Both the position numbers and the translations under genes were made by a program. Shown one piece after another: positions 1 through 47,735 of a stretch of 47,735 nucleotides of DNA. Origin of the DNA: Natrialba hulunbeirensis JCM 10989 (GTDB lineage: Archaea; Halobacteriota; Halobacteria; Halobacteriales; Natrialbaceae). How positions within the stretch are numbered: position 1 is the first letter of the stretch; each line of letters opens with the position of its first letter. Below the pieces are notes generated by a model. The model ran no database searches, had not been told where the DNA came from, and saw only the letters and a list, made by a program, of their open reading frames with translations. The DNA lies in contig NZ_AOIM01000042.1 in NCBI RefSeq assembly GCF_000337575.1, positions 60,505 to 108,239 of the forward strand, read 5' to 3'.

Positions 1-21
1 AGAGATGTGTATAAGAGACAG
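1..21. other. Tn5/Nextera adapter at left contig end
   Basis: Positions 3-21 read AGATGTGTATAAGAGACAG, the exact 19-bp Tn5 mosaic end used in tagmentation libraries. It is sequencing adapter, not genome; natural sequence starts at about 22. The right end carries the reverse complement, so both contig ends are library artefacts. Confidence 0.95.
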
Positions 22-476
22 GTATCCGACTCGATCCAGAGACGGGGCCGACGGTTATCGACGACGTCGCCGTCGATATCGACGGCAGCGCGAACGCCCT
101 GCGACTTCTCGGCAGCGACGGCGGTGCGGTCGAGGTCTCCGACCTTCGGGTGACAGGTGATGCACCTGGCTCGACGCTGCGACACGCAATTTTCTGTGAA
201 CGACACTCCTGTACGTTCACGGGCCTCGACGTCGAACAGCACGGCACGACCCGCCGCCGCGGGATCGAACTGCGCGGCGCTGACTATCGGCTCGCCGACA
301 GCGAGTTCGAAACGACGGATACGCCGATCGTCCTCAACGGTGCGAGTGACGTAACCGTCGAGAACTGCTCCGCAGCCCCGACAGCGGATGCCTACTCGCT
401 TCGGATCTCGAGCGATTCCGGTGCCGTCCAGTTGTCGGCCAACGACTTCCCTGCGGGTGTTCGAGACGACCGGTAA
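22..476 (+). CDS. C-terminal part of a probable parallel beta-helix protein (5' truncated)
   Basis: The frame is open from the adapter junction to a TAA at 474-476, giving about 151 residues with no natural start in the window. The text consists of short beta-strand-like repeats (VTVENCS, VQLSANDF, GIELRGADYRLADSEF) with regular Asn/Asp turns, as in right-handed beta-helix (pectin-lyase-like) proteins. Those are usually exported polysaccharide-binding or surface proteins. No catalytic residues can be assigned because the N-terminal part is missing. The ATG at 150 is internal and not a credible start. The fold call rests on repeat texture alone. Confidence 0.6.
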
Positions 477-712
477 CCACCGCGAAAACGTGGTTCATTC
501 ATGAGGCCTCAGCTATAGCGAGACCACCGACGACGCAGTTGTGGTCAGTGTCACTGTTGTCTCTGCGATGGGACACACCCCCCAACAATTAGTATCCTGT
601 GTGACGACTACCTTGAGTAGTAGCTGTCACCACATCACGCCGTTAGTTCTTCCGGTTGTCCCAGTAGTAACGGACTCACTGATCTCGGGGACGGCTGCAA
701 CGAACTCGATTC
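477..712. promoter_or_regulatory. Intergenic region upstream of the copper ATPase with a nested inverted repeat
   Basis: No credible gene is seen. An AT-rich stretch near 583-598 could be the TATA element. Just downstream, 601-630 forms a nested inverted repeat: GTGAC (601-605) pairs with GTCAC (626-630) and CTAC (608-611) with GTAG (617-620). This is in the right place for a metal-responsive operator of the ATPase gene, but nothing proves binding. Confidence 0.35.
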
Positions 713-3001
713 ATGTCACAATACAATCCGGCGGATACACCCGATTCGCAGCACCCTCACGCGGGGCAACCACGTGGTGAAAAGCCGACTGACCGAGAGT
801 GTCCGTGCTGTCGAGTCTGTGGCTTGACTGCTGAGAGGTCCGACCACTCCGAAGAGCCGTCAGTTCAAGACGAATCTGGGGAAGAAGAACACACGGAACA
901 CGCTCACAGATCGTCCGATCACGAACCGTCCGACCAGGCAGACGAAGAGCGTGCCGGTCACGACCACGAGGCACACGTCGACCACGCTGGGCACGAGGAA
1001 CTGTTCAAGCAGCGCTTCTTCGTTTGTCTCGTCCTCTCGCTCCCGGTGCTGTACTACAGCCCGATGCTCCAGGAGTGGTTCGGCTACGCCGCCGTGGCGT
1101 TCCCAGGAAGCGAGTTCGTCGGGCCGGTTCTCGGAACGATCGTCTTCCTCTACGGTGGGGTTCCCTTCCTGCGGATGGGCGCAGTCGAAGCACGAAATCG
1201 CGAACCGGGAATGATGTTGCTGATCTCGCTGGCGATCACCGTCGCGTTCGTCTACAGCGTCGCCGCGGTCGCGTTCGGGATTGGCGAGCCGTTCTTCTGG
1301 GAACTCGTTACACTGGTCGTTATCTTCTTGCTTGGACACTGGATCGAGATGCGTAGCGTCCGTCGTGCTTCGGGTGCACTCGACGAATTAGCCGAACTAA
1401 TGCCGGACACAGCCGAACGGATCACCGAAGACGGCGAGACAAAAGCGGTCCGCGTTGACGAACTCACGAAGGACGATCTCGTACTCGTGCGACCAGGGGC
1501 CAACGTTCCCGCCGACGGCGTCGTCGAGGAAGGCGAGTCGAACGTGAACGAAGCCATGGTTACCGGCGAATCCCGGCCGGTCAAGAAGGAACCTGACGAC
1601 AAGGTAATCGGTGGAACGACCAACCGCGACGGGAGTCTCCGCGTTCGCGTCACGGCAACGGGCGAAGAGACGACACTCTCTGGCATCATGCGTCTGGTCG
1701 AGGAAGCCCAACAGAGCCGATCTCGGACACAGGTGCTCGCCGATCGAGCCGCAGGCTGGCTGTTCTACGCCGCGATCGCAGTTGCGGCCGTCACTGCTGT
1801 CGCGTGGACTGCTGCGACTGGGTTCGGAGTAGCAGTCGTCGAGCGTGTCGTCACCGTGTTGGTGATCGCCTGCCCGCACGCGTTAGGACTTGCTGTCCCG
1901 CTCGTCGTCGCCATCAATACGACGATGGCAGCCCAAAACGGCATGCTCATCCGCGATCGGATCGCCATGGAGGAGGCGCGTAACCTGGATACAATCGTCT
2001 TCGACAAGACAGGCACGCTCACCAAAGGAGAACAGGGAGTCGTCGATATCGCCACGACTGATGACTGGGACGGGGACGAAGACGCGCTATTAGCAGTGAT
2101 GGCTGCTGCCGAGGGTGACTCCGAACATATGATCGCAGAAGCAATTCGTGACGCAGCCGACGAACGGGAGCTTTCCGTCCCACATGTGCGTGAATTCGAG
2201 GCACTCGAGGGGCGCGGGGTTCGAGCGACCGTGGAAGTGGAAACTGCAGCAAGCCCCGGTGTAGGTGAGGACCACCCGCGAGACGGCGAGACGGTCCACG
2301 TCGGCGGGCCCAACCTGCTTCGCTATCTCGATCTCGAACCGGATACCGCCCTCAAAACGTTCGCAGACGAAGCCGGCGAACGTGGTCACGGTGTCGTCTA
2401 CCTGCTTCAAAATGGCGACGCGGTCGGCGCGGTTGCACTCGCTGACGTCGTCCGAGAGGAAAGTTTCGAGGCGATCGACGCCCTCCACGAGATGAACGTC
2501 GAGGTTGCAATGCTCACTGGCGATACGGAAGACGTCGCCAGAGCCGTGTCCACGGAACTCGACATCGACACGTACTTCGCCGAAGTGCTGCCGGAAGACA
2601 AGGACAAGAAGATCGTCGAACTCCAAAATCAGGGGAAACTGGTGGCGATGGTCGGCGACGGAGTGAACGACGCGCCCGCACTAACGCGCTCTGACGTCGG
2701 AATCGCAATCGGCTCCGGAACTGACGTCGCCGTGGAGTCCGCCGATGTCGTCCTCGTCGAAAACGATCCCCGCGATGTCGCTCATCTCGCCCAGTTGAGC
2801 CGGAAAAGCTATCGGAAGATGCAGGAGAACCTCGTCTGGGCGGCCGGCTACAACGTGTTCGCGCTGCCGCTCGCGGCCGGTGTGCTGGCACCGATTGGGA
2901 TCTTGCTTTCACCGGCGGTCGGTGCTGTCCTGATGTCGGCAAGTACAGTCATCGTCGCGATCAATGCACAACTCCTGCGGCGGGCCGACCTCTCGGTGTG
3001 A
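713..3001 (+). CDS. copB: CopB-type heavy-metal (copper) P-type ATPase
   Basis: A 762-residue P1B-ATPase that would export copper ions across the cytoplasmic membrane using ATP. The first ~95 residues are rich in His, Asp and Glu and include a cysteine cluster (CPCCRVC near 26-32), in place of the usual HMA domain. The core shows the TGES actuator loop near 284, the membrane metal site CPH (387-389), the phosphorylation motif DKTGTLT from D431, and the hinge GDGVND near 648. CPH rather than CPC, together with a His-rich N-terminus, is the mark of the CopB/P1B-3 subgroup. The usual 'SEHP' of the nucleotide domain is here SEHM: His kept, Pro lost. A SHOCT membrane protein follows on the same strand. 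The exact metal (Cu+ or Cu2+) is inference. Confidence 0.93.
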
Positions 3002-3113
3002 ATTGCTACCGATCACGTACTCTGAACTGGGGAACACGTCGAGATGGGATAGTGATTACCACCGTGTAGGAGTCTGGCAGAGACTGAAATAGGTACCAGA
3101 CGTAGTTACTCAC

Positions 3114-3476
3114 ATGAGCACCGATGATTCTCTCCTCCGAACGATCGTGATCGTCATTGCCGTGATCGTGCTCCTGCCGTTACTCATGCTGGTGGTTGCA
3201 CTCCCCATGATGGGTGTTTGGGGTGGTGGTCACATGTGGAACGGGGGCGGTGGAATGTGGGACAGCACGGGTGCAACGTGGATGTGGCTACTCATGTCCG
3301 TCGTGCCGTTACTCGTCCTGTTGGGCATCGGATACCTCCTGTACAGTGCGGTTCGCCACTCCGGCGGAACGCAGCAAGACGCCGCAATCGAAGAACTCCG
3401 GATCGCCTACGCCCGGGGAGAGATTTCCGAGGACGAATTCGAGAACCGTCGGAAACGACTCCAACGCGAGGAGTAA
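3114..3476 (+). CDS. Small membrane protein with C-terminal SHOCT domain
   Basis: 120 residues. Two hydrophobic segments (about 8-33 and 54-76) are separated by a Gly/Met/Trp/His-rich loop (MWNGGGGMWDSTGATWMW). The C-terminus carries a SHOCT-type motif (IEELRIAYARGEISEDEFENR, quoted in part). SHOCT is a short oligomerisation/processing-type domain common at the ends of archaeal and bacterial membrane proteins. The Met/His-rich loop and the place 112 nt behind a copper ATPase suggest a role in copper handling, but this is inference from context. The ATG at 3114 gives the complete first membrane helix. Confidence 0.8.
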   Translation: MSTDDSLLRTIVIVIAVIVLLPLLMLVVALPMMGVWGGGHMWNGGGGMWDSTGATWMWLLMSVVPLLVLLGIGYLLYSAVRHSGGTQQDAAIEELRIAYARGEISEDEFENRRKRLQREE

Positions 3477-3866
3477 CTGCGTGACCGGGCACGATTGTGA
3501 ACTGGGTCGAGACGTTCAAGTTCTTCCCTGTGCTCGCTCACGGGCTGGAACTCGTTTCGGTCAAATCAGGTGAGTCGCGTTGCTTCTCACGTAATTGTTC
3601 GTCGCAAAAGCGGGCCGGGCGCGATTATGAACTACGCCAAGACATTCCTGCTCGCTCGTTTCACTCGCTGTGCGGGCTGTGGCTCGTCTAGTTCAAATCC
3701 CGCCGGTTCCGTTACCTGTCGCTCACCGAGTTGTTCGCGACAGGAAAGCGGGCCGGGCGCGATTATGAACACACGGTCGGACGTGCTCACTCCGTTGCGC
3801 GCGACCTCCCTGCGTTCAAATCGCTCGTGGCCGTTTTGCCACTCGCGAGTTTGCTCGTGGCAAAAG
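3477..3866. repeat. Degenerate array of tRNA-Lys 3'-end copies with palindromic spacers
   Basis: Three partial copies of the tRNA-Lys 3' end (T-arm plus acceptor strand) precede the intact gene. On the plus strand they begin near 3485 (weak: ccgggcacgattgtgaac), 3611 (cgggccgggcgcgattatga) and 3749 (same core); the real gene end starts at 3867. Unit spacing is about 130, 138 and 118 nt. Both strong copies share one extra base relative to the gene. Spacers contain GC-rich inverted repeats, for example 3519-3532 against 3539-3552, and the string ctcgctcgtttcactcgct (3651-3669). Plus-strand T-loop-like strings 'gttcaaatc' occur at 3691 and 3814. Short reading frames cross this stretch but follow the repeats and are not credible genes. 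Confidence 0.75.
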
Positions 3867-3940
3867 CGGGCCGGGCGCGATTTGAACACGCGACCGTCTG
3901 ATTAAGAGTCAGACGCTCTGCCGGACTGAGCTACCGGCCC
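3867..3940 (-). tRNA. tRNA-Lys (anticodon CTT)
   Basis: On the minus strand the gene starts GGGCCGG and ends CCGGCCC plus discriminator G, a perfect 7-bp acceptor stem. The D arm includes GTAGCTCAGTCCGGCAGAGC, the anticodon arm is TCTGA-CTCTTAA-TCAGA with anticodon CTT at loop positions 34-36, and the T loop is TTCAAAT. There is no intron and CCA is not encoded. A T-run (CTTTT) follows directly and may end transcription. A TATA-like string (minus strand GTATTTTACC, about 3965-3975) lies some 30 nt upstream. The 3' half is repeated several times downstream. Confidence 0.96.
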
Positions 3941-4093
3941 TTCACCTACGACTTTTTGTCGACTGGTAAAATACGTTTCCCTTGAGTTGCGTTGTGGCAG
4001 AGAGCGCCACGCTCGATCACGGTCGGGCCGTCGACGATCACGGTCGGGCCATCGAGATGGATATACACACTATCACGACGTCACAATCTTCGG

Positions 4094-4105
4094 GAAGGTT
4101 AAGTG
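4094..4105 (+). promoter_or_regulatory. TATA-like promoter of the TrkA-N/DHH gene
   Basis: The string aaggttaagtgc ends about 25 nt before the ATG at 4130, the spacing of a leaderless haloarchaeal transcript. It argues for the start at 4130 and against an in-frame GTG at 4103, which lies inside the promoter itself. Confidence 0.5.
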
Positions 4106-4129
4106 CGGTCGGTCCGACCACACGTTCAC

Positions 4130-5578
4130 ATGAGCACGGGGGTTACGATTTCGTCGATCTCTGACTACGCTATCTTGGGTTGTGGCAGCGTCGGCTACGC
4201 CGTCGCCGAAGAGCTCGTCGAACAGGGGAAGGACGTACTGATCGTCGACCGCGACGAAAACCGCGTCGAATCACTCCGGGACCAGGACCTAGACGCCCGC
4301 ACCGCCGACATCAGCGAACCCGAGGTCGCCGATCTCGTCGATGACCGGGACGTCGTCCTCATCCTCGCCTCCGACGTCGAATCGAACAAACAGGCCGTCG
4401 AACACATCCGCGCCGACAACGACAACCAGTTCGTCGTCGCCCGTGCGAGCGACCCCGTCTCCGGCGACGAACTCTCCACCCTCGGCGCCGACATCGTCAT
4501 CAACCCCTCCTCCGTCATCGCCGAATCCGCACTCCGCGCACTCGAGTCCGGTGAACTCGAGTACAATGCTGGCAAACTCGCCCAGTTGGTCGAGGAGACG
4601 GGGACGCGGCTGGCGATCATCACACAGGACAGCCCGGATCCGGACTCGATCGCGAGCGCGGCGGCGTTGCAGGCGATTGCGAACCACCTCGGCGTCGAGT
4701 CGGATATCATCTACCTGGGCGACGTGGGCCACCAGGAGAACCGGGCGTTCGTCAATCTGCTCGGGATCGATCTGGTGCAGTGGGACGAGGTCGAGGATCA
4801 GTCGGTCTACGACAGCGTTGCGCTGGTCGACCGTGAGACATCGGCCGAGCTCGACCTCTCCGTCGACGCGGTGATCGACCACCGCGAGGCCGACCAGGAG
4901 TTCGAACCTGAGTTCGTCGACATTCGGCCGAACATGTCCTCGACGTCGACGATCATGACGAAGTATATTCAGGAGTTCGACATGAACGTCTCCGAGGAGG
5001 TTGCCACCGCCTTGCTGTACGGCATCCGCGCGGAGACGCTGGATTTCAAACGCGACACTACCCCCGCCGATCTCACAGCCGCAGCCTATCTCTATCCGTT
5101 TGCGAACCACGACACCCTAGAACAGGTCGAGTCGCCGTCGATGTCGCCCGAGACGCTCGACGTGCTCGCGGAGGCGATTGCCAACCGCGACGTGCAGGGA
5201 AGCCATCTCGTCTCGAACGCGGGCTTCGTACGCGACCGCGAGGCGCTCACGCAGGCGGCGAGTCACCTCCTAAATCTCGAGGGTGTGACGACGACGGCCG
5301 TTTTCGGCATCGCAGACGAGACGATCTTCCTCGCGGGCCGCTCGAAGGACATCCGTATCAACATCGGCAAGGTGTTAGACGACGCTTACGGCGAGATGGG
5401 GGAAACGGCAGGCCACTCGACGCAGGCCAGCGCGGAGATTCCGCTCGGCATCTTCACCGGTATTGAAATTTCCGAGGATACGCGGGATACGCTGCTCGAT
5501 CTGACCGAAGAAGCGGTCAAGCGAACGCTGTTCGACGCGATGGGCGTCGACGGTACCGAAGGATCGAACGGCAGTTAG
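4130..5578 (+). CDS. TrkA-N (RCK) domain fused to DHH-family phosphoesterase
   Basis: About 482 residues. An N-terminal Rossmann/TrkA-N domain (ILGCGSVGYAVAEEL, then VDRDENR; residues ~10-130) resembles the NAD-binding part of potassium-channel regulators. It is followed by a DHH phosphoesterase with a DxD-type motif (DSPDPDSIASA, near 167), the DHH position as DHR (250-252), and a DHHA1-like GHSTQAS near the end. Such fusions occur in haloarchaea and are expected to hydrolyse phosphodiesters, possibly cyclic dinucleotides or nano-RNA; the substrate is unknown. The DHH motif is altered to DHR, which may affect metal binding. The gene ends 9 nt from the convergent PRC-barrel gene. Confidence 0.85.
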   Translation: MSTGVTISSISDYAILGCGSVGYAVAEELVEQGKDVLIVDRDENRVESLRDQDLDARTADISEPEVADLVDDRDVVLILASDVESNKQAVEHIRADNDNQFVVARASDPVSGDELSTLGADIVINPSSVIAESALRALESGELEYNAGKLAQLVEETGTRLAIITQDSPDPDSIASAAALQAIANHLGVESDIIYLGDVGHQENRAFVNLLGIDLVQWDEVEDQSVYDSVALVDRETSAELDLSVDAVIDHREADQEFEPEFVDIRPNMSSTSTIMTKYIQEFDMNVSEEVATALLYGIRAETLDFKRDTTPADLTAAAYLYPFANHDTLEQVESPSMSPETLDVLAEAIANRDVQGSHLVSNAGFVRDREALTQAASHLLNLEGVTTTAVFGIADETIFLAGRSKDIRINIGKVLDDAYGEMGETAGHSTQASAEIPLGIFTGIEISEDTRDTLLDLTEEAVKRTLFDAMGVDGTEGSNGS

Positions 5579-5587
5579 CGTTCACGT

Positions 5588-5881
5588 TCAGGCAACCAGT
5601 TCGGTTTCTTCTTCGTCCGGATCGCGGACGCGCTCGACGACATCGTTGATCAGGATCACGTCACCGACCGCGCGCACCCAGCGGTAGGGGACGATAACGC
5701 CCTGACCGGTTGCCGACTCTTCTGCGAACAGTTCGGTGTTCAGGTTGCCGAGTGCAAGCCCGGTGACGGCCTGGCCGTCGACGTTCAGTTGTAGGTCCTG
5801 GACTTCGCCGACGAAGACACCGCTGTTCGAGTAAACCTCGCGTCCGACGAGAGAGGTGATCTCCTGGGGAGTGTCGTCCAT
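5588..5881 (-). CDS. PRC-barrel domain protein
   Basis: 97 residues forming a single PRC-barrel (EITSLVGREVYSNSGVFVG, then a VPYRWVRAVGDVILI strand), with no other domain. Small stand-alone PRC-barrel proteins in archaea include the FtsZ-associated cell-division proteins CdpB1/CdpB2, and this could be such a protein; the sequence alone cannot decide. The ATG at 5881 is preferred over one at 5893 because a TATA-like caattaagag (minus strand, about 5904-5913) lies 25 nt upstream of 5881 and would be too close to 5893. Convergent with the DHH gene. Confidence 0.85.
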   Translation of the reverse strand: MDDTPQEITSLVGREVYSNSGVFVGEVQDLQLNVDGQAVTGLALGNLNTELFAEESATGQGVIVPYRWVRAVGDVILINDVVERVRDPDEEETELVA

Positions 5882-6005
5882 GTCAGGGCACATGCGCGGC
5901 GTGCTCTTAATTGTTGGTCAGACACGACAGTCGCGGGACCCGACCGGACGCTAAAACGGGGTGAGGCAGTGTCAGTCATGCGAGCCCGGAAACACAGCAC
6001 CGTTC

Positions 6006-6980
6006 TCACTCCGATGGCATCGAAAGCCGCTGTGCAGTCTCCATAAGAGATGTGATTCGATCGCGCGCCCACTCGGCCGCATCCGGACTATCGTTGACGA
6101 GCAGCCCACAGAGTTCATCGGAGGGACCACCACCATCACAGACAAGCAGAATCGTCAACGCCGCCGGCTCCGTTTCAGGTGGCTCCGCATCGAGTTCGAC
6201 AGACACGAGGCCGTACGCTGGCGGCTGTGTCGTCTCGTGAAGAACGAGCTGGTCGGCTGCAAGCGCACTCGCCGTCCCGGAACCGAACGTACTGAGCAAC
6301 ACCTGAATCGCGTCCTGGGGGGCGATGACTTCGACCGTTTTTACCCCTGGTTCGCGCTTCTTTCCGTCCGCACTCTCCACCACCCCTCGACCAGCGAGCG
6401 CTTCACAGTAGGCACTCGCCAAACAGTGCGTCGGACCCGGAACCACAACCTGATGGACCGACCCCAGCCGGAGCAACGCACTGAGCATCGACTCGAGACG
6501 GTCCGATTCTGCGTCCGCCCCCTCGGTATCGTCCCCCGGTCGCTCGGCCTCGGCCGTCTCAGACGCGAGTGACTCGAGTACCCCCTCGATCGAAAGCGAT
6601 TCGGCGACCTGTGCCGGCTCCGTCGCCGCGGTCACGGCTGTCGCTCCATCGAGGACCTGCCAGCTCAGCTCGGCCGACGGCGGCAGTTCGGCGAGCAACT
6701 CACTCCGGCGTGTCGCCTGTGCGAGGCGGTCGGATAGCTGTTCGAACGACGAGAGTGCGAGGTCGCCGGCGACCGTCAGTCGGTACTGACACTGGCCGTC
6801 GACGGTGGCCCGCTCGATCAGCGCGGCACGCTGTAGTTCCGAGAGTCCCCTGTCGATTGTCGACCGGGATAACTCGAGTTCGGCCGCGAGAGCGGACGGG
6901 CGAGCCGGGTCCGTGGCGAGTCGACGGAGTAGGGACGCGCGCCGACGAACGATGGCGAGCAGTTCGGTCTCTCGCACCAT
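6006..6980 (-). CDS. Winged-helix transcriptional regulator, archaeal two-domain type
   Basis: 324 residues. The N-terminal winged helix (about 12-75) contains a clear recognition helix (LELSRSTIDRGLSELQRAALIE) followed by a wing ending YRLT. The remaining ~240 residues form an alpha/beta effector domain (VHQVVVPGPTHCLASAYCEAL, VEVIAPQDAIQVLL) like the C-terminal part of archaeal FilR1-type regulators. It has an acidic linker near 140-165. A TATA-like cattattt sits about 25 nt upstream of the start (near 7005). It is monocistronic, so its targets cannot be read from context. Confidence 0.8.
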   Translation of the reverse strand: MVRETELLAIVRRRASLLRRLATDPARPSALAAELELSRSTIDRGLSELQRAALIERATVDGQCQYRLTVAGDLALSSFEQLSDRLAQATRRSELLAELPPSAELSWQVLDGATAVTAATEPAQVAESLSIEGVLESLASETAEAERPGDDTEGADAESDRLESMLSALLRLGSVHQVVVPGPTHCLASAYCEALAGRGVVESADGKKREPGVKTVEVIAPQDAIQVLLSTFGSGTASALAADQLVLHETTQPPAYGLVSVELDAEPPETEPAALTILLVCDGGGPSDELCGLLVNDSPDAAEWARDRITSLMETAQRLSMPSE

Positions 6981-7431
6981 GAGCGACAGGAGCGGGCGAC
7001 AGGAAATAATGGTACTGATGGTGATGGAGCGGACGCCTGATGGTTACCGTGCCCCATCCGATAGTAGCCACTGCAAGTCACTGTACACCTGATCGTGCGA
7101 CAGCAGCGCGGTTCTCGCTCATTTCACTCGCTCCGAACCGCGGACGTGCGATCAGTGTGTACCCAGTTGCAGGTGGTACTATAGCACAGTGTTTCGTACG
7201 GCACAGGCAGCGCACGAACCCGATGACCTGACACGATTGCTGCCATCGGTTATAAATGAGCGACAAATATATCTGTCAGAGCCACACTCCGGGAACGTCA
7301 TCGACAAATGAGTGTATAGGAGTCCGCTCTGAATAGACGGGTGCCGGGGTGCCTCTGACAAACCGGCAGTGTTCGGTGGGTAGGCTGCCCGACTACGCAC
7401 CGACATTTCGTTTCGGGCAGGTGACGGTACG
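6981..7431. other. 450-nt intergenic region with a nested inverted repeat
   Basis: No convincing gene. The main structure is an imperfect hairpin at about 7081-7163. The inner arms CGCGGTTC (7107-7114) and GAACCGCG (7135-7142) match perfectly. The outer arms, around tgtacacctgatcg (7082-7095) and cgatcagtgtgtac (7149-7162), match imperfectly. The loop string ctcgctcatttcactcgct (7114-7132) matches 18 of 19 bases of 3651-3669 in the tRNA array. TATA-like strings occur at 7249-7258 and 7266-7273 on the plus strand without a matching gene. Confidence 0.5.
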
Positions 7432-8682
7432 TTAGGTCGACGTTGACTCGTAGAGTTCGTCGAGTGCCGCGTGATCCGAAAGCAGTGCCTCCATCTGGTC
7501 GACGGTGGCCGCGTCTCGAGTCCGACCGCTTCGGACGACGTCTTCGGCGCGTTCGACCGTGGTGAGTGTATCTGTCTGGACCGAAATGATGGGGAGTCCC
7601 TTTTCGGCCGCCTGGCCGATGACTGCACCGGAGGGGCGGTGGCCGCCAGTCAGGATGAGACAGCGAACGCCGGGGGCCTCGAGTGCCGCCGTCTGAATCT
7701 CCGCCCGGTCGCCGCCGGTGATGACGGCCGCGTCTTTCGTTCGACGGAAGTAGCGCAACGCGCTGTCGGCACCCATCGCGCCGACGGCGAAGCGTTCGAC
7801 GTAGGCGTCGGTCCCGTCCTCGACGAGCAGCGCCCCGCCGAGTTCGTCCGCGAGGGTTTCGACGGTCACGCCGGCGAGTGACTGCTCGCTCGGAACGATC
7901 CCAAAGACGGTCACGCCACGAGTTTCAAGGAACGGGACGACGTCCGTCTCGAGTTGGTCGTAGGCCGCATCGGCGACGTTGTTGAAGACGACGCCGACGA
8001 GTCGGTCTCCGAAGGCGTCGACGGCGGCGAGTACGTCGTCGATGTCGCCGGGTGTTTCGTACGGTGCGACCAGCAGGACGCTGGCGTCGAGCAAGGCGGC
8101 CACGTCCGGGTCGGTAAGGTCGACGATGCCGCCCACGTCGTATCGGCCACCGCCCTCGACGAACATCCGGTCGCAGTCGGCCGCAAGCCCTTCGTAGGCC
8201 TCGACGATCCGATTGCGGAGCTCTGGGGCGTCCTCGCGGCCCCGAAGGGCCTGTTCGATGAACGTCGGCGAGTAGACGACGGGCTCTAGGTCGTGCATCT
8301 CCGCGTCGAGGTCGAGGAGTTCGCGGGCGAGCATGGGGTCCTCGTCGAGCGTTTTGCCGACGTTGCTCTGCAGGCGTGTCCCCTTGGGTTTCATGTAGCC
8401 AACCTGCTCGCCGCGGTCCTGTGCGAGGCGGGCCAGTGCCATGGTGATCGCGGTTTTACCGGTGCTCTCCTCGAGCGAGGCGACCAGCAGTGGGTCGGCA
8501 TCCGTTTCGGGCGTGGGATCGTCCGTCGGTTCGGTTTCGGTGGCTGTGTCTGCGGTGTGGGCGTCAGTGTGGGTGGTTTCGCTGGTGTCGTCGGTGTCGG
8601 TGTTAGTGTCAGTGTCAGTGCCGGTCTCGGTGTCGATGGCAGCGTCAGTGTCGGTATCGGTGTCGGTATCAGTATCGGTCAT
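7432..8682 (-). CDS. Phosphotransacetylase-family (BioD-like P-loop plus DRTGG) protein
   Basis: 416 residues. After an unusual 60-residue Thr/Asp-rich leader comes a dethiobiotin-synthetase-like P-loop domain (EESTGKTAIT, near 71-80; MFVEGGGRYDVG), then a C-terminal DRTGG-type domain (VITGGDRAEIQTAAL, CLILTGGHRPSG). This architecture is annotated as 'phosphotransacetylase family' in archaea, but it lacks the true Pta catalytic domain. The ATG overlaps the TAA of the upstream acetate-CoA ligase by one base (TAATG), so the two are probably translationally coupled and may act together in acetate/acetyl-CoA metabolism or its regulation. The leader is encoded by a hexanucleotide-like tract and is probably a lineage-specific expansion. 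Confidence 0.85.
   Translation of the reverse strand: MTDTDTDTDTDTDAAIDTETGTDTDTNTDTDDTSETTHTDAHTADTATETEPTDDPTPETDADPLLVASLEESTGKTAITMALARLAQDRGEQVGYMKPKGTRLQSNVGKTLDEDPMLARELLDLDAEMHDLEPVVYSPTFIEQALRGREDAPELRNRIVEAYEGLAADCDRMFVEGGGRYDVGGIVDLTDPDVAALLDASVLLVAPYETPGDIDDVLAAVDAFGDRLVGVVFNNVADAAYDQLETDVVPFLETRGVTVFGIVPSEQSLAGVTVETLADELGGALLVEDGTDAYVERFAVGAMGADSALRYFRRTKDAAVITGGDRAEIQTAALEAPGVRCLILTGGHRPSGAVIGQAAEKGLPIISVQTDTLTTVERAEDVVRSGRTRDAATVDQMEALLSDHAALDELYESTST
8586..8682 (-). repeat. Hexanucleotide-like tract coding a Thr-Asp leader
   Basis: The plus strand shows runs of ggtgtc, ggtatc and agtgtc directly inside the start of the phosphotransacetylase-family gene, coding MTDTDTDTDTDTD and related text. 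Units of 6 nt keep the reading frame, so slippage would change leader length without switching the gene off. Confidence 0.75.
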
Positions 8683-10778
8683 TACAGGTCCTCCGTATCG
8701 ACGGTCAGTCGCAGATCGATCGCCTGTACCCCATCTGGTCCCGCAACGAGCGGGTTCACGTCGAGTTCCAGAATTGCCGGGAAGTCAGTGACCAGCTGTG
8801 AGAGTCGCTGGATCGTCTCGACGATTGCGTCCACGTCGGCTGGCTCCCGCCCGCGAGCGCCGCGTAACAGCGGTGCGGCCCGAATCTCGTCGACCATCTC
8901 GCGGGCCGCACTCTCACCGATTGGCGCGACACGAACCGACGTATCCTCTAAAATCTCGACGAAGATGCCGCCGAGCCCGAACAGCAAGAGCGGGCCGAAC
9001 TGCGGATCGCGGTTCATCCCGACGATGGTCTCGGTCGTTCCCTCCAGATCGAGCATCGCCTGTACCTGCACGCCGAGGATGGTCGCGTCGGGCTGGTAGT
9101 TGCGCGCTCGGGCGACCACGTCCTCGTAGGCGTCGTACACCTCGTCGTCGCTCACGCCGACTTTCACGCCGCCGATATCCGACTTGTGGGTGATATCGGG
9201 GCTCACGATCTTCATCACGACATCACCCTCGATCGCTTCGGCAACTTCGCGAGCACGAGCCGGGTCGTCGACGATTTCGCCCGGCGGCGTCGGGATGCCG
9301 TAGGCGTCGAGCAAGGCCATCGACTCGATGCCGAGGCGATTACCGTCACGGCGCTCGACTCGTTCGAGAATCTCGCGCGCTCGCTCGCGGTCGACATCGA
9401 ACGCCGTGGGCTCGTCACTCGTTCGCTGGCGAACGTCTCGATAGCGCGCGAGCGCGTCGAGTCCGCCGACGGCTCGGGCCGGATCGAAGTAGTTGGGAAT
9501 GCCGAACTCGCGGAGCACCGTCTCGGCTGCTCTGGCCCGGTCGCCGCCCATCAGGCAGGTGACGACCGGTTTCTCGAAGTCCTGGCGCTTCTCGATGACG
9601 ACCTCGGCGAGTTTGTCGTACTGGATCACCGCCGTCGGCGCGCTGACCACGACTGCCGACCCGACGTTCGGATCTGCGAGAGCGATCTCGAGTGCCCTGC
9701 CAAACCGATCGATGTCGGCGTCGCCGATGGCGTCAATCGGGTTGTAGACGTTCGCCTCGTCGGGCATCGCCTCGTGCAGTTTGTCGATCGTCTCGTCGGT
9801 GAAGTCGGCCATCCGCAGCGACGAGTCGCCGACCGCGTCGGTCGTGAGCACACCGGGGCCGCCCGCGTTCGTCACGATGGCGACGCCGTCCGATTCTGGC
9901 GCGGGCAGTCCGGACAGTGACCGTGCGGCATCGAACAGCTCTTGCACGGAACTCGCACGGATGACGCCGGCCTGCTCCAGCCCGGCCTCGTAGGCGCGCT
10001 CGCTGCCCGCGATTGCGCCGGTGTGTGAGGAGGCTGCCTGCGCGCCGGCGTCGGTCCGGCCCGACTTGACGAGCACGATCGGGGTCTCCTCGGTGACCTC
10101 CCGGGCCGTCCGAATGAATTCGTCGCCGGCGTCGATATCCTCGAGATAGCCGATGATCACGTCGGTCTCCGAATCGTCACCCCACTCGCGGACGAAGTCC
10201 GTCTCGTCCAGAATCGTCTTGTTGCCGAGCGAGACCACGTCCTGAAAGCCGATTCCCTGTTCGTTCGCCCAGTCGAGCACCGCCGTGATGAACGCCCCCG
10301 ACTGGCTCATGAAGGAAATCGACCCGTCGCGGGCGCTCTCCGGGCCGAACGTCGCGTTCATGCTCACTGGCGTCGACATGACGCCCAGGCTGTTCGGGCC
10401 GACGACGTTGAGGTCGTACTCCGCTGCAATCTCGCGCAACTCTGCCTCTCGTCGTGCCCCCTCGCCGCCGCTCTCGGCGAACCCGGCCGTAATGACGACC
10501 ACGTGTTGCGTACCTGCCTCACCGATCTCGCGGATCGTCTCGAGTACGACCGGTGGCGGCACGACGACGACAGCCAGGTCGAGCGGCGGTGCACTGGCGA
10601 CGTCCGGATACGCCTCGAGACCGAGAACGGCGTCGTGACTCGGGTTGATCGGCACGACCTCGCCGGTGAACTCCTGGTGGAGGTTCTCGAGGATCGCGCG
10701 GCCGACCGCGCCCTCGCGCTCGGTCGCACCGATCACGCCGACAGTCTCGGGGGCGAACAGCTCGGATAACCGTCCCAT
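8682..10778 (-). CDS. Acetate--CoA ligase (ADP-forming), fused alpha and beta subunits
   Basis: 698 residues. It converts acetyl-CoA (or other acyl-CoA) plus ADP and phosphate to the acid plus ATP, the main archaeal energy-yielding step from acyl-CoA. The alpha part has a CoA-binding Rossmann fold at the N-terminus (ETVGVIGATEREGAVG) and the phosphohistidine loop SSHTGAIAGS. The beta part is an ATP-grasp domain (VMKIVSPDITHKSDIGGV, LLLFGLGGIFVEILED). The fused order alpha-beta is usual in haloarchaea. A TATA-like agttttact on the minus strand (about 10804-10812) lies 25-30 nt upstream, consistent with a leaderless message. Acyl specificity cannot be read here. Confidence 0.93.
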   Translation of the reverse strand: MGRLSELFAPETVGVIGATEREGAVGRAILENLHQEFTGEVVPINPSHDAVLGLEAYPDVASAPPLDLAVVVVPPPVVLETIREIGEAGTQHVVVITAGFAESGGEGARREAELREIAAEYDLNVVGPNSLGVMSTPVSMNATFGPESARDGSISFMSQSGAFITAVLDWANEQGIGFQDVVSLGNKTILDETDFVREWGDDSETDVIIGYLEDIDAGDEFIRTAREVTEETPIVLVKSGRTDAGAQAASSHTGAIAGSERAYEAGLEQAGVIRASSVQELFDAARSLSGLPAPESDGVAIVTNAGGPGVLTTDAVGDSSLRMADFTDETIDKLHEAMPDEANVYNPIDAIGDADIDRFGRALEIALADPNVGSAVVVSAPTAVIQYDKLAEVVIEKRQDFEKPVVTCLMGGDRARAAETVLREFGIPNYFDPARAVGGLDALARYRDVRQRTSDEPTAFDVDRERAREILERVERRDGNRLGIESMALLDAYGIPTPPGEIVDDPARAREVAEAIEGDVVMKIVSPDITHKSDIGGVKVGVSDDEVYDAYEDVVARARNYQPDATILGVQVQAMLDLEGTTETIVGMNRDPQFGPLLLFGLGGIFVEILEDTSVRVAPIGESAAREMVDEIRAAPLLRGARGREPADVDAIVETIQRLSQLVTDFPAILELDVNPLVAGPDGVQAIDLRLTVDTEDL

Positions 10779-10933
10779 CGGTCGGAGTATTGTTGGCAGG
10801 GGAAGTAAAACTGCACCCGACTTCCCGCGGGGTGGGAGCAGGGCTAGATGGAGCGCGGAGGGGATGCAACACCGGAGACGGCGTTCGAATCAGTGTCTCC
10901 GGCCGAGTCAGTTCCTCGTCGTCGATACGCGTC

Positions 10934-12169
10934 TCAGCGCATCGAAATCGCCGCCCCCGCCCGGTCGGAAACGAGGATCGCGAGCAGATAGATCCCGATA
11001 GCGGCGACGATGATCGACCCCCCAGTGGGAAGGCTCTGGCTGAACGCGAAGGCGAAGCCCGCAACGATCGAGAGTTCGCCGAACAGGATCGAGAGGTACA
11101 GCGTCTCGCGGAAGCTCTGTGCGACCTGTGAGGCTGCAGCGACGGGGATGACGAGCATACCAGCGACGAGGATTACGCCAAGAACCTGTATCGCGCCGAC
11201 GACGACCACGGCGGTCATTACGACGAGTAGGGTGTTGTACCGCGTCACGTCGAGCTGGGCGACACGGGCTGCCTGTTCGTCGAACGTGATGAACAGCAGC
11301 TGTTTGTACGTGACTGCGACGACGGCAACGACAGCGACCGTGAGGATGGCCATCAGTCGAGCACCACCCGCGGTAACGACGCTCAGGCTTCCAAAGAGAA
11401 ACTCCTCGATGTCGACTGGGATGGCAACGATGTCGCGGCTCCAACTAATGAGCAACGTCCCGACTGCGAAGCTCCCCGTGAGCATGATCGCGATCGGAAC
11501 GTCACCGTACGTACTCGTGTGCTCCGTAAGCCACTGGACGCCGAGTGCGCCGAGCACGCTCACGACGAGTGCGACGAGCAACAGGGATCCGTTCCAGCCG
11601 GTCAGCCCCGTGAACAGGATACCGACTGCGATGCCGGCGAACGCGGTGTGGGCGAGCGTCTCGCCGATGAGTGCCATCTGCCGGTGGACGAGATACGTGC
11701 CGACCAGCGGCGCGACGATACCAACCAGGATACCCGTCGCAACTTGCCGCCAGACGAACGCGTGCTGGAAGAGGTTCGACCCGATCACGTAGTCCATCCA
11801 CATGCCGGCGATCAGCACCTGCTCGAAGAGCAACTCCGAGGCCGGGCCGATTCCCGTTGCCGTGTACGCCGACTCGATCGACGGATGAAGATCCGCGAGT
11901 GGGTAGTGTCGAAGCCAATCGATGAGCAAGAATCCGATCAGAAGCGCAGCAACTGCACCGACGAACGCGATGCCGGTGAGCTCGGCGCGCCGACGGAGCG
12001 AGCGTGGCGTGTGGCCTCGTCTTGTCTCCTCCCCGCGTGGCGTCGAGTGTGCTGTCGACGGTGCGTCAGCAGTTGGATGCGTGTTTGGGTTCGATTCCGG
12101 CTCCGAATCGACATCCGATCTCGACTCTACATCCGATCCCGACCCAGAAGGCGTCTCTCTCCCGCTCAT
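10934..12169 (-). CDS. znuB: Zinc/manganese-type ABC transporter permease (ZnuB family)
   Basis: 411 residues. A Ser/Asp/Glu-rich, hydrophilic N-terminal extension of about 60 residues precedes a typical ZnuB/TroC permease with 8-9 membrane segments (GILVGIVAPLVGTYLVHRQM; ETLAHTAFAGIAVG; VLGVILVAGMLVIPVAAA). It would form the membrane channel of a metal importer with the ATPase encoded just upstream; stop and start overlap as TGATG, so translation is coupled. The partner binding lipoprotein has an aspartate and histidines suited to zinc. Zinc versus manganese is inferred from the neighbouring His-rich proteins. The extension is not needed for the fold. Confidence 0.88.
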   Translation of the reverse strand: MSGRETPSGSGSDVESRSDVDSEPESNPNTHPTADAPSTAHSTPRGEETRRGHTPRSLRRRAELTGIAFVGAVAALLIGFLLIDWLRHYPLADLHPSIESAYTATGIGPASELLFEQVLIAGMWMDYVIGSNLFQHAFVWRQVATGILVGIVAPLVGTYLVHRQMALIGETLAHTAFAGIAVGILFTGLTGWNGSLLLVALVVSVLGALGVQWLTEHTSTYGDVPIAIMLTGSFAVGTLLISWSRDIVAIPVDIEEFLFGSLSVVTAGGARLMAILTVAVVAVVAVTYKQLLFITFDEQAARVAQLDVTRYNTLLVVMTAVVVVGAIQVLGVILVAGMLVIPVAAASQVAQSFRETLYLSILFGELSIVAGFAFAFSQSLPTGGSIIVAAIGIYLLAILVSDRAGAAISMR

Positions 12170-12909
12170 CAGTGGTGATGGTGCACGACGGTTCCCGTCG
12201 CGCCGTAGGCTTCACTCAATGCATCGCTCTCGACGAACGACTCCGTGTCGCCATGATGGTACAGTTCCGTGTTGATACAGGCGATCCGATCCGCGCGGTC
12301 CGTGACGACGCCGATATCGTGCTCGATCAGGATGATCGCGATCCCGTCGTCGTTCAGCGACTCGAGTAGCTGGTAGAACGCGTCCCGCGATTCGGCGTCG
12401 ACGCCGACAGTGGGTTCATCGAGCGCGAGCAGGTCCGCCTCCGAGGCGAGCGCGCGTGCGATGTAGGCCCGCTGGCGCTGGCCGCCGGAGAGTTCGTTGA
12501 CCCGCTGGTCTGCGAGATCCGTGATGCCGACCGTCTCGAGTGCCTCCTCGGCGATGGCCTCGTCCTCGGCGGAGAGACGAGCGTGACCGGCGTGGGCGAA
12601 TCGGCCCATACGGACGCACTCGCGGACGGTAACGGGCATCGTGCCGCCGCGGCTGGTCGCCTGCTGGGAGACGTAGCCGATGCGGTTGCCCTGCTCGAAG
12701 TCGTTGACCGGGTGGCCGAACAGTTCGACCGAGCCCTCGTCGGGCGAGAGCAGGCCGAGCATGAGGTGAAGGAGTGTGGTCTTTCCTGACCCGTTCGGGC
12801 CGATGAGCCCGAGAAAGTCGCCCTGCTCGACGGTCAGACTCACGTCAGAGACGGCAGGCTGTTCGCCGTAGGAAAACGAGACGCCATGGCAGTCGACGAC
12901 CGAACTCAC
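12169..12909 (-). CDS. znuC: Metal ABC transporter ATP-binding protein (ZnuC family)
   Basis: 246 residues with all ABC ATPase motifs: Walker A GPNGSGKTT (39-47), Q-loop in YVSQQ, signature LSGGQRQR, Walker B LLALDEPT, and the H-loop IEHD. It powers the metal importer together with the overlapping downstream permease. The C-terminus ends VVHHHH, a histidine tail that may bind the transported metal. It lies 142 nt downstream of the binding-protein gene on the same strand and probably belongs to the same operon. Confidence 0.92.
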   Translation of the reverse strand: MSSVVDCHGVSFSYGEQPAVSDVSLTVEQGDFLGLIGPNGSGKTTLLHLMLGLLSPDEGSVELFGHPVNDFEQGNRIGYVSQQATSRGGTMPVTVRECVRMGRFAHAGHARLSAEDEAIAEEALETVGITDLADQRVNELSGGQRQRAYIARALASEADLLALDEPTVGVDAESRDAFYQLLESLNDDGIAIILIEHDIGVVTDRADRIACINTELYHHGDTESFVESDALSEAYGATGTVVHHHH

Positions 12910-13051
12910 TGTAGTCTCACTTCCTGTTGGGTGATGCGTGCGTTTAGTTCTTCCAGTTCCCGATTCCGGACCTGGCTGCCAGCGTCGGGTTCTGATTGGT
13001 CGGTCGAGGGTGGAGCGACAGCGGGGAGGGGTCGATTTGCGGCCACTGCGA
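12910..13051. other. Spacer between binding-protein and ATPase genes
   Basis: A 142-nt gap within the zinc-transporter operon. A 76-codon minus-strand frame spans 12906-13136 but overlaps the binding-protein gene and has Pro/Arg/Ala-rich shadow composition; I do not accept it as a gene. No clear promoter is seen, so read-through from the upstream gene is likely. Confidence 0.4.
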
Positions 13052-14446
13052 TCACTCCGCCTCGAGTGCCTTCCGAAGCGCGGGCAGGTTCAGTTCCTCC
13101 ATCTGTTCGATCCAGCCCCAGCCCTGGTCGTTCCACTCGGCGGTCGTTCCCTCGGTCGGACTGATGGCCTCGGCCTCGGTCGCCTGACTGTTCTCTAGAA
13201 GGTGATCTACCTCTCGGGGAACGTCACCCTCCGTGGCATCGAACGGATCGTAGAGGATCGTCTCGATACCCTGTTCGTCGATCAGGTCGATCGTATCCGC
13301 CAGGTCGCCGGTCGTAATCTCTGCGTCAGGCGAAATCGTCGTCGGCGTGTGGATCTCGAAGCCGTATCGCGTTTCGAGGTACTGGAACGAATCGTGGCCG
13401 GCGAGAACGGCGATCTCTTTCGCCGCCTCGTCCGCAAGGGTCTCGAACTGGTCGTCGACCGCGTCGAGGCGGTCGATGTAGTCTGCGGCATTGTCCTCGT
13501 AGAGCGACGCATTGTCCGGGTCCATCTCCGCGAGGCCGTCCGCGATCGTCTCGACCATCTGCTGGGCGATCACCGGATCGACCCAGACGTGTGGGTCGTA
13601 GAACTCCGGCACGGAGTCGTCGTTGACCGATGGCTCGTCGACGACTTCGGCGGTCATGTTGTCCGCACTCGTGTCCCAGACCACCTCGCCGTCTGCCACG
13701 AGTTCGAAAATGACACGCGTGCGGCCGGTCTCGAGGCCGTGGAAAACGATGTGCTCTCCCTGTGACTCGATTTCAACCACGTCGTCTGCTGCACCCTCAG
13801 TCACTCGTGCGTCGATCCGGAACGGTTCGTCCTCACCGAGTGGGAGGACACGACCGTCGTCGTCCGTGAAGACGCCCTCGACTGTGGCGTAGTCGTCGAC
13901 CGGAATCTCCGGGAGGCCCCCGTGCCAGTGGTTAGCATCGCCGTGCCAGTAGGCGACCTCGGCGTCCGTTCGCCGGTTGTAGATGTCGAACTCTGTGATC
14001 GTAATATCGTTCGGATCGTACTCCGCGTCGGTATCCGGCTCCCGGTCACCGTTCTCGCTTTGGGCTGGAATGAGACTGGACTCGAGTCCGTCCATCGCAT
14101 CGATCAGCGTCACGTCGCTGCCGTCGGCTTCGATATCGGCAGCCACGTTTTGTGCCCACGAGAACTCGGCGGTGTCGAGATAGATGAAGACGTTTGAACT
14201 GACGATATCGCGACGCAGATCCGCGGGCGGTTCCCAGCCGTGGCCCATCTCGCCGGTTTGGATTGGATTCTCGATCTCGAGTGCATCGCCACTGACGTGC
14301 TGTGCCCAGTCCCAGAGCGCGAAGAACGCAGCATACCCACCTTCGGAGTCGGTGGCACCGTCAGGTTCACTCAGACAGCCGGCCCCAGCCGCGAGGGCGG
14401 CGGTCCCCGCCCCGGCCGTGAGTACCGAACGACGTGACAGCTTCAT
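13052..14446 (-). CDS. znuA: Zinc ABC transporter substrate-binding lipoprotein with inserted domain
   Basis: 464 residues, much longer than usual ZnuA (~300). A Tat-type signal (SRRSVLT) and lipobox GAGC put the lipidated Cys at 24. The TroA/ZnuA fold is split: N-lobe with a candidate ligand H69 (GEMGHGWEP), then an insertion at about 147-272, then the rest with H286 (DPHVWVD), H351 (LAGHDSF) and an Asp-rich end (YDPFD, near 400). The insertion replaces the usual His-rich loop and is homologous to the stand-alone lipoprotein encoded at 14691-15350 (shared PVDDYATVEG/PVDGFVSVGA and LGEDE). The ATG at 14446 sits 25 nt from a TATA box and 30 nt from a perfect inverted repeat, a likely metal-responsive promoter. 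Confidence 0.9.
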   Translation of the reverse strand: MKLSRRSVLTAGAGTAALAAGAGCLSEPDGATDSEGGYAAFFALWDWAQHVSGDALEIENPIQTGEMGHGWEPPADLRRDIVSSNVFIYLDTAEFSWAQNVAADIEADGSDVTLIDAMDGLESSLIPAQSENGDREPDTDAEYDPNDITITEFDIYNRRTDAEVAYWHGDANHWHGGLPEIPVDDYATVEGVFTDDDGRVLPLGEDEPFRIDARVTEGAADDVVEIESQGEHIVFHGLETGRTRVIFELVADGEVVWDTSADNMTAEVVDEPSVNDDSVPEFYDPHVWVDPVIAQQMVETIADGLAEMDPDNASLYEDNAADYIDRLDAVDDQFETLADEAAKEIAVLAGHDSFQYLETRYGFEIHTPTTISPDAEITTGDLADTIDLIDEQGIETILYDPFDATEGDVPREVDHLLENSQATEAEAISPTEGTTAEWNDQGWGWIEQMEELNLPALRKALEAE

Positions 14447-14467
14447 AGCTATGAGTACGGTCGGTCG

Positions 14468-14492
14468 AATAAAAGGGTTGTTATCTACAACC
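14468..14492 (-). promoter_or_regulatory. Promoter and operator-like palindrome of the zinc-transporter operon
   Basis: On the minus strand a TATA box (cttttatt, about 14468-14475) lies 25 nt from the ATG at 14446. Overlapping its upstream side is a perfect inverted repeat, GGTTGT (14476-14481), 5-nt spacer, ACAACC (14487-14492), flanked by AAA/TTT. Position over the BRE/TATA region fits a metal-sensing repressor; binding is inferred. Confidence 0.5.
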
Positions 14493-14690
14493 TTTGTTTT
14501 AATAATTCGCCTGCATCAGAGCAGGGGTAGTTAGTAACGATAATGCGAACGAGGGACCGCCTCCGCAGCCGGTAGAGAAACAGGTGCCCAGTGGGGAGTC
14601 GACGACAGCCACGTGGCGCTGTCGTTGAACGGGGTGGCTACGCTCGAGATATCCCACGAGTGTATCGAGAGCGGGGGTCAGCAGGTCAGC

Positions 14691-15350
14691 TTAGTGGTCG
14701 TGGTCGTGGTCGTGGTCGTCTTCGTGACCGTCGTCGTGGTCGTGGCCATCATCGTCGTCGTGGTCGGAATCATGCTCGTGGTCGTCGATATCTTCGACAA
14801 CCTCCACCTCGAGCGCAGGTGACTCCCAGTCGGCGTGGTCGCCGTGCCAGATCTGGAAGACGAGATCAGTGAACCCTGTCTCCTCGCCGGTAATATCAAG
14901 GTGGTCGCCGTGTGCTTCGACATCGACAATCTCCTGTGCGCCCTCAGCAAACTGTGCGTTGAGCGTATACTCCTCATCCTCGCCAAGCGTAATCTCGTCC
15001 CCGTGGTCGTCTTCTACGTGGGCCCCAACCGACACGAAGCCGTCGACCGGGACGAGCAATGGACCGTCGTCCCAGTGGTCGTCGTGGACGTAGGCCGAGA
15101 CGGCGTCAGCGTCACGGTCTATGAGTTCGAACGTCTCGATATCCATGTGGCCGTGGTCATCGTCGTGATCCTGGTCGTCATCACCGTTCTCGGTCTCCTG
15201 CCCGTCGTCGCCGTTCGAACTCGCGTCATCTCCGTTTCCGCCTTCGTCTTCGTCGTCATCACTCAGACAGCCAGCGAGGCCGAGCACACCGAGCGAACCA
15301 GTGGTTGCGAGCAGCGAGCGGCGCGTCGTATCGCGTGGATCGATCGTCAT
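14691..15350 (-). CDS. His/Asp-rich Tat lipoprotein sharing a domain with ZnuA
   Basis: 219 residues. Tat motif TTRRSLLAT and lipobox LAGC place the lipid anchor at Cys28. An acidic linker (30-67) leads to a ~115-residue beta-rich domain (about 71-187) and a C-terminal His/Asp tail of ~32 residues, a plain metal-binding sequence. The central domain aligns over its whole length with the insertion in the neighbouring ZnuA, including LGEDE, VPVDG and the acidic/His positions. I do not recognise a named family. A surface metal buffer or donor that hands zinc to ZnuA is the natural reading, by inference. It lies 244 nt upstream of znuA on the same strand and may have its own promoter near 15380-15390. 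Confidence 0.8.
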   Translation of the reverse strand: MTIDPRDTTRRSLLATTGSLGVLGLAGCLSDDDEDEGGNGDDASSNGDDGQETENGDDDQDHDDDHGHMDIETFELIDRDADAVSAYVHDDHWDDGPLLVPVDGFVSVGAHVEDDHGDEITLGEDEEYTLNAQFAEGAQEIVDVEAHGDHLDITGEETGFTDLVFQIWHGDHADWESPALEVEVVEDIDDHEHDSDHDDDDGHDHDDGHEDDHDHDHDH

Positions 15351-15425
15351 TGTTAGTGTCTACTCCACCAATACCACTCCTTAGTAATCAAGGCACTGAT
15401 TTTGTTAATGTGGCTGCAAGGTATC

Positions 15426-15902
15426 CTACTCCGCCACAGACGCCGGCGAGGCGTCCGCATACCGCCGTAACCGGTCCGGATCGATCGGAAACACCGCCTC
15501 CGGCGTCCCCGCCGCCGCCCAGACCGTCTCGTACTCGAGTAGCGTCTCGTCGATCACGACGGGAACCGATCGGTTGTGACAGAACGGTGGGACGCCGCCG
15601 ATGGACCAGCCGAGCTCCTCACGGATGCGGTCGGCGTCGGCCATGGAGACGTCGCCAGTCGCTGCGTCGAACGTGTCCGCGAGGGCGGCTTCGCTGACGC
15701 GGTTTGCGCCACTGGTGACGGAGACGACGAGCGAGCCGTCGACGTCGAAGACGAGCGAACTGGCGATCTGCGCTACGTCGCAGCCGACCGCGTCAGCGGC
15801 ATCGGCTGCCGTTTTCGTCCCTTCGGGAAACTCCTCGACGGCAGGGTCGAAGTCGAAGTCGGTGCGTGCCTGCTCTGTGAAAGACTGCGCGCGTGGGTGC
15901 AT
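15426..15902 (-). CDS. YbaK/EbsC-family aminoacyl-tRNA deacylase
   Basis: 158 residues from the ATG at 15902 (MHPRAQSF); a longer upstream frame adds only low-complexity Arg/Ser-rich text. The YbaK fold is visible in the segments QIASSLVFDVDGSLVV and GANRVSEAAL and in the GGVPPFCHNRSVPVVID strand with its conserved GG-P. Family members hydrolyse mischarged tRNA (Cys-tRNAPro, Ala-tRNAPro), an editing role in translation. The specific substrate cannot be told from sequence. It is the last gene of a minus-strand series with a small conserved protein and YihY. Confidence 0.85.
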   Translation of the reverse strand: MHPRAQSFTEQARTDFDFDPAVEEFPEGTKTAADAADAVGCDVAQIASSLVFDVDGSLVVSVTSGANRVSEAALADTFDAATGDVSMADADRIREELGWSIGGVPPFCHNRSVPVVIDETLLEYETVWAAAGTPEAVFPIDPDRLRRYADASPASVAE

Positions 15903-15996
15903 CGCTCGTTGGAGCGATTCCCGGGAAGTTGCAAAAGTATTGTGCCGGGCTGACGTGCGACACGGCCGGTGGTGGCCAGCTGATACAGGTGGGCGT

Positions 15997-16422
15997 TCAG
16001 TTCTCGAGTCCGATCTCCATTCGGACACCATCGAGTCGATGGTACTCTGCGCGCTGGTCCGGTTCGTCGGTGCGAACCACCTCGAACACGTCGAAGCGAA
16101 CGACGAGTCGTCCCGGATCGATCGTCGCCCGAAGAACCGGCCCGCGGCTCGTGATTACGACGTACGGTGGCGCAGGGACCGGCTGTGCCTGTAGCTCGTA
16201 CCCCGTCGCATCCACCGCCGACCCGAGGACTGTCGGGAGAGTCGCGAGGACACCAGTCGACTCGAGTTCAGCACGGAGAGACTCGACGAGGGGGTCGGGA
16301 TTCGTCGTTCGGGCGGTGTCCCACTCGTCTGTGATACGTGTCGCGCAGTCGTCGATAGCCGCAATCGTCTCGGTGTGGTCCGTGCGGAGGCGGCGTCTGG
16401 CAGCCCGGACTGGGTGAGACAC
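15997..16422 (-). CDS. Conserved haloarchaeal hypothetical protein (GTG start)
   Basis: About 141 residues from a GTG at 16422. The frame continues upstream into the YihY gene, but that part has shadow composition. The protein opens with an Arg-rich helix (VRAARRRLRTDH), continues as an alpha-helical region and ends with beta strands (PPYVVITSRGPVLRATI; GRLVVRFDVFEVVR). I know no assigned function. It lies 79 nt after the YihY stop on the same strand. The start is uncertain because no ATG is available after the YihY stop. Confidence 0.6.
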   Translation of the reverse strand: MSHPVRAARRRLRTDHTETIAAIDDCATRITDEWDTARTTNPDPLVESLRAELESTGVLATLPTVLGSAVDATGYELQAQPVPAPPYVVITSRGPVLRATIDPGRLVVRFDVFEVVRTDEPDQRAEYHRLDGVRMEIGLEN

Positions 16423-16501
16423 GGTGTGTAGAGCGTCGACAAGGAACGCACTAAGCTCTCTCGATTTGAGCGTCTGACGCAGACGGTGTGGCTGAACTCG
16501 C

Positions 16502-17623
16502 TCAGTCGTTGCGCCGTTCGACGACGCCAATACTGATCGAATCGACGTTCGAAAGCACCGTGTCGGCACGCTGTTTCCACGGCGGTTCGTCGATCGTATC
16601 CACTGTGCGCTGTAGCTCCGAGTTCTCTGCCTCGAGGTCTCGTGTGAGTGATTCCAGGTGATTGACCCGATCTTCCAGCCGGTAGCGCCGGGATCGTTGT
16701 GCCGCGAGATCGTTGCGAAGCTGTGCGCGCTCGCGTTCGAGGCGCTCAACACGGTTTGCGAGACGGTCGCGCTCACGCTGTGTGTCGTCGATGAACGGGT
16801 CACGGTCCGTCGCGGTGATCGACTCGTCGTCTTCGGGGACGAGTCGGCCCGTTCCGACTGCGTTGATCACTGCGCCGACGAGCAGGATGAGGCCGCCGAA
16901 GTAGAGCCACGTCAGGAGGAGCAAGACGGCTCCGACGGGGCCCGCGGCTTCGGATTCTCCCGCAAAGGAGACGTAAACCTGAAAGAGCGACTGGAGGGCG
17001 GTCCAGCCGACCGCGGCGACGACGACACCCGGCAGCACCTCGCGAGCGGTCACGTCGACATCGGGGAAGTAGTAGTACATCGGCAGGAACGCGAGCGAGA
17101 GAACGACGACGAGAATCAGTGGACTCACTAGCCCGAGGAACGGAATATCCGGAAAGAGCGTAAGCAGCAGGCTCGCCGCACTCGCGGCGATCAACGCGCC
17201 GCCGATCGCACCGAGGACGATACCGGCATCACGCAGTTGCTGGACGAACGAGCCCACACCGCCCGAGTCATAGATTTCGGAGAACGCGGTGTCGAGTCCT
17301 CGGAAAATTTTGAGCGCCCCCCAGACGAGGACGACGACGCCGATCAGTGTCGAGCCCGCAGTTGCGGGCGATTCGGTGATCGCATCCTCGATCATCATCT
17401 GCCCGCTCTCGGGCAGAAAGCCTCCCGTAGAAGTCGCAACCTGGCTCGCGAACTGCTCGTCGCCCAGAATCGTGACGACGAAGAAAAGAAGCACGAGCAG
17501 CGGCAGCAACGAAATGAACGCCTGATAGGCGATCCCTGCGGCCATGAACGGCACATTCTTCTCCTGAATCCCCGCGACGACTGATTTGCCAAACGAGACC
17601 GCATCCCCGAAGTCAGTAGCCAT
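16502..17623 (-). CDS. YihY/BrkB-family membrane protein with C-terminal coiled coil
   Basis: 373 residues. Residues ~20-270 form the six-helix YihY/BrkB membrane domain (GIAYQAFISLLPLLVLLFF; VLVWGALKIFRGLDTAFSEIY; the AGPVGAVLLLLTWLYFGG segment). A charged heptad-like tail follows (about 283-345: RERDRLANRVERLERERAQL and onward), a likely coiled coil. The family was once called ribonuclease BN but is not a nuclease; its function is unclear, with envelope or transport roles suggested. The coiled coil would place a cytoplasmic dimerisation arm on the protein. Start ATG at 17623 keeps the full first helix. Confidence 0.88.
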   Translation of the reverse strand: MATDFGDAVSFGKSVVAGIQEKNVPFMAAGIAYQAFISLLPLLVLLFFVVTILGDEQFASQVATSTGGFLPESGQMMIEDAITESPATAGSTLIGVVVLVWGALKIFRGLDTAFSEIYDSGGVGSFVQQLRDAGIVLGAIGGALIAASAASLLLTLFPDIPFLGLVSPLILVVVLSLAFLPMYYYFPDVDVTAREVLPGVVVAAVGWTALQSLFQVYVSFAGESEAAGPVGAVLLLLTWLYFGGLILLVGAVINAVGTGRLVPEDDESITATDRDPFIDDTQRERDRLANRVERLERERAQLRNDLAAQRSRRYRLEDRVNHLESLTRDLEAENSELQRTVDTIDEPPWKQRADTVLSNVDSISIGVVERRND

Positions 17624-17702
17624 AACACCGCTTCAACAGCCCACCAGATAGGTGATTTGCCTGGGTTCGCACGGCGCGAGCGGAGCGCGCCGCGAGTCGG
17701 CA

Positions 17703-18725
17703 TCAGCCACAGTCGCCGTCGCCCGATCGTTCGTCCCGAAACCGCGCAACCGTCTCGCGGTCCGGCATCGCCGTCATCCCACCCCGCCCGGTCGTCGTCA
17801 ACGCGGCGACAGAGCAGGCGAATCCAAGCGCCTCGGTCACCGACTGCCCGTCACGCAGCGCCACAATCACCCCGGCAACGAACGCATCACCCGCGCCGGT
17901 CGTGTCCACGGTGTCGACCTCGTCTCCAGCGTTCTCGGCAACGAGTGGGGCAGACCCGTGCTTATAGTCAGGGCCCTCCTCGGCCCACGGCGAGTTCGCA
18001 CCTACAACCGCGACGGCACCCTCGCTCCCGCGCGTAACGAACACGGTGTGGGGTCCCGCAGCCTGCGCGAGCACGTCCGCCCCGAGTCTCGCCGCTGTCT
18101 CACCCTCGAAGCCGAGCAACTCGAGTTCCCTCGCCGTCGCCTTGCACACGTCAGTCGCTGTGAGCGCCGCTCGACAAACCCGCCTGAACGTTTCTGGCGA
18201 CTCCCAGAGCTCCAGCCGCGCGTTCGGATCGAACGATACGGGACAGCCGGCGTCGGCGGCCCGTTCGATCAGGTCGAGCGTCGCCATCCTGGCGGGCTCG
18301 CTCGAGAGCGTGACGCCGCCGACGTGGACCCACTCGAGTGCCGCGAGCGTCTCGTCGTCGATCCGGCCGGGTTCGAGGCGGGTGTCTGCGGTCCCGTCGC
18401 GGTAAAAGGTGAACTCGCGGTCGCCGGTGTCGTCGTGGGTGACGAACGCGAGCGTTGTCTTCGCGTCCGGGTCGAACTCGAGGTAGCGGTCGGACAGACC
18501 GTGGTCGGCAAGTGTCGCAGCGAGAAAGTGACCGAACGGGTCGTCGCCGACGCGGGTCCAGAACAGCGGCGGCGAGTCGAGGTGTGCGAGGCCAACGGCG
18601 ACGTTTGCGGGTGCGCCACCAGGTCGGCGGTCGAACTGGTCGACATCCTCGAGCGGGCCGGTTTGCGCCGGTAGAAAGTCGACGAGCGTTTCGCCGGCGA
18701 CGAGAACGGAGGGAGCAGTCCGCAT
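17703..18725 (-). CDS. PfkB-family carbohydrate kinase (fructokinase-like)
   Basis: About 340 residues. The N-terminal PfkB motif is present (RRPGGAPANVAVGLAHL), as is the C-terminal DTTGAGDAFVAG carrying the catalytic Asp of the GAGD anion hole. The protein phosphorylates a sugar with ATP; sequence order and length fit fructokinase or 2-keto-3-deoxygluconate kinase, the latter central to haloarchaeal sugar breakdown, and I cannot decide. The ATG at 18725 (MRTAPS) is preferred over 18758 because a TATA-like gacaatagg (minus strand, near 18750) lies about 25 nt upstream of it. Confidence 0.88.
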   Translation of the reverse strand: MRTAPSVLVAGETLVDFLPAQTGPLEDVDQFDRRPGGAPANVAVGLAHLDSPPLFWTRVGDDPFGHFLAATLADHGLSDRYLEFDPDAKTTLAFVTHDDTGDREFTFYRDGTADTRLEPGRIDDETLAALEWVHVGGVTLSSEPARMATLDLIERAADAGCPVSFDPNARLELWESPETFRRVCRAALTATDVCKATARELELLGFEGETAARLGADVLAQAAGPHTVFVTRGSEGAVAVVGANSPWAEEGPDYKHGSAPLVAENAGDEVDTVDTTGAGDAFVAGVIVALRDGQSVTEALGFACSVAALTTTGRGGMTAMPDRETVARFRDERSGDGDCG

Positions 18726-18843
18726 GTGCGTACTCAGTTCGGCGTGTCCTATTGTCATTCCGGTCCCTGTTGGGGTTCAATCCGATCACCGTGTGTCAAT
18801 CGGATAGTATATTATGCTGTGATTGTAACCTGTGGAGACAGAC

Positions 18844-20046
18844 ATGCGTACTTCGTTCCCGCGTCGCCGGTTGCTCGCGACCACCGGTGCAATCAGTGCC
18901 CTCGCCGTCGGTGCCGGCTGTCTCGACGATTCGGATTCAGAATCCGATCCGGAAGACCCCGACGAGACCGAAACCGAGTCGGACGACACCACGAACGGCA
19001 CCGACGACTTGACCAGCACCGTCTCGACAGATACCGATCTGCGAACGCACCTCCAGTGGCTCCCGGCCGCAGCCGACGCAGACGGAGACGGAGAGATAAC
19101 AATCCATTACGCCGATCTCGAGGCAATCCGCACCCACGAATCCGAACTCAGCGACGAGTTCCGCGAGTCGACACAACTCGAGTTGGCGGACCTCGACATC
19201 GACGATATCGATCAGTTCGGCGATGCAACGGCGATCGAGACCAGCCTCTCGTTCGGCATCGACAGCAGCGCGGCGAACATCGCGTTCGGCGGCTCCTTCA
19301 CTCCCGAGGCCTCCGACATGGATCCGACGGAAACCATCGGTGAATTCACCGTCTTCGAGCCTGGGAACGGAACGATCGCCGTCTCCGACGCGTGGCTCCT
19401 CGTCAGCCACCCCGACGGACTCGGCGTCGAGACGCTCCTCGAGGCCGGCCGCGGAGAGACAGAACTGCTGGTCGAGACGGACGAGACGACCGCGACGCTG
19501 GCAGAGGTACTCGAGTCCACCTCCATCGCGATCGGTCGGGTGACGGGAGCCGACGCGGCTACCGGCGAACTGGCAGCAGTTGGTCACGGCGCGACACTCG
19601 ACAGTGAGACGTCGACAGTTACGTTCGTCGGGGTTACTGCCGACGGCGACGATCCCGATTCGCTCCGTGAGGAACTCGAGCGCTCAGGCGGCGAACTCGA
19701 GGACTTCACGGTCGAAACGGCGGAGTCGACTGCGGTGGGTGAGGGGACCGTTCCGACGGACGAGGTCCAACTGCCCTCGCTCGGGCAATCGGTCCAGCAG
19801 GAAGTACAGGCAGCCGTCTCGGTCGACGTGGACCACGGAGAACAGACGGCTGAGGTGGTCTTCACTGCAAGCGGAAACGCTGATCACGTCGAGGTCGAAG
19901 ACGGCCTCAACCAGTCCGAAAGACTCGATGCGGTCGGCGAACGTGTAACGCTGACCTACGACGAAGGAGACGAGACGACCATCCAGGTGATCGCCGTTGC
20001 CGGTGATAGGAAGACAGTCGTTATGACACAGGACGTGTCGTTGTAA
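18844..20046 (+). CDS. Secreted Tat lipoprotein of unknown function
   Basis: 400 residues from the ATG at 18844; an in-frame GTG lies 12 nt upstream. Tat signal (PRRRLLATTGA) and lipobox GAGC anchor the protein by Cys26 to the outer face of the membrane. An acidic Thr/Asp/Glu linker (27-65) is followed by an alternating alpha/beta region rich in Asp and Glu, with no motif I recognise. A TATA-like tagtatatta (18805-18814) precedes it by 30 nt. It is followed on the same strand by an interrupted small membrane gene. Function unknown. Confidence 0.8.
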   Translation: MRTSFPRRRLLATTGAISALAVGAGCLDDSDSESDPEDPDETETESDDTTNGTDDLTSTVSTDTDLRTHLQWLPAAADADGDGEITIHYADLEAIRTHESELSDEFRESTQLELADLDIDDIDQFGDATAIETSLSFGIDSSAANIAFGGSFTPEASDMDPTETIGEFTVFEPGNGTIAVSDAWLLVSHPDGLGVETLLEAGRGETELLVETDETTATLAEVLESTSIAIGRVTGADAATGELAAVGHGATLDSETSTVTFVGVTADGDDPDSLREELERSGGELEDFTVETAESTAVGEGTVPTDEVQLPSLGQSVQQEVQAAVSVDVDHGEQTAEVVFTASGNADHVEVEDGLNQSERLDAVGERVTLTYDEGDETTIQVIAVAGDRKTVVMTQDVSL

Positions 20047-20135
20047 TCGAACGTCGTTGCCCCCTCCTGTAGTATGCGATCGGCTGTCGACCCGAGTGGC
20101 AAAAAGGTTACAATTTAGGTCGGCGTTGTGAGCGC

Positions 20136-20540
20136 ATGAGTCGATCACCACGTCTCTGCACCGTGGCTGCACTTGGTACGCTCCTTCTGGGCACGTACCT
20201 ACCGTGGGTTGCGGTCAACCCGCGACACGAAACGAGACTCCTGATCGGCATAGCAGGGATGGGTTCGGGACTCGAAATCTACGGCCTGCTTATCCTCCCG
20301 CTCACAGTCGTCGCACTCGTGGGAATGGGACTTGAGCTCCCCTAGATCAGTACGACAGCGTTCCGGGCGTTCGTCGGGGTCGCTGCGGTCGCGCTCTCGC
20401 TGTTTTTCGTCTGGTATCACGATCACGGCGTCACGGGGATGTTCATCGCAGGGAGTGGCGTGTACGTGACGGTTGTCGGCGGCTTCGTGCTTCTCGTGCT
20501 GGAACGGCAGGCCGTGAGTGGGGTTGTACCAGGCTACTAG
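20136..20540 (+). pseudogene. Small membrane protein gene split by an in-frame TAG
   Basis: ATG 20136 opens a frame with two membrane segments (VAALGTLLLGTYLPWVAV; GLLILPLTVVALVGMGL) ending in TAG at 20343-20345. The same frame then continues without interruption for 64 codons with two more membrane segments (FVGVAAVALSLFFVWY; MFIAGSGVYVTVVGGFVLLVLE) to TAG at 20538-20540. Joined, it is a typical four-helix membrane protein of ~134 residues. A TATA-like tacaattta (20109-20117) lies about 25 nt before the start. The likeliest reading is a recent nonsense mutation (for example CAG to TAG) or a sequencing error. I do not recognise the family. Confidence 0.7.
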
Positions 20541-20710
20541 GATTCACACTGGGGCTAGTCTGTGACTGCTCCTGTGTGGATCAGTACTCGAGTACTGAGG
20601 ACGAGTCACTGCCCAAAACGAAAACTAGACGGGAACAGTGAGCGTGTGGTGGAAGACGAGAGAGACCGACGGCAGCGACGCAGACAGCACAGACGGCGCA
20701 GACAGCGCGG

Positions 20711-22180
20711 TTAGAGGATGATACTCTTCTTACGTAGCATCTCGTGAATCGAGGCGTCGAGCCCTTCGCGGCCGATACCCGAGTCCTTGTTGCCGCCGAA
20801 GGGAATGTCTCCGAGACCGTGTGACGGCGCGCCGTTGATGCGAACCGCACCTGCGTCGACGAGGTCGGCGAGGCGCATTGCACGGTCGTAGTCCGCGGTG
20901 AAGACGGCGGCGTCGAGCGCCAGATCGGAGCCGTTGGCGAGGTCGATGGCCTCGTCCTCGTCCGCGAAGGTCGTGACGGCGGCGACGGGGCCGAACTGTT
21001 CTTCGTCGACGATACGGGCGTCGTGGGGGACGTTCGCCAGCAGCGTCGGCTCGAAGAACTGGTCGGCGAGTTCGTCCGGTACGCCCTCGGGAGCGCGGCG
21101 TTCTCCACCGCGGACGAGGTCAGCCCCCTTCGCGACGGCGTCGTCGACGAGTTCCTGCACCCACTCGGCCTGGGATTCGCTGATGAGCGGGCCGAAGGCG
21201 GTGTCCTCGTCGAAGAGGTCGCCTGCGGTCCAGGAATCCATCGTTCGGTCGATCCGTTCGACCAGATCGTCGTGGACCGACTCGTGTACGAGCACGCGCG
21301 AGACGGCCGAGCAGCGCTGGCCGGCGTACTTCAGCGATCCCTTCACACAGTTTCCTGCCACGTCGTCTAGATCGGCATCGTCGAAGACGATCGCTGGCGC
21401 GTTGCCGCCCAGTTCCATGTGGAGATTGACCATGCCGCTCTCGCGGGCAACATGCTTGCCGGCTCCCGAGGAGCCAGTCATCGCGATAGCGTTGATCCGA
21501 TCGTCGCCGGACATGAGGTCGCCGATCTCGCTGACATTTCCGGGGACGAAGTTGAACGCACCGTCCGGAATGCCGTCGACCTCGGCGATGACATCGGCGA
21601 GGATCGCCGCCGAAATCGGCGTCTTGCTCGCCGGCTTGAGCAGAACGCTATTCCCCGCGGCGAGCGCGGGAGCGACCTGCAGCGCCGTCGTCGCGATCGG
21701 GTAGTTGTACGGCGTGATACACAACACCGCACCGATGGGTTCGTGCTTGACGATCGCCTGCCAGCCCTCGTGGCCCGCAGTCGATCCCTCGCGGAACTCG
21801 CCCTTGCTGACGATATTGCGCGCCTCTTCGGCCGCGCGGTCGAATCGCTTGGCCGCCTGCTCGACCTCGCCGCGCGCCGAGGAAATCGGCTTGCCTGCCT
21901 CGCGAACGATCACTTCGGCGAGATCCTCCTCGCGCTCGCGGAGTCCGACCGCGATCTGTTCGCACCACTCGGCGCGCTCGACGACCGTCGTCTGGCGCAG
22001 TTCCGGCTTGATCTCGTGGGCCGACTCGAGTGCGGTCCGTACTTCAGCTGGGCCGGCGGCGGTGACCTGTGCGAAGGTCCCGCCATCGGCGAGGTCCGAG
22101 ACAGACAGGGTGTCGTCGGTCTCGAGCCACTCGCCGTCGACGTAGATTCGCTCCCGCCGGTGTGCGGCTCTCGTTGCCAT
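20711..22180 (-). CDS. NAD(P)-dependent aldehyde dehydrogenase, GAPN-like
   Basis: About 489 residues from the ATG at 22180 (MATRAAHR). Standard ALDH motifs: the cofactor loop near ITPYNYPIATTALQV, PALAAGNSVLLKPASKTP, the general base in ELGGNAPAIVF, and the catalytic Cys in KYAGQRCSAVSRV. That last stretch and the overall spacing resemble non-phosphorylating glyceraldehyde-3-phosphate dehydrogenase (GAPN) and lactaldehyde dehydrogenase. It could supply NADPH in the semi-phosphorylated Entner-Doudoroff route, but the substrate is inferred. An AT-rich box (about 22205-22214) lies 25-30 nt upstream. The gene is divergent from dpsA. Confidence 0.88.
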   Translation of the reverse strand: MATRAAHRRERIYVDGEWLETDDTLSVSDLADGGTFAQVTAAGPAEVRTALESAHEIKPELRQTTVVERAEWCEQIAVGLREREEDLAEVIVREAGKPISSARGEVEQAAKRFDRAAEEARNIVSKGEFREGSTAGHEGWQAIVKHEPIGAVLCITPYNYPIATTALQVAPALAAGNSVLLKPASKTPISAAILADVIAEVDGIPDGAFNFVPGNVSEIGDLMSGDDRINAIAMTGSSGAGKHVARESGMVNLHMELGGNAPAIVFDDADLDDVAGNCVKGSLKYAGQRCSAVSRVLVHESVHDDLVERIDRTMDSWTAGDLFDEDTAFGPLISESQAEWVQELVDDAVAKGADLVRGGERRAPEGVPDELADQFFEPTLLANVPHDARIVDEEQFGPVAAVTTFADEDEAIDLANGSDLALDAAVFTADYDRAMRLADLVDAGAVRINGAPSHGLGDIPFGGNKDSGIGREGLDASIHEMLRKKSIIL

Positions 22181-22344
22181 AGAAAAGCCTTGGACCGCCA
22201 CACTGAAAATGTTTACTCAGTCTCGAAAAAACGGCACAATTTTTGACCATCGGATTAGGCGACACGTCTGTCACAGTAGGCCAACTGCTACCACGATATG
22301 GAGAACTATATTTTCCAATGTAGAAAGAATTGTTTTGCGTTGGG

Positions 22345-22358
22345 GAAACCTTTAAGTC
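22345..22358 (+). promoter_or_regulatory. dpsA promoter
   Basis: The string gaaacctttaagtc matches a haloarchaeal BRE plus TATA box and ends about 26 nt before the dpsA ATG at 22384, fitting a leaderless transcript. An imperfect inverted repeat, CCAATG (22315-22320) and CGTTGG (22338-22343), lies directly upstream and could be a regulator site. Confidence 0.55.
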
Positions 22359-22383
22359 GAATGCCGGTGTATCACAGAGTGTG

Positions 22384-22929
22384 ATGAGCACCCAGAAGAC
22401 TGTCCGTCAGTCGGCAGATACCGTCGAGGAGAACGAACTTCGCCTCGAACAGGAGAAGGCCGAACAGATCGTCGACGCGCTGAACACCGAACTCGCGAAC
22501 TCGTACGTGCTGTACCACCAACTCAAAAAGCACCACTGGGTCGTCGAGGGTGCCGAGTTCCTCCCGCTACACGAGTTCTTAGAGGAGGCCTACGAGCACG
22601 TCGAGGAAGGCGCAGACGTCATCGCAGAGCGTGCCCAGGCACTCGGCGGCGTCCCAGTATCGGGACCAACGAACCAGGAACAGCGCGCGACCGTCGAGTT
22701 CGAAGGCGAGGACGTCTATGACGTCCGAACGATGTTCCAGAACGACCTCGAGATGTACGGCGACATCATCGAGTCGATGCGCGACAGCATCGAACTCGCC
22801 GAGAACCTCGGCGACTACGCGACCGCCGAAATCCTCCGCGAGATTCTCGTCACGCTGGAAGAGGACGGCCACCACTTCGAGCACTACCTCGAAGACGACA
22901 CGCTCGTGCTCGAAGAAGCAACGAAGTAA
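22384..22929 (+). CDS. dpsA: Dps-family ferritin (iron storage, DNA protection)
   Basis: 181 residues, close to the 182 of Halobacterium salinarum DpsA and clearly similar to it, including the shared YVLYHQLKKHHW helix and the HYLEDDTLV end. DpsA forms a 12-mer that oxidises and stores iron and limits Fenton chemistry. Ferroxidase-site residues lie on the first helix (H in KKHHW) and the following acidic helix (HEFLEEAYEHVEEGAD). The ATG at 22384 follows a TATA box at the expected distance. Nearby ars genes and an iron-box gene fit a stress/metal neighbourhood. Confidence 0.96.
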   Translation: MSTQKTVRQSADTVEENELRLEQEKAEQIVDALNTELANSYVLYHQLKKHHWVVEGAEFLPLHEFLEEAYEHVEEGADVIAERAQALGGVPVSGPTNQEQRATVEFEGEDVYDVRTMFQNDLEMYGDIIESMRDSIELAENLGDYATAEILREILVTLEEDGHHFEHYLEDDTLVLEEATK

Positions 22930-23039
22930 GCAGACGACCGTGTCGACAGTGACGGCAGGCTCTCTTTTTGCGACACCGCACAGATCGTTCCTCACGTCAC
23001 AACCGGACAGTTCACCGTGTCTCGTATCGGGCGCAACCA

Positions 23040-23513
23040 CTACCGTCGGCGCAGTTCATCGAACAGCGCCGCGACACGCGCCTCGATTTCGTCTCGGATG
23101 TCACGGACTGTTTCGCGGTCTTTCCCGTGTGGGTCGGTGAGGTCCCAATCGCGGTTCTCGCCGCTCCACGTCGCCGGACAGACGCCGTCCGCCGAGCAGC
23201 CCATCGTGACGACGTACTCGCAGTCCTGGAGTTCCGCGTGCGTAATCTCCTGCGGTACCCGGTCGCGCAGGTCGATGCCGACCTCGTCCATGGCGTCGAC
23301 GACTTCCTCGTGGACGGCATCGGCCGGGTCCGTTCCGCCGGTGACGATCTCGACGGTGTCCTCGAGTCCCCGAGCGTCGCGCTCGGCGAACGCGGTTGCC
23401 ATCTGGGATCGACCGGCGTTCTGAACGCAGACGAAGGCGATGCGTATCGATGGTGGTGTTGGTTGTGTCGATCCTCGCGTCGATGTCGTAGCGTGTGTCG
23501 GATTCTCAGTCAT
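23040..23513 (-). CDS. arsC: Arsenate reductase / low-molecular-weight phosphatase ArsC
   Basis: 157 residues. After a Thr/Ser/Pro-rich 22-residue lead comes the LMW-phosphatase P-loop FVCVQNAGRSQMA with the CX5R nucleophile, and later the acid motif region DLTDPHGKD. This family reduces arsenate to arsenite using thiols. It is the third gene of arsR-acr3-arsC, 60 nt after the acr3 stop, so arsenite made here can be exported by Acr3. A protein-tyrosine phosphatase role is possible but less likely in this context. Confidence 0.9.
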   Translation of the reverse strand: MTENPTHATTSTRGSTQPTPPSIRIAFVCVQNAGRSQMATAFAERDARGLEDTVEIVTGGTDPADAVHEEVVDAMDEVGIDLRDRVPQEITHAELQDCEYVVTMGCSADGVCPATWSGENRDWDLTDPHGKDRETVRDIRDEIEARVAALFDELRRR

Positions 23514-23573
23514 CGTGGGCAGTGAATTTCTGGGTGGTGTGTTGAGACGTGCGGCGGTCGGATACCGATGGCG

Positions 23574-24734
23574 TCAATCGTCTTCGGATGGTCGTCCCGC
23601 TGGTGAGCCGACGAGGCCACCAACGTCGAACCCGTCCCAGTCGAACCGTCGCTGGAAGTACAGCGCGACGTGGACGAGTGCGAGCAAGACGGGAACCTCG
23701 ATCAGTGGGCCGATCACGGTCGCGAACGCGACGCCGGAGCCGATACCGAAGACGGCGATGGCGACTGCGATCGCGAGTTCGAAGTTGTTCGATGCAGCGG
23801 TGAAACCGATTGCCGTCGTCGTCGAGTAATCCGCCCCGATTCCGCGACCCATGCCGAAGCTCACGAGGAACATAATCACGAAGTAGATCGTAAGCGGGAT
23901 CGCGATCCAGACGACGTCCATCGGCGCGGCGATGATGTTCTCGCCCTGCGTCGAGAACATGACGATCACGGTGAGCAAGAGCGCGATGAGTGTCACCGGA
24001 CTGATCGCAGGAAGAAATTGCTCCTCGTACCACTCCGTTCCCTTGCGAGAAACGCCGACGTAGCGCGTGAGAAGGCCCGCGGCGAACGGCACCCCGAGGA
24101 AGATTGCGATCGCTTCGAACACCTGCATCGTCGTGATCGAGAACTCGGCGACGAGCGACTCCATGCCGAGCAGCGGCGGGAGGAACATCGCGAAGAACCA
24201 GATGTACACGCCGTAGGTGAGAATCTGGAAGACGCTGTTGAACGCGACCAGTCCGGCGGCGTACTCGTTCGATCCCTCCGCGAGTTCGTTCCAGACGAGA
24301 ACCATAGCGATACAGCGCGCCATCCCGATGAAGATCAGGCCGAGGAAGAATTCGGGTCGGGCAGGAAGCCCGAAGAACGCGCCGCTGAAGAACACGATCG
24401 CAAGAACGAACATGAGCGTTGGTCCGATGAGCCAGTTCTGAATCAGGCTTAATCCGAGCACGCGCCAGTTTCGAAATACCGTCGGTAACTGGCTGTACTC
24501 CACCTTCGCGAGCGGCGGATACATCATCACGATCAAGCCGAGTTCGACGAGCGGCAGTTCGTTCACTGCCTCGGCAGTTCCCGGTGCGGCGTAGCCGAAG
24601 CCGATTCCGATCGCCATCGCAGCGAAGATCCAGACGGTGAGATACTTGTCCAGAAAATCCATCGACCGGGGATCACCGCAGCTCTCGCAGGAACAGTCGG
24701 GCCCGTGCTGGTGTGTGGCTCCGCTCGCGCTCAT
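23574..24734 (-). CDS. acr3: Arsenite efflux transporter Acr3
   Basis: About 386 residues from the ATG at 24734 (MSASGATH); the frame runs further upstream into arsR but that part is shadow. Ten membrane segments are expected. The Acr3 signature [16 protein letters not shown] with its essential Cys is present, as are [14 protein letters not shown] and [18 protein letters not shown]. The N-terminus has an extra Cys/His cluster ([14 protein letters not shown]), a plausible arsenite-binding tag not needed for transport. The start overlaps the arsR stop as ATGA, so they are coupled. Confidence 0.95.
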
Positions 24735-25123
24735 TCGACCGTGCCCTCGACGAGCGTCACGATCGCGACGGCCCGGTTCGTCGCGCGGTACTTCTTCCAG
24801 CGGCCGTCTTTCCGGCTCTCGACCAATCCGGCGTCGACCAGATTCGACAGCGCGTGGCTGAGTCCGCTTTCCGTAATGTCGACGACTGCATGAAGTTCGC
24901 ACACACAGAGTTCGTCTCCGGCGGCGACAAGGACGCGAATCAGCGTGTAGCGCGTCTCGTTCGCGAGCGCCGACAGCAGATCGAGTTCGGCGTCGATCTG
25001 CGACGAGCCGAGTGCGTCGTCGAGCGCCCCTAGTTCGTCGAGTCGCTGCTCTAGGTCTTCGCTTCGACACTCGCCGAGTTCGTCTTCAAGATAGCGCTCG
25101 AGCCGATCAGTCGTGTTCACCAT
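24731..25123 (-). CDS. arsR: ArsR-family arsenic-responsive repressor
   Basis: 130 residues from the ATG at 25123 (a GTG lies one codon earlier). The winged helix begins near [17 protein letters not shown]. The metal-binding helix has the ArsR motif ELCVCELH, whose cysteines bind As(III), and the recognition helix is [17 protein letters not shown]. It is the first gene of the ars operon and overlaps acr3. A TATA box and an operator-like repeat (25134-25149) lie directly upstream, and a second copy of that repeat lies at the divergent RidA promoter, so the protein probably controls both. Confidence 0.93.
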
Positions 25124-25133
25124 CACGATTCAC

Positions 25134-25154
25134 TTGAGTACCTCTTCAATTATA
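25134..25154 (-). promoter_or_regulatory. arsR promoter and operator 1
   Basis: On the minus strand TATAATT (25154-25148) lies about 25 nt before the arsR ATG at 25123. Between them, 25134-25149 (plus strand TTGAGTACCTCTTCAA) is an imperfect TTGA/TCAA palindrome that matches the second site at 25232-25247 in 13 of 16 bases. A repressor bound here would cover the region between TATA and transcription start. Confidence 0.65.
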
Positions 25155-25220
25155 GGTTGCGATAGTAGAGGACCAATATGGATGTAGGAGCCCACAGACC
25201 GACTAAGTCTGTGTCATTGC

Positions 25221-25252
25221 ATCTAAATAGATTGAGTACTCATTCAACTATA
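25221..25252 (+). promoter_or_regulatory. ridA promoter and operator 2
   Basis: A TATA-like ctaaatag (25222-25229) lies about 25 nt before the ATG at 25253. Between them is TTGAGTACTCATTCAA (25232-25247), the near twin of the arsR operator and in the same relative place. The layout mirrors that of arsR and supports the start at 25253. Confidence 0.6.
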
Positions 25253-25690
25253 ATGCCCGATAAGTCCACCAGTCAATCGACGTCGAGCGATCCCATGACA
25301 GTCTCCCGTGCGAGTAACCCGACGCGACGGCAGCGCGACGGAACGGCGTTCGTCGGCGGCTTCGGCAAGACGACCGGCGACTCAGATCTCCTCTTTGTCG
25401 AAGGCCAACTGCCGGAGCGAGACGGCACGGTACAACACCACCTCACTGCCCCAGAACAGCTGGAACGCTGCCTCGCCACGCTCGAATCGAAACTCGCCGC
25501 TCACGGCAGTGAACTCGAGGGCATTCTCCAGGTCACGATCTACGTCACCGACATGGATTCGTACGACGAGATCAACGCGGTCTATGAGCGACACTTTCAG
25601 GAGCCCTACCCGTCGCGGACGACTGTCGGCGTCTGTGACCTCCTCGGCGGCGCCGCGGTGACGCTCGACGCTGTCGTCGCACTCGAGTAA
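25253..25690 (+). CDS. RidA-family (YjgF) reactive-intermediate deaminase, ars-linked
   Basis: 145 residues from the ATG at 25253, of which ~25 are a hydrophilic Ser/Thr lead. The RidA core is FVEGQLPERDGTVQHH, then LEGILQVTIYVTDMDSYDEIN, then the end VYERHFQEPYPSRTTVGVCDLLG. RidA proteins hydrolyse enamine/imine products of PLP enzymes; several paralogues in the family have other small-molecule roles. Possible starts also lie at 25178 and 25295; 25253 is chosen from the promoter layout. The gene is divergent from arsR and carries a copy of its operator, so arsenic control is likely. Confidence 0.85.
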   Translation: MPDKSTSQSTSSDPMTVSRASNPTRRQRDGTAFVGGFGKTTGDSDLLFVEGQLPERDGTVQHHLTAPEQLERCLATLESKLAAHGSELEGILQVTIYVTDMDSYDEINAVYERHFQEPYPSRTTVGVCDLLGGAAVTLDAVVALE

Positions 25691-25796
25691 CGGTCGGCGC
25701 AGTCGACACTGAATGGGATAGACCAGCGCTGAAAACGGAGAGTCTACAGTGGCGACTCTGGCTGGAGTCGCTCACCGAACTCGAGTCGGCCCAGAA

Positions 25797-25976
25797 TCAG
25801 GGGTCGAGATCGACGGTCAGATCGGTTGCGATCCAGCCGTCACTGTTGTCGTGCTCGGTAAACACGGCCTTTCCGGGCCGCGTTTCGTGACAGGAGACGA
25901 TTGCAGTTGGCTGCTCGGGTTCGGGTTCGGATTCCGCATCGGCATCAGTATCCGCGTTACGGGCGGGCACGTCCAT
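25797..25976 (-). CDS. Small acidic protein behind an iron box
   Basis: 59 residues from the ATG at 25976 (a GTG lies one codon earlier). An acidic variable first half is followed by a more conserved-looking end (FTEHDNSDGWIATDLTVDL), the shape of many short haloarchaeal proteins of unknown function. It is worth keeping because a palindrome of DtxR/IdeR type lies 10 nt upstream, between TATA and start. Function unknown; regulation by iron or manganese is inferred from the box. Confidence 0.65.
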   Translation of the reverse strand: MDVPARNADTDADAESEPEPEQPTAIVSCHETRPGKAVFTEHDNSDGWIATDLTVDLDP

Positions 25977-25985
25977 CACGAGAAG

Positions 25986-26010
25986 TTAGGCGAGCCTAAT
26001 TCTAAAAAGG
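25986..26010 (-). promoter_or_regulatory. DtxR/IdeR-like metal box with TATA
   Basis: TTAGGCGAGCCTAA (25986-25999) is a palindrome with 6-nt arms and the same TTAGG...CCTAA core as bacterial DtxR/IdeR iron boxes. On the minus strand a TATA-like cctttttaga (about 26001-26010) is directly upstream and the ATG at 25976 is 10 nt downstream. A half site, GGCCTAA, recurs at 26019-26025. An archaeal DtxR-type regulator (Idr, SirR or TroR) is the expected binder. Confidence 0.65.
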
Positions 26011-26123
26011 TTTTGGTCGGCCTAAACGGTAGCGGACTGGACACTCACTCGAGCTAACGCGTCGAGGACATAGCAACACACTGCAAGGACAGCACCAAAC
26101 GGCCGGCTATCGAACGACGACAC

Positions 26124-26663
26124 ATGGAGTTCGATGTTATACAGGGCGACATCGCCGCACAGTCCGCAGATGCACTCGTCAACGCCGCTGGAACCAGCCT
26201 CGAGATGGGCTCCGGCGTCGCTGGCGCGCTCCGCCGACGCGCCGGTGACGAACTCAACCACGAGGCAGTGGAGAAGGGACCCATCGACCTCGGCGAGGTG
26301 GCAGTGACGGACGCCTACGACCTGGACGCTGAGTACGTCATCCACGCCGCCGCGATGCCCCACTACGGAGACGGCGAGGCGACCGAGGAAAGCATCCGCG
26401 ACGCGACACAGAACGCGCTCCAGCGCGCGGACGAACTCGAGTGCGAGTCGCTCGTCCTGCCGGCGCTTGGCTGTGGTGTGGCGGGGTTCGAACTGGAGAC
26501 GGGAGCGTCGATTATCGGCGAGGAACTGGAGGCGTACGAGCCGGAGACGCTCGACGACGTTCGGTTCATCGCGTACAGCGACGAGGAATACGATGCGATT
26601 CGGGCAGCGGCAGGGAAGGCGGAGCAGTCGGAGATGATCGAAGAGGGTGAGGCAGACCGGTAA
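26124..26663 (+). CDS. Macrodomain protein (ADP-ribose binding)
   Basis: 179 residues making one macrodomain: the opening FDVIQGDIAAQSADALVNAAG binds adenosine and the ribose loop is in the Gly-rich GSGVAGALRRRAGDEL. The catalytic-type loop is present as LPALGCGVAGFELE. Macrodomains of this type remove or read ADP-ribose (or O-acetyl-ADP-ribose). The substrate is not visible from sequence. The gene stands alone, convergent with purM. Confidence 0.92.
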   Translation: MEFDVIQGDIAAQSADALVNAAGTSLEMGSGVAGALRRRAGDELNHEAVEKGPIDLGEVAVTDAYDLDAEYVIHAAAMPHYGDGEATEESIRDATQNALQRADELECESLVLPALGCGVAGFELETGASIIGEELEAYEPETLDDVRFIAYSDEEYDAIRAAAGKAEQSEMIEEGEADR

Positions 26664-26690
26664 AAGAGCCGAATCGACAGCTCAACAGAA

Positions 26691-27692
26691 TCAGGCCAGC
26701 GACAACCCGCGAATCTCGACCGACTCACCTTCCTCGACACGACCGATGAGGTGGCCGTCCGTCTCGGCGACGAGCGCCTCAGCCCGTTCCTCAGAGAGCG
26801 CAACGACGAAGCCAGTGCCCATGTTGAACGTCCGGTGCATCTCCTCGTCGGTTACGTTGCCCTCCTGCTGGACGAACTCGAAAATCGGCTGTGCCGGAAG
26901 CGGATCGTCGACGACGTACTTCCGATCACCCATCCGCAGCAGGTTCGTCCAGCCCCCGCCGGTCACGTGGGCCGCGGCGTGGACGCCGTGTTCGTGCATG
27001 GACTCGAGTAGGTCGGTGTAGATGCGGGTCGGGCGAAGGAGTTCCTCGCCGATGGTTCGGTCAGTGTCGTGGGGGAACGGGTCGTCGTAGTTGTGGTTCC
27101 GGGTGACGGCTTCGCGGGCGAGCGTGAGTCCGTTCGAGTGGATGCCGTTCGAGGCGAAGCCGACGAGTGCGTCCCCGACCTGTGCGTCGCCGTCGAACAC
27201 GTCGTCCTTGTCGGCGAGGCCGACACAGGTTCCCGCGAGGTCGAATCCCTCGACCACGTCGGGCATGACGGCGGTTTCGCCGCCGAGCATGGTGAGGTCG
27301 GCCTGTTCGAGGCCGACGGCGAGTCCCTCGCCGATCTCGTTGGTGAGCGTCTCGTCGGGGTCGTCGATCGCGAGGTAGTCGACGAAGCCGACGGGGGTGA
27401 CGCCGGCGGCGACGAGGTCGTTGACGTTCATCGCGATGCAGTCGATGCCGATCGAGGAGGCGTCGTCGACGGCTTCGGCGACGAGGAGCTTCGTGCCGAC
27501 GCCGTCGGTAGCGAGTGCGAGATAGCGGTCGCCGATGTCGAGGAGGCCGGCGTACTCGGTCGTGAGGTCGCTGCCAAACGCTTCCAGCAGGGCGGCGGTC
27601 GCGTCCTCGCTGGCCTCGATGTCGACGCCGGTCTCGGCGTAGGTGAGTTGTTCCGCGTCGTCGCTGCTCCCGTCGTCCGCAGGCGCTGTCAT
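26691..27692 (-). CDS. purM: Phosphoribosylformylglycinamidine cyclo-ligase (AIR synthetase)
   Basis: 333 residues from the ATG at 27692 (MTAPADD). It closes the imidazole ring of AIR in purine synthesis. Clear PurM features are YAETGVDIEASEDA near the start, the ATP/Mg segments ATDGVGTKLL and NVNDLVAAGVTPVGFVDYLA, GGETAVMPD, and ASNGIHSNGLTLAR. Length is normal. It stands 78 nt downstream of the site-2 protease gene on the same strand; the link is probably chance. Confidence 0.96.
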   Translation of the reverse strand: MTAPADDGSSDDAEQLTYAETGVDIEASEDATAALLEAFGSDLTTEYAGLLDIGDRYLALATDGVGTKLLVAEAVDDASSIGIDCIAMNVNDLVAAGVTPVGFVDYLAIDDPDETLTNEIGEGLAVGLEQADLTMLGGETAVMPDVVEGFDLAGTCVGLADKDDVFDGDAQVGDALVGFASNGIHSNGLTLAREAVTRNHNYDDPFPHDTDRTIGEELLRPTRIYTDLLESMHEHGVHAAAHVTGGGWTNLLRMGDRKYVVDDPLPAQPIFEFVQQEGNVTDEEMHRTFNMGTGFVVALSEERAEALVAETDGHLIGRVEEGESVEIRGLSLA

Positions 27693-27770
27693 GTGGGAAC
27701 GACCGCGCGGGGTGAGCAAAAGGTCACCGGTCCGTCGAGAGCGGGGACGAGAGTCGACGCTGCTCGTCGG

Positions 27771-28400
27771 TCAGAACAACCCGACGAACAACACGACGTA
27801 GCCTGCGAGCAGAACACTCGGCACAAAGACGAGCGCGAAGACGCCCTTGTGCCAGTCGTAGACCGACTTGCCGTCGAGCGGCCCGAACGGGATCATGTTG
27901 AACGCGGCCAGGAAGAGGTTGATCCAGACGCCCATCTGGCCGATCACGCCGAGAATCCCGGGGAACAGCATGAGCGGGAGGAACATGAGCGCGAGCAGGT
28001 GGTTGGTGATCGGGCCGGCCAGCGCGATCATCGCGTTCTCCCGTTTGGTGATGCGCCCGCGGTGGTAGACGGCTCCCGGCGCGGCGAAGATGAAGCCAAT
28101 CAGGGCGCTCATAATCGCCAGGAAGAGCATCTGGTAGTCTGCACGGAACTCGGCGAGCTGTCCGTACTCGATCGCGACCACCTTGTGCGCCAGTTCGTGC
28201 AGGAGGAAGGCAACGCCGACGGTGACGAAACACAGCCCGACCATCAGCGCGAAGTAGCTCACAGAGAGCTCGAACCGGTGAATCGGCGCGAACAACAGTG
28301 CGAAGGCGACGCTCAGCGTCAGCCAGGCGATCGCGAGATCGAACAGTTCCTTGTCGCTAAAGGACAGGGAGGGCTCGGGATGGTGGGTTCGGACGCTCAC
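27771..28400 (-). CDS. Site-2-type (M50) membrane zinc protease
   Basis: 209 residues with about six membrane segments. The zinc motif HELAHK lies in FLLHELAHKVVAIEYG and the second motif is NMIPFGPLDG, where the Asp is the third ligand. Such enzymes cut within transmembrane helices. The start is a GTG at 28400 that overlaps the TraB gene's stop (GTGA), so translation is coupled and TraB is a likely partner or substrate guide. No PDZ or CBS domain is present. Confidence 0.9.
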   Translation of the reverse strand: MSVRTHHPEPSLSFSDKELFDLAIAWLTLSVAFALLFAPIHRFELSVSYFALMVGLCFVTVGVAFLLHELAHKVVAIEYGQLAEFRADYQMLFLAIMSALIGFIFAAPGAVYHRGRITKRENAMIALAGPITNHLLALMFLPLMLFPGILGVIGQMGVWINLFLAAFNMIPFGPLDGKSVYDWHKGVFALVFVPSVLLAGYVVLFVGLF

Positions 28401-30202
28401 GAAAGGGCCTCCAGGATCAGCTCGAGACTGTTTTCGGCACCCTGGAACAGCTCACCCATCAACGCATCGACGCCACCGAACTCGGGGCCCGCAAGCCACG
28501 GCAGGACGATCAGCGGGAACAACACGGTCGCGATCAGGCTCCCGATGTTCGTCAACGCGACGATCATGATGAGTCGGAACAGCGGCACGTTGAACATGTC
28601 CTCGAGTGCGTCGCTGATCGGGCGCTCGGTGTCGCCGGCGATCTCGTTCAGCGTCTGGATGTCACGGACGTTGACCGGGCGGTGTCTGAGCTCGACGTAG
28701 CCGGCGAACCAGCCGGGTGCGAGCAGCGGATTGATGCTCGTCAGCCAGGCGACCGCACCGCCGACGCCAGCGCTGGTCCAGCGTGCGCCGGCGAGTCGCG
28801 CCAGCGTAAACGCGAAGATGCCGTTAAAGAGGAACCAGGCGGCAAACAGCTGTAACAGGAAGGTGTTCTGGACGCCGGCCATGATCAGCAGGAAGAAGAA
28901 ACCGAAAAAGCCGATCATGATAAGATAGCCGAACACCTTCAGCGGCGAGAAGCGCCGACTCGAGGCGGTGCCCGTCAGCGACTCCATCTGGGGGAGTTCC
29001 GAGGGGTTCTCGAGATACCGTTCGATGCCGGCTTTGTGGCCGGCACCGACGACAGCCACGACGTCGTAGCCGTGTTTGCGCAGTTCGTGGAGGTTGTGTG
29101 CGATGTAGGCGTCGCGTTCGTCGATCAGTGCGTTCGCACCGCGCGGACTGAAGCGACGGAACTCCTCCATCATCGCGGCGACGACGTCACCGTCGGTCAT
29201 CTCCTCGATGTCGACCTCCTCGATATCCTCGACGTCGCCGCCGAGCGAGTCGAGGACGACGCCGAGAATTGCGCCGATGGCGACGCCGACACCGAGTCCG
29301 GCGAGCATGCCAACACCGCCGCGGATCGAGTAGATGCCGGCGTTTTCGAACGTCGCGGCGGAGGCGGGTCCGACGAACGTCTCGGTTGCGACGAGCGCGA
29401 GCGCTCCGACGATTCCGACGCCGATTCCGGCGAGGACGCTGGCCGAAAAGCCGTTTAGCAGGTCGCCACCGTAGCGGTCTGCGGCCTGAATAGACGGGAT
29501 GAACAGCAGTCCGATGAACGCTCCGGCGGCGGCTCCGAGTCCGACCGCGCCGACATACTGGAGCGTCGCGGTCTGGCTGACGCCGAGCAAGAAGAGGTCG
29601 CCGTATCCGAGGAAGGGGGCAAGAAATGCAGCGAAGACGAATCCGAGGACGAGCCCGGCGACGGCACCGAAGGTGAGGCCGATCGTTCGGGGGTCAGTGA
29701 TTCCGAGGGCGAGCCCGCCGACCATCTTGAGCTTCTCTGAGAACGAGAGGCGACTCCAGAAGCGCTGAATCGTTATCTGAATGTCACGGTCGACCAGCGA
29801 GACGCCGCTGCCGTTTCGTTCGGCGGCCTCGATTGCGGCGCGCATGTCGGCACCGGGTTCGATATCGAACTGATCGCCGAGTCGCGACTGGACGTACGAG
29901 AGCATCCAGTAGGCCAGAAACTGAAAGACGGTGTTACCGGAGAGGAGATCCTTCGCTTCGATGTCGTCGGGCGTCCCGCCCTGCATCTGGCGGTATCGGC
30001 CTTCGTCGAGTTCGACGGCAACCACGTCGGGCTGTTCCCGATCAACGGTTTCGTGAACGTCGTCGACGCTCGCCTGGGAGACGTGAGCCGTCCCGAGGAC
30101 GTGAACGGAGCCGTCTTCGTCCCCCTCGGGATCCGGGTCTGCAGCCGTCTCCGTGACGGGATCGGGGGGTTCCGGCACGTCGGCGTCGCCTGCATCACTC
30201 AT
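28397..30202 (-). CDS. TraB-family membrane protein
   Basis: About 601 residues from the ATG at 30202 (MSDAGDAD); the open frame upstream is shadow. The N-terminal TraB/TIKI-like domain (about 30-150) carries the family motif VHVLGTAHVSQASV, VVAVELDEGRY and ERNGSGVSLVDRDIQ. A later soluble part (ALIDERDAYIAHNLHELRKHGYDVVAVVGAGH) completes the fold and is preceded and followed by several membrane segments. Bacterial TraB shuts down peptide pheromone; related TIKI proteins are metalloproteases. The role in archaea is unknown. It overlaps the site-2 protease gene, so a joint role in membrane peptide processing is a fair guess. Confidence 0.9.
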   Translation of the reverse strand: MSDAGDADVPEPPDPVTETAADPDPEGDEDGSVHVLGTAHVSQASVDDVHETVDREQPDVVAVELDEGRYRQMQGGTPDDIEAKDLLSGNTVFQFLAYWMLSYVQSRLGDQFDIEPGADMRAAIEAAERNGSGVSLVDRDIQITIQRFWSRLSFSEKLKMVGGLALGITDPRTIGLTFGAVAGLVLGFVFAAFLAPFLGYGDLFLLGVSQTATLQYVGAVGLGAAAGAFIGLLFIPSIQAADRYGGDLLNGFSASVLAGIGVGIVGALALVATETFVGPASAATFENAGIYSIRGGVGMLAGLGVGVAIGAILGVVLDSLGGDVEDIEEVDIEEMTDGDVVAAMMEEFRRFSPRGANALIDERDAYIAHNLHELRKHGYDVVAVVGAGHKAGIERYLENPSELPQMESLTGTASSRRFSPLKVFGYLIMIGFFGFFFLLIMAGVQNTFLLQLFAAWFLFNGIFAFTLARLAGARWTSAGVGGAVAWLTSINPLLAPGWFAGYVELRHRPVNVRDIQTLNEIAGDTERPISDALEDMFNVPLFRLIMIVALTNIGSLIATVLFPLIVLPWLAGPEFGGVDALMGELFQGAENSLELILEALS

Positions 30203-30390
30203 TACCGGGTGTAACTCGGCCGCGACTTTTACCAGTATCGAACTGCGTGGTGGTAGCGAGTCACAGCGAGCCCCCGTCCAGAGCATCGGGCTCGCAGGAT
30301 CGGTACGCCAGCTAACAGCATGGCTGAAACCACCACACACAGGCCCCGACGACGGCAAGACTGATTGCGCTCGTACGGAAAGAACGGGCA

Positions 30391-30831
30391 ATGACTGACC
30401 TCATGGAAACCCTCGTCGAGAATCGGGAGATGGTCCAGCCGAATCACGCCAACATGCTCGACTCGGCCCACGGTGGCAACGTGATGAAGTGGATGGACGA
30501 AGTCGGCGCAATGTCGGCAATGCGCTTCTCTGGGGAAACCTGTGTGACGGCTCGCGTCAACCAGATGAACTTCGAGCGCCCGATCTCCGTCGGCGATACG
30601 GCCTATATTACGGCCTACGTCTACGATTCCGGCGAATCCAGCGTCCGCGTTCGACTCGTCACCGAGCGAGAGGACCTCCGAACGCGCGAACGTGAGAAGA
30701 CGACCGAATCCTACTTCGTCTACGTCGCAATCGACGAGAACAACAAACCGACGAGCGTTCCCGAACTCACCGTCAGCACCGACGAGGGCGAACGACTCCG
30801 GAAAAAGGCACTCGACGGCGAGCGCGACTGA
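30391..30831 (+). CDS. Acyl-CoA thioesterase (hotdog fold, YciA/BACH type)
   Basis: 146 residues. The hotdog fold is clear in MVQPNHANMLDSAHGGNVMKW (in part), where the Asn/Asp/Gly cluster is the catalytic loop, then the SMRF..VTARVNQMNFERPI strand pair and a long C-terminal helix region. It hydrolyses acyl-CoA to free acid and CoA. Chain-length preference is not visible. It stands alone between divergent TraB and the convergent S66 gene. Confidence 0.9.
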   Translation: MTDLMETLVENREMVQPNHANMLDSAHGGNVMKWMDEVGAMSAMRFSGETCVTARVNQMNFERPISVGDTAYITAYVYDSGESSVRVRLVTEREDLRTREREKTTESYFVYVAIDENNKPTSVPELTVSTDEGERLRKKALDGERD

Positions 30832-30838
30832 GAGGCTC

Positions 30839-31927
30839 TCAACCCTCTTCGAACCGAACTGTCTCTTCCTGCGGATCAATCTCGACCCAGCCACCGATCG
30901 GAATTGGCGTCGTCGGCCACGTATGTCCGAAGTCGACGTTGGTGACGACCGGTGCATCCGGATTGTACCGCGCGAACACGTCCTCGATCACCTGCCGCTG
31001 CTGGTGGCGATAGGCCTCGCGTTCGTCGGCCGGCCGGTCCTCGAGATGCGTCCGTGCCGGCGGCCGTCCGACGAGCACGCCAGCAAAGCGCTCGAGTACC
31101 CCGCGCTCGCCAAGCGCCCGAAGGACGCCCGCGACCCACTCGGCGTCCGGCAGTTCCTCGGACGTCTCGAGTGCGAGCACGGTGCCATCGAGGGCAGACT
31201 CGTTTGGGAGGTACCGATCGACGATGAACTGCTGGTCGAGGATTTCGAGACAGCCACCCCAGAGGCGTCCCGAGACGGGATCGTCGCCACCGTCCCACTG
31301 CCAGCCCGGATTGGGTTCGGTTCCGCGGGGGTCCTCGAGTTGGGCCGGCGTCGCCCAGTCACCGGGTTCGTCCGTGAATTCAGTGGCAGGACGGAGCGCG
31401 CCGAGCGAGTCCGCAAAGAACGCGCGTTCGGTGAACTCGATCGTGTGTTCGAACATGCGCTCGTCCATCGCGAGTTCGGTCATCAGGCACGGACCGTAGT
31501 AGGTGACGATGCCGAGATTCCACAGGTAGAGCGCGAGATTCGTGTTGTCGCTGTAGCCGTAGAAGCGGGTCGGATTCGCCCGGAGCACGTCCGGATCGAG
31601 GTGTTTCAGCACCCGGATCTGATCGTTGCCGCCGATGACGGCGATAACACCCGTTATTTCGGGATCTTCGAACGCGTCCATCACGTCCTGCGCCCGCTGT
31701 TCGGGATTCTCGAGCAGATACTCGGCGTCGCGTGTCGCCGTCGGATACTCGACGGGTTCGAGTTCGAACACCTCGCGCAGGCGCTCAAGTCCAAGGTCGT
31801 ACACTTCGCCGAAATCGGTGCGCCGGTTCGACGCCGGTGCGATAACTGCGATTCGATCGCCGCACTCGAGTGGTGGCGGCGTGACGAACGTCTCCGGCCG
31901 TCCGTTCTGTTCCGTTTCCGAGTCCAT
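30839..31927 (-). CDS. S66-family serine peptidase (LD-carboxypeptidase / MccF-like)
   Basis: About 362 residues from the ATG at 31927 (MDSETEQ). The S66 fold shows the opening LECGDRIAVIAPASNR, the nucleophile loop FYGYSDNTNLA, and, near the end, the His of DFGHTWPTTPIPIG; LWGGCLEILDQ is also typical. Bacterial relatives cleave LD bonds in peptidoglycan or inactivate microcin C (MccF). Haloarchaea lack murein, so a detoxifying (peptidyl-adenylate) or other amidase role is more likely, by inference. Confidence 0.88.
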   Translation of the reverse strand: MDSETEQNGRPETFVTPPPLECGDRIAVIAPASNRRTDFGEVYDLGLERLREVFELEPVEYPTATRDAEYLLENPEQRAQDVMDAFEDPEITGVIAVIGGNDQIRVLKHLDPDVLRANPTRFYGYSDNTNLALYLWNLGIVTYYGPCLMTELAMDERMFEHTIEFTERAFFADSLGALRPATEFTDEPGDWATPAQLEDPRGTEPNPGWQWDGGDDPVSGRLWGGCLEILDQQFIVDRYLPNESALDGTVLALETSEELPDAEWVAGVLRALGERGVLERFAGVLVGRPPARTHLEDRPADEREAYRHQQRQVIEDVFARYNPDAPVVTNVDFGHTWPTTPIPIGGWVEIDPQEETVRFEEG

Positions 31928-32075
31928 ACCGCTTGCCTGACTGTCAGGTCGCAAAACTCTTTCCCAGGTGTGAGACACGCTGGTTCATGCAGTGCTCGCC
32001 GTTTCCTGTTCTCGCACAGTGCGCACCACACAGCGAGGCCAGCGGTCTCAGAGAAGCGCCCTCAAAACAGCGGCC

Positions 32076-32861
32076 TCAGAGCAGGGACTCGACGTCGCCG
32101 AGGGACTCGAGTACGTGGTCCGGCGCGAGATCACCCGTTGCCTCCTCGATATCGGCCCGATCCGTCACCCCCGTCAGCACTGCAGCGGTCGTCATGCCAG
32201 CCCGGTTCCCGAGTACGATGTCCGTATCGAGTCTGTCGCCGACGACGAGCGTTCGTCTGGGATCGCTCTCGAGTCGCTCGAGTGCAGTCTCCGCGGCGAC
32301 CGCGGAGGGCTTGCCGAGGATCGCATCGGGTTCGCGGCCGGCGACGGCCTCCATCGCGGCCAGGATCGAGCCCGAACCGGGCATCGAACCGCCGTCGACG
32401 GGAATCGTCACGTCAGGATCAGTGCCGTAGAACGGCGTCCCGTTCTCGAGTGCCTGCAAAGACTCCCACAACGTCCCGAAGGAGAACGACTTGTCGAACG
32501 AACCGAGTACAACGTCGGCGTCGTCAGGGTCCGTGGTGACGGTTATCCCTGCCGTTGTGAGAATGGACTCGAGTGCATCCGAGCCGACGAGATACACCGC
32601 TTCGTCGGGATGAGTGTTCGCGAGGTAGGAGGCAGAGAGAGTTGCGGACGTGAGGATTCTGGTCGGATCGACGCTGATGCCGTGCGGTTCGAGGCGGTCG
32701 CCGTAGTGGTCCGTTCCGGTCGTGGGGTTGTTCGAGACGAGGAGTCGATCACAGCCGGCGGACTCGAGGGCGCGAATGCCCTGGTCTGCGCCGGGGATGA
32801 GCGTCCCACCGCGAACGATCGTGCCGTCGACGTCGAGAATCGCGGCCTCGTAGTCGGTCAT
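32076..32861 (-). CDS. HAD-superfamily IIA phosphatase (NagD-like)
   Basis: 261 residues. HAD motif I ILDVDGTIVRGG contains the nucleophile Asp, motif II is in LLVSNNPTT, and the last motif is VVGDRLDTDIVLGNRAG. The long cap between them fits subclass IIA (NagD, phosphoglycolate or nitrophenyl phosphatases). It likely dephosphorylates a small sugar phosphate; the substrate is unknown. Confidence 0.92.
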   Translation of the reverse strand: MTDYEAAILDVDGTIVRGGTLIPGADQGIRALESAGCDRLLVSNNPTTGTDHYGDRLEPHGISVDPTRILTSATLSASYLANTHPDEAVYLVGSDALESILTTAGITVTTDPDDADVVLGSFDKSFSFGTLWESLQALENGTPFYGTDPDVTIPVDGGSMPGSGSILAAMEAVAGREPDAILGKPSAVAAETALERLESDPRRTLVVGDRLDTDIVLGNRAGMTTAAVLTGVTDRADIEEATGDLAPDHVLESLGDVESLL

Positions 32862-32954
32862 CTAGCGAAGAGAGGGGCGAAGCGTGGTTCAGTGTTTGGA
32901 TCAGGGAGAGAAGATGGGGGACACACCGGGAGCCGCTGGCAGTGGGTCAGCCGA

Positions 32955-33365
32955 CTACGAGCGCTCGAGCGAGAGTTCGGAGGTGTCGACGTCCGCTTCG
33001 TCGGCGCGTTCGTTGGCGTCGATCAGCTGGTCGAGTTGGCGTTCGAACTCGGCTTCGGTGAGGTCGCCGGCGGCGTAGCGTCGCTGGAGTGTCGTTACCG
33101 GATCCGTCTCGGCCTCGTCTGCTGCAGTTGCTGTTGCTGTGTCGCGTTCGGCGGCTTCCTGCTCGCGTTTGCGCTCTTTCTCTTTCGAGCGCTCCATGAG
33201 GTACCAGACGAGTACGACGCTGAGCACGAGCAGCGCCGTGATGGCGAGCGCGTACAGCGGCCCGGCGAACAGCAGCGCGGCGATGATGATGATGTCGGCC
33301 AGCACGAACTTGATCGCGAAGATTTCGGTGAGGCTGTAGTCCCGTCCCCCGTCGTCGCTGCCCAT
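32955..33365 (-). CDS. Membrane protein with SHOCT domain
   Basis: 136 residues. Two membrane segments (about 14-34 and 38-57), then a charged linker (MERSKEKERKREQEAAERD) and a SHOCT motif (DPVTTLQRRYAAGDLTEAEF), the second SHOCT protein in this window. No neighbour reveals its function. It lies 93 nt downstream of the HAD phosphatase start region and on the same strand. Confidence 0.82.
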   Translation of the reverse strand: MGSDDGGRDYSLTEIFAIKFVLADIIIIAALLFAGPLYALAITALLVLSVVLVWYLMERSKEKERKREQEAAERDTATATAADEAETDPVTTLQRRYAAGDLTEAEFERQLDQLIDANERADEADVDTSELSLERS

Positions 33366-33556
33366 ATTCGTGTGTCCGTGTCGGCCGGAATAACTGTACG
33401 GGTACGACTGCGCTGAGCCGGAACGCCACCGCGCCGGTCCACAATCCCACTGCGATGCGCCGGAACCCGACTGCGACGCGCCGAACAGCCACCGCGAACG
33501 TCGTCACCCACCGTACGACCGATGGTATTTACCCGTCAGCGACCCGAGCATCTCCC

Positions 33557-34027
33557 ATGACACTCGAGGTCGACACGCCAGCACCGCCGACGCTCGACTT
33601 CGTCGATCCGAACGAGTACGAGGATGCGACGATCAGTGCGAGCGGTACGGAAGAGATCGATTATCGCCGGGAGGAGTTACAGGAGTTCCTCGAAACCGGT
33701 GCGTGGGAGGAAGCCTTCGAGGAGTGGCGGGTCGACACCGACCTCGACGAGCGCGAGTTCAGTATCGCGCGCGACCTCGATCTCTTCGCCGATTTTGATT
33801 TCTTCTGGGACGACTTTGCGGACCGTGTGGGGTATCACGCCCCCGGAATCCCGGAAGACTGGCAGGCGCGGGAGTACCATCCCAAACTCGATACGTGGGG
33901 GACGGTCTCGGCGATCAACGCCGAACTGACGGAGTTCGGCCAGATCGTCTCGGTGATTCTAAAAGAGGAGTACATCGACTGGGAAGCGGAGTACGAGCCG
34001 CCGGAGGATCTGCCGGACTTCGACTGA
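33557..34027 (+). CDS. Conserved acidic haloarchaeal hypothetical protein
   Basis: 156 residues from the ATG at 33557 (MTLEVDT). Very acidic and rich in Trp, Phe and Glu/Asp (DLDLFADFDFFWDDFADRVG; YIDWEAEYEPPEDLPDFD). The composition and lack of low complexity point to a real folded protein. No family recognised. A TATA-like ggtatttac (about 33524-33532) lies 25-30 nt upstream. Codons upstream of 33557 in the same frame are Arg/Thr-rich shadow. Confidence 0.75.
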   Translation: MTLEVDTPAPPTLDFVDPNEYEDATISASGTEEIDYRREELQEFLETGAWEEAFEEWRVDTDLDEREFSIARDLDLFADFDFFWDDFADRVGYHAPGIPEDWQAREYHPKLDTWGTVSAINAELTEFGQIVSVILKEEYIDWEAEYEPPEDLPDFD

Positions 34028-34053
34028 GAGGAGAGGAGTCGGCACAACCCGTC

Positions 34054-34233
34054 CTAGCCTGCCCACTCACCGACCACGTCGTCGCTGATATTCTCGCGCC
34101 AGAACTCGAACTCCGCCTCACAGGTCGCGCTCTCGTGGATGTGGTCGACGAACCCAGCGCCGGGAGAGGCGAGTTCGTCGCCGCAGAACGGACACGCGAT
34201 GGGATCGGTCCAATCGGTCGTGGTCACTGCCAT
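34054..34233 (-). CDS. Small zinc-finger protein
   Basis: 59 residues from the ATG at 34233. A CPFCG motif (residues ~14-18) plus HIHES..C form a compact zinc-finger-like site (Cys2, His, Cys), then FWRENISDDVVGEWAG, the end shared by a family of short haloarchaeal zinc proteins. Function unknown. A TATA-like ttttatatg on the minus strand (about 34257-34265) lies 25 nt upstream. Confidence 0.78.
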   Translation of the reverse strand: MAVTTTDWTDPIACPFCGDELASPGAGFVDHIHESATCEAEFEFWRENISDDVVGEWAG

Positions 34234-34400
34234 GTGTGGCACTAAATATAATGAACTTTCATATAAAACCTGCCTGCTAGGGCATCAAACCGGTCGCAAG
34301 AATACTAGTCCCTTATACGGATTTGCCAAACTCGGTCCCGCTCGCTGCCGCGACCGGTGCATTCTCGTCGCCGGCCCGACCTACAGCGAGTACACACTGT

Positions 34401-35630
34401 ATGTCGGTCACGAAGCGGGTCCAGCAGGTCGCACACTTCGACGTGCTTCTGGTGACCGCTGGGATCTGGTTTCTGGCGAAGTTCCTGCGCTATGTCTTTC
34501 CGCCCCTCTTCGGCTCGTTTCAGGAGACCTACGCCGTCTCGAACGCCGCCCTCGGTGCTGCGTTCACCGGCTTCATGCTGGTCTACGCCGCGATGCAGTT
34601 TCCCTCCGGTATGCTCGCCGACCGCCTTGGCTCGGTCACCGTCATCACGGCTGGCGTCACCGTCGCCGCCGTCGCCGCGTTCGCGCTCGTCGTCGACTCG
34701 TCGTTCGCGGTGCTCGTGGTCGCCATGCTCGTCATGGGCGCGGGCACCGGCGCACACAAAACCGTCGCAGTCCGGTTGCTCGCCCACGCCTATCCTGCAC
34801 GGACGGGACGCGCACTCGGCATCCTCGACACGTTTGGAACCTTCGGCGGCGTCGTCGCCCCCTGGGCCGTCGTGCTCGCGGCAGGGATTCCGTTCGCGCT
34901 CGGCGCGAGTTGGCGCGTGATCTTCCTCACCGCCGGCGTCGTCGGCCTCGCGCTCGCCGTCCTGTTCTGGGTGCGTGTTCCACAGCGGGTCCCAACCGAG
35001 ACGGAGGGCGATGGAACCAGCGGCGTCGACCTCGACGAACTCCGCCGGTACGCCGCGCTCTTTCGGGAGTGGCGGTTTTCGGCGTTCGCGCTTCTGACCG
35101 TCCTGTTCGCGTTCACCTACAACGGGCTCGTCGCGTTCGCGCCGCTGTACCTCACCGACGAAGCCGGGCTCACGGCGGCGACCGCCAGCGTGCTCTACAG
35201 CGGACTCTTCCTCGCGAGTCTGGTACAGCTGGTCACCGGCGACCTGAGTGATCGAGTCGGTCGACTCCCCATCATCACCGCGACGCTCGGGCTCGCAGCC
35301 ATCTCGCTCGTCGTGTTCGTCTCGCTGACCGACATCGCCGGCCCGGTCGTGCTCGGCGTCGCTCTCATCGCAGCAGGCATCGGCTCCCACGGCTTTCGTC
35401 CCGTCAGGGGCGCGTACCTCATGTCCGCGATTCCTGACGATCTGGCCGCCGGCGGGCTCGGCGTCGTTCGCACGCTCCTGATGGGCGCAGGGGCAATCGC
35501 ACCCGCGATCATCGGCGCGATGTCCGAAACCGTTGGCTTCCGTCCCGCGTTCTGGCTACTCACCGCCGCCGTGTTCGGTGCGACGCTCCTCGCTTCCCTC
35601 CTCTGGGTTACCGACGAAGACGGAGCGTGA
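34401..35630 (+). CDS. Major-facilitator-superfamily transporter
   Basis: 409 residues from the ATG at 34401 (MSVTKRV); the codons upstream in frame lack MFS character. Twelve membrane helices are expected; the MFS loop 2-3 motif GMLADRLGSVTVITAG and the loop 8-9 copy GDLSDRVGRLPIITATLG are clear. The N- and C-halves show the usual Gly/Ala-rich faces. Substrate cannot be read. The gene stands alone. Confidence 0.92.
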   Translation: MSVTKRVQQVAHFDVLLVTAGIWFLAKFLRYVFPPLFGSFQETYAVSNAALGAAFTGFMLVYAAMQFPSGMLADRLGSVTVITAGVTVAAVAAFALVVDSSFAVLVVAMLVMGAGTGAHKTVAVRLLAHAYPARTGRALGILDTFGTFGGVVAPWAVVLAAGIPFALGASWRVIFLTAGVVGLALAVLFWVRVPQRVPTETEGDGTSGVDLDELRRYAALFREWRFSAFALLTVLFAFTYNGLVAFAPLYLTDEAGLTAATASVLYSGLFLASLVQLVTGDLSDRVGRLPIITATLGLAAISLVVFVSLTDIAGPVVLGVALIAAGIGSHGFRPVRGAYLMSAIPDDLAAGGLGVVRTLLMGAGAIAPAIIGAMSETVGFRPAFWLLTAAVFGATLLASLLWVTDEDGA

Positions 35631-35684
35631 TGGCCGTCACCACACCGTGGAAAGAGTTAACACACACCAGTTCGTAGGCCGACC

Positions 35685-35816
35685 ATGGTACTCGCCGAGC
35701 CACTCGAGTACGTGTGCGTCCAGTGTCGTCGCCACGAGGCGGTCGACGACGCGCTCGTGAGTACCTGCCGGCAGTGCGGGGGCGAGATGCGAAACGTCGA
35801 GTTAGTGACTGACTGA
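35685..35816 (+). CDS. Short rubrerythrin-like zinc-ribbon protein
   Basis: 43 codons from the ATG at 35685 to TGA at 35814-35816. The sequence has two Cys pairs, CVQC and CRQCGG, spaced 16 residues apart, forming a rubredoxin/zinc-ribbon knuckle, in the form of the rubrerythrin-like small proteins common in haloarchaea. It is too short for many gene callers. A metal-binding or protein-interaction role is likely; the exact function is unknown. It begins 55 nt after the MFS gene. Confidence 0.8.
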   Translation: MVLAEPLEYVCVQCRRHEAVDDALVSTCRQCGGEMRNVELVTD

Positions 35817-36017
35817 TCCCGCCTGGCGGCGGTACTCGTCGGGTTGTCTGCGGACTGCGAGCGTCTGCTGTTGTGGTCGTCCAGTCCGGCGTGTTGTGAC
35901 CATGACTGTGGACGTAGTCACGAATGCAGTCGAAAACAGGTCCACGAACAGAGTCGAGAACGTGGCCGTGGACTAGCCAGCCACAGCTTTTTGCGCGCAA
36001 TCGTTGGACACCTGCGC

Positions 36018-36407
36018 ATGTCGCTGTACTCGCTGGCCGACCTCGACTCGATCGACCCCCGGGAGATCGAGGGCATCGCGCCGACGCTGCTTCCGATCGG
36101 ACCCGCACTCGAGTCCGAGCAGCTACGTCCGAACGTCTGGCACTACGAGCGCGGCGAGGAGAACACGTACCACCGCCAGGAGCAACAGGAGGAGTTCTAC
36201 CTCGTCCTTGAGGGGACAGTCGACGTGACTGTCGAGCGCGACGGCGAACGCGATGTCGTCACGCTCACGAAACACGAGTGCATGGTCGTGCCGCCGGAAT
36301 CCTGGCGACAGATCGAGGCGGTCGAGGAGAGTCGTATGCTCGTCGTTGGCGCGCCGAACGTCGCGGACGACGCCGTGCTGAAGGATGCGTCGGAGCCGCG
36401 GAGTTGA
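36018..36407 (+). CDS. Cupin-domain protein
   Basis: 129 residues from the ATG at 36018 (MSLYSLAD). A single small cupin barrel: motif 1 HYERGEENTYHRQEQQEEFYLVLEG (in part) supplies His/Glu ligands, and motif 2 is around ECMVVPPESWRQIEAVEESR. Such proteins bind a metal and often sugars or oxygen-labile substrates. An agctttttg box (about 35988-35996) lies about 25 nt upstream. Convergent with the long coiled-coil gene. Confidence 0.88.
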   Translation: MSLYSLADLDSIDPREIEGIAPTLLPIGPALESEQLRPNVWHYERGEENTYHRQEQQEEFYLVLEGTVDVTVERDGERDVVTLTKHECMVVPPESWRQIEAVEESRMLVVGAPNVADDAVLKDASEPRS

Positions 36408-36453
36408 GCGGCGCTGTTGCGCTGTTGCGGTGTTGCGTCGATCCGTCTGTGCG

Positions 36454-39400
36454 TCAGCGTGTGAGCGCCACCGCCGCGCCGACCAGTACGAGGCCAAGAA
36501 CCGCGATCACCGCACCGATCGTTCCTGCGCCGGCTACTGAGAGGGCGACGGTTGCACCCGCGACGATGCCGGCACCGCCACCGCCGGCGAGCAGCGGACC
36601 AAGAAGAGTTTCTGGAGAGCCGGCCGTTTCTCCGTCTTGCTCGCCAGTCTCAGTCGTTTCGTCAGCGGTTTTCAGCTCTGCAGCCACATCGGCCACCTCG
36701 TCTACCTCTCGCTGCAGTTCCGACCGCAGCGACTCCACCTCGTCCGCCGTCACCAGTGGTTCCAACTCCTCCTGAGTCACTCCACTCCCAGCCTGCTCGT
36801 CCTCGAGTTCCCCGACCCGACCCGTCAACTGTTCGTGGTCGGACTCGAGTACCGTCTGCGCAGACGCAACAGAAGCCACGCGCTCATCAATATCGTCGAG
36901 GCGCTGGTTGAGGTTCGCGACCGCTTCGGACTCCGCAAGGTCGTCGATCCGCTCCGAAAGCGAGTCGACCTCTGCGGCCAGCGACGAGACGGTTTCGTCG
37001 TCTGGCACGTCTTCGGAGTTCGGCACGTCTTCGAGGGCCTCAGAAAGGGACTCGAGTTCGGTGTCGAGCCTGTCCACGTCGTCCGAGACGCTCGCTGTGT
37101 CGTCTGCGAGCGCCTCGATCTCTGCTGCCTGTTCGTCGATCGTTGCCGCCTGTTCGTCGACGGTCACCGCCTGCTCGTCGATCGTCGACTCCTGTGCAGA
37201 GAGTCGCCTCTCGAGTTCGTCCGTGGTCTCGTCGACGGCGGTGACGTCGGATTCGACGCTCGTAAGCGCGTCCTCGAGTTCGTCCACGTTTGCACGCGCC
37301 GTCTCAGCGGTTTCCTCGACGTCTGCAACATGGCTCTCGACGGCCCCAACGTCGGCAGCGACGGCGTCAAGCCGGTCGCCAGCGTCACCGACCTGGTCGT
37401 CGAGCGCGTCGATGCTGGCACGCAGGTCGTCGGTTTCGGTTGCGACTGTTGCCTCGGTTTCGTCGAGTCGGTCCTCGAACGTTGTTTCCGCTTCAGTGAG
37501 GCGGCCCTCAAATGACGTTTCCGTCTCGTCGAGCCGTTCTTCGAGTGCCGTTTCCGCCTCCTCGAGTTGTGTCTCGAAATCGGACACTACAGAGCCGATT
37601 CGCGTTTCGAGGTCCGACTCCGTCTCATCGAGTCGGCTCTCGAGTGCATCGACTTCGTCGGCCTGCGTCGACACGGCCGCCTCCGTTTCGTCGAGTCGCG
37701 ACCCGAGCGTCTCCTCGACCGACTTGAGTGCGTCCTCGATCGACTCGACCGTCTCGGCAGTCTCCACAGCGTGTGAGTCGAGCTCCGCTTCCACGTCCGC
37801 GACGGCTGACTCGGTCGATCCGACGCGTTCTCTGACCGACTCGAGTTCGTCGTCGATCGTCTCGTCGACGGCATCGACGCGGGACTCGAGTGCGTCCAGT
37901 TCCGCCGCGGTCGCGGACTGATCCGTCAGGTCGGCGACGGTGTCCTCGAGAGCAGTAAATGTCTCGCGGTCGGCCTCGAGTTCGGCCACCGTCTCGTCGA
38001 GATCGGATGCGAGGTCCGCGAGCGTCGTCTGGAGATCCGATATCTCGGCGTCTACCTCGTCGAACCGGGCGGTCGTGTGCGTCGAGTGCTCCTCGAGCCG
38101 ACCCGCGAGTCCGTCGAGTCGAGTGGCTTGCGTCTCGAGTCGGGGTTCGAGTTCGTCGAGCCGTGCGTCGGTCTCCGCAACAGTGGTAATCGCGTCCGCG
38201 CGGTCCGAAACGGTCTCCGAGAGGTCGGCAAGCCTGGCTTCGGCCTGCTCGAGTTCCTCCGCTACGCCCGCAAGGTCATCCGTCCGGGCTGTTTCCTCGC
38301 GGACTGTATCGAGAGTGGACTCGAGTGCGTCGAGGTCGTCGGCGAGCGCCTGAATTTCCTCGTCGCGATTGGCGAGACGGTCGAACAGGTGGTCGATGGC
38401 GTCGTTCGCGCGGTCGTCCGTGACTGGCTGGGGCTGTGCGTCGAGGTCGGCGGCGATGGCTGTGGCACCGGCTCCACGACCGTTGCTGGAGCCACTGGCA
38501 TCGCCGCTCGTCGACTCCGACTTCGGCTCCCCGCCGTCGTCGAGATCTCCGTCAAACGAGAGCGTGTCCGTGTCCTCGCTGCCCGTTCCTGACACAGTAT
38601 CGTCCCAGATAATCTCCTCGTAGGCATCGACATCGTCTTTTGCAGCGGCCAGTGCGCCTCTTACGGCGCTCGCCTCGGGCTCTGCCGCGCGTCGGACGCC
38701 GCGAATCGAGATGGGGAGCCCCGCCGAATCGAATCGTCCGCCGAGGAGGTACTCGAGTCCCTCGGCCGCGCCCGGGCCGGCGACAGCGATCGGGACGGCG
38801 ACGCCGCGCTGGAGATCGGCGGCCGCAGCCTGCTCGCTGAGGGCGTCGGCCAGGTCGGCGACGAGGTCGTCGTACGCTGCGGCGAGGGCGCGTTCGATCG
38901 GTCCCGTTGCGGCATCGGGATCGAGTTCGAAGTCTGTGAGAACGCTGCGGACCTGTGCGCGCTCGTGGCCGGTCTCGCCGGCCGCCTGAGCGACGATCCA
39001 GTCGGTGCCGCGGGCGATGGAGAACGCGAGGACCGGGACGCCGTAGTAGGCGAGCGCGACGCTCGTCGTCTGCGCGCCGAGACAGATGCCGATGCCGGTG
39101 TAGTTGTCGTCAGTGAACTGATCGTAGACGACGGCGAAACCCTGGCTGACTGGTGTTGGGGACTGTGAGTCGTCATCTTCGGTTTTCCCGGTAGCCGTCA
39201 GCTCGTCGAGTACCGAGGCAACCGTCTCGCGGTGTGCGCCAGTCGGCGCGTCAGCGTCGACGACCGTTCCTGGTGTCGTGTAGGAGAGTGCCGCCGGCGA
39301 GACGTCGTCAGGGAGGACGAGATCGACGAGTGCCGAAAGCACCGCCTCGTCGTACGCCGCGGCGGAGAACACGCCCTGCTGAAACGGGATGTCGTGCTCG

Positions 39401-39729
39401 GCGACAGTCGCGTCATCGTCCAATTCCGCTGCGATTTCCGCTGCCTCCGGCCCAACGAGCAGTGTCTCGTCGTCAGCTTCGACGAGCGCGACCGCATCAG
39501 CGTCGGCTGCAGCAATTGCGTCCTCGAGTGCATCGTTCGTTGCAGTGACTGCACTCGCTTCTGTGTCCGTGTCTGTCGCCGTCTTCGTTTCTGACTCTGT
39601 CCCGCTCTCCGTCTCCCCCGCTATCGACACCGACACAACCCGCGTCGGCGTCGAACGGAGCGCGACTTCCCCCGAGCGGTCGCTCGCGAGCCGAATTTCG
39701 TCTGCCCCAATATCGAGACCGTATGCCAT
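36454..39729 (-). CDS. Actin/Hsp70-like (ASKHA) ATPase fused to long coiled coil and membrane anchor
   Basis: 1,091 residues from the ATG at 39729 (MAYGLDIG). Residues 1-~365 read as an ASKHA fold: phosphate-1 YGLDIGADEIRLAS (3-16), helix/turn SQGFAVVYDQ (195-204), phosphate-2 GICLGAQTTSVALAYYG (214-230), adenosine motif VAVPIAVAGPGAAEGLEYLL, and the closing AEPEASAVRGALAAA (349-363). A linker is followed by heptad-like Leu/Asp/Glu text from about 440 to 1035, one of the longest coiled coils expected in an archaeon. The end (about 1045-1090) is two short hydrophobic Gly/Ala segments, a hairpin anchor. The canonical Asp in phosphate-2 is Cys here, so ATPase activity may be altered. I recognise no named protein with this whole architecture; the haloarchaeal actin homologue salactin is a possible relative of the head domain. 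Confidence 0.82.
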   Translation of the reverse strand: MAYGLDIGADEIRLASDRSGEVALRSTPTRVVSVSIAGETESGTESETKTATDTDTEASAVTATNDALEDAIAAADADAVALVEADDETLLVGPEAAEIAAELDDDATVAEHDIPFQQGVFSAAAYDEAVLSALVDLVLPDDVSPAALSYTTPGTVVDADAPTGAHRETVASVLDELTATGKTEDDDSQSPTPVSQGFAVVYDQFTDDNYTGIGICLGAQTTSVALAYYGVPVLAFSIARGTDWIVAQAAGETGHERAQVRSVLTDFELDPDAATGPIERALAAAYDDLVADLADALSEQAAAADLQRGVAVPIAVAGPGAAEGLEYLLGGRFDSAGLPISIRGVRRAAEPEASAVRGALAAAKDDVDAYEEIIWDDTVSGTGSEDTDTLSFDGDLDDGGEPKSESTSGDASGSSNGRGAGATAIAADLDAQPQPVTDDRANDAIDHLFDRLANRDEEIQALADDLDALESTLDTVREETARTDDLAGVAEELEQAEARLADLSETVSDRADAITTVAETDARLDELEPRLETQATRLDGLAGRLEEHSTHTTARFDEVDAEISDLQTTLADLASDLDETVAELEADRETFTALEDTVADLTDQSATAAELDALESRVDAVDETIDDELESVRERVGSTESAVADVEAELDSHAVETAETVESIEDALKSVEETLGSRLDETEAAVSTQADEVDALESRLDETESDLETRIGSVVSDFETQLEEAETALEERLDETETSFEGRLTEAETTFEDRLDETEATVATETDDLRASIDALDDQVGDAGDRLDAVAADVGAVESHVADVEETAETARANVDELEDALTSVESDVTAVDETTDELERRLSAQESTIDEQAVTVDEQAATIDEQAAEIEALADDTASVSDDVDRLDTELESLSEALEDVPNSEDVPDDETVSSLAAEVDSLSERIDDLAESEAVANLNQRLDDIDERVASVASAQTVLESDHEQLTGRVGELEDEQAGSGVTQEELEPLVTADEVESLRSELQREVDEVADVAAELKTADETTETGEQDGETAGSPETLLGPLLAGGGGAGIVAGATVALSVAGAGTIGAVIAVLGLVLVGAAVALTR

Positions 39730-39824
39730 GCCGAGGAGAACCGAGAGCCACCCCTTGGTACTTCGCCCGTGAGTACCAGATGTGAAAATTACCGGGGAGG
39801 ACGCTGTGTCGGCGTGCTCCCTGC

Positions 39825-40769
39825 CTACTGTTCGAGTTCGTACGGCTCGCCGATCGAAACCGCCGCTCCCGCCTCGAGCGTCTCGCCCCACGACGACTCG
39901 GGGACCTTCGTATTCACCATCAGGCGGAAGTAGTGGTCGAACCACGCCTCGCCTGCCCACTCCGGAAGCGTCCGCTCGCGCTGCTCGACGAACGTTTCCC
40001 GAAAGCCATCGGTTTCCTCGCCCGTATCCGGATCGCGCGTCGGCACGACACAGCGCTGACACGGGTTGATCCCCGACAGCGCTATGCCGCCAATATCGAA
40101 CGAGACCGCGTGGCCCGGCCGCTCGTAGAGCCGGTCCTCCCAGAACGCGGGCGCGTCGCTGAGCACAAGATTCGGACGAAGCCGCCGGCACATCTCCGCC
40201 GCGTCGATCTCGGGGTACCAGGACGCGACGGACTCGAGTGTCGCCTGTGAGATGACGGTCGGCCCGGAGGCGTCGGTGTCGTCCGGGAAGCCGCCGGCGT
40301 CGTTGCGCACGAGTGCGACGGGATAGCCGAAGTAGTCGGAGAGCCACTCGGAGAGGTGCTCGCGGTCGAGTTCGAGGTGGAAGGTGTGTCCGCCGGTGGT
40401 CGAGTCCGTTCCAGACCGGCTCGATTGGAGTGATCCAGACCGGTCGTGCTGGGCTGAGTCGGTCTCGCTGAGCGTCACCGTTTCGCGTTCGAGATCGTAG
40501 GTTGCACGTAACTGGTGAATCGTGGGTTCGCGTTTGCCGTTAACGTAGTCGCCGACCGTTTCAGGCGTACCCTGTGGCCGGCCGGTCGCGTTCGTCGTGG
40601 CTGTGCCGGCCCCGTCGCCGCTCTCACTCGACGACGTAGCCGTCTGTTCGACGATCGCATACCGACGATCCCAGGCGAGACCACCGTTCCGTTCGATCGT
40701 CGCCGTCTGTACCGCTGTCGCGTCAAGAGATTTGATCGGGTGTACGAGGATGCGATCCAGCGAGACCAT
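39825..40769 (-). CDS. MOSC-domain protein (YcbX-like)
   Basis: 314 residues. The N-terminal barrel starts LDRILVHPIKSLDATAV, with variable insertions near 45-70 and 105-125. The MOSC domain follows, with GHAVSFDIGGIALSGINP and the Cys motif NPCQRC, the sulfur-carrying Cys of YcbX and mARC-type proteins. Such proteins bind molybdenum cofactor and act in reduction of N-hydroxylated compounds or sulfur transfer. No partner gene is adjacent. Divergent from pckA, with an operator-like palindrome between. Confidence 0.88.
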   Translation of the reverse strand: MVSLDRILVHPIKSLDATAVQTATIERNGGLAWDRRYAIVEQTATSSSESGDGAGTATTNATGRPQGTPETVGDYVNGKREPTIHQLRATYDLERETVTLSETDSAQHDRSGSLQSSRSGTDSTTGGHTFHLELDREHLSEWLSDYFGYPVALVRNDAGGFPDDTDASGPTVISQATLESVASWYPEIDAAEMCRRLRPNLVLSDAPAFWEDRLYERPGHAVSFDIGGIALSGINPCQRCVVPTRDPDTGEETDGFRETFVEQRERTLPEWAGEAWFDHYFRLMVNTKVPESSWGETLEAGAAVSIGEPYELEQ

Positions 40770-41053
40770 CGGTGCTGCCGACGTGGTGCTGGTGCTTATG
40801 TGTGCTTATTCGACACATGACACGAGTACGAACAACGGCGAGTCTTGCCCTACGAGTTAGAATTATTTCTGATGTGAGTACTCATCACTACATATGTGAT
40901 TTCAGATACGTTCGTTCCGGAGAAAGATACCGTTACGAATTGGGAGTAGAGACGTATGAGCTGCCAAACATGAGATTCGGGTTGGGGAAGTCATGACACA
41001 CACAGAGCAAAATCCTCCACGTTTATACATCAGGATGATGGTGGGTTATGTAT
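40770..41053. other. Divergent promoter region of MOSC and PEP carboxykinase genes
   Basis: No gene is seen. A perfect 8-bp palindrome GAGTACTC (40876-40883) sits within gtgagtactcatcac, similar to the core of the ars operators. A TATA-like gtttatac (about 41020-41027) lies 25-30 nt before the pckA start at 41054. Function of the palindrome is unknown. Confidence 0.4.
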
Positions 41054-42565
41054 ATGTCCGAAACCGGGACGGAGCCCCGTCCGCTGGTCCGACAGCTTCC
41101 CGACCCAGTGACAGCGTCGAACGTCCGGCACAACCCCTCACTCGAGGAACTTCGCGAACTCGCAGCCCACGAGGAGACCACGACCGAGTTCGGCTCTCCT
41201 TCCTACGTCAGCGAGTACCGCTCGCGGAGTTCGGACCGGACGAAGAACAACATCGACGACGAGTTCGATGCGGACGACCACGCGCTCGTCGACGAGGCAA
41301 TCGACCTCGCGGGCGAGCGCGAACTGCTCTGTGTCGACCGGCTGATGGGCCGTCACCCGGAAGCGACGTTCTGCTGCCGGCTGTTCGTCCCCGTCGAACA
41401 CGCCCGCATCGCACTCGCCTGGGCGAACCTGTTCGAGCCGTCCGACGGCCGCGAGCCGGACCTCTACACGGTCCAGCTCCCCGACTACGACGAGACGGCG
41501 ATCCGCATCCTGCCTGAGGAGGGCTTCACCGCCGCTCTCGGCAGCGACTACACCGGTGAGGCCAAGAAATCCTTCCTCCGGCTGTTCATGTTCCGCACCA
41601 AGCAGCAGGGCGGTCTCGGCCTCCACGCGGGCAGCAAGCGCGTCCGCGTCGAGGACGAGGACGGCGACCTGAACACCGTCGGACAGGTGTTCATGGGCCT
41701 CTCCGCGACCGGCAAGTCCACGCTGACCTCCCACGGCTGCTGGCTCGAGGGTCCCGAAGACGCCTCCATGCGCCAGGACGACGTCTGTGCGCTCCTGCCT
41801 GACGGCTCCGTCGCCGGCAGCGAGGGGAAGGGCCTGTACATCAAGACCATCGGTCTCGACGAGGAGGAACAGCCCGGTCTCTACCACGCTGCGACCGACG
41901 AGACGGCCATCCTCGAAAACGTCGACGTTGCCGAGGACGGTACCGTCGACTTCGACTCTGACCATTACACCGCCAACTCGCGCGCGATCATCCGCCGGGA
42001 CGAACTCGAGAGCGCCGACGACGAGATCGATCTGGACGAGATCGATCAGGTGTTCTTCATCACGCGCAACCCGCTGATGCCGCCGGTCGCGAAACTGCGC
42101 GACGAGCAGGCCGCCGCCGCGTTCATGCTCGGCGAGTCGATCGAGACCAGCGCGGGCGACCCCTCGCGTGCTGGCGAGTCGATCCGCGTCGTTGGGACGA
42201 ACCCGTTCATCGTCGGCTCCGAGGGCGAAGAAGGCAACATCTTCTACGACCTGATGGGTGCACTCGATGTCAACTGTTACGTCATCAACACCGGCTACCT
42301 CGGCGAGAAATCCAAGGATATCGGCGTCACGGAATCCGTGACGATCCTCACCGAGGCCGCCCGCGGGACGATCGAGTGGACCGACGACGAGCAGACCGGG
42401 CTGACGATTCCCGAGTCGATTCCGGAACTCGACATCAAGGAGTACTACGTCCCGGACCACGTCGAGGACTACGACGAGGCCGTCGCAGAACTTCGCGCAG
42501 AGCGCCGCGAGTATCTGAAACAGTTCGAGGATCTCCGCGAGGAAATCGTGGACGCCGTCTACTGA
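41054..42565 (+). CDS. pckA: Phosphoenolpyruvate carboxykinase (ATP)
   Basis: 503 residues from the ATG at 41054 (MSETGTEP); an ATG two codons upstream is possible. It makes phosphoenolpyruvate from oxaloacetate and ATP, the first step of gluconeogenesis. The P-loop GLSATGKSTLT lies at about 215-225, followed by the metal/substrate segments SHGCWLEGPEDASMRQDD, KGLYIKTIGL and ANSRAIIRRDEL, and the adenine region GVTESVTIL. The kinase loop and length fit the ATP-type family. A TATA-like box lies 25-30 nt upstream. Confidence 0.92.
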   Translation: MSETGTEPRPLVRQLPDPVTASNVRHNPSLEELRELAAHEETTTEFGSPSYVSEYRSRSSDRTKNNIDDEFDADDHALVDEAIDLAGERELLCVDRLMGRHPEATFCCRLFVPVEHARIALAWANLFEPSDGREPDLYTVQLPDYDETAIRILPEEGFTAALGSDYTGEAKKSFLRLFMFRTKQQGGLGLHAGSKRVRVEDEDGDLNTVGQVFMGLSATGKSTLTSHGCWLEGPEDASMRQDDVCALLPDGSVAGSEGKGLYIKTIGLDEEEQPGLYHAATDETAILENVDVAEDGTVDFDSDHYTANSRAIIRRDELESADDEIDLDEIDQVFFITRNPLMPPVAKLRDEQAAAAFMLGESIETSAGDPSRAGESIRVVGTNPFIVGSEGEEGNIFYDLMGALDVNCYVINTGYLGEKSKDIGVTESVTILTEAARGTIEWTDDEQTGLTIPESIPELDIKEYYVPDHVEDYDEAVAELRAERREYLKQFEDLREEIVDAVY

Positions 42566-42909
42566 GACGGTTCGTTGTCGGTCGGTACCGGAGATCGCCG
42601 CCTCGTCGGGGCAATCACCGGCAAAAGGCTACAACGATCCGTACGAACGATAACCGACGCTGTCACACGGTTTCGTCGCTGTTTTCTCGCTTTTTCGTGC
42701 TCTTTCCGCACTCTGCTCGCGTATACTTCACACCCTTCTCGTTCACCTGGTGATGCTCGTCACTATCGCGAGACCGCAGAGATCGCTCCCCCTACCGTCA
42801 CGAAAAATGAAACATGTACGAATTAGCCGGCCACTATCGGACGAACGCCAGTGGCAGAGCTTGCCGGACACGAGTACTGTTATATGCGTCCAGTTCTCAC
42901 CAGTGAGCA
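42566..42909. other. 344-nt intergenic region with T-rich tracts
   Basis: No gene seen. T-rich stretches around 42679-42710 (ctgttttctcgctttttcg and nearby) follow pckA and may end its transcript. A TATA-like gttatatgcg (42879-42888) lies about 25 nt before the HEWD gene. Apart from these I see nothing. Confidence 0.5.
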
Positions 42910-43098
42910 ATGAGCGCACAGTTGCGAAAACCAACCGCGCGAGTATGCGAATCGTGCGGGCGTGCTGAGCACTGGGACGACGACCTCGAAGCCTGGCAGA
43001 TTGCACGCACAGACGGCACAAAACAGGTCGGCAGTCCCCACTGTCTCCACGAGTGGGACATCAACGGGACCTTCAACCCGGTTGCGACGGACGACTAA
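42910..43098 (+). CDS. HEWD-family small zinc-binding protein
   Basis: 62 residues. It carries CESCGRAEHW and a later PHCLHEWDINGTF; the string HEWD defines a family of short haloarchaeal proteins, and the Cys/His arrangement suggests one bound zinc. Biochemical function unknown. The ATG follows a TATA-like box (42879-42888) at a leaderless distance. Confidence 0.88.
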   Translation: MSAQLRKPTARVCESCGRAEHWDDDLEAWQIARTDGTKQVGSPHCLHEWDINGTFNPVATDD

Positions 43099-43166
43099 CG
43101 TCGGCGCTCCGCGCGTTTTTCTTCGGCCTGGCAGGCCAACCGCTCCGTATCTCGCACCTCGCATCT

Positions 43167-43194
43167 CTCACCACTCACCACTCACCACTCACCT
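43167..43194. repeat. Short 7-bp tandem repeat
   Basis: Three copies of ctcacca and one ctcacct lie head to tail, followed by related ctcacctcgcacctcg. The tract is between the HEWD and cutA genes and outside any coding frame. Confidence 0.7.
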
Positions 43195-43274
43195 CTCACC
43201 TCGCACCTCGTTTCCCACACCCACACCCTGGACCGGACGCTCTTTGCAGCTCGATCGGTTACCATCCAACACCG

Positions 43275-43577
43275 ATGCCAACCGTCTACATCACCGCCCC
43301 ACCAGACACAGCCGACGCGCTCGCCGAAACACTCGTCGAGGAGCGAGTCGCCGCCTGCGTCAACCGGCTCTCGACCACCTCGACGTACCGCTGGGAGGGC
43401 GAGATTCACCACGACGACGAGGCCGTCCTGCTCGCGAAAACGACCGACGACGCCTACGACGACCTCGTCGACTGCGTCAGGCGGGAACACCCCTACGATG
43501 TCCCCTGCATCGAACGGTTCAACGAAGCCGACGTACTCGAGTCCTTCGCGGCGTGGCGTGCGGAGAGCGTCGAGTAG
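43275..43577 (+). CDS. cutA: Divalent-cation tolerance protein CutA
   Basis: 100 residues. CutA trimer fold: the start PTVYITAPPDTADALAETLV, then ERVAACVNRLSTTSTYRWEGEI (in part), and the end HPYDVPCIERFNEADVLESF. Conserved RVAACVN is typical. The protein is linked to metal tolerance in bacteria; its exact role is debated. The ATG at 43275 gives the full first strand. Confidence 0.93.
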   Translation: MPTVYITAPPDTADALAETLVEERVAACVNRLSTTSTYRWEGEIHHDDEAVLLAKTTDDAYDDLVDCVRREHPYDVPCIERFNEADVLESFAAWRAESVE

Positions 43578-43710
43578 TGGCTGGTCGAGCACGGGGTCAC
43601 GATGGCGACAGCCGACCCCTGCCGCCACAGTGGGTCGGTACGTCAGTGCGTCACAGGCGCCACTACGCGAAAAAGCAACCCTTAAAACTCGCGCACGGGT
43701 TGTGACGGGT

Positions 43711-44184
43711 ATGGCTGGAACCATCGAAGTGCTCGTTCCGGGTGGCCAGGCCAACCCTGGCCCACCGCTCGGTCCCGAGCTCGGACCGACCCCCGTCGAC
43801 GTGCAGGCGGTCGTACAGCAGATCAACGATCAGACGGAAGCCTTCGACGGCACGGAAGTGCCCGTCACCGTCGACTACGACGACGACGGCTCGTTCGAAA
43901 TCGACGTCGGTGTCCCACCGACGGCGGCGCTCGTCAAGGACGAGGCTGGCTTCGAGACCGGCAGCGGCGAGCCCCAGGAGGACTTCGTCGCTGACCTCTC
44001 CGTCGAACAGGTCAAGACGATCGCAGAGCAGAAACACCCCGACCTGCTCGCCTACGATACGAAGAACGCCGCAAAGGAAGTCGTCGGCACCTGCGCCTCG
44101 ATGGGCGTCACCATCGAAGGCGACGATGCCCGCGAGTTCAAGCAGAAGGTCGACGACGGCGAGTACGACGACACACTCGCATAA
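43711..44184 (+). CDS. rpl11: 50S ribosomal protein L11
   Basis: 157 residues, normal archaeal length. The start GTIEVLVPGGQANPGPPLGPELGP is the conserved rRNA/factor-binding Pro-Gly loop, and the C-terminal rRNA-binding domain ends with GTCASMGVTIEGDDAREF. It forms the GTPase-associated centre with 23S rRNA. A TATA-like ccttaaaac (about 43679-43688) lies 25 nt upstream. The L1-L10-L12 genes often found close are not in this window. Confidence 0.97.
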   Translation: MAGTIEVLVPGGQANPGPPLGPELGPTPVDVQAVVQQINDQTEAFDGTEVPVTVDYDDDGSFEIDVGVPPTAALVKDEAGFETGSGEPQEDFVADLSVEQVKTIAEQKHPDLLAYDTKNAAKEVVGTCASMGVTIEGDDAREFKQKVDDGEYDDTLA

Positions 44185-44452
44185 GTACGCGAAGCCGTCG
44201 ACTCGCGTCCGTTCCGTTCATCGGCGTTTTCTGTGACTGCGCTCACGAGTACGATTACGATTGCAATCGCAACCGCGACCGCAGCCACAAACGCCGACGT
44301 ACGACCAACTGACCGTCACGAACGGTCCACCAGTTCTGTCGGATCAGCCGATCCGTCACACTTTCACTCCTCACTGAGCACTGCCAGCGGTTGTGCACCT
44401 ACTCACTGTGACTGGCTGCTCACGGCCGATTCACGCCCGGCTCACAACGGAC
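44185..44452. other. Intergenic region after rpl11
   Basis: 268 nt without a credible gene. It holds repeated ctcacaac strings (about 44430-44472), which extend into the 3' end of the opposing methyltransferase gene, and a T-rich gcgttttctg (44223-44232) that could end the rpl11 transcript. Confidence 0.4.
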
Positions 44453-45559
44453 TCACAACCTCCTCACAACCGCCTTACGACGGGCAAGCACGTCCAGATT
44501 ATGCGCGACGAACTCGAGTACCCCGGACTCGAGTGCCGTCCGTCGCTGATCGAGCCACTGTTCCTGTTCGGCGGACGAAAACGGCATCCTCGTAGCGGGG
44601 ATTTCTGCGAGAGCGTCGTCGATAGTGTGCAGAACGTGTTCGAGGACGAGTTGTTCGGATGCTGGGTAGTGGGTAGTGGGGCTGTCGGGGCTGTTGGGGC
44701 TGTTGGGGCTGTTGGGGCTGTTGGGGCTGCCGGCCTCGTCGACCCCACTGTGATTCTCACATGCTGGGCGGACGACCCAGTTCGACCCGCCGGCAGCGAG
44801 CGTCTCCCAGTCCCGCCGGCGCAGTGCCGTCAGTAGCTCGCGACCCGCGCGACTGCTGCCGCCGTCCCGAACCTCGTCCATGTGGTAGTGATACCAGCGC
44901 TCTATATCACGGTCGAGCGGGTCTATCGGGACGAAACCGGTCCCGCCGTCGAAGGTGATCGGTGCGTAGAGCACGCCGTCCGGTTCGAGCAGTGTCTCGA
45001 TGGACTCGAGTACGGCCGACAGGTCGACGAGATCTAGAAAGGCGGCTGCGACGAGAGCATCAGCCTGTGCCTCGATTTCGAAGGCGTCGGCGACGGTGAA
45101 GGTGATAGTGAGGGTGGTAGTGGTGGTAGTAGTAGCAGTGGCAGAAGCGGGAACGGAGCCGGTCTCCTCGAGTAGCCCCGATGGCTTATCTCGCTCACGA
45201 CCATCGTCTCCAGCGAGTTCGTGTGTTGCGACGAGCGTAGCGGACTCGGTGTCTCGGTCATCACGCCAGCGGACAGTGTACCCCGCGTCCTCGAGTCCCT
45301 CGGGGACCAGATCGCGTGCGCGGGCGATGCTTGCCGCGTCGCGGTCGACGAGCCGGTAGCTGACGCGTTCGGGAAGGCGATCCCACGCTGCGAGCCGAAC
45401 GAGCATCGTTCCAACGCCGGCACCGAGTTCGACGATGCTGACCGGGCCGTCGCGGGCTGTGAGCGCGGCCTCGAACCGGTCGAGCACGCGACGGTTCAGC
45501 GCGCGGTCGTCGACGGTGCGCTTTGCGTCCAGATAGGTTTGCATCGACGGACCGGTCAC
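44453..45559 (-). CDS. SAM-dependent class I methyltransferase
   Basis: 368 residues. The SAM motif I is clear (VELGAGVGTMLVRLA, about 42-56), followed by LVDRDAASIARARDL. Two low-complexity inserts interrupt an otherwise plain fold: a Thr-rich run (TATTTTTTTLTI) and SPN repeats (44678-44731). Late segments (FLDLVDLSAVLESIETLLEPDGV, LYAPITFDGG) match the motif-post-I region. The GTG at 45559 overlaps the glycosyltransferase stop (GTGA), favouring it over the ATG at 45544. It is the last gene of a cluster with a glycosyltransferase and a pterin-type enzyme, and could methylate their product. Confidence 0.85.
   Translation of the reverse strand: MTGPSMQTYLDAKRTVDDRALNRRVLDRFEAALTARDGPVSIVELGAGVGTMLVRLAAWDRLPERVSYRLVDRDAASIARARDLVPEGLEDAGYTVRWRDDRDTESATLVATHELAGDDGRERDKPSGLLEETGSVPASATATTTTTTTLTITFTVADAFEIEAQADALVAAAFLDLVDLSAVLESIETLLEPDGVLYAPITFDGGTGFVPIDPLDRDIERWYHYHMDEVRDGGSSRAGRELLTALRRRDWETLAAGGSNWVVRPACENHSGVDEAGSPNSPNSPNSPNSPDSPTTHYPASEQLVLEHVLHTIDDALAEIPATRMPFSSAEQEQWLDQRRTALESGVLEFVAHNLDVLARRKAVVRRL
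44678..44731 (-). repeat. 9-bp tandem repeat coding Ser-Pro-Asn
   Basis: Six units of ggggctgtt on the plus strand (four perfect, the first and last varied) code an SPN/SPD run in the methyltransferase. Units of 9 nt keep the frame, so copy-number change would lengthen or shorten the linker only. Confidence 0.85.
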
Positions 45560-46656
45560 GGCTGCTCACCACCCGCAGACGAGCACGACTCGTGGCCGTC
45601 CGAGTCGGAGAGTTCGACCAGAAACGCTCGCAGCTCCTCGAACGTCGTCTCCCAGGATGGATGCGCCTCGGCCGTCTCGAGTGCAGCCGTCGCGAGCGAA
45701 GCCAGCCGCTCGCGATCCCGTGCGAGATCGGTGACGATAGTTGCGATCCGCTCGGGATCGTCCGGATCGACGACGAAGCCGGTAGTGCCGTCCGCGACGA
45801 GCTCGCTCGCGCCACCAACACCGCTCGCGAGCGGGACGACGCCAAACTCCATTGCTTCCAGATACACCATCCCGAAGCTCTCGTAGTGAGATGGGACAGC
45901 GAGCGCGTGCGAGCGCGCGAGGACGGACTCGAGTACGTCGTCCGTGACAGGGCCGTAGAACGAGACGCGGTGGGCGATCCCCGAGGTACTGCTTTGTTCG
46001 CGGATCTGCCGGGTGTAGTCGGGTTCGGCCGCGTCGTCGCCGACGATGGTCAGCGTCCAGTCGACGTCGCGGTCGACTCGTGTGAGTGCCTCGAGCAGCG
46101 TCTCGATGTTTTTGCGCGGAATGACGTTCCCGACGAAGACGAGCCGGAGCGGCCCCGTGTCCGCTCGCTGGCCGATATCGTCGGGTGTCAGTGCCGGTGT
46201 CGGTTGCCGGCCGGCCGGCGGTGCGACGTGCGTCGGGAGGTCGTCAGTGACGAGTGTGGACACCTGCTCGCGTGTGAACTCGCTGGTGCAGACCGCTGCG
46301 TCGACCGACTCGAGATAGCGTCGCTCGTGCTCGCGACCGGTGTGAGTCACGGTGGTACTCGAGTCGTCCGCAGTTTCTCGTCCCGCTATGGGACCAACAT
46401 GTTCGAGAAGGTGGACGAGCGCAACGATGGTCTCGGGCTCCTCAAGCGTGGCGTTGCGATCAACCAGCGTCGGGGAGCAGAGTGTGTCCTGCAGGAGTAC
46501 GTCGAACGGACGATCCAGAGTGGGATCCTCGTCGGAGAGCGAGCAGACGGTAACGTCGTCACCGCGAGCGTCGAGAGCGGAGACGAGTTTGCGATCGTAC
46601 CGATACCCACCGGAGAGCTGGTCGAGGTCACCGGGAACGACGAGTCCAACGTGCAT
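45556..46656 (-). CDS. GT4-family glycosyltransferase
   Basis: 366 residues from the ATG at 46656 (MHVGLVVPG). The GT-B fold shows the N-lobe start, GGYRYDRKL (acceptor side), the nucleotide-sugar region LRLVFVGNVIPRKNIETLLEA, and the EX7E-type motif VPSHYESFGMVYLEAMEFGVV. It transfers a sugar from an activated donor. The start lies 11 nt after the PTPS-like stop, and the stop overlaps the methyltransferase start, so the three form an operon. The acceptor is unknown; a pterin or lipid is possible. Confidence 0.92.
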   Translation of the reverse strand: MHVGLVVPGDLDQLSGGYRYDRKLVSALDARGDDVTVCSLSDEDPTLDRPFDVLLQDTLCSPTLVDRNATLEEPETIVALVHLLEHVGPIAGRETADDSSTTVTHTGREHERRYLESVDAAVCTSEFTREQVSTLVTDDLPTHVAPPAGRQPTPALTPDDIGQRADTGPLRLVFVGNVIPRKNIETLLEALTRVDRDVDWTLTIVGDDAAEPDYTRQIREQSSTSGIAHRVSFYGPVTDDVLESVLARSHALAVPSHYESFGMVYLEAMEFGVVPLASGVGGASELVADGTTGFVVDPDDPERIATIVTDLARDRERLASLATAALETAEAHPSWETTFEELRAFLVELSDSDGHESCSSAGGEQP

Positions 46657-46667
46657 TGTCGATCGTC

Positions 46668-47048
46668 TCAAACCGTCCGTTCGTGTGCGACGCGCGCGAC
46701 TTCATCCTCCTGGACCACAATTCTGAGTTCGGAAACGGTCTCTGGAAGCGAGAGCGACTCGAGTAGCCGGTCGCCGAAGACGCGGGCGAATCGCTCGGCG
46801 CTTGGGTTTGCGTCCTCGAACGCGGGGAGGTCGTTGAGCGTCCGGTCGCTGTAGAACGCGGCGGTGCGGTCCATCGCGGCGACGAGGTCGTCGATGTCGA
46901 CGAGGTACTCGTGTGTGTCGAGTTCGGAGCCCCGCAGCGTTGCCTCGACGGTGAAGTGGTGCGAGTGAAGCTGGCCCTCCGGACCGGGGTCCGGTACTGT
47001 CAGGAAGTGCTGGGCGATCACCGATCGGGAGACCGAGACAGCGTACAT
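46668..47048 (-). CDS. 6-pyruvoyltetrahydropterin / 6-carboxytetrahydropterin synthase family (QueD)
   Basis: 126 residues from the ATG at 47048 (MYAVSVSRS). The PTPS fold shows the zinc-site His text HFLTVPD, then HSHHFTVEA (paired His ligands), the DIDDLVAAM strand and the C-terminal ELRIVVQEDE. QueD makes the queuosine/archaeosine precursor, and PTPS makes biopterin precursors; the genomic partners (glycosyltransferase, methyltransferase, dehydrogenase) suggest a modified pterin here. A TATA-like catatatta (about 47079-47087, minus strand) lies about 30 nt upstream. Confidence 0.9.
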   Translation of the reverse strand: MYAVSVSRSVIAQHFLTVPDPGPEGQLHSHHFTVEATLRGSELDTHEYLVDIDDLVAAMDRTAAFYSDRTLNDLPAFEDANPSAERFARVFGDRLLESLSLPETVSELRIVVQEDEVARVAHERTV

Positions 47049-47162
47049 AGCATGACCTATCACGAACGGTAATATATGTCCTTGCCCGAGTCGTATGCGG
47101 CTGCTCGATTAGTAACAGAGGGCACCGAACTCAGCCAGATAATTGCACGGGCGTGCCAGCTA

Positions 47163-47712
47163 TCACTCGTAGGTAAACAGCACCTGTACGACGTCGTCGG
47201 CACGCTCCTCGAGTAGCTCGTACGCCACGGCCGCGTCCTCGAGTGGAAACTCGTGCGTGAACAGCCGTTCGAGGTCGAGTCGGCGGAGCCACGACCAGGT
47301 GAGGTCGTGACGGCGCTCGCGCGACCAGCGCCCAGAGAGGCGAGGGTCGATAGTACTCACCTGGGAGCTTCGAATGTCGATCCGGTCGCGGTGAAACCGG
47401 CCGCCGAGATTCGCCGTGGCGGGTTTGGTCCCGTACCAGGAGCCGACGAGGAGGCGGCCGTCGAACCCCGTCACGGCGAGTGCGTCGTCGAGCGCGTCGG
47501 GGTTGCCCGAGAGTTCGTAGGTGAGGTCCGCCCGCGAATCCCCAGCCTCGAAGCCGCCGGCAGCGGCGCCCGCGAACGCCTCCTCGACCGCACACGCCGT
47601 CGGATCGAGCGTGCGATCCGCACCGAAGGCGCTCGAGTGTCGTCGACGGTCACCGTCGGGATCGAACGTCACCAGCGTCTCGATCGGTGTCCGGGCGAGC
47701 AGTGCCGTCGTC
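47163..47712 (-). CDS. Zinc-type alcohol dehydrogenase-like protein, C-terminal part (truncated)
   Basis: About 183 residues remain of a medium-chain dehydrogenase (MDR): a Rossmann segment (ALLARTPIETLVTFDPDGDR..SSAFGADRTLD), LTYELSGNPDALDDALAV, FDGRLLVGSWYG and the tail EFPLEDAAVAYELLEERADDVVQVLF. The catalytic zinc half is lost beyond the window. The apparent ATG (minus strand near 47729) lies in adapter sequence and is not a start. The gene would precede the pterin-type enzyme by 114 nt on the same strand and probably belongs to the cluster. Confidence 0.85.
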
Positions 47713-47735
47713 CTGGCTCTTATACACATCTCTGA
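47713..47735. other. Tn5/Nextera adapter at right contig end
   Basis: Positions 47713-47731 read ctggctcttatacacatct, the reverse complement of the Tn5 mosaic end with one mismatch at 47716. The outer bases mirror the left end. The natural sequence stops at about 47712. Confidence 0.93.

Follow-up and report, generated by a model that had tools for sequence, protein, structure and literature searches.

An apparently ATPase-dead volactin paralog with a coiled-coil rod and a predicted membrane hairpin in Natrialbaceae

The window analyzed here is a stretch of 47,735 nucleotides from Natrialba hulunbeirensis JCM 10989. It contains a long minus-strand gene whose features and syntenic neighbors are listed in Table 1. 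An earlier, sequence-only reading of this stretch described the product as a giant membrane-anchored protein with an actin/Hsp70-like head followed by a coiled coil. Translation of the frame gives 1091 amino acids and a stop, and all motifs quoted in that reading are found in it. The start MAYGLDIG is shared by most homologues, with a few diverged variants (e.g., MATGIALS).

Table 1. Positions in the window of the long volactin-like gene, its parts and its syntenic neighbors.
Feature	Residues	Position	Strand	Basis
Conserved 190-aa protein, synteny marker on the opposite side		33455..34027	+	synteny
Whole gene, 1091 aa + stop: volactin-like head, linker, coiled-coil rod, membrane hairpin		36454..39729	-	translation
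C-terminal two-segment hydrophobic hairpin, GGGGAGxVAG then VLGLVLVGAAVALTR	1045-1091	36457..36597	-	hydropathy, alignment
Coiled-coil rod	440-1024	36658..38412	-	heptad periodicity, low-confidence model
Conserved rod-start motif, DAIDHLFDRLANRDEEI	443-459	38353..38403	-	alignment
Acidic Ser/Gly-rich linker, predicted disordered	365-439	38413..38637	-	pLDDT about 30
Actin-fold (Volactin PF25216) head	1-364	38638..39729	-	Pfam, AF2, Foldseek
Former adenosine motif, VPIAVAGPGAAEGLE; canonical VPVVVTGGTSSPxGFE	312-326	38752..38796	-	alignment
Phosphate-2 hairpin, TGIGICLGAQTTSVAL; canonical TGLGISFGAGMTNVCL, Ser not Asp	211-226	39052..39099	-	alignment
Catalytic Glu position, Gln here	196	39142..39144	-	alignment
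Degenerate subdomain IB	29-124	39358..39645	-	identity, length, dN/dS
Phosphate-1 motif, GLDIGADEIR; canonical GLDVGTMNIL	4-13	39691..39720	-	alignment
MOSC-domain neighbor, upstream, often syntenic		39825..40769	-	Pfam; synteny
PEP carboxykinase, synteny marker		41048..42565	+	Pfam/NCBIfam; synteny

The neighborhood is syntenic: PEP carboxykinase and the MOSC-domain gene flank the long gene on one side, and the 190-aa protein lies on the other together with a transporter and a cupin. The 190-aa protein gave no Pfam or NCBIfam match and is 62-95% identical at syntenic loci across Natrialbaceae. A function based on an operon was rejected, the neighbors being unrelated metabolic and transport genes.

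The match of the head to the Volactin family (PF25216) spans residues 50-363 and scores 310.9 bits (E 1.5e-92), where the curated cut-off is 35. The AF2 model of the head, built from 28 sequences, has a pLDDT of 84.7 and a pTM of 0.85, and its elements follow the actin-type order. In a Foldseek search of the PDB with this model, BeeR, MamK and MreB rank first (E ~1e-10, probability 1.00). The two-domain fold proposed for the head as a generic ASKHA ATPase is thus predicted in its actin form, but the earlier reading missed the affiliation with volactin and overlooked a normal volactin encoded elsewhere in the genome. Just two volactin-family genes are present in this genome: the long form and a canonical 341-aa volactin on contig 43. 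In a head tree, 42 long forms make one group (100/100), canonical volactins another (99/99) and five related forms a third (92/87). Since the groups are separate, the long form is a paralog, not an ortholog, of canonical volactin, and on sequence grounds the head is a diverged paralog of this haloarchaeal shape actin. The tree is unrooted and its long branches meet; the three-part design may have had one origin or two.

Behind the head, the linker has no secondary structure in the full-length AF2 model and is the fastest-evolving part of the gene. The rod opens with a motif, DAIDxLFDRLANRDEEI, that is nearly invariant in a 12-sequence full-length alignment. The coiled coil claimed earlier is borne out by a hydrophobicity period of 3.5 residues along the rod, which stands 12 SD above shuffled sequences (z = 12). 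The full-length model (pLDDT 55, pTM 0.29), useful for helix extent only and without a confidently modeled hairpin, draws the rod as a near-continuous helix with short breaks. A straight rod of this kind would be roughly 85 nm long at 0.15 nm per residue. The claimed two-segment hydrophobic end is seen by hydropathy, and its sequence is conserved among homologues. In a search of 21 genomes with the hairpin, one match per genome was obtained, to this gene only, with none in a genome without the gene; a hairpin common to other proteins was therefore rejected. Because there is no N-terminal hydrophobic segment, the head and rod should be cytoplasmic, as far as hydropathy indicates.

Against three close relatives, dN/dS is 0.10-0.15 in the head without subdomain IB and 0-0.10 in the hairpin; it is 0.24-0.38 in IB, 0.34-0.49 in the linker and 0.25-0.29 in the rod, the values for IB and hairpin being based on small site numbers. 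The low ratios in the head (without IB) and hairpin exclude a chance open reading frame. The frame is also intact in every complete long-form copy examined.

When proteins were searched across 195 genomes of the order, long frames with the head came up in Natrialbaceae and, outside that family, in five genomes belonging to two families. Homologues with the same three parts exist, and the proposed succession of actin-fold head, rod and membrane end is supported; neither of the two findings that were to overturn the earlier reading was obtained. By a profile search of 125 Natrialbaceae genomes (tallies counted from its listing), the fusion is kept in 88, each with a second, canonical-type volactin match; 35 others have one canonical-type match, a further genome shows two matches, both canonical-like, and the last shows no match. 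Named carriers include Natrialba, Natronorubrum, Natrinema, Haloterrigena, Halovivax and Halobiforma. At eight of 12 non-carrier loci, the flanking markers are too close to hold the gene, and the other four lack the downstream marker. Undetected divergence in non-carriers was rejected for the former eight, where the syntenic interval is too short. One fixed chromosomal site in Natrialbaceae, with losses, is the simplest reading. A scan of viral contigs returned no relative, and a viral origin was rejected on this ground. The five related forms of the two other families (L056-L060) consist of a volactin head, a coiled coil and a C-terminal hairpin. They are without the catalytic Glu, retain the Asp in the GGDWID segment and have an IB of 53 residues; they possibly represent an independent origin of the design.

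The canonical volactin of this genome (L062:7405-8430) lies about 95 bp downstream, on the same strand, of a DUF7139 (PF23600) gene (L062:8526-9467), whose product combines several hydrophobic segments with a long charged tail. Both genes are close and co-oriented at most of the canonical volactin loci checked in several families, with the exception of L071 and L072. DUF7139 is a multi-copy haloarchaeal family found in 234 of 242 genomes, so only the paralog adjoining volactin is a candidate for its membrane partner. Genome G162 has three volactin copies with a DUF7139 neighbor each (L074, L075, L076); two of them are intact canonical volactins, and the third is broken. In genome G014, the start of a DUF7139 protein and the final ~120 volactin residues are joined in an apparent deletion chimera (L061, about 7214-7588). 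A separate family of actin-like proteins of haloarchaea (L145:721-1791, L146:1465-2529), only weakly matching Volactin (E about 1e-7), occurs in genomes without a volactin match above the cut-off; a search of the Natrialba genome with the L146 protein found no match.

The active site was compared between 21 distinct canonical volactins and 47 long or related sequences (42 from Natrialbaceae plus the five related forms). The motifs that bind and hydrolyze ATP in actin/ASKHA ATPases are not intact in the long form: phosphate-1 is partly kept, and phosphate-2, the adenosine motif and the catalytic Glu are lost or altered. The catalytic Glu (NEG motif), which aligns with the Glu of the MreB DEPMA motif, is present in all 21 canonical volactins and in none of the 47 other sequences. 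Its position is occupied by Lys or Arg in 28 of the 42 Natrialbaceae long forms. In phosphate-1, T9, M10 and N11, invariant or nearly so in canonical volactin, are replaced, and D6 and G8 persist in most long forms; Halovivax-type members (L045/L046) have lost even the phosphate-1 Asp. The phosphate-2 glycine has become Glu or Asp in 15 of 42. The adenosine GGTS, likewise invariant or nearly so in canonical volactin, is lost.

The sequence-only reading had taken the Cys at the phosphate-2 Asp site to mean binding of ATP without hydrolysis. This argument fails: the site is Ser in all 21 canonical volactins examined, and volactin, with its Ser, forms dynamic filaments (PMC10869688). Since canonical volactin carries Ser there, Cys alone cannot mean loss of hydrolysis, and the argument from it was rejected. 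The lost Glu, adenosine and phosphate-1 residues make a stronger case that the head is apparently ATPase-dead, and put ATP binding in doubt as well.

Erosion of the head is concentrated in subdomain IB (subdomain boundaries were set from the AF2 elements and the MreB alignment). Identity in IB is 0.91 among canonical volactins, 0.33 among long forms and 0.21 between the groups, and no other part goes as low. Canonical volactin has in IB one of its best-conserved parts, and the long forms have in it their least conserved one. IB has 53 residues in all canonical and related forms, whereas in Natrialbaceae long forms its length ranges from 10 to 89, with shortening to 10-30 in five sequences. In contrast, IIA_a and the IA C-terminus of the long forms retain 0.51-0.57 identity to canonical volactin. 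These values and the dN/dS ratios indicate that IB is relaxed and degenerate and that the rest of the head is under strong purifying selection. The pointed-end face of actin-fold polymers is made up of IB together with IIB, and the barbed-end face of IA together with IIA. IIB is not notably eroded in the long forms, so an argument about polymer faces rests on IB.

The protein belongs to a known actin family; its architecture is new, and its enzymatic activity is predicted to be lost. Open-licence literature on volactin, salactin and related subjects yielded no account of a volactin with rod and anchor. Its origin could be explained by duplication of a volactin gene, after which one copy would have lost the ATPase site and gained the coiled-coil rod and C-terminal membrane hairpin. 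As an actin-related protein tethered to the membrane, the product would work independently of a nucleotide cycle. Its head could dock on the end of a volactin filament by the kept face (IA/IIA, barbed-end side), and the degenerate IB side would be unable to accept a further subunit. Filament ends would thereby be capped or anchored, their distance from the membrane being loosely set by the rod. Such a nucleotide-independent, "Arp-like" paralog gripping volactin filament ends from the membrane is the tentatively preferred reading, a good possibility rather than a probable one. A dead paralog that binds filament ends explains the kept fold, lost ATPase, eroded IB and constrained anchor together. 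The one-sided conservation of the head gives indirect support for binding to one end of the parent filament, as by end-binding Arps. The absence of IB in FtsA, which does not prevent its polymerization, speaks against end-capping.

In Haloferax volcanii, timely disk formation requires the actin homologue VolA (HVO_2015), whose filaments are dynamic (PMC10869688). Volactin is reported as the only actin homologue identified there (PMC7617734). The filaments are reported to contact the membrane by their tips only, with binding factors that are unknown (PMC10869688). The long form cannot be a general tip anchor, because Haloferax and 35 Natrialbaceae have volactin without it. A competing and more general candidate anchor is the DUF7139 membrane protein beside canonical volactin. 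Co-occurrence of the long form with canonical volactin is weak evidence, since nearly every Natrialbaceae genome carries the latter. The chromosome-tether and envelope-spacing roles suggested earlier found no support. The part between head and hairpin varies more than ten-fold in length among homologues (about 80 to about 890 residues), which speaks against a precise ruler.

Instead of binding volactin, the protein could form a self-contained membrane scaffold, in which heads self-associate without nucleotide and the bundled rods, as a crescentin-like layer, give the envelope stiffness or shape. The long heptad rod and the small-residue-rich hairpin, suited to packing, agree with this explanation. 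FtsA is the best PDB match of the canonical volactin profile (E 8.8e-4), and nucleotide-free self-association of heads could be likened to the membrane-bound polymers of FtsA. However, so variable a rod fits poorly with a regular lattice, and most head-to-tail contacts of the actin type need the IB face, which is degenerate here. The head is also closer to volactin than to FtsA; a scaffold of this type appears unlikely. Alternatively, the dead actin fold could be an adaptor docking another partner (e.g., a DUF7139 protein, an SMC-like rod or the nucleoid), which the rod would hold near the membrane. Residues that are fixed specifically in the long form and differ from volactin, with changes such as S301 to R343, E160 to Q204 and A186 to G230 (42 of 42 each), point to a new conserved surface, and the rod-start motif could also bind a partner. 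The locus offers no linked partner gene, only those for PEP carboxykinase, the MOSC-domain protein, the cupin and the transporter, and the adaptor is considered about as improbable as the scaffold.

The switch proposed in the sequence-only reading, where the head binds ATP without hydrolysis and acts as a conformational switch or slow polymerizer, draws on the intact fold and the persistence of D6 and G8. The acidic replacements of the phosphate-2 glycine, the lost GGTS and TMN residues and the Halovivax-type members without the phosphate-1 Asp make it distinctly unlikely. A dispensable relic, in which a volactin copy joined to a coiled coil is decaying and now functionless, would suit the absence from 35 family members and the clean lack of the gene at the syntenic site, but is hardly credible given the strong purifying selection on head and hairpin and the uninterrupted frames.

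This membrane-tethered, apparently ATPase-dead paralog is a concrete and testable candidate for a volactin-binding factor in one haloarchaeal family. The long form may be an archaeal counterpart of the eukaryotic actin-related proteins that hold or cap actin filaments. If the preferred, filament-end-binding reading holds, specialized actin paralogs that regulate filaments would have an archaeal origin separate from the eukaryotic Arp lineage. Possibly the design arose more than once, given the related form in two further families. A bolder and more doubtful proposal is that it could be the first true "Arp" of archaea, possibly of prokaryotes: an actin paralog independent of nucleotide that acts from the membrane, via a single kept polymer face, to nucleate, cap or anchor filaments of the parent actin, and whose evolvable rod differs widely in length.

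Several known systems share parts of this design. Crescentin and intermediate-filament-like coiled coils place a long continuous heptad rod at the membrane, as the long form does, but they are without an actin head, and the similarity is that of a low-specificity coiled coil. FtsA is, like the long form, a membrane-attached actin fold, with the weak profile similarity to volactin given above. FtsA has no standard IB, and its anchor is an amphipathic helix. It is without a long rod and binds FtsZ, whereas the long form has a different device, a predicted membrane attachment by hydrophobic hairpin; no FtsA family is among the best 25 Pfam matches of the long form, where Volactin is far ahead. 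Salactin of Halobacterium salinarum is a dynamic haloarchaeal actin attached at the cell poles, and the available text of its description, which sets it apart, reports no rod or membrane segment (PMC10746226). MreB, MamK and BeeR, the closest solved folds to the head (11-16% sequence identity), are ATP-driven polymers with intact active sites, in contrast to the head, where active-site residues are lost. Volactin (VolA, HVO_2015, PF25216) has the same fold and belongs to the same Pfam family over nearly the full head length, and the segments YYxVPxxxFSxARG and PFSI..V.....P...ARGxLxAA are conserved in both. The long-form head is about 35% identical to canonical volactin and differs in the lost Glu, adenosine and phosphate-1 residues and the degenerate IB; the linker, rod and membrane hairpin are absent from volactin. 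Arp11 of the dynactin pointed end is a subunit of a soluble complex, unlike this rod-and-hairpin membrane protein, and provides a works-like analogy only: a diverged actin paralog that would be located at a filament end and couple other structures to it.

Follow-up and report, generated by a model that had tools for sequence, protein, structure and literature searches.

What does an operon make in which a PTPS-fold protein is encoded beside a dehydrogenase, a glycosyltransferase and a methyltransferase? Four such genes are read on the minus strand of the window, a stretch of 47,735 nucleotides analysed from contig NZ_AOIM01000042.1 (contig C42) of Natrialba hulunbeirensis JCM 10989. A sequence-only reading had proposed that they make, reduce, glycosylate and methylate a pterin. 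The MDR, PTPS, GT4 and methyltransferase genes were all found where that reading had placed them, as were the 11 nucleotides between the PTPS stop codon and the GT4 ATG, the GTGA overlap of GT4 and the methyltransferase gene, and the TATA box before PTPS.

47713 to 47735, minus strand: residual sequencing adapter that closes the contig, made up of TCAG and the Nextera mosaic end AGATGTGTATAAGAG[C]CAG (19-base match, 1 mismatch)
47163 to 47712, minus strand: MDR-superfamily dehydrogenase, C-terminal part, residues ~163-345 (PF00107, E 4e-7; conserved family; model and fold match)
G000:C43:1-333, on another contig of the same genome (C43): start of the MDR, residues 1-111
47070 to 47077, minus strand: predicted TATA-like element ATATATTA (ACATATATTA), ~26 nt before the PTPS ATG (from sequence)
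46668 to 47048, minus strand: SCO6650-type PTPS-fold protein, 126 aa, signature GPExxxHSHxF (PF01242, 71 bits; pLDDT 96.6; best match 3d7j)
45556 to 46656, minus strand: GT4 family glycosyltransferase, EX7E motif ESFGMVYLE (PF00534, 119 bits)
44453 to 45559, minus strand: class I SAM methyltransferase-like protein, GAGVG motif (weak Pfam methyltransferase matches; conserved family)
44677 to 44729, minus strand: 9-bp tandem repeat (SPN repeat) within the methyltransferase gene (from sequence)

The dehydrogenase gene, described earlier as truncated, is instead broken by the contig end: the adapter lies at the end of C42, the start of the gene is on C43, and the gap between the two contigs, within the gene, is about 150 bp. 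An ATG start for the fragment was rejected as adapter sequence, and its spurious N-terminus SEMCIRA appeared because the adapter had been read as coding. Contig C43 carries the operon on with genes for a CDP-alcohol phosphatidyltransferase and two membrane proteins, one a DUF7475 protein and the other of 201 aa. The start position in homologues placed the PTPS start at the ATG at 47048 and not at an upstream GTG; the position of the predicted TATA-like element would fit a leaderless PTPS transcript.

The best PDB match of the PTPS-fold protein was SCO6650 (3d7j; phmmer, E 9e-9), the solved structure of the Streptomyces form, and the predicted model (pLDDT 96.6) matched the same fold with a TM of 0.90. 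QueD was next nearest, Plasmodium PTPS was also matched, and the nearest folds were all pterin enzymes. The signatures CxxxHGH, CxxxxxHGH and ExxHGH, which define PTPS-I, PTPS-II (biopterin) and PTPS-III (folate) (PMC5041015), were each absent from the protein. It shares with QueD/PTPS-I the T-fold, three zinc-type histidines and a C-terminal Glu, but a Glu stands at the position of the catalytic Cys of QueD (GPEGxLHSH, in 80/80 homologues), the QueD-type dyad His is absent, identity to the genome's own QueD is low and the operon is a different one. PTPS-III enzymes, which bypass FolB in folate synthesis, likewise have a Glu and not a Cys near HxH (E37 in Plasmodium PTPS) and match in fold; the window protein differs in that the Glu at the Cys position belongs to an ExxxHSH motif, on which grounds a folate PTPS-III was rejected. 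H14, H30, E24 and E114 were kept in all 80 PTPS homologues and H28 in 76 of them. Every haloarchaeal member kept the three His, and H28 was replaced by Asn in 4 of 43 bacterial members. In T-fold enzymes, the equivalent of Glu114 holds the 2-amino-4-oxo edge.

The cluster is widespread. A PTPS of this subfamily was found in 171 of 292 Halobacteria genomes, and the MDR-PTPS-GT4-methyltransferase core is kept in haloarchaea, Chloroflexota, delta- and gammaproteobacteria and Actinomycetota, with a gene order conserved well above chance in archaea and in bacteria too. The haloarchaeal clusters formed one clade in the tree (26 loci, support 1.0). GT4 was not seen at haloarchaeal loci L111, L119, L126 and L200, and PTPS stood alone at some Halonotius loci; therefore, clustering does not always extend to every step. 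The actinobacterial tally (78/296) probably mixes true members with ordinary low-scoring QueD and is unfit as a frequency. A haloarchaeal novelty, as the remark that no such haloarchaeal pathway was known would suggest, was rejected: the same core occurs in bacteria, and the pathway is not wholly unknown, given the solved SCO6650. Literature searches on the cluster, SCO6650, halopterins and the combined domains found no relevant text.

Streptomyces-type clusters, from Streptomyces-sized genomes whose PTPS is near-identical to SCO6650, hold the same CDP-alcohol phosphatidyltransferase, MDR, PTPS, GT4 and methyltransferase set together with a creatininase and a RibA that has Met at the RAYxLQ position. 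Haloarchaeal clusters differ in having no RibA (SCO6655 is the Streptomyces homologue), reductase or creatininase among their conserved neighbours. A creatininase was likewise not found in the Tyr-type actinobacterial cluster L173, and no RibD_C reductase was seen near the Streptomyces-type cluster L170. SCO6650 reportedly showed no PTPS activity in Spoonamore's work of 2006 and 2008, and SCO6655 is said to make a formylamino-pyrimidine. In actinobacterial members of the SCO6650 type, one His of HSH is missing and so is the Glu, both of which archaeal and other bacterial members keep; loss of the zinc site is reported for SCO6650, and the haloarchaeal members differ in this, with all three His kept. 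The chemistry of the PTPS-fold protein may therefore differ between branches, or be lost in the actinobacterial one.

The genes upstream of the core point to its precursor. It had been suggested that GTP cyclohydrolase or reductase genes might join the operon. RibA (GTP cyclohydrolase II) and RibD_C were present within 3.5 kb upstream of PTPS in 22 of 29 bacterial loci, as against none of 31 haloarchaeal ones, so the suggestion held for bacteria only and the enzyme was GCH II with RibD_C; no GCH I was recognised among the conserved cluster neighbours. RibA and RibD_C are fused at several bacterial loci, and single-linkage clustering merged them with an LPG-TM protein through fusions and overlapping frames; dedicated HMMs separated the three. 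The bacterial cluster reductase scored 131 bits with TIGR01508 (archaeal DARPP reductase) vs 104 bits with bacterial RibD, neither score reaching its cut-off, and it has no deaminase domain attached. The cluster does not fit a riboflavin biosynthesis cluster, in which RibA accompanies a RibD deaminase, RibH or RibB. In agreement with this, four Chloroflexota genomes without lumazine synthase (RibH) and bifunctional RibD retain the pair, the cluster RibA being their only RibA; the pair therefore does not serve riboflavin there, although the absence of riboflavin genes is not final because these genomes are mostly fragmented MAGs. ArfA and ArfC are encoded elsewhere in the genome of the window, outside the operon. 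The archaeal riboflavin route ArfA-ArfB-ArfC yields 2,5-diamino-6-ribitylamino-4(3H)-pyrimidinone 5'-phosphate (DARIPP) (PMC8305020), which is the precursor proposed here; that route would supply the precursor only.

We propose that the four genes form the downstream portion of a conserved biosynthetic operon whose pathway leaves riboflavin synthesis at an early stage and converts DARIPP into a pterin-type product that carries a sugar and a methyl group and is probably linked to a lipid, a reading that we regard as evenly poised. It keeps the direction of the sequence-only reading, replaces its precursor route and adds a lipid step. Because the cyclohydrolase is GCH II and the reductase RibD_C, the probable precursor is a diaminopyrimidine of the riboflavin type and not dihydroneopterin triphosphate. 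Bacterial hosts would make DARIPP with two enzymes encoded in the cluster itself, GTP cyclohydrolase II and the deaminase-less RibD_C, and haloarchaea would draw it from their ordinary riboflavin route. From DARIPP onwards we infer every chemical step and the identity of the product. The MDR would oxidise the 2'-hydroxyl of the ribityl chain, and ring closure between the 2'-ketone and the 5-amino group would yield 7,8-dihydroneopterin 3'-phosphate, the monophosphate counterpart of what forms when the final intermediate of GTP cyclohydrolase I closes. Trimming or rearrangement of the side chain may then fall to the PTPS-fold protein, which has a zinc site and a Glu where the catalytic Cys would be. 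GT4 would glycosylate the compound and the methyltransferase would methylate it, and the CDP-alcohol phosphatidyltransferase would couple CDP-archaeol or CDP-diacylglycerol with the polyol or with the polyol phosphate, leaving a membrane-anchored glycosylated pterin as the putative end product.

The other enzymes bear on these steps to varying degrees. By sequence, and by model and fold match, the MDR resembles threonine and polyol dehydrogenases; it lacks the catalytic zinc ligands (Cys, His-Glu) of zinc-dependent MDR alcohol dehydrogenases, with SAGTE for CGTD and GYA for GHE, and its role as an alcohol oxidase is weakened because of this. The CDP-alcohol phosphatidyltransferase points to a lipid step; its motif DxxDGxxAR...G...D...D is intact in the copy on C43 and in 37/37 homologues. 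A sugar transfer onto a pterin, as proposed for GT4, is known from the bacterial pteridine glycosyltransferases PgtA, BGluT and CtPGT, likened here by function; the available parts of the sources on these enzymes mention no linkage to MDR, CDP-alcohol phosphatidyltransferase or RibA. It speaks against the proposed pathway that dihydroneopterin phosphate made by this route looks redundant where another GTP cyclohydrolase route feeds folate; the incomplete haloarchaeal loci and the lack of a RibD_C near L170 also count against it. A tentative and somewhat doubtful extension is that haloarchaea and several bacterial phyla have in common a second pterin route without GTP cyclohydrolase I, in which C2' oxidation of DARIPP, closure to dihydroneopterin phosphate, glycosylation, methylation and lipid linkage would yield a membrane-bound redox pterin.

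The product may not be a pterin at all. The T-fold protein might bind the 2-amino-4-oxo-pyrimidine edge of DARIPP itself, with the MDR acting as a reductase or at another position and GT4, the methyltransferase and the CDP-alcohol transferase decorating the ribityl chain, so that a modified ribityl-diaminopyrimidine or other heterocycle would result. The missing zinc ligands of the MDR and the lack of the QueD-type Cys and dyad His favour this possible, if doubtful, outcome, as does the invariant Glu114, though pterins and DARIPP both present that edge; the nearest folds being all pterin enzymes argues for a pterin, and on chemical grounds 2'-oxidised DARIPP is expected to close to a dihydropterin. 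A route in which the ordinary pathway with the archaeal GTP cyclohydrolase MptA feeds the PTPS dihydroneopterin phosphate for a hydroxymethyl- or carboxy-pterin, then glycosylated and methylated as in the sequence-only reading, agrees with the PTPS family and with the adjoining glycosyltransferase and methyltransferase genes in the window. Haloarchaea have the charged pterins sulfohalopterin and phosphohalopterin. Glycosylated pterins occur in Sulfolobus, cyanobacteria and Chlorobium; the Sulfolobus compound, solfapterin, is neopterin-3'-glucosamine (Lin and White 1988, cited in PMC3546692). This route is nonetheless decidedly unlikely: GCH I was not recognised beside the core, and the RibA and RibD_C upstream of it in bacteria, kept even in the four Chloroflexota genomes, would have to serve something else.

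Two further readings leave more unexplained. An operon for polar-lipid or surface-glycan synthesis, in which the PTPS-fold protein and MDR have been co-opted to act on some sugar or polyol that has nothing to do with pterins, would suit the intact CDP-alcohol phosphatidyltransferase motif, the MshA/EpsE-type relatives of GT4 and the LPG-synthase-TM flippase-like protein that bacterial clusters also hold; it is very improbable, since it accounts neither for RibA and RibD_C in the bacterial clusters nor for the pairing of Met-RibA with creatininase. We give hardly any credence to a second QueD or folate PTPS-III with unrelated neighbours. The score with the QueD model TIGR03367 (41.4 bits, below the cut-off of 89.25) is a weak match in its favour, but the operon is conserved, the three signatures are absent, and a separate queD adjoins queE. 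That second PTPS of the genome, beside queE, is the archaeosine QueD; the operon PTPS, which has no such link, is not, and a role as sole QueD of the genome was rejected.

If the DARIPP-derived pathway is correct, more than half of haloarchaea (a PTPS of this type in 171 of the 292 genomes sampled) would turn a riboflavin intermediate into a new molecule that, to judge by the genes, is anchored in the membrane, and so would various Chloroflexota, Streptomyces-type bacteria and marine gammaproteobacteria. It would explain why these organisms retain a QueD-like paralogue and why bacteria keep, apart from riboflavin synthesis, a GTP cyclohydrolase II together with a reductase of archaeal type. 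Archaea and bacteria would share one pathway but feed it with precursor in different ways, and lipid-linked cofactors or pigments of a new class might come to light. In general terms, this cluster, common to salt-loving archaea and several bacterial phyla, probably makes a candidate sugar-bearing, methylated, perhaps membrane-anchored pterin-like molecule from an early vitamin B2 intermediate.

The EX7E motif of GT4 was found in 48 of 55 homologues, and a 'GPMC system' glycosyltransferase model was rejected for this protein (35 bits vs a cut-off of 400). Methyltransferases of this genus carry low-complexity insertions.

The positions of all four minus-strand genes of the sequence-only reading were confirmed: a fragment of an MDR dehydrogenase, a PTPS-fold enzyme of the 6-pyruvoyltetrahydropterin synthase type, a glycosyltransferase of family GT4 and a SAM methyltransferase. 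The 11-nt gap between the PTPS and GT4 genes and the GTGA overlap between GT4 and methyltransferase were both present, and the proposed TATA box was found as a TATA-like ATATATTA ~26 nt ahead of the PTPS start (ATG at 47048, 126 aa, a choice backed by homologues). Truncation of the MDR gene was not borne out. The final 23 bases of the window hold the Nextera mosaic end (19 bases, one mismatch), and contig C43 of the same genome opens with MDR codons 1-111 (95% identity to a relative in the genus); the break is therefore technical, with ~150 bp of MDR missing between C42, whose end the window forms, and C43. Window positions 47713-47735 were rejected as coding: they are adapter left in the public assembly, and predicted proteins starting SEMCIR are artefacts. 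The remainder of the operon lies on C43:

C43:423-1244, same strand as MDR, CDP-alcohol phosphatidyltransferase (Pfam; in the genus mate)
C43:1237-1593, same strand as MDR, DUF7475 membrane protein (Pfam; in the genus mate)
C43:1721-2326, same strand as MDR, 201-aa membrane protein

The rpl1-rpl10-rpl12 genes come after the last of these. In this family the operon sits reversed between rpl11 and rpl1-rpl10-rpl12 (window 43702-44184; L137, C43 2560-4600), as if inserted into the ribosomal protein locus. The methyltransferase gene exceeds its counterparts in other genera by ~60 codons and contains, at window 44677-44729, an almost exact 9-bp tandem repeat of 5.9 copies that codes for SPNSPN.

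The gene order, which the earlier reading had proposed to check across archaea, proved to be conserved: the core set is kept in bacteria and across 21 loci of the same family, the window included, with GT4 in 20/21, methyltransferase in 19/21, MDR in 18/21, a DUF7475-type protein in 15/21 and CDP-alcohol transferase in 12/21. Across an evenly drawn sample of Halobacteria, a PTPS of this type was present in 171/292 genomes and 54/77 genera. A scan of named genomes found it in many haloarchaeal families, Chloroflexota, Syntrophales and other deltaproteobacterial MAGs, one Solirubrobacterales MAG and the Gammaproteobacteria Saccharospirillum, Pseudohongiella and Halomonadaceae. The gene immediately upstream of PTPS is MDR in 28/35 bacterial and 22/34 haloarchaeal loci; the one immediately downstream is GT4 in 27/39 and 23/35, respectively. 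In a midpoint-rooted tree of concatenated MDR, PTPS and GT4, built without an outgroup, 26 haloarchaeal loci formed one fully supported clade beside Chloroflexota, which suggests that the haloarchaeal cluster came from a single transfer.

Some loci deviate. Four from Halonotius and relatives (L201, L073, L101, L084) have this PTPS without MDR, methyltransferase or CDP-alcohol transferase neighbours; the other genes may lie elsewhere or be lost. GT4 is absent from haloarchaeal clusters L111, L119, L126 and L200, where the methyltransferase directly follows PTPS; the L200 genome (G092) has a second cluster with GT4. Frame-shifted-looking PTPS genes at L203 (7631-8032, second copy of G092) and L199 (7290-7727, G185) look like decay or sequencing error. 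In some genera a ~280-aa family without a Pfam match lies between DUF7475 and CDP-alcohol transferase (L044:11167-12015 and relatives).

Judging from sequence, the window PTPS is distinct from the archaeosine enzyme. The genome carries the second QueD that the earlier reading had asked about: of its two PTPS genes, the other directly adjoins queE. The window protein scored far under the QueD cut-off. H14, H30, Glu24 and Glu114 were invariant in 80/80 homologues, with H28 retained in 76/80 and Asp68 (or Glu) in 79/80; unlike QueD, which has its catalytic Cys at position 24, the subfamily has Glu there, and the QueD dyad His was absent from the aligned homologues. The published signatures of the subfamilies, CxxxHGH, CxxxxxHGH and ExxHGH (PMC5041015), all differ from its motif, ExxxHSH. 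The confident predicted structure (pLDDT 96.6) has as its nearest fold the Streptomyces protein SCO6650, followed by E. coli QueD. In one alignment, SCO6650 was 28-35% identical to the haloarchaeal paralogues versus 17% to the genome's own QueD. Its actinobacterial branch is the sole one to have lost part of the metal site as well as the Glu at the Cys position.

Extension of the contig, proposed in order to see whether GTP cyclohydrolase or reductase genes join, added only the CDP-alcohol transferase and two membrane proteins, but such genes do adjoin the bacterial clusters. GTP cyclohydrolase II (RibA) and a RibD_C reductase lie ≤3.5 kb upstream of PTPS in 22/29 bacterial loci with enough flank, and the pair was found there in 0/31 haloarchaeal loci. 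The two are fused in several loci (L074, L102). No deaminase domain is attached to the cluster reductase, which scores higher on TIGR01508, the model for archaeal DARPP reductase, than on bacterial RibD, both under cut-off; a complete RibD is encoded elsewhere in 6/12 bacterial genomes. Neither lumazine synthase nor complete RibD was found in four Chloroflexota (G307, G308, G313, G314), so that these apparently cannot make riboflavin, yet retain RibA and the reductase. The cluster RibA is the only one in each; both genes lie inside the cluster in G307, G308 and G314, and G313 has the reductase at this locus but RibA on a different contig. DARIPP (2,5-diamino-6-ribitylamino-4(3H)-pyrimidinone 5'-phosphate), the joint product of RibA and such a reductase, is the probable precursor; the family assignments give good support to a GTP-DARPP-DARIPP route. 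The precursor genes would be missing from archaeal operons because archaea already make DARIPP for riboflavin; ArfA and ArfC, annotated in Haloferax (PMC8305020), are both present in the window genome. A second RibD_C-family gene (C43:15746-16270, 66 bits, ~14.5 kb from the operon) is probably another reductase.

Chemically, MDR would oxidise the ribityl 2'-hydroxyl of DARIPP, giving the same 1-deoxy-pentulose side chain as the Amadori rearrangement of GTP cyclohydrolase I, and ring closure would then yield 7,8-dihydroneopterin 3'-phosphate. The PTPS-fold protein would act next, on this compound or the open form, and glycosyl, methyl and phospholipid transfer, listed here in no implied order, would come later. 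Threonine and polyol dehydrogenases are what the modelled MDR looks like, but the zinc ligands are missing, so that both the substrate and the direction given here are tentative. An intact motif in 37/37 CDP-alcohol transferases makes a lipid or phospho-alcohol step likely, and EX7E is present in 48/55 GT4 proteins. The protein families are already known, and for the Streptomyces version a structure has been solved; a search of open-licence papers turned up neither the full pathway and its spread nor the proposed precursor. A glycosylated neopterin, solfapterin, is known from Sulfolobus according to a citation in PMC3546692.

SCO6650-like genes occur in six large actinobacterial genomes, and all 4/4 neighbourhoods read contained CDP-alcohol transferase, MDR, PTPS, GT4, methyltransferase and RibA. 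In Streptomyces-type RibA, Met takes the place of the Tyr of other RibA proteins (RAMALQ versus RAYNLQ), and a creatininase goes with it; by contrast L173, an actinobacterial cluster of the Tyr type, contains RibD_C and lacks creatininase. The Met-type enzyme SCO6655 goes no further than the formylamino compound, and in archaea the formyl group is taken off by ArfB, a homologue of creatininase. This arrangement fits a DARIPP precursor. In bacterial locus L056 (3542-4717), the CDP-alcohol transferase has a C-terminal extension weakly matching DoxD, the thiosulfate:quinone oxidoreductase large subunit.
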